A DNA stretch of 36,775 bases, from contig CAISEE010000021.1 in NCBI GenBank assembly GCA_903884345.1, positions 1 to 36,775 on the forward strand. The letters are read 5' to 3'. This document shows positions 1 to 36,775 of the stretch, in pieces. This DNA comes from Candidatus Adlerbacteria bacterium. GTDB lineage: Bacteria; Patescibacteriota; Minisyncoccia; Phycocordibacterales; SBAW01. The notes under the pieces are model-generated. The model did not search any database. It was not told the DNA's origin and was given only the letters and a program-made list of their open reading frames with translations. Each line of letters begins with the position of its first letter. Position 1 is the first letter of the stretch. Made by a program: the position numbers and the translations under genes.

Positions 1-88
1 CTCTAAAATTGCCATTCTTTTTGGTGCGCACAGACGCACACCTGGGACACTTTTTTTGTAGTCATACCTTGATTGTAGCTGTTGCGTT

Positions 89-496
89 GTGGTTGGGCCA
101 TGGTGTGGCAAAACAGCCTCACATTTTCCCATTAAGCCGAGTATTGTTCTTTCTCGACTTCTATCGGTCGAAGGTTTACAAGCGTTACACGAAGTGGCAC
201 AGCCGGGACACTCCGAACATCAATTGGGTACGGCGGTCGATCTGACGGGTGCCTCGATTGGGTATCTTGGCGCGTACACCGGGTTTGAATCAACCAAAGA
301 AGGGATATGGCTCGCGGCGCATGCCTATCAATACGGATTTACCATGTCGTATCCGCACGAAACCACGGAGTATATTTTTGAACCGTGGCATTATCGCTAT
401 GTCGGGGTTTCTCTCGCGACAACATTACACACACTCGACATGTCTTTTGATGAGTACTACGCGACCACGACACCTATGATTTGGAAGGTTCAGTAA
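89..496 (+). CDS. VanY-like D-alanyl-D-alanine carboxypeptidase, N-terminally short or truncated
   Basis: Zinc-dependent DD-peptidase of the VanY/LAS family, which removes the terminal D-Ala from peptidoglycan stem peptides outside the membrane. The reading frame shows both zinc-site motifs: SEHQLGTAVD (SxHxxGxAxD, with His and Asp ligands) and EPWHYRYVG near the C-terminus (catalytic Glu and last His ligand). VLSRLLSVEG matches the usual SGYRS segment only loosely. The frame has a stop at about 59-61, so at most 135 aa are encoded here with no signal peptide or N-terminal subdomain. Either an upstream frameshift has detached the N-terminus or this is a decayed copy. The gene converges on the PBP1A gene, with 15 nt between the two stop codons. 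Family assignment is good; whether the gene is functional is uncertain. Confidence 0.7.
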   Translation: MVGPWCGKTASHFPIKPSIVLSRLLSVEGLQALHEVAQPGHSEHQLGTAVDLTGASIGYLGAYTGFESTKEGIWLAAHAYQYGFTMSYPHETTEYIFEPWHYRYVGVSLATTLHTLDMSFDEYYATTTPMIWKVQ

Positions 497-511
497 TGAT
501 AGTCAAAAAGA

Positions 512-2638
512 TCAGGACGCAGCGGGGTTGTTTTGTACCCACGCGCGTACCGGCTCGTCCCAGTACTGGAATTGCGGGTCGCTCGCGGGGTTACTCGGCG
601 CAGGTCCAGTAGGGTTATTTTTGTCGACCCAGTAGAGAATCTCGTGGAGTTGCCCATCTGTCCCCGGGGTCTGCCACTGGCCGCGCAGAATCGGTTTAAG
701 CGCGCTCTCGTCGACCTCAGTTGAGGTGAAGGCGTCCTGTGGCCGAGTCGAGATGGCGTAGTTCATAAACTCGTGCCACATCGGGCCCACAATGAAGCCC
801 GAAACCTTTTTCATCATCGGGGTATTGTCGTTGTTGCCTGCCCACATGCCGACGACGAGGTTGGGGGTGTAACCGATGGTCCAGGCGTCCTTATAGTTGT
901 TGGTGGTACCGGTTTTAACGGCCACATCGTGCCCGGGGAAGGCGAGGAACTCATCCTCACCCAATGGCTCACGTGCCACCGGGTCGGAGAGGATGCTGTT
1001 AATCTGTTGCGCTACGACCGGCGGCAGCACTTGGGTGCCGCTTTGCTGCGTATTGTCTTCGAGAATCTTGCCGGTCGAGTCTTTAATTTGGAGCACCGCG
1101 GTTGGTGTGTAGTGCACGCCATTTTGTGCGAAGGCACCGTAGGCGCTCGTCATGTCGAGCAAGGTTACTTCACCACCACCAAGCACCAAAGTAAGGCCGT
1201 ACTGATTGGCGTCGCTCAAGGTCGAGATACCCATCGATTTTGCGAGACTCAAAGTGTCGTTGATACCGGCCAGGTAGAGGGTTTTAACCGACGGCACGTT
1301 AATCGATTGAGCAAGTGCATCGCGCAGACTCATGGGGCCGCGGAACTTGCCGTCGTAGTTAACCGGCGAGTAGCAGCCGTTCTCACTGGTGTGATTATCT
1401 GGTGTGCAGTTGGTCGAGAATTGGGTCGGGAGGTCATAGAGAACCGTATCGGGCGTGTAGCCCTTCTCGAAGGCCTCGGCGTAGGCGAAGGGTTTAAACG
1501 AGGAACCCGGCTGGCGATCGGCCAAAGTCACGTTGAAGTTGCCATCAATCGTTTTGTCGAAGTAGTTGCGCGAGCCAACCATGACCAAAATCTGGCCGTT
1601 TGTGGGATCAATCGCGATCATGCCGGTGTTCGATGCGTTGAACTTCGTTTGGTTGTCGGCAGAATGCTCCGCAACCACTTCTTCGGCTTTGGTTTGGAGG
1701 TCGGCATCAAGTGAGGTAATGACGCTCCAACCACCCTGTTCGAGCGCCGCTTCGCCGTACTTGTCTTGCAAATACTGTTCAACGTAGAAGACGAAGTGGG
1801 GTGCGGTAATCGACGAGGCGCGCGGTGTCGCAAACGTCACTACCGTCGCCTTTGCCTCGTCGCGCTCGCTTGCGGTGATGTAGCCGTGCTCGAACATTTT
1901 ATCGAGGACGAGGTTCTTGCGGGCGTCGAGGTCTTTTTTATGTGCGCCGTAGGGCGAGTAGTAGGTCGGGGCGGGGAGGACGGCAGCGAGGTACGCGGCC
2001 TCGGGCAAGGTCACTTCGTTGGCATGGACGCCGAAGAAGGTCTCGGCGGCGCTCTCAACGCCGTACATGTTGCCGCCGTACGGTGCCTGGTTAAGGTAGA
2101 GTTCGAGGATTTGCGCCTTGGTGTACAGGCGCTCGAGTTTCAGCGACAAAATCCATTCCTCGATTTTTCGGGTGAAGGTCTTTTGATTAGTGAGGACGGT
2201 ATTTTTAATGACCTGCTGGGTCAGGGTTGAACCACCCTGCGAGGCTGACATCGAGGTGACGTCGGCTAAAATGGCGCGGGCAATCGCCACGAACTCGATG
2301 CCGTGGTGCTGGTAAAAGTTGGGGTCCTCGATCGAGATGGTCGCGTTTTGGATATTGGTCGAAATCTGATCGAGCGGCACGATGGTGCGGTCGGTTGAGC
2401 TGTTGAGGTTGTAGAGCATCACCGTGCCGGTGCGATCGTAGATTTTGATCGACTGCTCGACCTTGCGCGTCTCGATCGACGAGATGTCCGGGAGTTTGAG
2501 GGTTGCTGCCCACAAGAGCCCCACGCCACTAAAAAGGAGCCCCACCCCCACAACAGAGAAGATGATGGTGCGGCTGTGGCGGCGAAGAAACGGAATAAAT
2601 CCGCGACCGTGGCCGCGCGACCGAGAGGTGTGACTCAT
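512..2638 (-). CDS. Class A penicillin-binding protein (PBP1A family)
   Basis: Bifunctional peptidoglycan synthase, 708 aa, polymerising lipid II and cross-linking stem peptides at the outer face of the membrane. After a basic N-terminus there is one membrane anchor (about residues 24-48). The GT51 glycosyltransferase domain has IEDPNFYQHHG (catalytic Glu), GGSTLTQQ and a RKIEEW segment. The transpeptidase domain has SSFKP (catalytic Ser, SxxK), SIN (SxN) and KTGTT (KTG). I place the start at 2638 (MSHTSRS) and not at the upstream in-frame ATG at 2698, because a -10-like TAAAAT (2646-2651) ends exactly 7 nt before it, which suggests a leaderless transcript. It is divergent from tyrS. The length is normal for the family. 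Confidence 0.93.
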   Translation of the reverse strand: MSHTSRSRGHGRGFIPFLRRHSRTIIFSVVGVGLLFSGVGLLWAATLKLPDISSIETRKVEQSIKIYDRTGTVMLYNLNSSTDRTIVPLDQISTNIQNATISIEDPNFYQHHGIEFVAIARAILADVTSMSASQGGSTLTQQVIKNTVLTNQKTFTRKIEEWILSLKLERLYTKAQILELYLNQAPYGGNMYGVESAAETFFGVHANEVTLPEAAYLAAVLPAPTYYSPYGAHKKDLDARKNLVLDKMFEHGYITASERDEAKATVVTFATPRASSITAPHFVFYVEQYLQDKYGEAALEQGGWSVITSLDADLQTKAEEVVAEHSADNQTKFNASNTGMIAIDPTNGQILVMVGSRNYFDKTIDGNFNVTLADRQPGSSFKPFAYAEAFEKGYTPDTVLYDLPTQFSTNCTPDNHTSENGCYSPVNYDGKFRGPMSLRDALAQSINVPSVKTLYLAGINDTLSLAKSMGISTLSDANQYGLTLVLGGGEVTLLDMTSAYGAFAQNGVHYTPTAVLQIKDSTGKILEDNTQQSGTQVLPPVVAQQINSILSDPVAREPLGEDEFLAFPGHDVAVKTGTTNNYKDAWTIGYTPNLVVGMWAGNNDNTPMMKKVSGFIVGPMWHEFMNYAISTRPQDAFTSTEVDESALKPILRGQWQTPGTDGQLHEILYWVDKNNPTGPAPSNPASDPQFQYWDEPVRAWVQNNPAAS

Positions 2639-2684
2639 GAAGGGTATTTTACCACGCTTGCGCCAGTATGATACAGTGTGGTGT

Positions 2685-3905
2685 ATGGAAAACGTCACGG
2701 ATTCTCAGGCTGTTTTGACCGACGAGGCGGCAATCGACGAGCTGCTTACACGAGGCGTCGCCGAGGTCCTTGTGAAGGATTCATTGCGCAAGAAACTCCT
2801 CTCGGGTAAGCGGTTGCGCATCAAGCTTGGTATCGATCCAACCTCGCCCGATCTCCACATCGGCCGCGCGGTGCCGCTCTTGAAGTTACGCGATTTTCAA
2901 AAACTGGGTCACCAGATTGTTTTTATTGTGGGCGATTTCACGGCGGTCATCGGTGACACGTCAGATAAGGACGCCGAGCGTCCCATGCTCGCGCGCGAGG
3001 TGATCGAGAAAAACAAACAGAGCTACTTCGCGCAGGTGGGGAAATTACTCGACCTTAGCAAAGTCGAACTCCACTATAACACCGAGTGGCTCGAGAAGTT
3101 GACCTACCGCGAGATCGGCGAGCACGCCGACCAATTCTCGGTGTCCGATTTTATCTCACGCGAAAACATTGCTAAGCGCCTCTCGGCAGGGAAGCGTGTG
3201 TCGCTGCGCGAGTTGCTTTACCCGTTGATGCAAGGCTACGACAGTGTGGCGATTCAGGCTGATGTGGAGCTCGGCGGCACGGATCAGAAGTTCAACGTGC
3301 TGGCGGGCCGGCCCCTCCAGGAGAAGTGCGGGCAGGCGCCGCAGGATATTATTTTGAATCCTTTGATTGATGGACTCGATGGTACCAAGATGAGTTCGAG
3401 CAAGGGCAACTATATTGCACTGACTGCGGCACACAACGACATGTACGGCAAAGTCATGAGCATGGGCGACGCACAGATTGCGACGTACTTTGAAATCTGC
3501 ACCCGCGTCCCGATGGACGAGGTGCGTGCGATTGCCGCAAAATTAACCGATGGGTCACTCCACCCCAGAGACGCGAAGATGCGCTTGGCACGCGAGATTG
3601 TGACGCTCTACCACGATGCCGCTGCGGCACAAAAAGCAGAAGATAGTTGGAAAAATACTTTTAGCGAAGGAGGGATACCCGACGATGTTGCGAGTGCACC
3701 ACCAATGAAAATAGGGGACCCGTTGTTTGATGCTGTTAGTGGTCTGGGTATTTCAAACAGTGAATTACGTCGCTTACTGCAAGCAGGAGCAATTAGAGAA
3801 GTGGGTGGTGAAGGTCAAGTGTTTACCGATTTAAAAACACCCATCCAAAGAGATATGGTGATTCGAATTGGGAAACATAGATTCGTGAGAGTAGGTCTTA
3901 TTTAA
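2685..3905 (+). CDS. tyrS: Tyrosyl-tRNA synthetase
   Basis: Charges tRNA-Tyr with tyrosine in the cytoplasm. Class I signatures are clear: PDLHIGRAVPL (HIGH motif) near residue 50, and DGTKMSSSKG (KMSKS motif). The sequence resembles the TyrZ-type branch (LGIDPTSPDLHIG, GDFTAVIGD). A C-terminal S4-like RNA-binding segment follows (about the last 55 residues, with SNSELRRLLQAGAI). The start is set at 2685 (MENVTD); an ATG at 2637 would extend into the PBP1A gene. A TACAGT hexamer at 2672-2677 ends 7 nt before the ATG, with a weak TTACCA 17 bp further up, so a leaderless message is likely. A strong bidirectional terminator begins right at the stop codon. Confidence 0.95.
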   Translation: MENVTDSQAVLTDEAAIDELLTRGVAEVLVKDSLRKKLLSGKRLRIKLGIDPTSPDLHIGRAVPLLKLRDFQKLGHQIVFIVGDFTAVIGDTSDKDAERPMLAREVIEKNKQSYFAQVGKLLDLSKVELHYNTEWLEKLTYREIGEHADQFSVSDFISRENIAKRLSAGKRVSLRELLYPLMQGYDSVAIQADVELGGTDQKFNVLAGRPLQEKCGQAPQDIILNPLIDGLDGTKMSSSKGNYIALTAAHNDMYGKVMSMGDAQIATYFEICTRVPMDEVRAIAAKLTDGSLHPRDAKMRLAREIVTLYHDAAAAQKAEDSWKNTFSEGGIPDDVASAPPMKIGDPLFDAVSGLGISNSELRRLLQAGAIREVGGEGQVFTDLKTPIQRDMVIRIGKHRFVRVGLI

Positions 3906-3949
3906 ATACGAAAAACACCCGCTCTCACAAGAGCGGGTGTTTTTCGTAT
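3906..3949. terminator. Bidirectional intrinsic terminator (19-bp stem)
   Basis: A perfect 19-bp inverted repeat with a 6-nt loop (TCACAA). The stem carries A5/T5 runs and a GC-rich core (CACCCGCTC / GAGCGGGTG), so it can end transcription in both directions. It starts immediately after the tyrS stop and lies 6 bp from the end of the small acidic gene on the minus strand. Confidence 0.9.
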
Positions 3950-3955
3950 GCGTCG

Positions 3956-4099
3956 TTATTCTTCAATATCGGTGTCTCCGTCGAGGTCGGCATCGTCCTC
4001 CGACTCGTCCTCTTCGTCGCCGAAGAGTTCAGAATCGCCCCCTTCAGTCTCTTCCTCCTCGTCGAGCGCGAACTCATCAAATGAGTATTCCTCTTGCAT
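3956..4099 (-). CDS. Small highly acidic protein (47 aa), function unknown
   Basis: A short frame read as MQEEYSFDEF then runs such as LDEEEETEGGD and DEEDESEDDAD, ending DTDIEE. About half of the residues are Asp or Glu, with almost no basic residues. I do not recognise a family. Reasons to call it real: it ends at the shared bidirectional terminator; it has its own upstream region of about 90 nt with a promoter-like TTGCAA (4160-4165), 16-bp spacer, TACAAC (4138-4143); and a 22-bp imperfect palindrome lies over that -10. The complementary strand gives only a Ser-rich low-complexity frame, as expected for the shadow of an acidic gene. It could act as a nucleic-acid mimic or a charge-binding peptide, but that is speculation. 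Confidence 0.6.
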   Translation of the reverse strand: MQEEYSFDEFALDEEEETEGGDSELFGDEEDESEDDADLDGDTDIEE

Positions 4100-4123
4100 G
4101 GTGCTACGTTGTTTGTTAATTAC

Positions 4124-4165
4124 GTTCTAACACCAGTGTTGTAACAAATCTAAAATTCTTTGCAA
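4124..4165 (-). promoter_or_regulatory. Candidate promoter with palindromic operator upstream of the acidic gene
   Basis: Reading the minus strand: TTGCAA (4160-4165), 16 bp, TACAAC (4138-4143). Overlapping the -10 is an imperfect palindrome of 22 bp, 4124-4145, with core AACACCAGTGTT and GTT/AAC ends. The predicted leader is about 35 nt and has no Shine-Dalgarno motif. Confidence 0.4.
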
Positions 4166-4190
4166 CTGGCTCGCCCGAGTGGGGTGTGTA

Positions 4191-4715
4191 TTACCGCAAA
4201 TTCGTGCGTGCCGAGGCTAGGCAGGTGAGCCCTACCGCGACTGCATCGAGCTCGTCGTCGAGGCATTTGCGCGGGGGGAGCGTGACCAGTCGGTTGACCA
4301 TCATCGTAACCGCCGCCTTGTCACTTTTGCCGTAGCCGGTAATGGCGACTTTGACCTCGAGCGGCGTGTAGTGAAAGAGCGGTAGCGAGTAGCTGCGCGC
4401 GATGTAGGCCAGCATGCCGCGCACCTCGGCCACCTTCATCGCGGTTTTGGCGTTGTTCTCGAAGTAAATCTCCTCAAGTGCCACCGCGTCGGGTGCCCAC
4501 TGCTCGATCAAGAGTTCGGCCTGCGCGCCAAGTTGGTAGAGACGCTCGTCGAAGGGGAGGGTGGCCGGCGTACGCAGGCAGTCGGAAAAGAGCACAGCCT
4601 CGCGGCCCTGCTCTTTAACCACCAGTGCCACACCCAGTCGCTCAAACCCCGGGTCAAACGCGAGGACCCGCGTAACCGCTTGGGTGGGGCTATTCGGCGT
4701 TTGTGTAAATTTCAT
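4191..4715 (-). CDS. ruvC: Holliday junction resolvase RuvC
   Basis: Endonuclease that cuts four-way DNA junctions during recombinational repair, acting with RuvAB. 174 aa. Acidic active-site positions are visible: LAFDPGFERLG (first Asp), ALEEIYFENN (Glu), and DDELDAVAVGL near the C-terminus (last Asp pair), which fits the RNase H-like fold. The long open frame upstream of 4715 is only the shadow of yebC, so I start at MKFTQTPN. The start lies inside the last 26 nt of yebC, so the two are probably translationally coupled; yebC-ruvC is a very common pairing. RuvA and RuvB are encoded elsewhere in this window as separate transcription units. Confidence 0.93.
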   Translation of the reverse strand: MKFTQTPNSPTQAVTRVLAFDPGFERLGVALVVKEQGREAVLFSDCLRTPATLPFDERLYQLGAQAELLIEQWAPDAVALEEIYFENNAKTAMKVAEVRGMLAYIARSYSLPLFHYTPLEVKVAITGYGKSDKAAVTMMVNRLVTLPPRKCLDDELDAVAVGLTCLASARTNLR

Positions 4716-5217
4716 TGACGTCGTCTTGGTCTTCGAGTTCGTCGACCAAGTTGGAGAGTTTCTCAAGGTCCTCGTCGGAGAGGTCGACGGTCGAGTTGGC
4801 GACCAATCCCGACTCCTCTTTGGTGAAGGCCCACATCGCGGCGCCGGGTGCAGCGAGTGCTGAGCCGTTCTTACTGAGGATGTGTTTGATCTCCTGCGCG
4901 GTGCGATTGCGGCTGTCGGTGTAGCCTTCAATAATGAGTGCCACCCCGCCTGGCCCGTAGGCCTCGTAGACCACGCGCTCCATCTCGGCACTGCTGGCCG
5001 AGGCTTTGTCGATGGCGCGGTCGATGTTGTCGGCCGGCATGTTTTCGGCGCGAGCCTTTTCAATCGCCAAACGCAGCCCCGGCGCGTTGCGGTCGCCCTT
5101 GGAGAGCTTTGCCTCGACGGTAATGTAGCGCACCAACTTCGAGAAAATCTTCGACTTCTTGGCGTCGGTTGCCGCCTTCTTGTGTTTAATTTTGCTCCAT
5201 TTGCTGTGTCCTGACAT
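4690..5217 (-). CDS. yebC: YebC/PmpR-family protein, shortened
   Basis: Member of the YebC/TACO1 family, linked to transcription regulation and to ribosome function at difficult peptide stretches. The N-terminal signature is textbook: MSGHSKWSKIKHKKAATDAKK, followed by helical domain 1 and the EAYGPGGVALIIEGYTDS segment. At 175 aa it is about 70 residues shorter than typical homologues. The missing part lies between WAFTKEESG and the terminal LVDELEDQDDVNEIYTN motif, so most of one subdomain is absent while the end is preserved. The reading frame is open throughout, so this is a compact variant and not a broken gene. A TATGAT hexamer ends 8 nt before the ATG. ruvC overlaps its 3' end. Confidence 0.92.
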   Translation of the reverse strand: MSGHSKWSKIKHKKAATDAKKSKIFSKLVRYITVEAKLSKGDRNAPGLRLAIEKARAENMPADNIDRAIDKASASSAEMERVVYEAYGPGGVALIIEGYTDSRNRTAQEIKHILSKNGSALAAPGAAMWAFTKEESGLVANSTVDLSDEDLEKLSNLVDELEDQDDVNEIYTNAE

Positions 5218-5247
5218 ATACGCACATCATACTCGCGAGCCTAAAAA

Positions 5248-5285
5248 AGAAAAGCCGCCCCTGGCAAGATGCGGGGGCGGTTTTC
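5248..5285 (-). terminator. Intrinsic terminator of the 86-aa orphan gene
   Basis: On the minus strand a GC-rich stem (CCGCCCCC / GGGGCGGC, loop of about 10 nt) is followed by CTTTTCTTTTTT, 2-3 nt downstream of the stop codon at 5288. It separates the orphan gene from yebC. Confidence 0.8.
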
Positions 5286-5287
5286 CT

Positions 5288-5548
5288 TCATCTCGCCCTA
5301 AGAGGCGACGGTTGTGCGTTTAGCCATGCGGCAATTACTTGTGCCTGCAGTTCGCGCAGCAATTTAGACGCACACGCGTGTTTCAGCTTTGCCAGCAGCT
5401 CACACGACTGCTCGGCACTGAGATTGATTGGGGGCTCACTCCTTGTTTGGTCGAGCACCAGTCGGAACAACGCCTGCTGATCGACGGGAATGAACTCCGA
5501 CTTTCTTTCCGAATATGTGAGTAGATCAAACAAACAGTCCGGACTCAT
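5288..5548 (-). CDS. Orphan protein of 86 aa, unknown function
   Basis: I do not recognise this protein. It is a soluble, probably all-helical chain (MSPDCLFDLL..., then LLAKLKHACASKLLREL and QAQVIAAWLNAQ) without membrane segments or a signal peptide. I choose the ATG at 5548 over in-frame ATGs further up because GGAG lies 8 nt before it. The promoter is unusually clear for this window: TTGCCA (5600-5605), 17 bp, TATTGT (5577-5582), giving a leader of roughly 25 nt. Its own terminator follows, so it is a monocistronic unit downstream of ruvB. Three other orphan genes in the window share a Shine-Dalgarno start. Confidence 0.7.
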   Translation of the reverse strand: MSPDCLFDLLTYSERKSEFIPVDQQALFRLVLDQTRSEPPINLSAEQSCELLAKLKHACASKLLRELQAQVIAAWLNAQPSPLRAR

Positions 5549-5576
5549 TGTGGATACTCCTTCAGTAACTGAAAGT

Positions 5577-5605
5577 ACAATACTATTCATTTCGAAACTT
5601 GGCAA
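5577..5605 (-). promoter_or_regulatory. Sigma70-type promoter of the 86-aa orphan gene
   Basis: TTGCCA, 17-bp spacer, TATTGT on the minus strand, overlapping the extreme 3' side of ruvB's intergenic space. Transcription would start about 7 nt downstream, leaving a leader that contains GGAG. Confidence 0.6.
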
Positions 5606-5608
5606 TCC

Positions 5609-6673
5609 CTACAAGAACGACTCCTCGAAGTTGGGCGGGATTTCGCGGCCCATGTGCGCGTAGGCTTTTCTTGTCGCGACGCGGCCGCGTTGGGTGCGCT
5701 CGACGAGGCCCAGCTGCAAGAGGAAGGGCTCGTGGACTTCGGAGAGGGTGTTTTGCTCTTCGGCGAGCGCTGCGGCCAAAGCCGAGACGCCGACGGGGCC
5801 GCCGTGGAAGCGGTCGATAATGGCAAGCAAGAGATTGCGGTCCAGTGGGGTGAGGCCGAGCTCGTCGATCTCGAGCATACCGAGCGCCTCCGAGACCACA
5901 TGGTCGGAAAGCGGCACGCGTTTGACTTGCGCGTAGTCGCGGGCGCGCTTGAGGAGGTAGTTTGCGGTGCGCGGTGTCTTGCGCGAGCGCTTGGCGATTT
6001 CGGCCACACCACTTTTTTCGATATCAACACCGAGGATTTCAGCCGAGCGGCGGATGATCTGCGCGATGTTCTCCTCGGAATAAAACTCCAAACGGTAGAC
6101 GCCGCCCGAGAAGCGCGAGCGAAGCGGTGCCGAGAGGTCGGCCACACGGGTGGTTGCGGCAATCATCGTGAAGGGTGGCAGCGGCAAATCGAGTGTCCGC
6201 GCCGAGGGACCTTTGCCGATGAGAATATTCAAAACGCCCGACTCCATGGCGGGGTAGAGGACTTCTTCGATGGTGCGCGAGAGGCGGTGAATCTCGTCGA
6301 TGAATAAAATGTCACCGGGTGCGAGGTTGGTGAGGATGGCCGCGAGGTCGCCCACGCGCTCGATTGCGGGGCCCGAGGTCGAGCGCAGGGTGCCGCCCAG
6401 TTCATGCGCAATGATGTGCGCGAGTGTGGTCTTACCGAGCCCCGGTGGCCCGTAAAAGAGGATGTGTTCGGGCGGATTCTCGCGCTCTTTGGCGGCCGAA
6501 ATCAAAATATGGAGGTTCTTTTTTATCGTTTCTTGCCCGATGTAGTCGTCCCACGAGGTGGGGCGCAGGGTTTGGTCGAGGAAGGCGTCGTTTCGTTTCT
6601 CAAATGAGGGAGTGTCCTGTGGGGGAGGGGTCAGGGGCTCGAGTTTGCGTCGCCGAGGCGAAATGCTTGACAT
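5609..6673 (-). CDS. ruvB: Holliday junction branch-migration ATPase RuvB
   Basis: AAA+ motor that drives branch migration of Holliday junctions together with RuvA. 354 aa, normal length. Visible features: the RuvB N-terminal segment [12 protein letters not shown], Walker [13 protein letters not shown], Walker [10 protein letters not shown], the RuvB-specific [19 protein letters not shown] region (beta-hairpin that contacts RuvA), sensor motif IAATTR, arginine-finger context APLRSRF, and a C-terminal winged helix ([13 protein letters not shown]). A promoter with TTGGCA, 17 bp, CATACT (6683-6711) ends 9 nt before the ATG, so the leader is almost absent. That promoter lies back-to-back with a strong plus-strand promoter for the ncRNA. 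Confidence 0.96.
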
Positions 6674-6695
6674 GTAAAATGTAGTATGCTATGCT
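6667..6695 (+). promoter_or_regulatory. Strong sigma70-type promoter of the ncRNA candidate
   Basis: TTGACA (perfect -35, 6667-6672), exactly 17 bp, TATGCT (6690-6695). It points away from ruvB and overlaps the first bases of the ruvB coding region and the ruvB promoter. It is the best -35 match noticed in the window, and no convincing protein gene follows it. Confidence 0.75.
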
Positions 6696-6701
6696 CTCAT
6701 C

Positions 6702-6952
6702 CAGTTGCCAATTTACAGCAATTGTGTTCGAGCGTGCATATCTCTAAGCAATGAAGCCTCCACGGTTTTGGAGCCATCACAAGGACGTTCTGGTTACGAC
6801 TTAATTGCCGTAGCTGTGACTATCCTCAGAGTTGGTTATCCGCTTTTTGACTGGTTCAAAAAGATTATTGCTTAGAGGTACGCCTGTTCGAACTTGTTAT
6901 ATTCTACCTGATTCTACCCCGGCAACACAATGTTGACCGGGGTGTTTCTGTG
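6702..6952 (+). ncRNA. Structured non-coding RNA candidate, about 250 nt
   Basis: A transcription unit with promoter and terminator but no credible ORF. An 11-bp perfect helix (CTCTAAGCAAT 6742-6752 with ATTGCTTAGAG 6867-6877) closes the molecule. Outside it, GTTCGA 6726-6731 pairs with TCGAAC 6888-6893, and CGT with ACG. Inside are three stems: CTCCA/TGGAG (6758-6773), TCACA/TGTGA (6777-6819) with an inner TACG/CGTA, and an 8-bp stem CTTTTTGA/TCAAAAAG (6843-6863). It ends in a GC-rich hairpin at 6917-6942. A long rod-like RNA with an interrupted outer stem recalls 6S RNA in general shape. I see none of the conserved motifs of RNase P RNA, SRP RNA or tmRNA, so I leave it unnamed. The longest plus-strand frame from an ATG (MKPPRFWSHH...) stops after 17 codons. 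Confidence 0.6.
6917..6950 (+). terminator. Hairpin terminator at the end of the ncRNA candidate
   Basis: CCCCGG-CAACA, loop CAA, TGTTG-A-CCGGGG: an 11-bp stem with one bulged A, followed by TGTTTCTGT. The T-rich side is on the plus strand. It also lies about 30 nt past the pilB stop codon and may end that transcript from the other side. Confidence 0.65.
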
Positions 6953-6971
6953 TTCCCGACAGTGCGCAGGA

Positions 6972-8645
6972 CTAGCGCACCGTGAGGTCGACGACGCGTT
7001 CGAGTTCTTCGAGCGAGGTCGTGCCTTTGACGATTTTCAGGACCCCGTCTTCTTGGAGGGTAGGGACGCCTTGCGGGCGGGCGGCAAGCGCAATTTCGCG
7101 CTCGCTCGGTTTGGAGCGCAAGATTTCTTCGATGGCACGATCCATAAAGATCGCCTCGTAGACGCCGACGCGTCCTTTGTAGCCGCGACCATGACACTCG
7201 GGGCAGCCGGGGCCGGCGGCGTAGACCGTAAATGTGGTGGGGACCATCGAGCGGTCGACGATGGTGCTGAGGTGGTGCGCTAAACGCTGCACTTCGTCGG
7301 CGGTGGGCGAGTGGGGCACCTTGCAGGCAGCACAGAGTTTGCGCACGAGGCGCTGTGCCATCGCGACCGACACCGCCGAGCTCAGCACTTTTTCGCTCAC
7401 CCCGAGGTCGATGAGGCGCGGGAAGGCGCCGGCCGCGTCGTTGGTGTGCAAAGTCGAGAAGACCAAGTGACCGGTCAGTGCCGCGTTGATTGCGGTCGTG
7501 GCCACCTCGCCGTCGCGGATCTCGCCGACCATGATGATGTCGGGGTCCTGACGGAGCGTCACGCGCAGACCCTCGGCGAAGGTGTAATTTTTCTTATCAA
7601 CCTGCGTTTGCACGATGCCATTGAGGTGGTACTCGATCGGGTCTTCGATGGTGATGATTTTGCTCTCGGGCGTGTTGATCTTGCGCATGAAGGCGTAGAG
7701 CGTCGTCGTCTTGCCCGAGCCGGTGGGCCCCGTGGTCAAAATCATGCCGTTTGGTTTGGCGATTTCTTTTTCGATGCGCTCGCGCAGGTTGGTGTCCATG
7801 CCGAGGTCCTCCAGCGGCACCGCGATCGAATCGGGATTAAGAATACGCAGCACGAATGCTTCGGCGTAGTTGCTCGGCAAAATCGACGCGCGCAGCTCGA
7901 TCTCGGCGCCCTGCAGGTGGATCGAGAAGCGACCGTCCTGCGCCTCGTTGGTGATGTTGAGCTTCATACCCGAGAGCAGCTTGAGTCGCGAGAGGGTGAG
8001 GTGGTAGGTCTCAAAGTCGAAGGTGAGGACGTCGACCAAGACACCGTCGAGGCGGTAGCGCAGACGCACGACTTTTTCCTCGGGTTCGAGGTGAATGTCG
8101 GAGGCGCCGGTCGAGAGCCCGCCCGCGAGGATGATTTCGAGGATGCGGGTGATGCGGTAGGCGCGCTTCATGGTGATGGCCTCCTCGATGAGTTTGCCGA
8201 TGTCGTCGAGACTCTTGACGGTGGTGAGCAACTCCTCGACCTCTTTGTCGGAGAGTTCGAAGACGCCGGCCTTGCTTTCGGTGGCATACGAGAGGTCTTT
8301 GTAGTGGTCGTACGCGCGGCGCAGTGACTCCTGTGAGCAGATGAAGGTGGTGACGGTGTAGCCGCGCTCCTCAAGTTTTGCGACAAGGGTGAGGACTTTG
8401 GGGTGCTGCGGCGAGCGTGCGGCCAGGCTCAGTTTCTTGCCCACCGCGCCAAAGAGCGCCACCTCGGCGTCCTTCGCCTCCTCTTCGGTCAAGAGGCGCA
8501 AAGCATCGGAGTTGACTGCCACGAGCGAGAGGTCGACGTACTCGACGCCGTATTTGCTCGAGAGCATGAGCGCCAAATCCTCTTCCTCGCGCTTTTTGAG
8601 GAAGTCGACGCGCTTCTCCTGCTCTTCGTCCGCGAAGATAACCAT
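6972..8645 (-). CDS. pilB: Type IV pilus assembly / type II secretion ATPase (PilB/GspE family)
   Basis: Hexameric ATPase that powers pilus extension or pseudopilus secretion from the cytoplasmic side. About 557 aa. An N-terminal GspE-type domain precedes the ATPase core: Walker A GPTGSGKTTT, Asp box IITIEDPIEY, Walker B LRQDPDIIMVGEIRD, His box GHLVFSTLHTND, and the zinc-binding tetracysteine pair CAAC and CPEC. All motor residues are present. I choose the ATG at 8645 because TACAAT (8653-8658, minus) ends 7 nt before it; the ATG at 8654 overlaps that hexamer. No other pilus genes are in the window. It is divergent from tsaE across a short region containing an inverted repeat. Confidence 0.93.
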   Translation of the reverse strand: MVIFADEEQEKRVDFLKKREEEDLALMLSSKYGVEYVDLSLVAVNSDALRLLTEEEAKDAEVALFGAVGKKLSLAARSPQHPKVLTLVAKLEERGYTVTTFICSQESLRRAYDHYKDLSYATESKAGVFELSDKEVEELLTTVKSLDDIGKLIEEAITMKRAYRITRILEIILAGGLSTGASDIHLEPEEKVVRLRYRLDGVLVDVLTFDFETYHLTLSRLKLLSGMKLNITNEAQDGRFSIHLQGAEIELRASILPSNYAEAFVLRILNPDSIAVPLEDLGMDTNLRERIEKEIAKPNGMILTTGPTGSGKTTTLYAFMRKINTPESKIITIEDPIEYHLNGIVQTQVDKKNYTFAEGLRVTLRQDPDIIMVGEIRDGEVATTAINAALTGHLVFSTLHTNDAAGAFPRLIDLGVSEKVLSSAVSVAMAQRLVRKLCAACKVPHSPTADEVQRLAHHLSTIVDRSMVPTTFTVYAAGPGCPECHGRGYKGRVGVYEAIFMDRAIEEILRSKPSEREIALAARPQGVPTLQEDGVLKIVKGTTSLEELERVVDLTVR

Positions 8646-8651
8646 GCTCTC

Positions 8652-8677
8652 CATTGTACAACGCATTTGGTACAATG
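8652..8677. promoter_or_regulatory. Divergent pilB/tsaE promoter region with inverted repeat
   Basis: CATTGTAC (8652-8659), 10 bp, GTACAATG (8670-8677). Each arm contains a TACAAT -10-like hexamer facing outward, one for pilB (minus) and one for tsaE (plus). A second plus-strand hexamer, TACACT at 8683-8688, ends 6 nt before the tsaE ATG. Confidence 0.45.
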
Positions 8678-8694
8678 TGCGGTACACTGCCGGT

Positions 8695-9153
8695 ATGAAA
8701 GTAGTATTGAACGATTTACCCCAGCTCGCGCAAGACGTCCTGCGCCGCATCCCGCACGACAGCAGTGCGGCGGCCCTCGTCACGCTCTCGGGCGACCTCG
8801 GCGCGGGGAAGACCACCTTCACCCAAGCCTTGGCGCGCGAGCTTGGCGTTGCGGTGCCGGTGCAGAGCCCGACCTACGTCCTCATGCGCAGCTATGACAT
8901 CGCGCACGGGCGCTTCACGCGACTGGTCCACATCGACACCTACCGACTCAACAACGAGAGCGAGTTTTTGGCGCTTGAGCCGCAGCGATTCTTCGAGGAT
9001 CCGCACGCGCTTGTTGTCATTGAGTGGCCCGAGCGCGTCATCATGGCGCTCCCGGTGCCCAACATCTCGCTGACGTTCTCAACCGAGCACACCAACCACG
9101 ACGAGCGCATGGTCGAGCTCGTGGTCGGCCAACCCCACACGAATGAGCGCTAA
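8695..9153 (+). CDS. tsaE: tRNA threonylcarbamoyladenosine biosynthesis ATPase TsaE
   Basis: P-loop protein needed with TsaB, TsaC and TsaD to make the t6A base at position 37 of ANN-decoding tRNAs. 152 aa, normal length. Signatures: Walker A GDLGAGKTTF, SPTYVLMRSY, LVHIDTYRL and VIEWPERV. The open frame continues upstream to 8389 but that part is the pilB shadow; I start at MKVVLND because a TACACT hexamer ends 6 nt before it. Its last 11 nt overlap the start of polA, so the tsaE-polA-holA genes probably form one operon. Confidence 0.93.
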   Translation: MKVVLNDLPQLAQDVLRRIPHDSSAAALVTLSGDLGAGKTTFTQALARELGVAVPVQSPTYVLMRSYDIAHGRFTRLVHIDTYRLNNESEFLALEPQRFFEDPHALVVIEWPERVIMALPVPNISLTFSTEHTNHDERMVELVVGQPHTNER

Positions 9154-11542
9154 ACAACCACCTGTGCGCATCGTGCTCCTCGATACCCATGCGATTTTGC
9201 ATCGGGCCTACCATGCGTTGCCCGATTTTGCGTCGGGGAAGGGCGAGCCCACCGGGGCGCTCTATGGGCTGGTCTCGATGCTGGTAAAAATCATCACCGA
9301 CCTCAAGCCCGACCACATCATCGCGGCCTTCGATTTGCCGGAGCCCACGCATCGCCACATTGCCTACGCCGAGTACAAGGCGCAACGAAAGAAGGCCGAC
9401 GACGCCTTGGTGGCGCAACTCATCCGCTCGCGCGACGTCCTCGACGCCTTCGGCATCCCGCGCTACGAGTGCTCGGGGTTTGAAGCCGACGACGTCATCG
9501 GCACTATCGTCGAGTCGCTCAAAGGGGACGAGTCGGCCGACATCATCATCGCCTCGGGCGACAAAGACCTGCTCCAACTCATCGACGGCACTCGCGTGCG
9601 CGTCTACACCTTCAAGCAAACACTCGCCGACACGGTGCTCTATGACGCTGCCTCGATGGCAGAGAAGTACGGATTTACGCCTGCGCAGGTCACCGACTAC
9701 AAAGGCATCGTCGGCGACCCGTCGGATAACATCACCGGCGTGCCCGGTGTGGGCGAGGGGAGTGCGGTCAAACTCTTGGCGACGTACGGCAGCATCGAGT
9801 CGCTTCTTTCCGCACTACAACAAGACGGCGTCGAGGTGGTAGCGAAGGCGGCGGCCATCCAAAAGCGCTACGCGCAGATGATTGCCGACCACGAAGAGGA
9901 CGCGCTCTTTTCTAAAGAACTCTCGACCATCCGTCGCGACGCGCCGATTCACTTTGCGCTGCCGGAGCAGAGTTGGCGCGAGCGCGTCGAGACTAGCAAA
10001 GTATTTGATATGCTGGCCGAGTTCGACTTTCGCGGGCTCGTGCCGCGCGTCAAAGCGCTGCTTGCAAACGGTGCACCCGAGGCCGAGGCGAGCGCGCAGC
10101 CCTCGATCGGTTTTGACGAGGGCGAGGTCATCGCACCCGAGGAACTGGGCCCTGTGGCGCTCGCGGTGTGGGTCCTCGACTCCAGCATCACACAGCCCGG
10201 CCTCGACGACATCTATCGCACGGGGAAGAGTCGCGTCTTCGCCGAAGCCAAACAGAATATTTTGCATGATATAGCCGAGCGTAACCTCGACTTTGTGTAT
10301 GAACAGATCGAGCTGCCGCTGACGCCCGTCCTGCGTCAAATCGAGAACACCGGTGTCAAGATTGACACGGCCTTTTTGCGAGAACTCTCGACGACCTACC
10401 ACACGCAGCTGGCCGACATCGCGGCGCGGATCTACGAGGCGGCCGGCGGCCCGTTTAATATCAACTCACCCAAGCAGCTGGGCGACGTCCTGTTTGACCG
10501 GCTGGGGCTTGCGGTTAAAAACCAAAAGAAGACCGCGGGTGGCCAGCGCTCGACCAAGGAGTCGGAGCTCGAGAAGATGCGCTCGCTCCACCCAATCATC
10601 ACCGACATCTTGGCGCACCGCGAACTCTCGAAGTTGCTCGGGACCTACATCGACACCATCCCCACCATGCTCGACGAGCAGAGTCGCCTCCACACGACCT
10701 ACGTCCAAGCGGGGACCACCACCGGGCGCCTCTCGTCGCAAAACCCTAACCTGCAAAACATTCCCATCAAGACCGACTTGGGCCGGGCTATTCGAAACGC
10801 CTTCGTCGCAAGCCCTGGCATGCAGCTCGTGGCCTTCGACTACTCGCAGCTGGAGTTGCGCATCGCCGCGTTTCTCTCGGAGGACGAGGCGTTGCTCGAC
10901 ATCTTCAAAGCCGACCGCGACGTCCATACCGAGGTCGCCTCGCGCGTCTTTCATGTACGAGCAGAGGACGTGTCCTACGAGCAGCGCCGCCGCGCCAAGG
11001 TCATCAACTTCGGCATCCTCTACGGCATGGGGGTGAATTCCTTGCGCGAGTCCCTCGGCAGCACCCGCGCCGAGGCGCAGGAGTTCTTCGAGCAGTACTT
11101 CGCGGCCTTCCCGCGCTTGGCCGAGTACCTCGAGGGCACCAAGGCCGACGCGTCGCGCCTGGGCTACACCGAGACGTACTTCGGCCGCCGCCGCTACTTC
11201 GAGGGCATTCAGTCGAAGATTCCCTACATCAAGGCGTCGGCCGAGCGCATGGCGATTAACGCGCCGATCCAGGGCACCGAGGCCGACATGATCAAGCTCG
11301 CCATGGTACAGATTGCGGCGTGGATCAAAAACGAAGGCATCCACGACGACATTCACCTGTTGCTTCAGGTTCACGACGAACTCGTCTTCGAGGTGCGGGA
11401 GGGGAAGGTCGAGTCCTGCGCCGCGCGTATCCGCGCAATTATGGAAAACGTGATTCCTGAGAAAGATCGCAAAGGGATTCCGTTTAAAGCCGAGGGCGAA
11501 GTTGGCGCCAACTGGGGCGATATGCAAGAATTGCAGCTATGA
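9143..11542 (+). CDS. polA: DNA polymerase I, with vestigial proofreading region
   Basis: Repair and Okazaki-fragment polymerase, 799 aa. The 5' nuclease domain (about 1-290) shows GFEADDVIGT and the helix-hairpin-helix GVPGVGEGSAVKLL. The polymerase domain (about 390-799) has motif A DYSQLELRIA, motif B RRRAKVINFGILYG and motif C LQVHDELVFEV. Between them are only about 100 residues where a 3'-5' exonuclease domain would normally have about 190, and the DxE exonuclease motif is not visible, so proofreading is probably lost. That is common in shortened bacterial Pol I. The ATG overlaps the tsaE stop; the TGA overlaps the next ATG (ATGA). Confidence 0.95.
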   Translation: MSAKQPPVRIVLLDTHAILHRAYHALPDFASGKGEPTGALYGLVSMLVKIITDLKPDHIIAAFDLPEPTHRHIAYAEYKAQRKKADDALVAQLIRSRDVLDAFGIPRYECSGFEADDVIGTIVESLKGDESADIIIASGDKDLLQLIDGTRVRVYTFKQTLADTVLYDAASMAEKYGFTPAQVTDYKGIVGDPSDNITGVPGVGEGSAVKLLATYGSIESLLSALQQDGVEVVAKAAAIQKRYAQMIADHEEDALFSKELSTIRRDAPIHFALPEQSWRERVETSKVFDMLAEFDFRGLVPRVKALLANGAPEAEASAQPSIGFDEGEVIAPEELGPVALAVWVLDSSITQPGLDDIYRTGKSRVFAEAKQNILHDIAERNLDFVYEQIELPLTPVLRQIENTGVKIDTAFLRELSTTYHTQLADIAARIYEAAGGPFNINSPKQLGDVLFDRLGLAVKNQKKTAGGQRSTKESELEKMRSLHPIITDILAHRELSKLLGTYIDTIPTMLDEQSRLHTTYVQAGTTTGRLSSQNPNLQNIPIKTDLGRAIRNAFVASPGMQLVAFDYSQLELRIAAFLSEDEALLDIFKADRDVHTEVASRVFHVRAEDVSYEQRRRAKVINFGILYGMGVNSLRESLGSTRAEAQEFFEQYFAAFPRLAEYLEGTKADASRLGYTETYFGRRRYFEGIQSKIPYIKASAERMAINAPIQGTEADMIKLAMVQIAAWIKNEGIHDDIHLLLQVHDELVFEVREGKVESCAARIRAIMENVIPEKDRKGIPFKAEGEVGANWGDMQELQL

Positions 11543-12180
11543 TAGTCGCATTCTTCGGCGCCGACGCAGGAGTACGAGCAGACCACCGCCGCGCGTGGCT
11601 CAAAAATGCGAAGCACTCGGCAGGGCAGGTGGATGAGCGCTCGTGGGAGCAGATGAGTGTCGCGGAGCTTGCCGCACTCGCCTCGACCAGCTCGCTCATG
11701 GGCGATACACAGCTGTTTCTCTTCCCCGGAGCACTCACCAGCGAGCGAGCCGATGACTTTCTCGATTTCGCCGAGGAGTTGGCAGCCTCCGAGCACATCT
11801 TCATCTTCGACGAGGAGAAATTGCTCAAGCGTCCGACCGATATTCTCACCAAAGCGGGCGCGCAGATTGAGGTCTTGGCGGCAGTTAAAAAAGAGGAGAC
11901 CTTCAATGTCTTCGCGGTCGCCAACGCTTTTGGTGCGCGCGACAAGAAAAAGTTTTGGCTCCTCTTGATGGAAGCCGCTCGCCGCGAAGCCGCACCCGAA
12001 GCTATCGCCGGCATGCTCCACTGGAAGGTGCGCGACATGTTGGCCAAGGGAGAGCGGGGCAAATTCACGACCGCGGAACTGAAAGACCTCTCGCGCCGCC
12101 TTGTCGCGCTCTATCACGACTCGCACCGCGGGGCAGGGGAACTTAGCCTCCTGTTGGAGCGCTTCGCCCTCACGTTGTAG
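11539..12180 (+). CDS. holA: DNA polymerase III delta subunit-like clamp-loader protein (short)
   Basis: Probable HolA-type delta subunit, which opens the beta clamp during loading. 213 aa, against roughly 330 in most bacteria. The C-terminal helical collar region is recognisable (AGMLHWKVRDMLAKG, then LKDLSRRLVALYHDSHRGAGELSLLLERFAL). The N-terminal half has a beta-strand pattern ending in IFIFDEEKLLKR, like the degenerate AAA+ domain of delta. There is no Walker A motif, as expected for delta. The start overlaps the polA stop as ATGA, indicating translational coupling. The gene symbol rests on the overall pattern and position, not on a single diagnostic motif. Confidence 0.7.
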   Translation: MIVAFFGADAGVRADHRRAWLKNAKHSAGQVDERSWEQMSVAELAALASTSSLMGDTQLFLFPGALTSERADDFLDFAEELAASEHIFIFDEEKLLKRPTDILTKAGAQIEVLAAVKKEETFNVFAVANAFGARDKKKFWLLLMEAARREAAPEAIAGMLHWKVRDMLAKGERGKFTTAELKDLSRRLVALYHDSHRGAGELSLLLERFALTL

Positions 12181-12225
12181 CCAACACTACAAAATATAAT
12201 CAGTTTCTGGTATAGTGCCCCATAT

Positions 12226-12298
12226 CCGCCTATAGCTCAGTTGGTAGAGCAGCTCCCTTTTAAGGAGACGGTCGCAGGTTCGAATCCTGCTGGGCGGA
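12226..12298 (+). tRNA. tRNA-Lys (TTT anticodon)
   Basis: Complete cloverleaf: acceptor CCGCCTA/TGGGCGG, D stem GCTC/GAGC, anticodon stem with loop CTTTTAA (anticodon TTT), T arm GCAGG-TTCGAAT-CCTGC, discriminator A. The CCA end is not encoded (CAA follows). An extended -10, TGG-TATAGT (12208-12216), lies 9 nt upstream. The outermost anticodon-stem pair is a G-A mismatch. Confidence 0.95.
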
Positions 12299-12306
12299 CA
12301 AAATTG

Positions 12307-12315
12307 TGCTACAGT
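12307..12315 (+). promoter_or_regulatory. Extended -10 promoter of the metK riboswitch leader
   Basis: TGC-TACAGT directly after the tRNA-Lys gene. Transcription would begin near 12322, just before a 5' hairpin, CTTCCCC-TGT-GGGGAAG (12324-12340). Confidence 0.5.
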
Positions 12316-12348
12316 GTGCGTACCTTCCCCTGTGGGGAAGTGGTTCGG

Positions 12349-12459
12349 CCGACATATCACGAGTGATGGATAGAGCTCTGGCTCCCTGACCCATCCAGCA
12401 ACCTCATCGCGACTTTCGCGAGAAAGGTGCTCCCTCCAGCCCGCAAGGGAAAGATATAG
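12349..12459 (+). ncRNA. SAM-I (S-box) riboswitch aptamer
   Basis: Matches the S-box layout: P1 formed by ATATC (12354-12358) and GATAT (12453-12457), then the CACGAGTGATGGA segment, the core CCAGCAACC, a variable P3 stem TCGCGA-CTT-TCGCGA, and AAGGTGCTCCCTCCAGC, closing with GGGAAAGATAT. It binds S-adenosylmethionine and sits directly upstream of metK, whose enzyme makes SAM, so it is feedback control. Confidence 0.92.
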
Positions 12460-12509
12460 CATCGATATTTTTCGTTACTACTCTTTCCGTATAGGGAAGT
12501 TTTTTATTA
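12447..12509 (+). terminator. Riboswitch expression platform: terminator with competing antiterminator
   Basis: Terminator: CTTTCC (12483-12488), loop GTATA, GGGAAG (12494-12499), then TTTTTTATT. Antiterminator: GGAAAGA (12448-12454), which is part of the 3' side of aptamer P1, is complementary to TCTTTCC (12482-12488). SAM binding holds P1, frees TCTTTCC and lets the terminator form, so the switch is OFF with ligand. A further pair, TTTTTCGTTA (12468-12477) with TAACGAAAAA (12516-12525), brackets the terminator and touches the metK start region. Confidence 0.85.
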
Positions 12510-12528
12510 TCTAGCTAACGAAAAACAC

Positions 12529-13506
12529 ATGCTCAAAACAGCTGAATCCGTCTCCCTCGCGCACCCCGACAAGGTTTGCGACCAAATATCAGACGCCATC
12601 CTCGACGCGTGCCTGGCAGAAGACCCGTACTCGCGCGTAGCGATCGAGACCTTGGGTGGCCACGGCATCATCACGGTGTGCGGCGAGCTTACGACGCGCG
12701 CGTCCATTAATATTCGAAACATCGCCGAGGAGGTCTATCGCGACTGTGGCTACCACGAGCCCATTGGGGTCACGGTCAATGTGGTCGAGCAAAGTCCCGA
12801 GATCGGGCACGGCGTCGACCAGGACGGCGCGGGGGATCAGGGCATCATGGTGGGCTATGCCACGAGTGAGACACCCGAGTGCCTGCCGCTCGAAGTCGTG
12901 CTCTCGCGGCGATTGGCGCGGGCCATGGGGCGCCACGACGGTAAGTCGCAGGTGACGCTTCAAGACGGCAAGATCGTGCGCATCCTCACCTCGGTATGCG
13001 CAGGTGTGGATACCTCCGACGTAACACTCAAAGAAGCTGCAGAAGCGCTCGTCCCGTACCTGGCAGCAGGTAAGACGCTCGCGGACGTGTGGCTGCAGAA
13101 TCCCAACGGGGAGTGGACCATCGGGGGTTTCGCAGCCGACACGGGGCTCACGGGTCGCAAGCTCGCAGTCGATAACTACGGGCCCAATGTGCCGCTCGGT
13201 GGCGGCTGTTTTTCGGGGAAGGACGCGACCAAGGTCGATCGCAGCGCCGCCTACATGGCGCGCCGCATCGCGGTCGATTACCTCAAACAAAAGGGCGCCC
13301 GCGAAGTCTACGTGCAGCTCGCCTATGCGATTGGGGTCGCGGAACCATTGATGGCGGTGGCGCAAGTCGACGGCAAAGAGGAGGCGGTCGTGGGCTACGA
13401 CCTGCGCCCGCAGGCCATCATCGAGCAACTCGGCCTACGCCGCCCGATCTTTCGCAAGAGCGCCGAGTACGGCCACTTCGGCAACGGCTTCTCGTGGGAT
13501 GCCTGA
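12529..13506 (+). CDS. metK: S-adenosylmethionine synthetase, compact form
   Basis: Makes SAM from methionine and ATP in the cytoplasm. Signatures: AHPDKVCDQISDAILD at the N-terminus, GAGDQGIMVGYA (ATP loop) and GGGCFSGKDATKVDRSAAY (phosphate-binding loop), with the C-terminal YGHFGNGFSWD. 325 aa against the usual 380-400; the shortening is internal, in the central domain, and all three signature blocks remain. No Shine-Dalgarno motif is seen; the ATG follows the AACGAAAAACAC segment of the riboswitch platform. Expression is controlled by the SAM-I riboswitch. It converges on uppS, with only 3 nt between the stop codons and no obvious terminator. Confidence 0.95.
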   Translation: MLKTAESVSLAHPDKVCDQISDAILDACLAEDPYSRVAIETLGGHGIITVCGELTTRASINIRNIAEEVYRDCGYHEPIGVTVNVVEQSPEIGHGVDQDGAGDQGIMVGYATSETPECLPLEVVLSRRLARAMGRHDGKSQVTLQDGKIVRILTSVCAGVDTSDVTLKEAAEALVPYLAAGKTLADVWLQNPNGEWTIGGFAADTGLTGRKLAVDNYGPNVPLGGGCFSGKDATKVDRSAAYMARRIAVDYLKQKGAREVYVQLAYAIGVAEPLMAVAQVDGKEEAVVGYDLRPQAIIEQLGLRRPIFRKSAEYGHFGNGFSWDA

Positions 13507-13509
13507 GAT

Positions 13510-14196
13510 TCAGGCGCCTTTGCGTCTTGGGCGCGCATCGTAGTCGGCAAGCGCGATCGCTAAATCATCGGTACTAAAATCGGGCCAGGTTTTTTCGCTG
13601 AAGATGAGTTGTGCGTTCCCGGTCTGCCACGGCAAAAACGAATCTGAGAGATGTGGGTCGTGCTCGACGCCGGTGCGCACGATGAGGTCGACTGGGGGGA
13701 GGTGGCGGGTCCAGAGTTGTGCCTCGATCGACTCGCGACAGACGGGGAGTGCTACGTGTGCGGCGCGATTGGTGGCTTCGACGAGTTCGGTGATGCCGCT
13801 GTAGCCAAAGAGGAGGGTCAGGTGGCGCTCGGTGTGCGCAGCGGTTTTTGACTCGACCTCGCGCACCAAGGCGGGGAGTGAGTCGTCGGTCGTGTAGCGC
13901 TCCCAAGCGCCGCACAGCGAGAAGCGCACCTGCTCGTCGCCCTCGAGGCGGCGCGTGAGTTCGTCTTTGAGGAGTGCAAACAGGTAGGCGACCTCGACGG
14001 GTTCGCGGTTTTGCAAGTTGGATTCGGAGGCGCCCCAAAGGACGACGTGGTGGATGCCTGCCTTAAATGCCGCCTCGGCGATGGTGGTGAAGTTGTGCAG
14101 GCCGCGCATGTGCCCCTCGATTTTCGGGAGGTTGCGCTTCGTGGCCCAGCGGCGGTTGCCGTCTGGGATAAGGGCGATACAGGTTGGTGTGTTCAT
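13510..14196 (-). CDS. uppS: Undecaprenyl diphosphate synthase (cis-prenyltransferase)
   Basis: Builds the C55 lipid carrier for cell-wall synthesis at the inner membrane face. 228 aa. Signatures: IALIPDGNRRWA (catalytic Asp, diphosphate binding), GHMRGLHNF, WGASESNLQNRE (variant of the usual SxENWxRP), and DLIVRTGVEHD with FLPWQTGNAQLIFSEKTWPDF (substrate and Mg binding). The usual RTGGE block reads RTGVE here, a conservative difference. It is last in a minus-strand run after the TrmH-family gene, with 55 nt between them, and no strong promoter of its own is visible. Confidence 0.93.
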   Translation of the reverse strand: MNTPTCIALIPDGNRRWATKRNLPKIEGHMRGLHNFTTIAEAAFKAGIHHVVLWGASESNLQNREPVEVAYLFALLKDELTRRLEGDEQVRFSLCGAWERYTTDDSLPALVREVESKTAAHTERHLTLLFGYSGITELVEATNRAAHVALPVCRESIEAQLWTRHLPPVDLIVRTGVEHDPHLSDSFLPWQTGNAQLIFSEKTWPDFSTDDLAIALADYDARPRRKGA

Positions 14197-14251
14197 AGGG
14201 AAGATGGGTGTGGGTCAGTCAGTAGAACCTGCGGCGCGCCGCGAAGGTGAC

Positions 14252-14740
14252 TTACCTGAGTTGCTCACGCAAGGCAAAGAGGGCGATGCCGGCTGCAACC
14301 GAGACGTTGAGGGATTCCTTAATGCCACGCATCGGGATTTCGAGGATGGAGTCGGCCTGCGCGAGCGTCTCTGGCGCGATACCATCGACCTCGTTTCCTA
14401 CAAGGAGCGCCACCGGCTGCCCGGGCGTGCTCGCCCACGAAAAGAGCGGGACCGACCGCGCATCTTGTTCGAGTGCGAGGACGGTGTAGTGCTCGTCTTT
14501 GAGATGCGCCAGCGTGGTATCGAGCGACTCGGCGTACTCCCACGGCACGCTGTGTTCGGCACCGAGCGAGACTTTAATGAAATCGGGGCGCGGTCGGCGA
14601 AACCGATCGATGGGTTGGGGTGTGTAGCCCGAGAGGATGATCTTGGTGACCCCAGCCGCATCCGCTGTGCGAAAGATCGAGCCCACGTTATGGACGCTCC
14701 GGATATCATGGAGCACAACGACGAGCGGGGAGGCGCCCAT
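14252..14740 (-). CDS. TrmH/SpoU-family RNA 2'-O-methyltransferase
   Basis: SAM-dependent methyltransferase with a trefoil knot, acting on ribose of tRNA or rRNA; the exact target cannot be read from the sequence. 162 aa, essentially the catalytic SPOUT domain alone. The three family motifs are intact: motif 1 SVHNVGSIFRTADAAG, motif 2 VALLVGNEVDGI, motif 3 LEIPMRGIKESLNVSVAAGIAL. There is no N-terminal substrate-binding domain as in RlmB. The start is 3 nt after the stop of the DoxX-like gene, so they are co-transcribed. Confidence 0.9.
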   Translation of the reverse strand: MGASPLVVVLHDIRSVHNVGSIFRTADAAGVTKIILSGYTPQPIDRFRRPRPDFIKVSLGAEHSVPWEYAESLDTTLAHLKDEHYTVLALEQDARSVPLFSWASTPGQPVALLVGNEVDGIAPETLAQADSILEIPMRGIKESLNVSVAAGIALFALREQLR

Positions 14741-14743
14741 AGG

Positions 14744-15145
14744 CTACAGGGGTAGATCAAACGCCACGGCACCCGCACCTAGCACCAAGAGTGACAGACA
14801 GATGACGCCGACCAGCGCGTACGTGAGGCGCGAGAGCGGTGCCACGTGGCGCAGGCTCGGGCGCAGCAGCAGGAGTTTCAGCGAGAGGATGGCGCCCACG
14901 AGTGCCGCGATCTGCGTATCATAGCCGAGAAAAAGGCCCAGTGCCGTCATAGCTTCGATTGCGATGTAGAGGCCGATGATCCAAATGGCGACACCCGCGC
15001 TCAGCATCGAGACTTCGCTCGCGACCTCGCGGCGGTGTCTGAAGTGAAAGACGGCGAGGTAGGCGAAGACGCAGGCGACTGCAATGCGCAGCAGGGTCGG
15101 GGCGAAGAAACTGTAGACGAGCAAATGTGGAAATGGGTTGAGCAT
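14744..15145 (-). CDS. Small four-helix membrane protein, DoxX-like
   Basis: 133 aa, strongly hydrophobic, with about four membrane helices: near residues 15-33 (APTLLRIAVACVFAYLAVF), 45-70, 72-90 and 105-127. The ending GAGAVAFDLPL and the opening TLLRIAVACVF resemble the DoxX family, whose members are often tied to quinone or thiol redox chemistry. No catalytic residue can be pointed out. It follows the 82-aa membrane-protein gene by 5 nt and precedes the TrmH-family gene by 3 nt, so it is part of the minus-strand operon. Confidence 0.65.
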   Translation of the reverse strand: MLNPFPHLLVYSFFAPTLLRIAVACVFAYLAVFHFRHRREVASEVSMLSAGVAIWIIGLYIAIEAMTALGLFLGYDTQIAALVGAILSLKLLLLRPSLRHVAPLSRLTYALVGVICLSLLVLGAGAVAFDLPL

Positions 15146-15150
15146 GTGAC

Positions 15151-15399
15151 TTAGTTAGTGGTAGTGGTGTCCTTGGGCGCACTGTTTTGTGGTGCCTCTG
15201 GTGCGCCGAGGTTCGGGACGCTGACGGTGGGTTGCGGCACGAGGAGGAAGTTGTTGGGGTTGACGTGAATCTTCGAGATGCCGCCGTTTCGCGCCCAAAC
15301 GAGGAGATTGAGCAAAATGATGATGCCGATGATGAGCATGACGCCGCCCGCGCCACCACCTTCGCCACCTGCCTCTGGTTTTGGAGCTTCGGTTGCCAT
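15151..15399 (-). CDS. Single-pass membrane protein of 82 aa, unknown function
   Basis: Starts MATEAPKPEAGGEGGG (flexible Gly/Pro/Glu-rich head), then one membrane helix (VMLIIGIIILLNLLVWA), then a polar tail with PNNFLLVPQPTVSVPNLG and a Thr-rich end. No known family recognised; it may be a small envelope or pilus-associated protein. I reject the open extension to 15480 because it lies in the shadow of the Mur ligase gene. The start has its own promoter-like element: TTCACA, 18 bp, TAGTAT ending 7 nt before the ATG, predicting a leaderless message inside the operon. Confidence 0.7.
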   Translation of the reverse strand: MATEAPKPEAGGEGGGAGGVMLIIGIIILLNLLVWARNGGISKIHVNPNNFLLVPQPTVSVPNLGAPEAPQNSAPKDTTTTN

Positions 15400-15404
15400 T
15401 GTGT

Positions 15405-16661
15405 TTATACTAGCGCGTTCTTTACATCCTTGTGAAGCAGCTTGTCCAACTCCTCTTCGGCCACGCGCTTGTCGCTCCATGGCTCACGGGTGCCGGCAGG
15501 CCCGCAGATACACGGGTCGGTGCCCTTGCCGGTGAGGAGCACCACGTCGCCCTCTTTGGCTTCGCGCAGCGCCTCGCGGATCGCCATGCGGCGATTGAGA
15601 ATGATGTGCGGCTTGTGTTTGGTGAAGCCCTGCGCGATCGCTTCGACGATGTCGAGCGGGTCTTCGTCGTACGGATCCTCGTTTGCCAAAATGATGTAGT
15701 GGCAGAGTTCGTCGGCGATCTTGCCCATCTCGGGGCGCTTCCACTGGTCGCGGCCGCCGCCGGTTGAGCCCATGACGGCGATGATGCGTCGGTGCTGGTA
15801 GGTCTCGAAGAGTGCGCGCAGCGAGTCGGGCGTGTGCGCGTAGTCGACGATGACACTGAAGTTTTGCCCGCGCTCGACGCGCTCGGCGCGACCGGCAATC
15901 GGGAGCATATGTTGGATCGCCGACTGCATGGTTTGCCGCGGAATGTTCATCGCGTCACACAGGGTGAGTGCTGCCAGAATATTTTTGAGCGAAAAGAGCC
16001 CGGGCAGGGGTGCGGTAAAGAGGCTGCCGCCGCGGTAGACGAAGCGCACACCAGTGTCGTCGACGGTGTAGGGCTCGGCATCTTTGAGGAAGAAGGGAAT
16101 GCGCACTTCAACCGGCGTCTCAAGAAAGGCCTGCCCATATTTGTCGTCGGCATTGGCGATGATGTAGCGGGGGCGCTTGGGGGATTCGGCCAAATGCTGT
16201 GCCAGCGAGAGTTTGGCCGCAGCGTACGCCTCGATGCTGCCGTGGCTCTCGAGGTGCTCGGGCGCGAGGTTGGTGAAGACGAGCGCGTCGAGCTCGATGC
16301 CTTTGTGGCGAAACTGTTTGGCACCCTCGGAGCTCATCTCAATCACCGCGTGTGTGGCACCTTCGTTGACCGCGCGGCGCAAGAATCGCTGCAAGAACCC
16401 GCGCCCCGGCATGGTCATCTTAAAGAGGTTGGGTTCGCTCTCCTCGCCGATGGCAAAGCGGATGGTCGAGGCCAGTGCCACTTTGTAGCCCGCTTCGGTG
16501 AGGATCGCGCGAATGAGCTCAGAGGTCGAGGATTTGCCCTTGGTGCCGGTGACTGCGATGACGAAGAGTTTGCGCGAGGGGTAGCCCCAGCGTAGCGCGC
16601 CGAAGTGGGCGAAGGCCAGGTGGTAGAAACTGAGCAGTTGTTTTGGTATGAATCGTCGCAT
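15405..16661 (-). CDS. murE: Mur ligase family protein, MurE-like, lacking the N-terminal domain
   Basis: ATP-dependent amino-acid ligase of peptidoglycan precursor synthesis, most like UDP-MurNAc-tripeptide ligase. 418 aa. The central ATPase domain has GTKGKSSTSELI (P-loop), TNLAPEHLESHGS, and NILAALTLCDAM; the C-terminal domain has DYAHTPDSLRALF and GSTGGGRDQWKRPEMG. Only about 40 residues precede the P-loop, so the roughly 90-residue UDP-substrate domain of MurE is mostly missing. The substrate-selecting DNPR motif of DAP enzymes reads EDPYDEDP here, so the usual Arg is absent and the third amino acid cannot be assumed to be DAP. The start (MRRFIPKQ) is 8 nt after ruvA. Confidence 0.85.
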   Translation of the reverse strand: MRRFIPKQLLSFYHLAFAHFGALRWGYPSRKLFVIAVTGTKGKSSTSELIRAILTEAGYKVALASTIRFAIGEESEPNLFKMTMPGRGFLQRFLRRAVNEGATHAVIEMSSEGAKQFRHKGIELDALVFTNLAPEHLESHGSIEAYAAAKLSLAQHLAESPKRPRYIIANADDKYGQAFLETPVEVRIPFFLKDAEPYTVDDTGVRFVYRGGSLFTAPLPGLFSLKNILAALTLCDAMNIPRQTMQSAIQHMLPIAGRAERVERGQNFSVIVDYAHTPDSLRALFETYQHRRIIAVMGSTGGGRDQWKRPEMGKIADELCHYIILANEDPYDEDPLDIVEAIAQGFTKHKPHIILNRRMAIREALREAKEGDVVLLTGKGTDPCICGPAGTREPWSDKRVAEEELDKLLHKDVKNALV

Positions 16662-16669
16662 GGTGGTGA

Positions 16670-17272
16670 TTAAAATGATTTCGCCCGCGAACCCAGAGCT
16701 TTCAGTGCCGACGCCAGTTTTTCGCGCGTGCCCACGGCCGCAGGGTCGCACTCTTTCATCGCGCGGCGACTCTCCTCGAGCCGGTAGCCCAGCGCCATGA
16801 GTGCTTCGACCACCTCGCCATCATCTTCGTGCTCGGCTGCAACCGGCGTGCCCGCGTGCGTCGCCTCGTCGGCGAGTTTGTCGCGCAGCTCTACGACCAG
16901 GCGCTCGGCACTCTTCTTGCCGATGCCGAAGCCCTTCGTGAGCATCGCTGCGTCACCCTTGGCAATCGCACGCTTGAGGGGCCCCACCTCGGCCGCATTC
17001 AGGAATCCCAGTGCTGTTTTAGGGCCCACACCCGAGACGCTCATCAGTTGCTTAAAGAAGGCGAGCTCTTCGTCGGTGGGGAAGCCATAGAGGTCGATGG
17101 CGTCGTCGCGCACCGCTGTGTGGATAAAGAGCGAGACTATTGCGCCGCCCTGGCGCAGCCGCTCAATCGCCGCGGGGTGGGTGCGCACGGTGTAGCCCAC
17201 GCCGCCGACGTCGATCAATGCCACATTGTCGGCGCTGGCCCCGTCGAATTGCCCCGTAAGTTTGCCGATCAT
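16670..17272 (-). CDS. ruvA: Holliday junction DNA helicase subunit RuvA
   Basis: Tetrameric junction-binding protein that targets RuvB to Holliday junctions. 200 aa, normal length. Visible: OB-fold N-terminus MIGKLTGQFDG...VDVGGVGYTV, acidic-pin region FIHTAVRDDAIDLYGF, tandem helix-hairpin-helix segments (LMSVSGVGPKTALGFL and KGFGIGKKSAERLVVELRDKL), and a C-terminal domain III (EALMALGYRLEESRRAM). Start at MIGKLTG: a TATGAT hexamer ends 6 nt before it, and the ATG nine codons further up overlaps the promoter. It is followed directly by the Mur ligase gene and is divergent from rpsT. Confidence 0.95.
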   Translation of the reverse strand: MIGKLTGQFDGASADNVALIDVGGVGYTVRTHPAAIERLRQGGAIVSLFIHTAVRDDAIDLYGFPTDEELAFFKQLMSVSGVGPKTALGFLNAAEVGPLKRAIAKGDAAMLTKGFGIGKKSAERLVVELRDKLADEATHAGTPVAAEHEDDGEVVEALMALGYRLEESRRAMKECDPAAVGTREKLASALKALGSRAKSF

Positions 17273-17320
17273 GCCTTTATCATACCGTACCCCGCCCATT
17301 TGGCACGAAGGGTTGCGGGC

Positions 17321-17349
17321 TTGCGTTTTTTCGATTTATTGCGTACTAT
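17321..17349 (+). promoter_or_regulatory. rpsT promoter
   Basis: TTGCGT (17321-17326), 17 bp, TACTAT (17344-17349), followed by exactly 7 nt and then the rpsT ATG. The predicted first transcribed base is the A of the start codon. Confidence 0.7.
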
Positions 17350-17356
17350 CGATGCC

Positions 17357-17602
17357 ATGGCAATTACCAAAGGAGCAAAGAAGGCGCATCGCCAGTCCCT
17401 GCGCAAAAACGCAATGAACGTCACGCGCAAGCTGGCCGTTCGCGCGTCGCTGAAGGTCGTCCGCACCGCGCCCAAGGGCGATGTGAAGGCAATCGCAGGC
17501 GCATACCAGGCGATCGATAAGGCACTCAAGCGCGGCATCATCAAGAAGAACACCGCCGCTCGCCGCAAGGCAAAAGTCGCCCGCGCCCTCAAGACGAACT
17601 AG
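17357..17602 (+). CDS. rpsT: 30S ribosomal protein S20
   Basis: Primary 16S rRNA-binding ribosomal protein, 81 aa, close to the usual 85-90. The basic helical sequence is typical: MAITKGAKKAHRQSLRKN at the N-terminus and the AIDKALKRGIIKKNTAARRKA block near the C-terminus. Start set at 17357 (MAITKG); the longer frame upstream belongs to the ruvA shadow. The gene has a clear promoter whose -10 ends 7 nt before the ATG and no Shine-Dalgarno sequence, so a leaderless message is predicted. It has its own terminator and is thus monocistronic. Confidence 0.96.
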   Translation: MAITKGAKKAHRQSLRKNAMNVTRKLAVRASLKVVRTAPKGDVKAIAGAYQAIDKALKRGIIKKNTAARRKAKVARALKTN

Positions 17603-17627
17603 TCTATTTTTATAGTTCGCCGGATCT

Positions 17628-17650
17628 GACCCCATCTTCGGGGTCTTTTT
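17628..17650 (+). terminator. rpsT terminator
   Basis: GACCCC, loop ATCTTC, GGGGTC, then TTTTT. A classic intrinsic terminator 25 nt after the rpsT stop. Confidence 0.9.
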
Positions 17651-17708
17651 CGTGCCAATGGTAACGAAGACGCCCCCGGCTTGTGGCCAGGGGCGGGGAG
17701 GGAACGGG

Positions 17709-18164
17709 TCACGCGAGTTGCGGGAAGGAAGCCATCGAGCCCACAAAGCTCGAGTCTTCTCGCCAGCACGCACCGTAGCGCGAGCTGTGAAAGCGTTGGA
17801 AGAGGCGCTCGCGCGAGAGTTCTCCGCCGCGGTCGCCGATGCCGGTGCGCAGTGTCAGGAGTCCTCGCTCCGAGTCCCAACCAGCGTCCTCCCAGTAGAG
17901 GTCCGGATGCGAGGCGTCGGCAACGAGGCCTGTCCAGTGCCGTGCGCAGCGTTGTGTCTGCCGCATCTGGTCGAGCAAGTCTCGAGTCAGAGGCACTTGG
18001 TGCAGGGTGCCGGTAAAGAGAGGTCTGCGCCGACCAGGGTCTTGTTCATGGTACCAGGACACGTCGAAGATTTGGAGCTGGATGGAAATCGTCTGGCCGT
18101 CATTCATGTGGCAGCAGCTGTGCCACGCAATAAGACCGACGAGTACCGCCGCGAGAATCAGCAT
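17709..18164 (-). CDS. Orphan protein of 151 aa with N-terminal membrane anchor, unknown function
   Basis: Begins with a hydrophobic helix (MLILAAVLVGLIAWHSCC) that may be a signal-anchor; the Cys pair at its end could suit lipidation but has no strict lipobox. The rest is soluble, rich in Trp, Arg and Asp (FDVSWYHEQDPGRRR, HPDLYWEDAGWDSERGLL), and not a family I recognise. The expression signals are clear: TCGACA (18216-18221), 17 bp, TATAGT (18193-18198), a leader of about 28 nt, and AAGGAG 6 nt before the ATG. A GC-rich hairpin at about 17670-17700 follows the stop codon. It stands alone between rpsT and the tRNA-Arg genes. Confidence 0.75.
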   Translation of the reverse strand: MLILAAVLVGLIAWHSCCHMNDGQTISIQLQIFDVSWYHEQDPGRRRPLFTGTLHQVPLTRDLLDQMRQTQRCARHWTGLVADASHPDLYWEDAGWDSERGLLTLRTGIGDRGGELSRERLFQRFHSSRYGACWREDSSFVGSMASFPQLA

Positions 18165-18192
18165 GGAAGTCTCCTTATTTCAATCTGGCGAG

Positions 18193-18221
18193 ACTATACA
18201 ATATAGAAAGTTTTTTGTCGA
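18193..18221 (-). promoter_or_regulatory. Sigma70-type promoter of the 151-aa orphan gene
   Basis: TCGACA, 17-bp spacer, TATAGT on the minus strand, with a Shine-Dalgarno AAGGAG (complement of 18171-18176) in the resulting leader. Confidence 0.65.
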
Positions 18222-18235
18222 GGCTGTTATAAACC

Positions 18236-18310
18236 TGGTGCTCCCGGCCAGAATCGAACTGGCATCACCTCCTTCGGAGGGAGGTATCCTATCCGTTGAA
18301 CGACGGGAGC
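18236..18310 (-). tRNA. tRNA-Arg (CCG anticodon)
   Basis: Acceptor GCTCCCG/CGGGAGC, anticodon stem CCTCC/GGAGG with loop CTCCGAA (anticodon CCG), T arm GCCAG-TTCGATT-CTGGC, discriminator A, encoded CCA. A TAGGAT hexamer lies 8 nt upstream on the minus strand. Confidence 0.95.
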
Positions 18311-18403
18311 GTGTGCTCATCCTACCAAAGGAATGAGCCGAGCAGTAGTACGACAACAGCGCGACCGTTATGGCCGCGCTGTCGTCTCTTGTATTTCGAA
18401 CCG

Positions 18404-18478
18404 TGGTGCTCCCGGCAGGAATCGAACCCACATTGCATCCTCCGCAAGGATGCGTCCTATCCATTGAACGACGGGAGC
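18404..18478 (-). tRNA. tRNA-Arg (GCG anticodon)
   Basis: Acceptor GCTCCCG/CGGGAGC, anticodon stem CATCC/GGATG with loop TTGCGGA, so the anticodon is GCG, reading CGC and CGT. Encoded CCA. The 5' third is nearly identical to the neighbouring tRNA-Arg(CCG). Most bacteria use ACG, edited to inosine, in this box, so GCG is unusual. Between the two genes an 8-bp hairpin (ACAGCGCG/CGCGCTGT) may serve processing or termination. Confidence 0.93.
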
Positions 18479-18496
18479 ATGGACTCGCCTAGCGTA

Positions 18497-18967
18497 TCAC
18501 AAACCGATCATTTCCGCGAGGTTTTCACCCAAATGCGGCAATTGCTCCTCTTCCTCTATATGGCGCGCGAGGTAGGTGCGCACCGAGGTGCCGAGTTCGG
18601 CATTGTCGAGCGGCACCACGATGCGCGGCACAAGCATGCTCTTGGTGGTGAGGAAGAGGCGCGGGGTCTCGGTCTCTTGCTCGACCCAAAAGGTGCGCAG
18701 CGCGGTGAAGGGGTAGGTGGTGCCGTCGAGCGAGACGCCGCGTTTGTTGATGGTGACCGAGTGCTCGCGCGGCCCGCGAATCGAGAGTGCGATGATCGAG
18801 CCCACGCCCAACACGAGGATGAGTGCGAGCAAAAAATTGTCGAAGTAGACGCAGGCGCCAGCGCCGACGAGAGTGATGAGGCCGAAGGTCCAGTACCAGT
18901 CGACCGAGTGCCCGCGGTGTTCGTGGGTCGAGACGTGCCAGGTGAGGGGAGTGTCTTGTTCGCTCAT
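18497..18967 (-). CDS. Two-helix membrane protein of 156 aa, unknown function
   Basis: Two adjacent membrane helices (about residues 24-42, YWTFGLITLVGAGACVYF, and 44-62, LLALILVLGVGSIIAL) are followed by a soluble beta-rich domain (EHSVTINKRGVSLDGTTYPFTALRTFWVEQE) and a helical tail. This layout resembles small membrane proteins with a PH-like cytoplasmic domain, but I cannot name a family. A TATACT hexamer ends 9 nt before the ATG. It is upstream of the tRNA-Arg pair on the same strand. Confidence 0.75.
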   Translation of the reverse strand: MSEQDTPLTWHVSTHEHRGHSVDWYWTFGLITLVGAGACVYFDNFLLALILVLGVGSIIALSIRGPREHSVTINKRGVSLDGTTYPFTALRTFWVEQETETPRLFLTTKSMLVPRIVVPLDNAELGTSVRTYLARHIEEEEQLPHLGENLAEMIGL

Positions 18968-19085
18968 GTGTCTATTAGTATACCGCGTTCGTTCACTGTC
19001 GCGCGGGATTGTATACAGTGCGTCGCTTTCTGAAGAATGATGTCTCTTTGGTCGGCTTTCGTTTATACTTTGCGTATCTAACCTA

Positions 19086-20708
19086 ATGCATATGCAACCT
19101 ACATCATCATCTCTTGTACAAAAGTCCGTTCGGTTCGTGTCGGGGTTGCCACGCCGCTACTCGATCGGGGGAGCGGTGGTGCTTGTTGTGGTGCTGGTGC
19201 TCGGTATCCACGTCGTCTCGCAAGGGGCGCCCGCAACGGACGCACCGGTGCAGACGCCGCATGTGCACATCGTTTCAATCGCCGACCTGTCGGCCACCGC
19301 AGGGCCGCTGCCGGTGACCGGCAAAGTCACGTCGCTCAGTCAGGCGACCATTTTGGCACAGAGCGCGGGCGAGGTGACCTCGCTCCTGCATGCGCTAGGC
19401 GATCGCGTTTCAGCCGGTGGCGAGATTGCCGAGCTTGAAAACAGCAGTCAACGCGCGGCATTGCTTCAGGCGCAGGGCGCATTCGATGCGGCACAGGTGC
19501 AGTTGGCAAAGACCAGTGGCACCTCGGCCACGATCTCGGGTATCAACTCGGCGCAGGCGACCCAGAGTCTTGCGAACGCGCAGAATTCGGCCGAGACCTC
19601 GCTCCAGTCGGCGTACGCGGCGCTCGACGACGCGGTACATACGAAGTCCGACGCGCTCTTTAGTGGCTCGCGCACCACGACGCCCAAACTCATCATCACC
19701 ATTCCGGATTCGCAACTCGTCATGACGCTGCAAAACGAGCGCGTCGATCTGGAGCTTTTGCTCGGCAAGGCACAAGTGCTCGCCAACCCCAGCAGCAACG
19801 ACGCGGTCGCTGCCAATGTCGTGGCACTGACCGCACAGGCGCAGACGGTGCAAACGTTTTTGAATAATCTCGTGAGCGCGGTCAACAAAGCGATACCAAC
19901 CAATGAGACGCCGGCTGGCGCGATTGCGGGCTACCAGGCGTCGATCAGCGCGGCGCGCACCGAGGTGGTGGGTGCTATCGCGGGGCTCGTTGCCGCCAAG
20001 TCGGCACTCGACCAGGCGGGCTCGGGTGCGGCCTCAGCCTCCAACTCGGCGACCAGTGCCGCGACCAACGACATCGCCGCATCGCGCGCCAGCCTCAAAC
20101 AGGCACAAGGGGCACTCAATGCGGCTGAGGCCAACCTTGAGAAGACGATCCTGCGCAGTCCCATTTCGGGAACGATCGTGAGTTTGCCCATCTCGCGCGG
20201 TGACTATGTCTCGATGAACGCGCAGGCCGCGGTGGTCTCAAACCCGAGTGCGCTGGAGATTGATGCGTACGTCACGCCCGATGATGCCAAAACCATCGTG
20301 GTCGGCGGCAAAGCCACCATCGACCAAAAAGTGGCGGGCGTCGTCGTGTCGGTGGCACCAGCACTCGACCCTACGACCAACAAAATCTTGGTCAAGATCG
20401 GCATCACGGGCAACGAACAAGTGCTGACCGATGGCGACACGGTGAGCGTGGCAATCAATCGCACGGTTGCGACACAAAGCACTGCTGACGCCTCGACCAT
20501 CATCCCGATAACGGCGGTCAAGATTACGCCCGAAGGGCCGGTCGTCTTTACTGTGGCGGGGGAGACACTCGTGGCGCACAAGATTACCCTGGGATCGATC
20601 CTCGGCGATCAGGTGATGGTGCCGCAGGGTATCACGCCCGACATGGCGATTGTGACCGACGCGCGCGGGCTCTCGGACGGGCAGACTATTGTCATTGATA
20701 CGAACTAA
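19086..20708 (+). CDS. RND efflux periplasmic adaptor (membrane fusion protein, HlyD/AcrA type)
   Basis: Adaptor subunit of an RND-type pump, 540 aa. One N-terminal membrane anchor (about residues 25-45, IGGAVVLVVVLVLGIHVVS). Then a split biotinyl-lipoyl domain (first half AQSAGEVTSLLHALGDRVSAGG, second half RSPISGTIVSLPISRGDYV) that flanks a very long Ala/Ser/Gln-rich helical hairpin of about 240 residues, and C-terminal beta-barrel domains (ALEIDAYVTPDDAKTIVVGG). Two ATGs lie in frame at 19086 and 19092. A TATACT hexamer at 19064-19069 lies 16 nt upstream. It is followed by the pump after 2 nt. No TolC-like outer-membrane channel is present. Confidence 0.9.
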   Translation: MHMQPTSSSLVQKSVRFVSGLPRRYSIGGAVVLVVVLVLGIHVVSQGAPATDAPVQTPHVHIVSIADLSATAGPLPVTGKVTSLSQATILAQSAGEVTSLLHALGDRVSAGGEIAELENSSQRAALLQAQGAFDAAQVQLAKTSGTSATISGINSAQATQSLANAQNSAETSLQSAYAALDDAVHTKSDALFSGSRTTTPKLIITIPDSQLVMTLQNERVDLELLLGKAQVLANPSSNDAVAANVVALTAQAQTVQTFLNNLVSAVNKAIPTNETPAGAIAGYQASISAARTEVVGAIAGLVAAKSALDQAGSGAASASNSATSAATNDIAASRASLKQAQGALNAAEANLEKTILRSPISGTIVSLPISRGDYVSMNAQAAVVSNPSALEIDAYVTPDDAKTIVVGGKATIDQKVAGVVVSVAPALDPTTNKILVKIGITGNEQVLTDGDTVSVAINRTVATQSTADASTIIPITAVKITPEGPVVFTVAGETLVAHKITLGSILGDQVMVPQGITPDMAIVTDARGLSDGQTIVIDTN

Positions 20709-20710
20709 TC

Positions 20711-23700
20711 ATGCTGCCTCTTTGGAACTTCTTCCTCGATAAACGGCAGTTCAGCTACGTCTTCATCGCGGCCCTCGTCGTCGTGGGTCTCTACGCGGTG
20801 CTCAAGATCCCGAAGGAGTCGAGCCCATCGATCGATATCCCGTACGCGGTCGTCACGGCGGTCTTTCCCGGTGCTTCGGCCGAGGATACCGAAACTTTGG
20901 TCACCGACCCTCTGGAGTCGCAAATCGGCAACATCAGCAACATCGACAAGCTGACCTCGAGCTCGGGCGCGGGCGTGTCGAGCGTGGTCGTCCAATTCAA
21001 TACGAAAGCCGACATGGTGCAGTCGCTCCAAGACTTGCGCGATGCGGTCGCCAAAGCGGCACCCAAACTCCCGAGCGACGTCATGACGCCGTCGGTCACC
21101 AAGGTGGCCTTCAGTGACCAACCCATTTTCGTCGCCTCGATCTCGGGCGATTTGCCACCGTCGGCATTTGCGGCACTCGGCAAAGAGGTCGCCGACGACC
21201 TCAAGAACGTGACTGGGGTCTCCAAGGTCGACGTGGCCGGCGTGCCCGATCGCGAAGTCGATGTGGTGGTGAGCAAAGAGAGTCTCGAGCAGTACAACCT
21301 TCGCTTGGTCGACGTCATCGGCCAGATCGCGGCAAGCAACGCGGCGCTTCCCGCGGGATCTATCTCGATGCGGGGCGTTAACTACGACGTTAATTTCAAA
21401 GGCGGCATCGAGGACCCGGCGGAGATTCAGAACATCGCGGTGGGCACCAAAGATGGTGTGCCGATCTACCTGCGCGACATCGCCTTCGTCGCCAACGGCC
21501 TCGCACCTGCGACCAGCTACTCGCGTGTGAGTCTCAAGGGTGCGCCCAGCAACCAGGCGATTACGCTCAACGTCTACAAGCAGTCGGGCGGCGACATCAC
21601 GACGGTCTCGAGCGCTGTCAAAGCCGAATTGAATCGCCTGCGCGCGACGTCGCTTCAGGGTATGACCGTCCTCGTGCCCTCGGGCACCGACGCGGGCTAC
21701 CAGGTGGGCAAGCAGTTGGGCGACCTCACCAAGACGGGGTTTGAAACCGTGCTCCTCGTCATCGTGGCGCTCTTTTTGACGATCGGGTGGCGCGAGTCGT
21801 TGGTCGCGGCGCTCTCGATCCCGCTCTCGTTTATGATCGCCTTCGTCGGGCTCTACATGACGGGAAATACGCTCAACTTCATCAGCCTCTTTTCGCTCAT
21901 TCTCGCGGTCGGCATCCTCGTTGACTCGGGCATCGTCGTGACCGAGGCCGTCCACACGCGTATGAAGACCCACGACGGACCCTTGGGTGCCGCGCGCGCG
22001 GCGCTACACGACTATGCTTGGCCGCTCATTGCCGGCACAATGACGACGGTCGCCGTCTTCGCGCCGCTCTTCTTCATCTCGGGTATTACGGGCAAGTTCA
22101 TCGCCGGGATTCCGTACACCTTGGTCTTCGTGCTCATGGCGTCGATCTTCGTGGCACTCGGCATCGTGCCGCTCATCGCCATGCTCTTTGCCAAGTCCGA
22201 GCCTAACGAATTGGAGAAGCGCCAAGAGGCGTACACCGAGCAGGTGACCGAGTGGTACAAACGCACGCTGCGGGGAATCTTGGAGAATCGCCACACACAG
22301 CGCGTCTTCTTGCGATCTTTGGGTGCACTCTTCGTGCTCTCGCTCATCTTGCCGATGACCGGGCTCGTCAAAACCGTCTTCTTCGGGCAAAGCGACCAGG
22401 ACTACGTCTACATCAACATCGAAAAGCCGCACGGGACGACACTGGCGCAGACCGACCTTGCCGCGCGCGAGGTCGAGGAGATTCTCTACGCCAACCACGA
22501 CATCGCCTCGTTCGTCACGACGGTGGGGCAGAGCTCGTCGTTGGGCGGCTCGGGTGCTTCGGGTGGCAACTACGCCAACATCACAATCAACCTCCCCGAT
22601 GGCCACACAAAAACGAGCACCCAAGTCTTGGAAGAATTGCAGCGCGAGCTCGCGCCCGTGACCGACGCGACCATCCAGATTTTGCAGGGGAGTAACGGGC
22701 CGCCGTCGGGAGCACCGGTTTCGATTCAATTTACGGGGGACAATCTGGGCGACCTCATCTCGGCCGCCGACGCGGGCAAGCGGCTGCTGGCGACCATCCC
22801 CGGCGTCACCAACCTCTCCGATAGCACCGAGAACAACGGCACCGAGTTTGATCTCTCGATCGATCGGGCCAAAGCGTCGGCGCTGGGCCTCAACACGCAG
22901 ACGGTGGCACAAACGCTGCGCGCCGCGGTTAACGGCACGAAGGCCACGAGCATCACACAGCCCGACCAAGACATCGACGTCGTGGTCAAACTCAATCTCA
23001 ACACCGCCTACACCGACCCATCCAACACCGCCGAGACCTCGATTGATTCGATCAAAAACCTCACCATTGAGACGCCGACGGGGCCGGTCTTGTTGGGTTC
23101 GGTCCTCACGAGTTCCTTGGGTGTGAGCAACGCCACCATCGCGCACCAAGACAAGAAGCGCATCGAGACTGTCTCGGGCTACCCCGAGGGAGGCGCGACC
23201 GCAACCGGCATCGTCGCCGCATTTCAAAAGCGCGTCGGTGAGTTGAAGCTCCCGCCAGGTGTCGCGGTTTCCTACGGCGGCGAGGACGAGAGTGTGAATC
23301 AATCATTCCAAGAGATGTTCGTGGCGCTCATCGCAGGGTTGGCACTCATGTTCCTTATCCTCATCCTCGCGTTCAATTCCTTCCGCTACACGTTCTATCT
23401 CTTGATGATCGTGCCGCTCTCACTCATTGGCGTCCTCGATGGCTTGGCACTCACCGGGCAGCCGCTGTCCTTCCCGTCGCTTTTGGGCATCATTGCGCTG
23501 GGCGGTGTCATTATCAACCACGCCATCATCCTTATGGATTCGATGCTGCGCCTGCGCGCGACAAAACCCGGGGAGCCTATCATGGATGTCGTCATCGAAG
23601 CCTCGGCCACCCGCCTGCGTCCCATCTTCCTCACGACGGTCACGACCGTCATCGGCATGATTCCGCTCGCGGGTTCATCGGCGATGTGGGGCCCCTTGGC

Positions 23701-23818
23701 ATTCACCATCATGTTCGGTCTCTCGTTTGCGATCATCCTTACCTTGGTGCTGACCCCGGTTATGTTCTACCGCGCCGAGGCGAAAAAAGAAGCGACTGCA
23801 GCAGCGCGACGGCCGTAA
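20711..23818 (+). CDS. RND-family efflux transporter
   Basis: Inner-membrane proton-driven exporter of the AcrB/CzcA superfamily, 1035 aa, with the expected duplication: TM1, a porter domain, TM2-6, then TM7, a second porter domain, and TM8-12. N-terminal region: LDKRQFSYVFIAALVVVGLY and PGASAEDTETLVTDPLE. In TM4 the usual Asp-Asp pair reads GILVDSGIVVTE, so the second Asp is Ser; in TM10 the Lys of AcrB corresponds to Asn (GGVIINHAIILMDS), as in many non-AcrB relatives. Substrate unknown. It forms an operon with the adaptor and is ended by a strong terminator at about 23833-23875. Confidence 0.93.
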   Translation: MLPLWNFFLDKRQFSYVFIAALVVVGLYAVLKIPKESSPSIDIPYAVVTAVFPGASAEDTETLVTDPLESQIGNISNIDKLTSSSGAGVSSVVVQFNTKADMVQSLQDLRDAVAKAAPKLPSDVMTPSVTKVAFSDQPIFVASISGDLPPSAFAALGKEVADDLKNVTGVSKVDVAGVPDREVDVVVSKESLEQYNLRLVDVIGQIAASNAALPAGSISMRGVNYDVNFKGGIEDPAEIQNIAVGTKDGVPIYLRDIAFVANGLAPATSYSRVSLKGAPSNQAITLNVYKQSGGDITTVSSAVKAELNRLRATSLQGMTVLVPSGTDAGYQVGKQLGDLTKTGFETVLLVIVALFLTIGWRESLVAALSIPLSFMIAFVGLYMTGNTLNFISLFSLILAVGILVDSGIVVTEAVHTRMKTHDGPLGAARAALHDYAWPLIAGTMTTVAVFAPLFFISGITGKFIAGIPYTLVFVLMASIFVALGIVPLIAMLFAKSEPNELEKRQEAYTEQVTEWYKRTLRGILENRHTQRVFLRSLGALFVLSLILPMTGLVKTVFFGQSDQDYVYINIEKPHGTTLAQTDLAAREVEEILYANHDIASFVTTVGQSSSLGGSGASGGNYANITINLPDGHTKTSTQVLEELQRELAPVTDATIQILQGSNGPPSGAPVSIQFTGDNLGDLISAADAGKRLLATIPGVTNLSDSTENNGTEFDLSIDRAKASALGLNTQTVAQTLRAAVNGTKATSITQPDQDIDVVVKLNLNTAYTDPSNTAETSIDSIKNLTIETPTGPVLLGSVLTSSLGVSNATIAHQDKKRIETVSGYPEGGATATGIVAAFQKRVGELKLPPGVAVSYGGEDESVNQSFQEMFVALIAGLALMFLILILAFNSFRYTFYLLMIVPLSLIGVLDGLALTGQPLSFPSLLGIIALGGVIINHAIILMDSMLRLRATKPGEPIMDVVIEASATRLRPIFLTTVTTVIGMIPLAGSSAMWGPLAFTIMFGLSFAIILTLVLTPVMFYRAEAKKEATAAARRP

Positions 23819-23832
23819 CCCGCGACATACCG

Positions 23833-23875
23833 CAAACAAAAACCGACCCACGCGCGTGGGTCGGTTTTTTGTTTG
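23833..23875. terminator. Bidirectional terminator between RND pump and peroxiredoxin genes
   Basis: ACCGACCCACG / CGTGGGTCGGT stem with flanking CAAACAAAA and TTTTTTGTTTG, T-rich on both strands. It serves the pump gene from the left and the peroxiredoxin gene from the right. Confidence 0.9.
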
Positions 23876-23892
23876 GTCTTGTTGGTACGTTG

Positions 23893-24444
23893 TTATGCCG
23901 TGTGCACGCTCTCGAGGTAGTTGCGCATGGTGTGTGCGTCACTAACCTCGAACGGGTCGTCTTGTGCGTTGTCGCCGAAGCCGGGCTCGACGAATTGCTT
24001 CTCGATGACACCGTCCTTCACGACCATGCTGTAGCGCCACGAACGCTCGCCGAAGCCGAGGTTTAATTTTTTGACGAGCATGCCCATACCGCGGGTAAAA
24101 TCGGTGTTGCCGTCGGGCAGCATGCGCACGTGTTTGACGTCCAAATGCTTGGCCCACTGATGCATCACGAACGCGTCGTTGACGCTGAGGCAGTAAATCT
24201 CGTCGATGCCGAGGCCTTTGAGGTCGGCGTAGAGGTGCTCGTAGCCGGGCACATGCGTCGAGGAGCAGGTGGGGGTGAAGGCGCCAGGGAGCCCAAAGAG
24301 CACCACACGCTTGCCCTTGAACACTTCGTCACTGGGCAGGTCTTGCCAGCGAAACGGATTCTCGCCCGGGACCGACTCGTCGCGCACGCGCGTTTTAAAA
24401 GTGACCTCAGGAACGCGGTCGCCTTCGTGTAATTGTTGTTCCAT
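23893..24444 (-). CDS. Peroxiredoxin (Prx5/AhpC-TSA type)
   Basis: Thiol peroxidase that reduces hydrogen peroxide and organic peroxides. 183 aa. The peroxidatic Cys sits in LPGAFTPTCSSTHVPGY, the Prx5-type signature; a second Cys (EIYCLSVND) is a possible resolving residue. Other family features: RVVLFGLPGAFTP, NDAFVMHQWAKHL and GERSWRYSMVVKDGVIEK. I start at MEQQLHEGD because the long upstream frame is a shadow of the helicase gene. Its first 38 nt overlap the end of the helicase gene, so they are likely co-transcribed. Reductant unknown. Confidence 0.93.
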   Translation of the reverse strand: MEQQLHEGDRVPEVTFKTRVRDESVPGENPFRWQDLPSDEVFKGKRVVLFGLPGAFTPTCSSTHVPGYEHLYADLKGLGIDEIYCLSVNDAFVMHQWAKHLDVKHVRMLPDGNTDFTRGMGMLVKKLNLGFGERSWRYSMVVKDGVIEKQFVEPGFGDNAQDDPFEVSDAHTMRNYLESVHTA

Positions 24445-25867
24445 ATCGTTTCTTGTTAGGTGAAGTAATACTAGAACCTTCTGTCTGTAGTGTACCTGAA
24501 GTTTTGCTTTGCGGCCGCCCGGCGCAGGCTTTAATGAACTGCGCGTGCATGTGCGCCAAGTCAGTGGCAGGAATTTTCTGGAAGGCCTCGACCGCGGCGT
24601 CGGAGAGTTCGCGAAAGGCGGCGTCGCGCGCGAGGATGTCGGGGTGGACCAAGAGTGCGCGGTCGTTGAATCCTGCAAGCGAGAGGCCCTCGAGTGTGCG
24701 CACCCGCGAGAGTGCGACGTACCCTTGCCCATACTCGAAGGCGCGCGAGAGGTCCATGTGCGCGGCATCAAGCGACATGCCTTGGCTCTTGTGGACCGTC
24801 ATGGCCCAGGCCAGGCGAAGCGGCAACTGAATGATGGTTGCCAATATTTTGCCGTTGTCGGCGACACTCCACTCGACGGGCTCGACGACCAGGGTATTGC
24901 CCGCGTGAGTCTTCACAATCGGGTAGCCGGTTTCGCTGGCAAACCCGGTCACGGTGCCAAGGGTCCCGTTTACATAGGAGCGCCGCGCGATGTCATTTTT
25001 GGTGAACATCACCTTGGCGTCGATTTTAAGGGTCAGGAGTTCGGGCGAGAGGCAGCCGCGCTTGAGGCCCGAGATGAGGCGCTCGTTGCCGCGGCTGTCC
25101 ATCTCGAAGCGACGCGACTCTTGTTTGAGTTTACCGAGCTCGGCGTCGTTGATGGTGTCGACGTTGGCGTTGTGGGCATAAAGTTGTGTCGTGCCTTTCT
25201 TCGGCGTCTTCGCGTAGCGGGTGCGCAGGAGTGCGCGATGCTCCTCGGAGAAGCCGTTGCGGCGGATGGCCGAAAGCAAATCGAGGAAGGCTGCGTCCTC
25301 TTGGCGGTGCTGCTCTTCAAGGTAGCAGATGAAGGGGTTGAGTTCGTCCCAGGCGGGGGAGGAGAAGGCAAAGAGCGAGGCGGGCTCGTCGTCGAGCGAC
25401 AATTCCTCTTGCGCTCGCGCTTCGCTGCGCACGATCGGCGGCAACTGAAAGAAGTCGCCGACGAGCACGACCTGGAGTCCACCGAAGGGTCGCGGGTCGC
25501 GGCGCACCGCGCGGCAGACGGCATCGACCATCGTGAGGGTGTTACACGAGAGCATCGAGACCTCGTCGATGATGAGCACGCGCGTGTCGCGAATTTGGTC
25601 GGAGACTCGCTTGTTTTGGGTGATGGCATCGAGGTCGTACTCGGTGAGCGACTCTTTAATGCCAATGCCGCTCCATGAATGGATGGTCGAGCCGCCAATG
25701 TGCGTGGCCGCAATCCCGGTTGAGGCGGTGACCGAAGGGTTGATACTGTTTTTGCGCAGCCATGCCACGTACTGATTGATGGTGTGCGTCTTGCCCGAGC
25801 CAGGCTCTCCCGTTAAAAACACGTTCGCCCCCGTCTTGAGAATCTTCAGTGCCTCAGTCTGCGTCAT
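24407..25867 (-). CDS. PIF1-like DNA helicase (superfamily 1B)
   Basis: 5'-3' helicase of the PIF1/RRM3 type, 486 aa. Motifs: Walker A LTGEPGSGKTHT, TASTGIAATHIGGSTIHSW (motif Ia with the PIF1 pattern), Walker B LIIDEVSMLS, motif III LVGDFFQLPP, and the C-terminal SH3-like and motif VI region MTVHKSQGMSLDAAHMDL...GYVALSRVR. It probably resolves structured DNA and stalled forks. Start at 25867 because TACAAT (25875-25880, minus) ends 7 nt before it, while upstream ATGs overlap the hexamer. The Lys/Arg/Ser-rich C-terminal tail overlaps the peroxiredoxin start. Confidence 0.92.
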   Translation of the reverse strand: MTQTEALKILKTGANVFLTGEPGSGKTHTINQYVAWLRKNSINPSVTASTGIAATHIGGSTIHSWSGIGIKESLTEYDLDAITQNKRVSDQIRDTRVLIIDEVSMLSCNTLTMVDAVCRAVRRDPRPFGGLQVVLVGDFFQLPPIVRSEARAQEELSLDDEPASLFAFSSPAWDELNPFICYLEEQHRQEDAAFLDLLSAIRRNGFSEEHRALLRTRYAKTPKKGTTQLYAHNANVDTINDAELGKLKQESRRFEMDSRGNERLISGLKRGCLSPELLTLKIDAKVMFTKNDIARRSYVNGTLGTVTGFASETGYPIVKTHAGNTLVVEPVEWSVADNGKILATIIQLPLRLAWAMTVHKSQGMSLDAAHMDLSRAFEYGQGYVALSRVRTLEGLSLAGFNDRALLVHPDILARDAAFRELSDAAVEAFQKIPATDLAHMHAQFIKACAGRPQSKTSGTLQTEGSSITSPNKKRYGTTITRRRPRS

Positions 25868-25940
25868 GCCTCGCATTGTACACGGGATAGGGTCACGGCG
25901 CAGGAAACACGCCGCATAAATCCCACCCCACAAGTGGCTA

Positions 25941-25969
25941 TTGTCAAGTTACCCAAACAGGAGTATTGT
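25941..25969 (+). promoter_or_regulatory. Sigma70-type promoter of the 198-aa orphan gene
   Basis: TTGTCA, 17 bp, TATTGT on the plus strand, giving a leader of about 50 nt that contains AGGAG just before the ATG at 26025. The -10 is identical to that of the 86-aa orphan gene. Confidence 0.65.
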
Positions 25970-26024
25970 GGGGCTTGGATTCGTTTTTTCGACAAGAAAC
26001 ACAGATCAGACATAGGAGAGAACC

Positions 26025-26621
26025 ATGCACGGAGTGCATTCGTGTCCATTCGAGGCGCTGACGCAGCGACTTTTCCCGCCGCCGCTTACAGACATCGAGT
26101 TTAACGCCCGCGGCCATCCGGTGGTAACGCTCGAAGGAGAGCCTCTCGCCGAGGGCGACGAGGAGCGATGGCTCGAGGATCATGAGCAGTGTCTCGTTGA
26201 CGACGAAGCAGCAGAGTGCTTGGGCTCGGCGACCTTCTCGGAGGCGCGGCTGCGCGTCGACTGCTCGTGTCGCATCGTACTCGTGCCGATTGCGGCCGTA
26301 CCAGCGACCGCGCGCACCCCCGAGGGAATCGTGTGGTACTGCGAGACGTTTCTTGGGTACCGACGCCCGATTGCGGGTGATGCGATGTACCTGCGGGCAC
26401 ACCTCGACAACCGGCTCATTCGGTACCTTGGCTTCTGGGAAGTGCTGGTGCCGCACGAGCCGATCAATGGAGGCATGTTGAGTCTCGACTGCCGAATGCA
26501 CGCGTCGTGGCTCATTACTGTCGAATGCGGAGTGGTGGTCGACCCAGAGTCCGACGACTGGGCGGCCGCGATGATTGACCCTAATCGACTGAAAGACGAC
26601 AGCCCGCTCCTACTTGCGTAG
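26025..26621 (+). CDS. Orphan protein of 198 aa, unknown function
   Basis: Soluble protein without signal peptide or membrane helix. The middle contains short hydrophobic strands (RIVLVPIAAVPATA), an aromatic segment (GIVWYCETFLGYRR), and WEVLVPHEPINGG; several Cys and His residues are scattered (CSC, YCET, LDCRMHASW). I do not recognise a family. The start is supported by AGGAG 6 nt before the ATG and the promoter described separately; a terminator follows the stop. It is a self-contained unit between the helicase and the TraD-like ATPase genes, on the same pattern as the other Shine-Dalgarno-led orphans in the window. Confidence 0.75.
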   Translation: MHGVHSCPFEALTQRLFPPPLTDIEFNARGHPVVTLEGEPLAEGDEERWLEDHEQCLVDDEAAECLGSATFSEARLRVDCSCRIVLVPIAAVPATARTPEGIVWYCETFLGYRRPIAGDAMYLRAHLDNRLIRYLGFWEVLVPHEPINGGMLSLDCRMHASWLITVECGVVVDPESDDWAAAMIDPNRLKDDSPLLLA

Positions 26622-26637
26622 GTACAGGGAATGGAAA

Positions 26638-26670
26638 GGCGGTCTCGCTACAACGCGAGCCGCCTTTTTT
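26638..26670 (+). terminator. Terminator of the 198-aa orphan gene
   Basis: GGCGG-T-CTCGC / GCGAG-CCGCC stem with one bulged T and a short loop, then TTTTTT, 16 nt after the stop. Confidence 0.85.
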
Positions 26671-26721
26671 GATTTGGCGGCGGGTGTGAGCGAACGGCGC
26701 AGTCTCTGGTATACTTTTTGC

Positions 26722-29466
26722 ATGAAACCTACCGGCATGCTTGAGGGAGTGAAGGGTGCGGCACAGGCGGAGTTGGCGGCACTGCGGCAGCGCACGGCCG
26801 AGCTTGAGGCGAAACTCTCGCAGGAAGGTGCGGGCAGCTCGCCCGAGGCACATCACGAGGCAGCGACCCAGGCAGTGGGAGAGGTGTGGGAGAAGATTGC
26901 CGAGCGTCCGTCGCCCGCCGTCGAGTCACGCGTGGCAAGCGACCCGCAGGCTATCACTCTGGCACTTGCACCCGAGGAGCATGACGAGCGTATGGGCGAG
27001 CTCATCTTTGTGCTCCAGAAAAAAGGCGTGGGGAGCGCGGTCGCCGCGGCCGAAGCCACGGGCAACCCGCATTTGATCGACGACTTCCATCGCATCCTCG
27101 TCGAGTGGGTGCGCGAGGGGTTGCCCGCTAAAGAAGCGACTTCGACCACGTACCGCACGCCGCTGTCGATGACGCTCTTTGAAGTGACGCTCCCGCAGGC
27201 GGGGGACGATAAAAATAAGCCGACCGACCCGCAGCGCGCCATGCACGAGTTCATTTCGCTGATGGAGCAGTTCTATCGTGGGATGCTCCAGATGGACACC
27301 AAGCACGGCGAGTACTTCTCGTTTGAGATCGCCAACCCGGCGGGTGCCGCGCACACGACACTCTACATCGCGGTGCCGCGCGCCCGCAAAGATCTCTTCG
27401 CCAAGCAACTCCTCTCGCTCTACCCATCGGCACGTTTGACCGAGCGCCACGACGACTACAACGCATTCGCCGATGGCGCCTCGGTCGCGGCGGCGCATGC
27501 AAAACTCGCCGAGCAGCCCATTTACTCGCTGCGCACCTACCAGGCGCTTCCCAATGATCCCCTCGACGTGCTCCTCAACGCGTTCTCCAAACTCGACCAA
27601 AGTGGGGAAGGGGCGGCGCTGCAATTTATCATCTCGCCTAAGGACAAAGGGCTCCTCAAGCGCTACCGCCGAGCACTCGAACACGTGCGCGGTGGGGTGC
27701 CTCTGCGCCACGCGGCCTACGTGCCGACGGGGTTCGCGCGCGTCTGGCACGAAGTAGTGACGGAGACCCTGTTTATGCCAAAGCGGCTCGAGCAGGCCGA
27801 CCGGCTCCCGGCAGACGATCCGCGACTGAAAAACATCGAGGGCAAAATCGAGAGCCCGATTTTCTTTGCCAACATCCGCGCCGTCGCCTCGGCGGCGACC
27901 CCGGCTCGCGCGGCGGCGATTCTCCAAGACATCGAGGCGCCCTTTCAACAATTTGCCGACACGGCTGGCAACCGCTTGGCGTTTACCGCTGTGTCACGTG
28001 GTGGGCTCAAGCGCTTTGCGCACCAATTTTGCTACCGACTGCACGACGAGTGGACTGCCTCGCCCTACTCGGTGCGCGAGCTTGCCACTTTGGCCCACTT
28101 GCCGCGCCCCGAAGCGCGCGACGCCGCACCCGAACTCTTTCAGGATAAAAGTCAGAGCGCCGCGGCGCCGGTCTTCTTGCCGCGCGAAGGCACTTTGCTC
28201 GGCATTAATCGCCACCGTGGTGCCGAGACGCGCGCATGCCTGCAATCCGAGGATCGCCTGCGCCACCTCTACCTCATCGGCCAGACCGGTACCGGCAAAT
28301 CGGCGCTGCTTAAAAACATCGTGGCGCAAGACATCCGCTCGGGCGCGGGGGTCTGCTTCATCGACCCGCACGGCACCGACGTTCAAGACATTCTCTCGAT
28401 TATTCCCGAGGAGCGCATGCAGGACGTCATCTACTTTGACCCGGCCGACATGGAGCGCACGATTGGCCTCAACATGCTCGAGTACGATCCAGCCCACCCC
28501 GAACAAAAGACGCTGGTCGTCGACGAGCTCTTCGGCATCTTCAAAAAACTCTTCGGCGCGGTGCCCGAGAGCATGGGCCCGGCCTTCGAGCAGTACTTCC
28601 GCAACTCGGCACTCCTCGTCATGGATGACCCGTCCTCGGGCAACACGCTCCTCGACATCTCGCGCATCTTCGCCGACGAGCTCTTTCGAACGCGCAAAAT
28701 CGCCGCCTGCAAAAACCCCATCGTGAAGCAGTTCTGGGAGGGGATTGCCGCAAAAGCATCGGGCGATCAGGGGCTTGAAAACTACGGCCCGTACGTGACC
28801 AACAAGTTCGACGTCTTCACCACCAACGACTTCGTGCGCCCGATTATCGCACAGCAGACCTCGTCGTTTAACTTCCGCGACATCATGGATCACCGCAAGA
28901 TTCTCTTGGTCAACCTCGCCAAGGGCCGCATCGGCGACCTCAATGCCAACCTGCTCGGCCTCGTCATCGTGGGCAAGTTCCTCTTGGCAGCACTCTCGCG
29001 TGCGGACTCCTTCGGCGAGGATTTGCCGCCGTTCTACCTACACATCGACGAGTTCCAAAACTTTGCCACACCCTCGATCTCGACCATCCTCTCTGAAGCG
29101 CGTAAGTACAAACTCTCGCTCACGGTGGCGCACCAATTCATCAACCAGTTGCCCGAGGATATCCGCAACGCCGTCTTCGGCAACGTCGGCTCGATGTGTG
29201 CCTTTCGTGTGGGTGCCGATGACGCCGAGTTTTTGCAAAAGCAATTCGCACCCGTCTTCTCGGCAACCGACCTTATGCGCGTCGACAATTACAATGCGCA
29301 CCTCAAACTCTTGATCGGCGGCAAACCCACCGACCCCTTCAACATCGCCACCCTCCCATTCGAGTCGGGGAGTCGCGAACACATCGCCGACATGAAAAAA
29401 CTCTCGGTACAGACGTACGGCCGCCCGCGCACCGACATCGAACACGAACTCGCGAGTCGCCTGTGA
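26722..29466 (+). CDS. TraD/VirD4-like type IV secretion ATPase, large orphan form
   Basis: 914-aa ATPase of the DNA-translocase/coupling-protein superfamily. N-terminal part: a short coiled-coil-like region (AQAELAALRQRTAELEAKLS) and about 450 residues I cannot assign. Then the motor: LIGQTGTGKSALLKN (Walker A, about residue 525), GVCFIDPHGTD (Walker B-like), ILLVNLAKGRIG, and FYLHIDEFQNFATPSI with SEARKYKLSLTVAHQFINQL, the TraG/TraD signature. No N-terminal membrane helix is obvious. TATACT (26710-26715) ends 6 nt before the ATG, so it is probably leaderless; I reject the in-frame extension to 26614. No relaxase or other mating gene is nearby. It could instead export DNA or power a pilus-like machine. 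Confidence 0.85.
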   Translation: MKPTGMLEGVKGAAQAELAALRQRTAELEAKLSQEGAGSSPEAHHEAATQAVGEVWEKIAERPSPAVESRVASDPQAITLALAPEEHDERMGELIFVLQKKGVGSAVAAAEATGNPHLIDDFHRILVEWVREGLPAKEATSTTYRTPLSMTLFEVTLPQAGDDKNKPTDPQRAMHEFISLMEQFYRGMLQMDTKHGEYFSFEIANPAGAAHTTLYIAVPRARKDLFAKQLLSLYPSARLTERHDDYNAFADGASVAAAHAKLAEQPIYSLRTYQALPNDPLDVLLNAFSKLDQSGEGAALQFIISPKDKGLLKRYRRALEHVRGGVPLRHAAYVPTGFARVWHEVVTETLFMPKRLEQADRLPADDPRLKNIEGKIESPIFFANIRAVASAATPARAAAILQDIEAPFQQFADTAGNRLAFTAVSRGGLKRFAHQFCYRLHDEWTASPYSVRELATLAHLPRPEARDAAPELFQDKSQSAAAPVFLPREGTLLGINRHRGAETRACLQSEDRLRHLYLIGQTGTGKSALLKNIVAQDIRSGAGVCFIDPHGTDVQDILSIIPEERMQDVIYFDPADMERTIGLNMLEYDPAHPEQKTLVVDELFGIFKKLFGAVPESMGPAFEQYFRNSALLVMDDPSSGNTLLDISRIFADELFRTRKIAACKNPIVKQFWEGIAAKASGDQGLENYGPYVTNKFDVFTTNDFVRPIIAQQTSSFNFRDIMDHRKILLVNLAKGRIGDLNANLLGLVIVGKFLLAALSRADSFGEDLPPFYLHIDEFQNFATPSISTILSEARKYKLSLTVAHQFINQLPEDIRNAVFGNVGSMCAFRVGADDAEFLQKQFAPVFSATDLMRVDNYNAHLKLLIGGKPTDPFNIATLPFESGSREHIADMKKLSVQTYGRPRTDIEHELASRL

Positions 29467-29499
29467 TTAGGCTGCCATACAGGCGCGCCATCGCGGCGC

Positions 29500-29532
29500 T
29501 TGACGGTAAAACAGTTTCTTAGTAAACTGTTT
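29500..29532 (+). promoter_or_regulatory. marR promoter with overlapping palindromic operator
   Basis: TTGACG (29500-29505), 17 bp, TAAACT (29523-29528), 6 nt, ATG. A perfect 9-bp inverted repeat AAACAGTTT (29509-29517), 6 bp, AAACTGTTT (29524-29532) covers the spacer, the -10 and the start site. This is the expected place for MarR self-repression. Confidence 0.75.
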
Positions 29533-29534
29533 CT

Positions 29535-29978
29535 ATGCAAACAAAACGCATGATCCCGCACCGAGTGAACCTCCTCGCGTTGTTGCTTGACCGAGAGGCG
29601 GATCGGTTGCTGCAGCGGCAGTACCAGCTGTCCTACCACGAGTACCTTGTGCTGCTGGCTATTGCCCAGCACGAGGGTGCGCAGCAGACCGTGCTCGTGG
29701 AGTTCGTGGGGCTTAGCAAAGGAGCGGTCAGCAAACTGCTCGCTATTTTAGTGAGCCGCGAGCTCGTGCGCATTCAACCTTCCCCGACGAGCCGCCGCAG
29801 CAACGGGGTGTGCTTTACGAAGAAGGGTCGGCAGCAGACGGCGGCGGCGAGCGCCATGCTCGAGAAGGTCTTCATGGCATTCTTCGATCGAATCGCGACA
29901 CATCAAGAAATAGGCCAGTTCAGCCGGATGCTCGACGTCCTTATCGAAAAATTTCATCTCATAACCGATCAACAATAA
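29535..29978 (+). CDS. MarR-family transcriptional regulator (first copy)
   Basis: Dimeric winged-helix repressor, 147 aa, normal length. The DNA-binding region is recognisable: LSYHEYLVLLAIAQHEG, then VEFVGLSKGAVSKLLAILVSRELV (helix-turn-helix), and the wing around SPTSRRSNGVCFTKKG. It likely represses its own operon through the palindrome overlapping its promoter. The following gene (NAD-dependent epimerase-like) starts 1 nt after its stop, and a four-helix membrane protein follows. The ligand is unknown; MarR proteins commonly sense phenolic or oxidising compounds. A leaderless start is predicted. Confidence 0.92.
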   Translation: MQTKRMIPHRVNLLALLLDREADRLLQRQYQLSYHEYLVLLAIAQHEGAQQTVLVEFVGLSKGAVSKLLAILVSRELVRIQPSPTSRRSNGVCFTKKGRQQTAAASAMLEKVFMAFFDRIATHQEIGQFSRMLDVLIEKFHLITDQQ

Positions 29979-29979
29979 T

Positions 29980-30915
29980 ATGAATCAATTACACGTGGTG
30001 CTTGGGGCAAGCGGTGCGATGGGGAAGGCGGTGGTCGCTGAATTGACGCGACGGAATCTGCCGATGCGCCAGGTTGAGCGCTCGGTATCGGTTCGTGGCG
30101 CAACGTACGTCGCCGCAGATTTACTGAAAGAGGCGGATGCGGTGGCGGCAATCGAGGGTGCGAGTCATGTGTACGTCTGTGTCGGTATTCCGTACGCGGC
30201 CGCAGTGTGGGCGCGCGAGTGGCCAATTGTGATGCAAAATGTCATTTCGGCCGCTGAGCGTGCAAAGGCGGTGGTCGTCTTCTTCGACAATATGTACATG
30301 TACGGCCCCTCGCCGTTGCAAAACCCGATTCGCGAGGATCATCCGCAGTCGCCGGAGTCCAAGAAAGGGAAGGTGCGCAAAATGATTGCCGACATGCTTC
30401 TGGCCGAGCATGCAAACGGTCGAGTCAAAGCGGTCATCGGTCGCTCGGCCGACTTCTACGGCCCCGGCGCCCGCAACAGTCTCCTCTACATCACCGTGCT
30501 CGATCGCATGCTCAAGGGCAAGAATCCACAATGGCTGGGGCCGGTCGACGTCCCGCACAGCTTCGCGTACACACTCGACAACGGTCGCGCCCTCGTAACA
30601 CTGGCGCTCGACGAAGGCGCGTACGGCTCGGTCTGGCATTTGCCGGTCGCGACACCCACACCCACGGTGGCGCAGATGATCGAGAAAATCAGCCGCGAAC
30701 TTACTAAAACATTTACGGTGTCGGTCATGCCGCCGCTCATGATGCGCCTCTTAGCTCCCTTCATCCCACCGCTGAAAGAAGCGAGTGAGATGGTGTTTCA
30801 AGTGCGCGACCCGTACGTCTTCTCGGACGCGAAGTTTCGCGCACGCTATCCTGACTTTGCGACCACATCACTTGACGACGGCATCGCCGCGATGGTCGCG
30901 GATTTGCGAAAATAA
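29980..30915 (+). CDS. NAD(P)-dependent epimerase / SDR-family protein
   Basis: Extended or atypical short-chain dehydrogenase, 311 aa. The N-terminal nucleotide-binding motif is VVLGASGAMGKAVV (GxxGxxG). A YG-containing segment (FFDNMYMYGPSPL) and a downstream RSADFYGPGARNS resemble nucleoside-sugar epimerases; the classical YxxxK pair is not clear, so this may be an NmrA-like or redox-sensing variant. The C-terminal half contains a substrate-domain pattern (GSVWHLPVATPTPTVAQMIEKI). It is the second gene of the MarR operon. Substrate unknown. Confidence 0.85.
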   Translation: MNQLHVVLGASGAMGKAVVAELTRRNLPMRQVERSVSVRGATYVAADLLKEADAVAAIEGASHVYVCVGIPYAAAVWAREWPIVMQNVISAAERAKAVVVFFDNMYMYGPSPLQNPIREDHPQSPESKKGKVRKMIADMLLAEHANGRVKAVIGRSADFYGPGARNSLLYITVLDRMLKGKNPQWLGPVDVPHSFAYTLDNGRALVTLALDEGAYGSVWHLPVATPTPTVAQMIEKISRELTKTFTVSVMPPLMMRLLAPFIPPLKEASEMVFQVRDPYVFSDAKFRARYPDFATTSLDDGIAAMVADLRK

Positions 30916-30926
30916 AATCTAACACT

Positions 30927-31349
30927 ATGCAAAACAAAATCTCCGAATTGCGTCTCTATACGGTCATCACGATCGCGCTGCTCGCGCTCCAGTACGGGCT
31001 TGGTATGGCGGCGAGCATGTTCACCACCTTTCCTGAAGGGGCAAGCGCGCCGCAGTTGTGGGCGTTCGCTTGGGCGCAGCCGCTGATTATGTGGCATATC
31101 ATCGTGGGGTCGCTCCTCCCGCTCGTGGCACTCCTGCTGTGCGTACGCGCCGTGCAGACTAAACGTCGCGAATGGGTGGTGCCTTCGGTCGTCGGGTTCG
31201 TGGCGATGCTCGCGGCCGGTGGTGCTGGGTCGCTCTTCGTGCAGACGCAAATCGATGCCTACTCGTACATCATGTCGATTGCGTTCCTCGTGTCCTTCGC
31301 CGCCTACTTCTGGGGCCTGTATCGATCTGCCACTCAAAACCAACAGTAA
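30927..31349 (+). CDS. Four-helix membrane protein of 140 aa, unknown function
   Basis: Four predicted membrane helices: about residues 10-32 (YTVITIALLALQYGLGMAAS), 52-76 (LIMWHIIVGSLLPLVALLLC), 85-104 (VVPSVVGFVAMLAAGGAGS) and 113-132 (SYIMSIAFLVSFAAYFWGL). A His in the second helix (MWHI) could be a ligand, but there is no recognised family. It lies 11 nt after the epimerase gene, so it is the third gene of the MarR operon. Confidence 0.8.
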   Translation: MQNKISELRLYTVITIALLALQYGLGMAASMFTTFPEGASAPQLWAFAWAQPLIMWHIIVGSLLPLVALLLCVRAVQTKRREWVVPSVVGFVAMLAAGGAGSLFVQTQIDAYSYIMSIAFLVSFAAYFWGLYRSATQNQQ

Positions 31350-31374
31350 AGAGTGTGTAGCGAGAGGACGATTC

Positions 31375-31411
31375 TTGCACGTATTTAATAAATATGTATA
31401 CTGTAAACATA
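31375..31411 (+). promoter_or_regulatory. Promoter and operator of the SRPBCC-marR operon
   Basis: TTGCAC (31375-31380), 16 bp, TATACT (31397-31402). A 19-bp palindrome, TATGTATAC-T-GTAAACATA (31393-31411), sits over the -10. The surrounding 80 nt are strikingly AT-rich compared with the rest of the window. Confidence 0.6.
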
Positions 31412-31432
31412 TATATAATAAATTGATATTGT

Positions 31433-31858
31433 ATGTCGATTCTTATCAAGCAGTTGTCGCTGGAAACCACCGCTCCGCGGGAAAAAGTATGGAAAATATG
31501 GGCTGACGTCGCGCACTGGGATGCGTGGGACTCGGAGATTGAGTACGCACGCCTGGACGGTCCGTTTATGTTGGGGCAAACCGGCGAACTAAAACCAAAA
31601 GGCGGACCGAAGGCAAAGACGAAAATCATTGCGTTTTCTTCGGGCGAGAGTTACTCGGACGTGACCAAGATGCCGCTTGCGAACATTCGCTTCGATCACC
31701 GGGTCGAAGACCACGGCAAGACACGCATCGTCACGCATACTATCAGCATGTCGGGGCCGCTCGGATTCTTGTTTGCAAAGTTGCTGGGCAAGAACTTGGC
31801 AGAAGGTTTGCAGCGATCGTTGCCCCGATTGGTAGCCCTTGCAGAGGCACATGCCTAG
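31433..31858 (+). CDS. SRPBCC (START-like) superfamily protein
   Basis: 141 aa with the hydrophobic-cavity fold of polyketide cyclase/dehydrase-like proteins. Typical start: IKQLSLETTAPREKVWKIWADVAHWDAWDSEI (binding-fold strand and helices), later MSGPLGFLFAKLLGKNLAEGL near the long C-terminal helix. It probably binds or modifies a small hydrophobic molecule. It is the first gene of an operon whose second gene encodes a MarR regulator, overlapping its 3' end. Regulated through the palindrome upstream. Confidence 0.85.
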   Translation: MSILIKQLSLETTAPREKVWKIWADVAHWDAWDSEIEYARLDGPFMLGQTGELKPKGGPKAKTKIIAFSSGESYSDVTKMPLANIRFDHRVEDHGKTRIVTHTISMSGPLGFLFAKLLGKNLAEGLQRSLPRLVALAEAHA

Positions 31859-32309
31859 GCAACATACGTTCTCGTTCGAGACTCCAGAGAAGAGCCCGGG
31901 TTTTATGTTATGGCGAGTGACCGGTGTGTGGCAAAAAGGTGTGAGCGAAGTGCTGGAACCGCTCAACCTTTCACATTCAGAATTTGTTGCGCTGGCTTCG
32001 CTGGGGTGGTTGCAAACACGCACGCCTGAGGTGACGCAGATTCATATAGCAACACATGCGCGCATGCAGCCCATGCTTGCGTCGAAGTTTCTTCGAGAAC
32101 TCGAGCAGAAGGGTCTCGTTCGACGTGTTCAAAGCGTTAGTGATATCCGCGCAAATGCGGTATCGCTCACAGCAAAAGGAGACTCTATGCTGCAGAAAGC
32201 GATTGTATTGGTTGAAGCGTTCGACAAGCAATTCTTTTCGACGTTACGGGGTGACATTGGACACTTTGCCAAGTTGTTGCACAAGATCACTTCGACAAGC
32301 GCATCGTGA
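31839..32309 (+). CDS. MarR-family transcriptional regulator (second copy)
   Basis: 156 aa (152 aa if the ATG at 31851 is used). Recognisable MarR layout: LNLSHSEFVALASLGWLQ, then VTQIHIATHARMQPMLASKFLRELEQKGLV (helix-turn-helix) and RRVQSVSDIRANAVSLTAKG (wing, with the typical Asp-x-Arg pattern). It shares little sequence with the other MarR in the window. It overlaps the SRPBCC gene by about 20 nt and probably represses that operon at the 19-bp palindrome. Its 3' end overlaps the convergent membrane-protein gene by 23 nt. Confidence 0.9.
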   Translation: MQRHMPRQHTFSFETPEKSPGFMLWRVTGVWQKGVSEVLEPLNLSHSEFVALASLGWLQTRTPEVTQIHIATHARMQPMLASKFLRELEQKGLVRRVQSVSDIRANAVSLTAKGDSMLQKAIVLVEAFDKQFFSTLRGDIGHFAKLLHKITSTSAS

Positions 32310-32670
32310 TCCACGCCGCAATAGCTGTCTCAAGCAAGCTCAGAGGAATAGCCGCCCACAAAATGCCGTAGGGCAAAACACCAAGGTTGCCAATCGTGAG
32401 CCACATGAGCACAAACGCCGCGAACCAAGAAATAAAAATAGTCTGTAGCAGCGAAAACTTTTGCAAAATAATATAGATCAAAATCGCGAACGCGAGCGAC
32501 CACAGGCCCCACACGAGCCCATTGCTCGCTGTGTTAGGGAAGGTGAGACCAAGTGTTTGGTAGTGTGCGACCCATTGCGATTTTACCAACTCGTCGTTTC
32601 GCACAAATTCGGAAACACTAATCCAAATTGTGGAGGCAAAGATGGGGAGCATTAGTTTCTTCATAATCAT
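32287..32670 (-). CDS. Four-helix membrane protein of 127 aa, unknown function
   Basis: Starts MIMKKLMLPIFASTIWISVSEF (first helix), then a conserved-looking soluble loop (VAHYQTLGLTFPNTASNG), and three further helices (LVWGLWSLAFAILIYIIL, TIFISWFAAFVLMWLTIGNL, ILWAAIPLSLLETAIAAWI). The pattern looks like a widespread small uncharacterised membrane protein, but I cannot name a family. I choose 32670, with a TATGAT hexamer about 10 nt upstream; ATGs at 32685 and 32802 are alternatives. It is convergent and overlapping with the second marR gene. Confidence 0.75.
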   Translation of the reverse strand: MIMKKLMLPIFASTIWISVSEFVRNDELVKSQWVAHYQTLGLTFPNTASNGLVWGLWSLAFAILIYIILQKFSLLQTIFISWFAAFVLMWLTIGNLGVLPYGILWAAIPLSLLETAIAAWITMRLSK

Positions 32671-32820
32671 ATTTCTATCAATCATAGCACAGGGCCCTGA
32701 CACCGAGTTGTGGACCAAAAGCCAAACAAATTGCATAAAATCGAATTTCGAGGTACCCTCTAAAAAGACTAAGAAAGTGTCGTCCAAATGGGTGGGCGGC
32801 AAATTGATATAGGAGTCTGC

Positions 32821-33426
32821 ATGACTTCACAAGCAGAAGCCCAAAAAATATTGGGTAATAGAATGGTATCTCTGAAAGAGGTTAAGGCAATTTTCTGTTT
32901 AACGCCTATACAGTGCCGAGATCTTGATAGCGTACCGTTCTCGAGGGAAACCCTCTGCGAGGCGCCCGAGTCTTTCCGTCTGGTGCTCGATGTTGGGGCA
33001 TCGATTGCTGACATTCAGGCTTTCTGCAAAACGTGGCCTGATGCAAGAATAATAATGCGACCAATGCTATGGCCCCAGGATTACTCCTTCTACTACGAAA
33101 GGGCCTCCCCCGGGTGGCGTTTAATAAGCACAAAGCCCGTTCAAGGCTCTTTAAACCAAGGACGAGACGACCAGTTGCGTTTGGTGCAGAAAGGTCGAGT
33201 GGTGCCACTGGCACGCGCGTTGGTCTTACTAAATATGGTTATGATGTTGTTTAGGCCAGGGGACGAGCCCGTATTTAAAGGCGTCTCTGTGAGAACCGGA
33301 GACTCAGAGTTGCGCGGGGGTCAATATGTTATGGCGGGACGTAGGATGGGGGACTTCGCTGTCGATACATGTTACCCTCACCCAAACCAGTATATTGGCT
33401 TAGGAGAGGAGCTAATACCCGAATAG
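32821..33426 (+). CDS. Orphan protein of 201 aa, unknown function
   Basis: Soluble protein. A hydrophobic segment in the C-terminal third (LARALVLLNMVMMLF) is followed by short glycine-rich motifs (VFKGVSVRTGD, LRGGQYVMAGRRMGDFAVD, NQYIGLGEELIPE), which look like strands of a beta domain. The N-terminal part contains KILGNRMVSLKEVKAIF. I do not recognise a named family. The start is chosen at MTSQAEAQ because AGGAG lies 5 nt before it; 11 additional upstream codons are possible. A possible promoter is TTGCAT, 17 bp, TACCCT upstream. A terminator follows at about 33450-33506. Confidence 0.75.
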   Translation: MTSQAEAQKILGNRMVSLKEVKAIFCLTPIQCRDLDSVPFSRETLCEAPESFRLVLDVGASIADIQAFCKTWPDARIIMRPMLWPQDYSFYYERASPGWRLISTKPVQGSLNQGRDDQLRLVQKGRVVPLARALVLLNMVMMLFRPGDEPVFKGVSVRTGDSELRGGQYVMAGRRMGDFAVDTCYPHPNQYIGLGEELIPE

Positions 33427-33449
33427 GATAGACTAAATCATCAGCGTAA

Positions 33450-33507
33450 GGAAGAACACCCGCGAACATTATCCATCATCGGATGAAAATACGCGGGGTT
33501 CTTTTTT
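33450..33507 (+). terminator. Branched-hairpin terminator after the 201-aa orphan gene
   Basis: GAACaCCCGCG pairs with CGCGGGGTTC around an inner hairpin CATC-ATCG-GATG, followed by TTTTTT. T-rich on the plus strand. Confidence 0.75.
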
Positions 33508-33512
33508 GTTCT

Positions 33513-33885
33513 ATGAGGCTCTTTTGCTTCAAGATGGTCTTTGGAAGGAACAGTATGCGGCTTGTCTCGGTCGGGGCTGCTGTCGCAGTCTTTCTACCGA
33601 GGAAGAGGTTTGGAGTCCTTTCGCTCTCGCCTAAAGCCCTTATAAACGCATTGAGCAACGATTGCTAGGAATCAGGCGCTCGGGTCTGTCCGATAAAAAC
33701 TACTGTCTGCGGGCCACTCGGGATTCAACTGTTTGAGGTCAGACCCCGTAAAGGTATTCTGGCGCGTGCGGCTGAGTTTAAGTGAGGCACTCGGGTCGCT
33801 AGGGAATTATACCGAAAAAGAGACAAATTTGGCTTTGATCAATTATTTTGTTCCCGTTTCAACTCTGGCCTTGATAGTCTAAGGG
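33513..33885. other. Stretch without a convincing gene
   Basis: About 370 nt. Two overlapping frames of 60 codons on opposite strands exist at 33476-33668, neither with a Shine-Dalgarno start or a -10 at the right distance. Codon pattern and composition look unlike the neighbouring genes. It may hold a gene remnant or an untranslated RNA. Confidence 0.4.
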
Positions 33886-34119
33886 ATGCCATTATTCGCG
33901 GACGTGAGAACCAACGACGACAGCGAATGGATTTATGAAATGTGCGAACCAGTCAGAGGTTGTTTCGCCCACGCGAGTCGTAAGTATCTTGATGGCCCAG
34001 AACAGAGCTGTAACTGCGGGGACTTTGTGAACATGTTTCGCGATTGTGTTTGCATATCCCCGTTATCTATTGTTCGATTGGTAATCCGAGAGCCTGCCAC
34101 GCAGAAATGCCTCCTGTAA
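33886..34119 (+). CDS. Possible small cysteine-rich protein (77 aa)
   Basis: Frame starting MPLFADVRTNDDSEWIYEM and containing a cluster of Cys residues (MCEP, RGCF, SCNCGDF, RDCVCIS). The CNC and CVC pairs suggest metal binding or disulfides, if it is real. No Shine-Dalgarno sequence; a TAGTCT hexamer lies 5 nt before the ATG. The last 17 codons overlap the 3' end of the rhodanese gene on the other strand, which weakens the call. No family recognised. Confidence 0.3.
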   Translation: MPLFADVRTNDDSEWIYEMCEPVRGCFAHASRKYLDGPEQSCNCGDFVNMFRDCVCISPLSIVRLVIREPATQKCLL

Positions 34120-34393
34120 CAGTGAACGCTGATATGCCGACCGATCGCAGTTTCGCCGTCGCTATCGCGCTGCGAGCGCCCGAGTGGCAGATGATATATA
34201 GCTCCGAGAAAATTCGCAACTGTTCGACTCGAGACGCATCCAGTTCAGTCAGAGGGATGTTGGTTGCGCCTTTTGCGTGACCGCTTCGATATTCCGCGGG
34301 GGAACGTACGTCGATGAGCCCGACGGTGTCTAATCGTACCTTCTGTGCCGCCTCCTCGGGGGACGCTTTGGGTGCTGACGTGAAAAACCACAT
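34067..34393 (-). CDS. Rhodanese-like sulfurtransferase domain protein
   Basis: Single rhodanese domain, 108 aa, cytoplasmic. Conserved features: LIDVRSPAEYRSGHAKGATNIPL (CH2A-type motif), and the active-site loop CHSGARSA with catalytic Cys, followed by TGGISAWQALGLPIE. It transfers sulfane sulfur to thiol acceptors. The first residues MWFFTSAPKA are slightly hydrophobic but too short for an anchor. TAGGAT ends 7 nt before the ATG, so a leaderless start is predicted. Divergent from the secreted-protein gene. Confidence 0.92.
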   Translation of the reverse strand: MWFFTSAPKASPEEAAQKVRLDTVGLIDVRSPAEYRSGHAKGATNIPLTELDASRVEQLRIFSELYIICHSGARSAIATAKLRSVGISAFTVTGGISAWQALGLPIEQ

Positions 34394-34430
34394 AGCAACT
34401 ATCCTAGCACGCTTGTGCTCGCGTGGTAGT

Positions 34431-34459
34431 TTGTTCGATAATTTCTCGTACAGTATACT
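34431..34459 (+). promoter_or_regulatory. Promoter of the secreted Ala/Thr-rich protein gene
   Basis: TTGTTC (34431-34436), 17 bp, TATACT (34454-34459). The ATG at 34502 lies about 42 nt downstream and has no Shine-Dalgarno sequence, so this AT-rich leader differs from both start classes seen elsewhere. Confidence 0.55.
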
Positions 34460-34501
34460 AAAATCGTCAGGGCATATTTATTAACGTTATTTGATACGAC
34501 A

Positions 34502-34999
34502 ATGTACAAGAAACTCGTTCTCGCTGGTGCGTCCATTGGTTTGTTGGGTCTCCTAATCGCCCCTGCGTTCGCGCAGACGACCGGTGTGGTCGCTTCGTCC
34601 ACTGCTGCAACCTCGCCCGTCATTACCACAACTGCGGCTCCTGTTACCACGGTCGCTGCACCTACAACAAAGATCGCCTGCATCGGTGCTGCGGTAAATA
34701 CCCGTGAACAGGCTATCGACACGGCAATGACTGCGTACACGGCTGCAGTCAACGCAGCATATAGCGCACGCACGATTGCGTTGCAATCGGCATACAGCCA
34801 GACTACTACTGCGGGAGTAAAGACTGCAGTCAAAGCGGCATGGTCAACGTTTAACACGTCGGTTAAGACGGCCCACCAGAGCTGGGTCGCGGCTCGCAAT
34901 GTTGCATGGTCAACCTACCGCACAGCTGGTACCGCATGCAAAGCGCCGGCTGGTACGGGCGATGGTGCATACTCTGGACTTGAGGCAGCGGGGAACTAA
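34502..34999 (+). CDS. Secreted Ala/Thr-rich helical protein, unknown function
   Basis: 165 aa with a clear signal peptide (MYKKLVLAGASIGLLGLLIAP, cleavage after AFA-Q). A Thr/Ala/Val-rich linker (residues about 25-57) leads into an all-helical domain built from repeated Ala-rich units (EQAIDTAMTAYTAAVNAAYSA, VKTAVKAAWSTFNTSVKTA). One Cys before (IACIG) and one after (GTACKAP) the helical domain could form a disulfide that closes it. Probably a surface or exported protein. No family name is certain. It is divergent from the rhodanese gene and has its own promoter and terminator. Confidence 0.8.
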   Translation: MYKKLVLAGASIGLLGLLIAPAFAQTTGVVASSTAATSPVITTTAAPVTTVAAPTTKIACIGAAVNTREQAIDTAMTAYTAAVNAAYSARTIALQSAYSQTTTAGVKTAVKAAWSTFNTSVKTAHQSWVAARNVAWSTYRTAGTACKAPAGTGDGAYSGLEAAGN

Positions 35000-35024
35000 T
35001 AGACGAGTAGCATAGGTAGACCAC

Positions 35025-35056
35025 AAAAGCGGCGTCCACACAGGATGCCGCTTTTG
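35025..35056 (+). terminator. Terminator of the secreted-protein gene
   Basis: AAAAGCGGC-G-TCC, loop, GGA-T-GCCGCTTTT: a 13-bp stem with one G-T pair, with A-run and T-run flanks, so it can act on both strands. Confidence 0.85.
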
Positions 35057-35416
35057 CCGTGTGGCCGTATCGGTCGAGTCCTCTTGGTTTGCCAAATGCC
35101 AAACAATGCCAAAAATCTGGGCATGTAGAATAATAACGCAAGCTTCCGCCAATTTGCCTATAGTCAAAATATGCTGCAATGTATAGCTTTCCTGACTACA
35201 TATTGACGTATATAAAATAGTGTACTGTTGCTTGTTTGTGATTCTGAAGCGGGAGCCAATATTTGAGCTTTGCCCACAGTAGCATTTTGCGTATGTACAT
35301 GCGCAGGAGTTGCAGGCGATATTGCGGCTCCTGCGCGGCCCAACAAGGGGTCCTGTTGGAAATTATATTTAGCTACCCTAACCATGTATTTGGGAGCGCT
35401 TGATGCAACGAATGGA
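35057..35416. other. 360-nt intergenic region with two strong hairpins
   Basis: No convincing gene. It contains three spaced GCCAAA repeats (35090-35117), a perfect 9-bp stem GCGCAGGAG (35301-35309) / CTCCTGCGC (35328-35336), and directly after it a 6-bp stem CCAACA/TGTTGG (about 35338-35358). A TTGACG at 35203 has no well-placed -10. The hairpins could end the zinc-transporter transcript or be part of an RNA. Confidence 0.45.
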
Positions 35417-36151
35417 TTACCCAGAAATGTGTATGATGATGTAGATTGTCATCATGCCAAGAAGCGTCGCGATGGTCGTCCACCGCACAGGATGCGCATG
35501 GTGACTCTCCGGCACCAAATCGCTCGCGCCGATGTAGAGGAAGAATCCCGAGAATAGCGCAAGAAGTAGTCCGAGCTTTTCTTCGGAGATACTGATGAAA
35601 AAAGTCGCGAGCACACCGAGGACCGGGGCCAGCGCATCGACGAGCAGCCATCGAAATGCTCGCGACTGCTCACCTTTGTTCTTGAGCACAAAATTGACCG
35701 TATTGATGCCGTCCGAGAAATCGTGCGCAAGCACGGCCGCAGCGACGATGACACCGAGCGCAGGAGACACTTTGAAGGCAAGTCCGATGCCGATGCCATC
35801 GAGAAACGAGTGAAAGGAGAGCGTTCCCGCACCGAAGTTGCCGAGTCTCGCATGATCGGCCCCATCGACGTGTCCATGATGGAGGATCAATCGATCGATT
35901 ATCAGATATGTGGCAAACCCGAGTGCAGTAACTGCGACCACCGTCGAGAGCGCGTATGTTTTGCTCCCCAATTCCAATGCTTCAGGCAACAAGTCGAAGA
36001 AGGACACACCGACGACTGCTCCCGCACTGAATCCGAGGATAAGGTGAAGTTTGTCCTTGAGGCGGAGTGCGAATAGGCCGCCGAACAAGGTAGAGAAGAA
36101 CGTTACGATGGCGACGAAAATGACTGGCATGATGCTTATACTTTCGAGCAT
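35417..36151 (-). CDS. ZIP-family divalent metal (zinc) transporter
   Basis: Metal uptake or export permease of the ZIP family, 244 aa, with about eight membrane helices. The metal-site helices are recognisable: HSFLDGIGIGLAF (helix IV, usual HNxxDG) and AHDFSDGINTV (helix V, usual HExPEG), and a His-rich loop LHHGHVDGADHA between helices III and IV. Its ATG lies 16 nt inside the end of the Fur-family gene, so the two are translationally coupled. Likely role: zinc uptake under control of its operon partner. Alternative start at 36130. Confidence 0.9.
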   Translation of the reverse strand: MLESISIMPVIFVAIVTFFSTLFGGLFALRLKDKLHLILGFSAGAVVGVSFFDLLPEALELGSKTYALSTVVAVTALGFATYLIIDRLILHHGHVDGADHARLGNFGAGTLSFHSFLDGIGIGLAFKVSPALGVIVAAAVLAHDFSDGINTVNFVLKNKGEQSRAFRWLLVDALAPVLGVLATFFISISEEKLGLLLALFSGFFLYIGASDLVPESHHAHPVRWTTIATLLGMMTIYIIIHISG

Positions 36152-36579
36152 GCGGTACAGAGACCGAAGAACTCGAGATTATGTGAATACACGGCTGTAA
36201 AGCTGCTGGAACGTTGCAATACTTTTTTCTGTGCTTCGGTAATCACGCAAACCTCCACATCCTCAACGAGCTCGCACTTTGCGCACACAAGATGATGATG
36301 ATGCGGTCTCCCGTGCAGGTATTCGTAACGCGCTGTGCCAGTATTAAGGTCGCTGCGATGCACGACACCTGTTCGTGCGAAATCTTCGAGGGCTCGATAG
36401 AGTGTCGCCTGATCGAGCGGATCCTTTTTCCATAGACGAATAATCTCGGCGATAGACAGCGGCCGTCGCGTTTTCGAAAGAATCTCCAGCAACGCCATCC
36501 TGCCGGCCGTCCGGCGGTAGCCCTTCTGGGTCAACATATCGCCAACATCAGAGTCCGTAACGGACTGTTTTCTACTCAT
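36136..36579 (-). CDS. Fur-family metalloregulator, probably Zur-type
   Basis: Metal-dependent repressor, 147 aa. N-terminal winged helix (KGYRRTAGRMALLEIL, LDQATLYRALEDFARTGVV), then the metal-binding domain with RPHHHHLVCAKCELVEDVEVC and HNLEFFGLCTAC; the two CxxC pairs form the structural zinc site. Co-transcription with a ZIP transporter argues for zinc sensing (Zur). Start at 36579 (MSRKQS): TATAGT ends 9 nt before it; the ATG at 36597 overlaps the promoter. A 15-bp Fur-box-like palindrome just upstream indicates autoregulation. Confidence 0.92.
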   Translation of the reverse strand: MSRKQSVTDSDVGDMLTQKGYRRTAGRMALLEILSKTRRPLSIAEIIRLWKKDPLDQATLYRALEDFARTGVVHRSDLNTGTARYEYLHGRPHHHHLVCAKCELVEDVEVCVITEAQKKVLQRSSSFTAVYSHNLEFFGLCTACSKV

Positions 36580-36588
36580 GATTCGTTC

Positions 36589-36616
36589 ACTATACACTAA
36601 TGCGAATCATTCGCAA
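36589..36616 (-). promoter_or_regulatory. Promoter with Fur/Zur-box-like operator
   Basis: TTGCGA (36611-36616), 16 bp, TATAGT (36589-36594) on the minus strand. The perfect palindrome TGCGAAT-C-ATTCGCA (36601-36615) fills the -35/spacer. It keeps the 7-1-7 layout and outer/inner bases of the classical Fur box (TGATAAT-N-ATTATCA), with CG in place of the two central AT positions of each arm. Confidence 0.7.
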
Positions 36617-36634
36617 TAAAACCGTACCCAATTC

Positions 36635-36775
36635 CTAATGATGATGCGCATGCGACGGTTTAGCCGGAGTTCCTTCGGGACGATCCCTTAGCATATACGA
36701 CGCGATCATAGTCGTAATCGGCACGCCGAGCACCAAGCCGATGCTGCCGATAAGGATGCGAATGGCCTCGGTCGC
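36635..36775 (-). CDS. C-terminal end of a YibE/F-like membrane protein (partial)
   Basis: Only the last 46 residues are in the window; the gene continues past the right edge. The segment EAIRILIGSIGLVLGVPITTMIASYML is a membrane helix with the ending typical of YibE/F-like proteins. A polar tail follows, ending SHAHHH, a potential metal-binding His cluster. It lies upstream of the Fur-family operon on the same strand, separated by the operator region, so it may belong to the same metal-homeostasis block. Family call rests on this short stretch. Confidence 0.55.
   Translation of the reverse strand, partial: ATEAIRILIGSIGLVLGVPITTMIASYMLRDRPEGTPAKPSHAHHH

Follow-up and report, generated by a model that had tools for sequence, protein, structure and literature searches.

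The closest described system is the SAM-I riboswitch (S box leader, RF00162), in which the helices P1–P4 form a four-way layout, the P2 loop pairs with J3/4 in a pseudoknot, and a terminator with an antiterminator stands before metK. The spermidine-sensing variants of SAM-I were described as changed in J1/2 and in the P3 internal loop, with one example on metK, according to PMC10853860. PMC4508563 states that the riboflavin riboswitch was not found in Parcubacteria. Our literature search returned no report of SAM-I in these bacteria, which is weak evidence of absence. Here, the leader of a metK gene was analysed in the window, that is, the whole 36,775-nt stretch of Candidatus Adlerbacteria DNA. 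This leader is very probably an ordinary SAM off-switch of the well-known type. Its features are collected in Table 1.

Table 1. Features of the metK leader and its neighbours, in positions of the window.
Feature	Position	Strand	Basis and remarks
tRNA-Lys (TTT)	12226..12299	+	ARAGORN, Rfam 69.9 bits; upstream neighbour, outside the switch
Extended -10 promoter-like box TGCTACAGT	12307..12315	+	Read from the sequence
5' leader hairpin CTTCCCC/GGGGAAG	12324..12340	+	Read from the sequence; this genome only
P1	12354-12358/12453-12457	+	5 bp, A+U rich; 3' strand GATAT; RF00162 match and covariation
P2	12363..12396 (pairs 12366-12369/12391-12394 and 12363/12396)	+	RF00162 match and covariation
P2 upper stem	12373-12375/12382-12384	+	Internal loop at the kink-turn position; RF00162 match and covariation
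Pseudoknot CTGG/CCAG	12378-12381/12436-12439	+	P2 loop with J3/4; covariation
P3	12398-12404/12425-12430	+	Inner hairpin; ligand-site strands GCAACC/GGTGC; RF00162 match and covariation
P4 (CCC GCAA GGG)	12440-12442/12447-12449	+	3 bp; RF00162 match and covariation
Antiterminator 5' strand GGAAAGA	12448..12454	+	Sequence, folding, own-versus-permuted test
AGCAT	12458..12462	+	Can pair with ATGCT 12529-12533 (start codon); folding prediction only
Long-range arm TTTTTCGTTA	12468..12477	+	Pairs with 12516-12525; perfect 10 bp
TCTTTCC	12482..12488	+	Antiterminator 3' strand and terminator 5' arm; terminator scan, folding
Intrinsic terminator CTTTCC-GTATA-GGGAAG + TTTTTT	12483-12488/12494-12499; six T 12500-12505	+	Independent terminator scan
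Long-range arm TAACGAAAAA	12516..12525	+	Alternative: GAAAAAC 12520-12526 pairs with the T tract (folding)
metK, methionine adenosyltransferase, 325 aa	12529..13506	+	Three Pfam S-AdoMet_synt domains over cut-off

The first-pass annotation had described a SAM-I riboswitch with a complete transcriptional switch on metK; it named RF00162 as the family to search and a poor covariance score as one result that would speak against it. The RF00162 search at a relaxed threshold matched 12351-12460 (+) over the full length of the model (positions 1-108), with 36.1 bits and E = 9.8e-7. The match was significant, but its score lies under the gathering score of 44.4 bits, which is a curation threshold and not a structural feature. 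At curated cut-offs, the Rfam search over the whole window returned three tRNAs only. The same stretch was the sole SAM match in its own 887 kb genome (RF00162, E 6.2e-7). The leave-one-out covariance model, built from 35 related aptamers with the window's own aptamer excluded, found 12351-12460 as the single match across the 36.8 kb window (75.8 bits, E = 2.4e-16), a match well beyond chance. Matches to CRISPR-DR57 and Phe_leader in this stretch (E 2.8 and 9.9) were rejected as chance. Judged from its sequence, 12351-12460 is a SAM-I (S-box) aptamer, which would bind SAM. Every structural feature of SAM-I that we checked can be read in it, and only the curated score falls short.

SAM-I matches were found in 5 of the 41 genomes of the family, in 73 of the 397 genomes of an order sample (E<=0.001; 46 over the gathering score) and in 84 of the 379 genomes of a phylum sample (59 over the cut-off). 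These counts are lower bounds, as stricter filters lose weak matches; in the order sample, 27 of the 73 genomes with a SAM-I match have none that reaches the Rfam cut-off. An S-box had been called notable in a reduced, probably CPR, genome, and the order and phylum counts showed that it is not unusual there. A relative of the window metK was present in 80 genomes of the order sample. Across the 397 genomes, metK and SAM-I were both present in 57 and both absent from 301; metK occurred alone in 23 and SAM-I alone in 16 (Fisher p 2e-35, ignoring kinship). A total of 81 aptamers were examined, namely 78 of the 79 places of the order sample (G130:C12 was left out) and 3 from the family search; G406 and G300:C30 look doubtful yet were kept. 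Of the 81, 57 precede metK on its own strand at a distance of 47-389 nt. Aptamers before a metK relative occurred in records labelled Nomurabacteria, Kaiserbacteria, Taylorbacteria, Moraniibacteriota, Falkowbacteria and Parcubacteria. The clade model R1 (36 rows, the window aptamer among them) was applied to nine metK loci without an RF00162 hit. It recovered an aptamer just upstream in three (L055, L065, L069) and none at the other six.

Other genes were also found behind SAM-I aptamers. In G423, G362, G309 and G164 (L046, L181, L196, L168), the aptamer stands before a cystathionine-lyase/synthase-like PLP enzyme and not before metK; the enzyme was called by profile scan at L046 and by eye at L181, L196 and L168. 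The aptamers of L018, L038, L026, L027, L021 and L022 precede small proteins of no assigned family. Five of these six proteins were scanned, with no Pfam match over cut-off and two weak ones below it. It is possible that the small proteins are encoded by SAM-regulated genes. Two subtypes of the aptamer were seen. One has a P1 starting with CTTTCATC and an altered P4 region, and stands mostly before metK (L024, L155, L157, L162, L163, L188). The second has a rearranged P2 (GGAGAT..AAGGG..CCC..GCTCC) and stands before non-metK genes (L184, L189, L190, L198, L159, L169, L195); several of its members carry a TACACCGCC-type terminator.

The four helices of the window aptamer follow each other in SAM-I order, and the P2 loop–J3/4 pseudoknot is present. 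The ligand-site strands GCAACC and GGTGC are present, as is the GAT of P1. The metK-linked aptamers contained GCAAC in 56 of 57, GTGC in all 57 and GAT in 56. J1/2 of the window aptamer is AC, where AA is usual; AC was found in 3 of the 57. The 5' leader hairpin was absent from the leaders of 15 relatives inspected. A pairing of its sequence with the P4 region is predicted at -46.1, against -44.3 for the aptamer (12322 to 12465). A sigma-70 scan found no two-hexamer promoter in the region of TGCTACAGT. Several relatives carry TACACT/TATACT-type boxes shortly 5' of the aptamer, as judged by eye. We infer that the transcript starts near 12322.

Covariation was scored on 36 aptamers that were hand-selected among the 57 metK-linked ones, with long inserts and the P4-altered type excluded; through this selection, the pair counts lean to well-aligned members. 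Standard pairs filled 94.2% of the 909 pair cells, against 32-45% when the partners were slid by 1-3 columns. Both-sided changes occurred in 16 of the 26 pairs, and none of 500 shuffles reached any of the measures. The pseudoknot showed both-sided changes at 4/4 pairs and was 95.1% paired, and P2 showed them in 3/3 upper and 4/5 lower pairs. RNAalifold on a 35-row alignment recovered P2 and P3 only (13 pairs), and the full structure was therefore tested as a named structure.

On the 3' side of the aptamer, GGAAAGA is the exact complement of TCTTTCC, and folding lengthened this antiterminator by pairing 12457-12459 with 12478-12480. GGAAAGA had been assigned to the P1 3' strand. Its exact pairing with TCTTTCC held, but its placement had to be corrected: GG lies in the 3' strand of P4, AAA makes up the joining strand, and GA alone belongs to P1. 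The antiterminator would invade P1 less than it invades P4 and the joining strand. A terminator was present in 47 of the 57 metK-linked leaders, against a mean of 5.4 and a maximum of 11 in dinucleotide shuffles; this control was used in place of mononucleotide shuffles, which gave 2.8. In the 47 leaders with a terminator, the arm scored a mean of 15.6 against its own aptamer tail and 13.7 when permuted (0/5000 permutations). The fit of the window antiterminator alone was moderate, as 2 of 50 shuffled arms were equally good.

The predicted energies over 12342 to 12500 were -44.8 kcal/mol for the antiterminator and -41.1 kcal/mol for the aptamer with terminator. From the probable start at 12322, they were -57.6 and -51.8 kcal/mol. 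The folding of 12341-12531 was modestly better than that of shuffles overall (z -1.25). Without ligand, metK is predicted to be on, with the antiterminator state lower in energy. The binding energy of SAM is plausibly large enough to pay this gap, and ligand binding could plausibly reverse it. The aptamer, the terminator and a mutually exclusive antiterminator that uses the aptamer 3' strand make up the complete transcriptional switch that had been proposed, as read from the sequence, the terminator scan and predicted folding.

We hold with high confidence that a transcription-terminating SAM-I off switch controls metK, in which SAM would be bound and transcription would actually terminate. 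When SAM is scarce, GGAAAGA of the nascent leader would pair with TCTTTCC. This pairing would open P4 and the base of P1 and block the terminator, and metK would be transcribed. When SAM is abundant, it would bind the four-helix aptamer and keep P1 and P4 closed. TCTTTCC would then be free, and the terminator (12483-12499) with its T tract would form and stop transcription before metK. The proposed switch is supported by family membership, synteny, covariation, terminator enrichment, matched antiterminators and the energy order. Together with the elements, which lie where they had first been placed, and the covariance score, these results bear out the assignment of a SAM-I riboswitch before metK. 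The points weighing against it are the Rfam score under the cut-off, the short P1 and P4, AC in J1/2, the competing leader hairpin, the z of -1.25 and the moderate fit of its own antiterminator.

A second layer of control was considered, in which SAM also blocks translation of read-through mRNA by burying the start codon. A long-range pair that reaches the metK start had been noted at first pass as a possible control of translation. This pair is exact as described, and when dinucleotide shuffling was applied to its two segments, 14 of 20000 shuffles were as stable. With P1 closed, AGCAT and TTTTTCGTTA would pair with ATGCT and TAACGAAAAA, and the antiterminator state would leave the start codon free. 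Folding agreed with this: the start-codon bases were unpaired at 0.07/0.01/0.01 with aptamer and terminator enforced and at 0.97/0.92/0.54 with the antiterminator enforced. Shine-Dalgarno use is rare in this genome (3 of 20 window gene starts, selected by the analyst), so hiding the ATG itself would be the way to block translation. The relative G148 has a stem of different sequence that also includes its ATG (38/20000 shuffles as stable). The start-codon stem would exclude the antiterminator fold; at least one relative, G148, appears to have gained such a stem with another sequence.

The second layer is nevertheless unlikely. A significant stem was found in only 2 of the 24 testable leaders (the window and G148; median p 0.385); the remaining leaders lacked a terminator, had a distant start or offered too little flanking sequence. 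The layer would act on read-through RNA only, and the ligand-free RNA ensemble also favours the stem (0.84). The extra translational control is structurally coherent, with the start codon buried in folding, but it lacks general conservation. Because the stem is largely private to this genome, we keep dual control as a hypothesis. It is improbable, in turn, that some SAM-I switches in this SD-poor lineage act twice, first through the terminator and then through a buried start codon (12458-12477 with 12516-12533). The long-range stem was rejected as a general feature of metK leaders on the same count. Translational control via Shine-Dalgarno was also rejected; no Shine-Dalgarno-like sequence was found before the metK start, and an SD-like four-mer occurred in 3 of 51 metK leaders, at least one of them inside a terminator.

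A decayed relic, in which the aptamer was inherited with metK and switching was lost, would account for the score below the Rfam cut-off, the short P1 and P4, and the extra 5' hairpin able to compete with the aptamer. We consider it very unlikely, as no helix is disrupted and the pseudoknot, the terminator and a matching antiterminator are all in place. A changed ligand is barely credible: AC in place of AA in J1/2 recalls the spermidine-sensing variants, one of which is on metK and which differ from SAM-I in J1/2 and in the internal loop of P3, but both P3 strands, GCAACC and GGTGC, are unaltered here, most relatives carry the gene of the SAM-making enzyme behind the aptamer, and PMC10853860 places the variants in Gram-positive genera and metagenomic samples.

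The predicted SAM off switch stands before a metK whose protein scored 298.3 bits with TIGR01034, just below the NCBIfam equivalog cut-off of 309.4. The metK start lies 69 nt 3' of the aptamer, which places a SAM/sulfur-metabolism gene behind it, as is expected of SAM-I. The protein was 53-56% identical to the other five metK proteins of the genus and did not group with them. It grouped with metK of other families, with identity up to 76%. In the metK tree, the genus label needs two changes, which are forced by well-supported branches. The surroundings of the upstream gene 11539-12180 were compared in 19 sibling loci; 15 contain tRNA-Lys and a sixteenth contains a tRNA called as stop-anticodon, and none of the 19 carries metK there. 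The tree placement and the sibling loci without metK make it probable that metK and the switch arrived as a unit beside tRNA-Lys. The genome (100% complete by tool) makes SAM. A profile search of it gave no match to PF01048 or PF05221, the candidate routes for disposal of S-adenosylhomocysteine. PF05221 is the SAH hydrolase family, and PF01048 is the nucleosidase family that includes MTA/SAH nucleosidase.

This 0.9 Mb genome thus very probably has its SAM synthesis under an ordinary metabolite switch, and SAM-I aptamers occur commonly in this phylum of ultra-small genomes. As an idea only, natural SAM-I switches could become inducible-expression parts for these bacteria.

Compared with SAM-I (RF00162), the window locus has the same P1–P4 four-way layout, P2 loop–J3/4 pseudoknot, GCAACC/GGTGC strands and GAT in P1, the same terminator/antiterminator and the same position before metK. 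It differs in its 36.1 bits, its short P1 and P4, AC in J1/2, a possible start-codon stem and its host, an ultra-small-genome bacterium. The spermidine variant, its consensus compared by the legend of PMC10853860 only, shares the fold, the off-type terminator and, in one example, the metK position. That variant changes J1/2 and the P3 loop, whereas the window aptamer has one unusual base in J1/2 and an intact P3.
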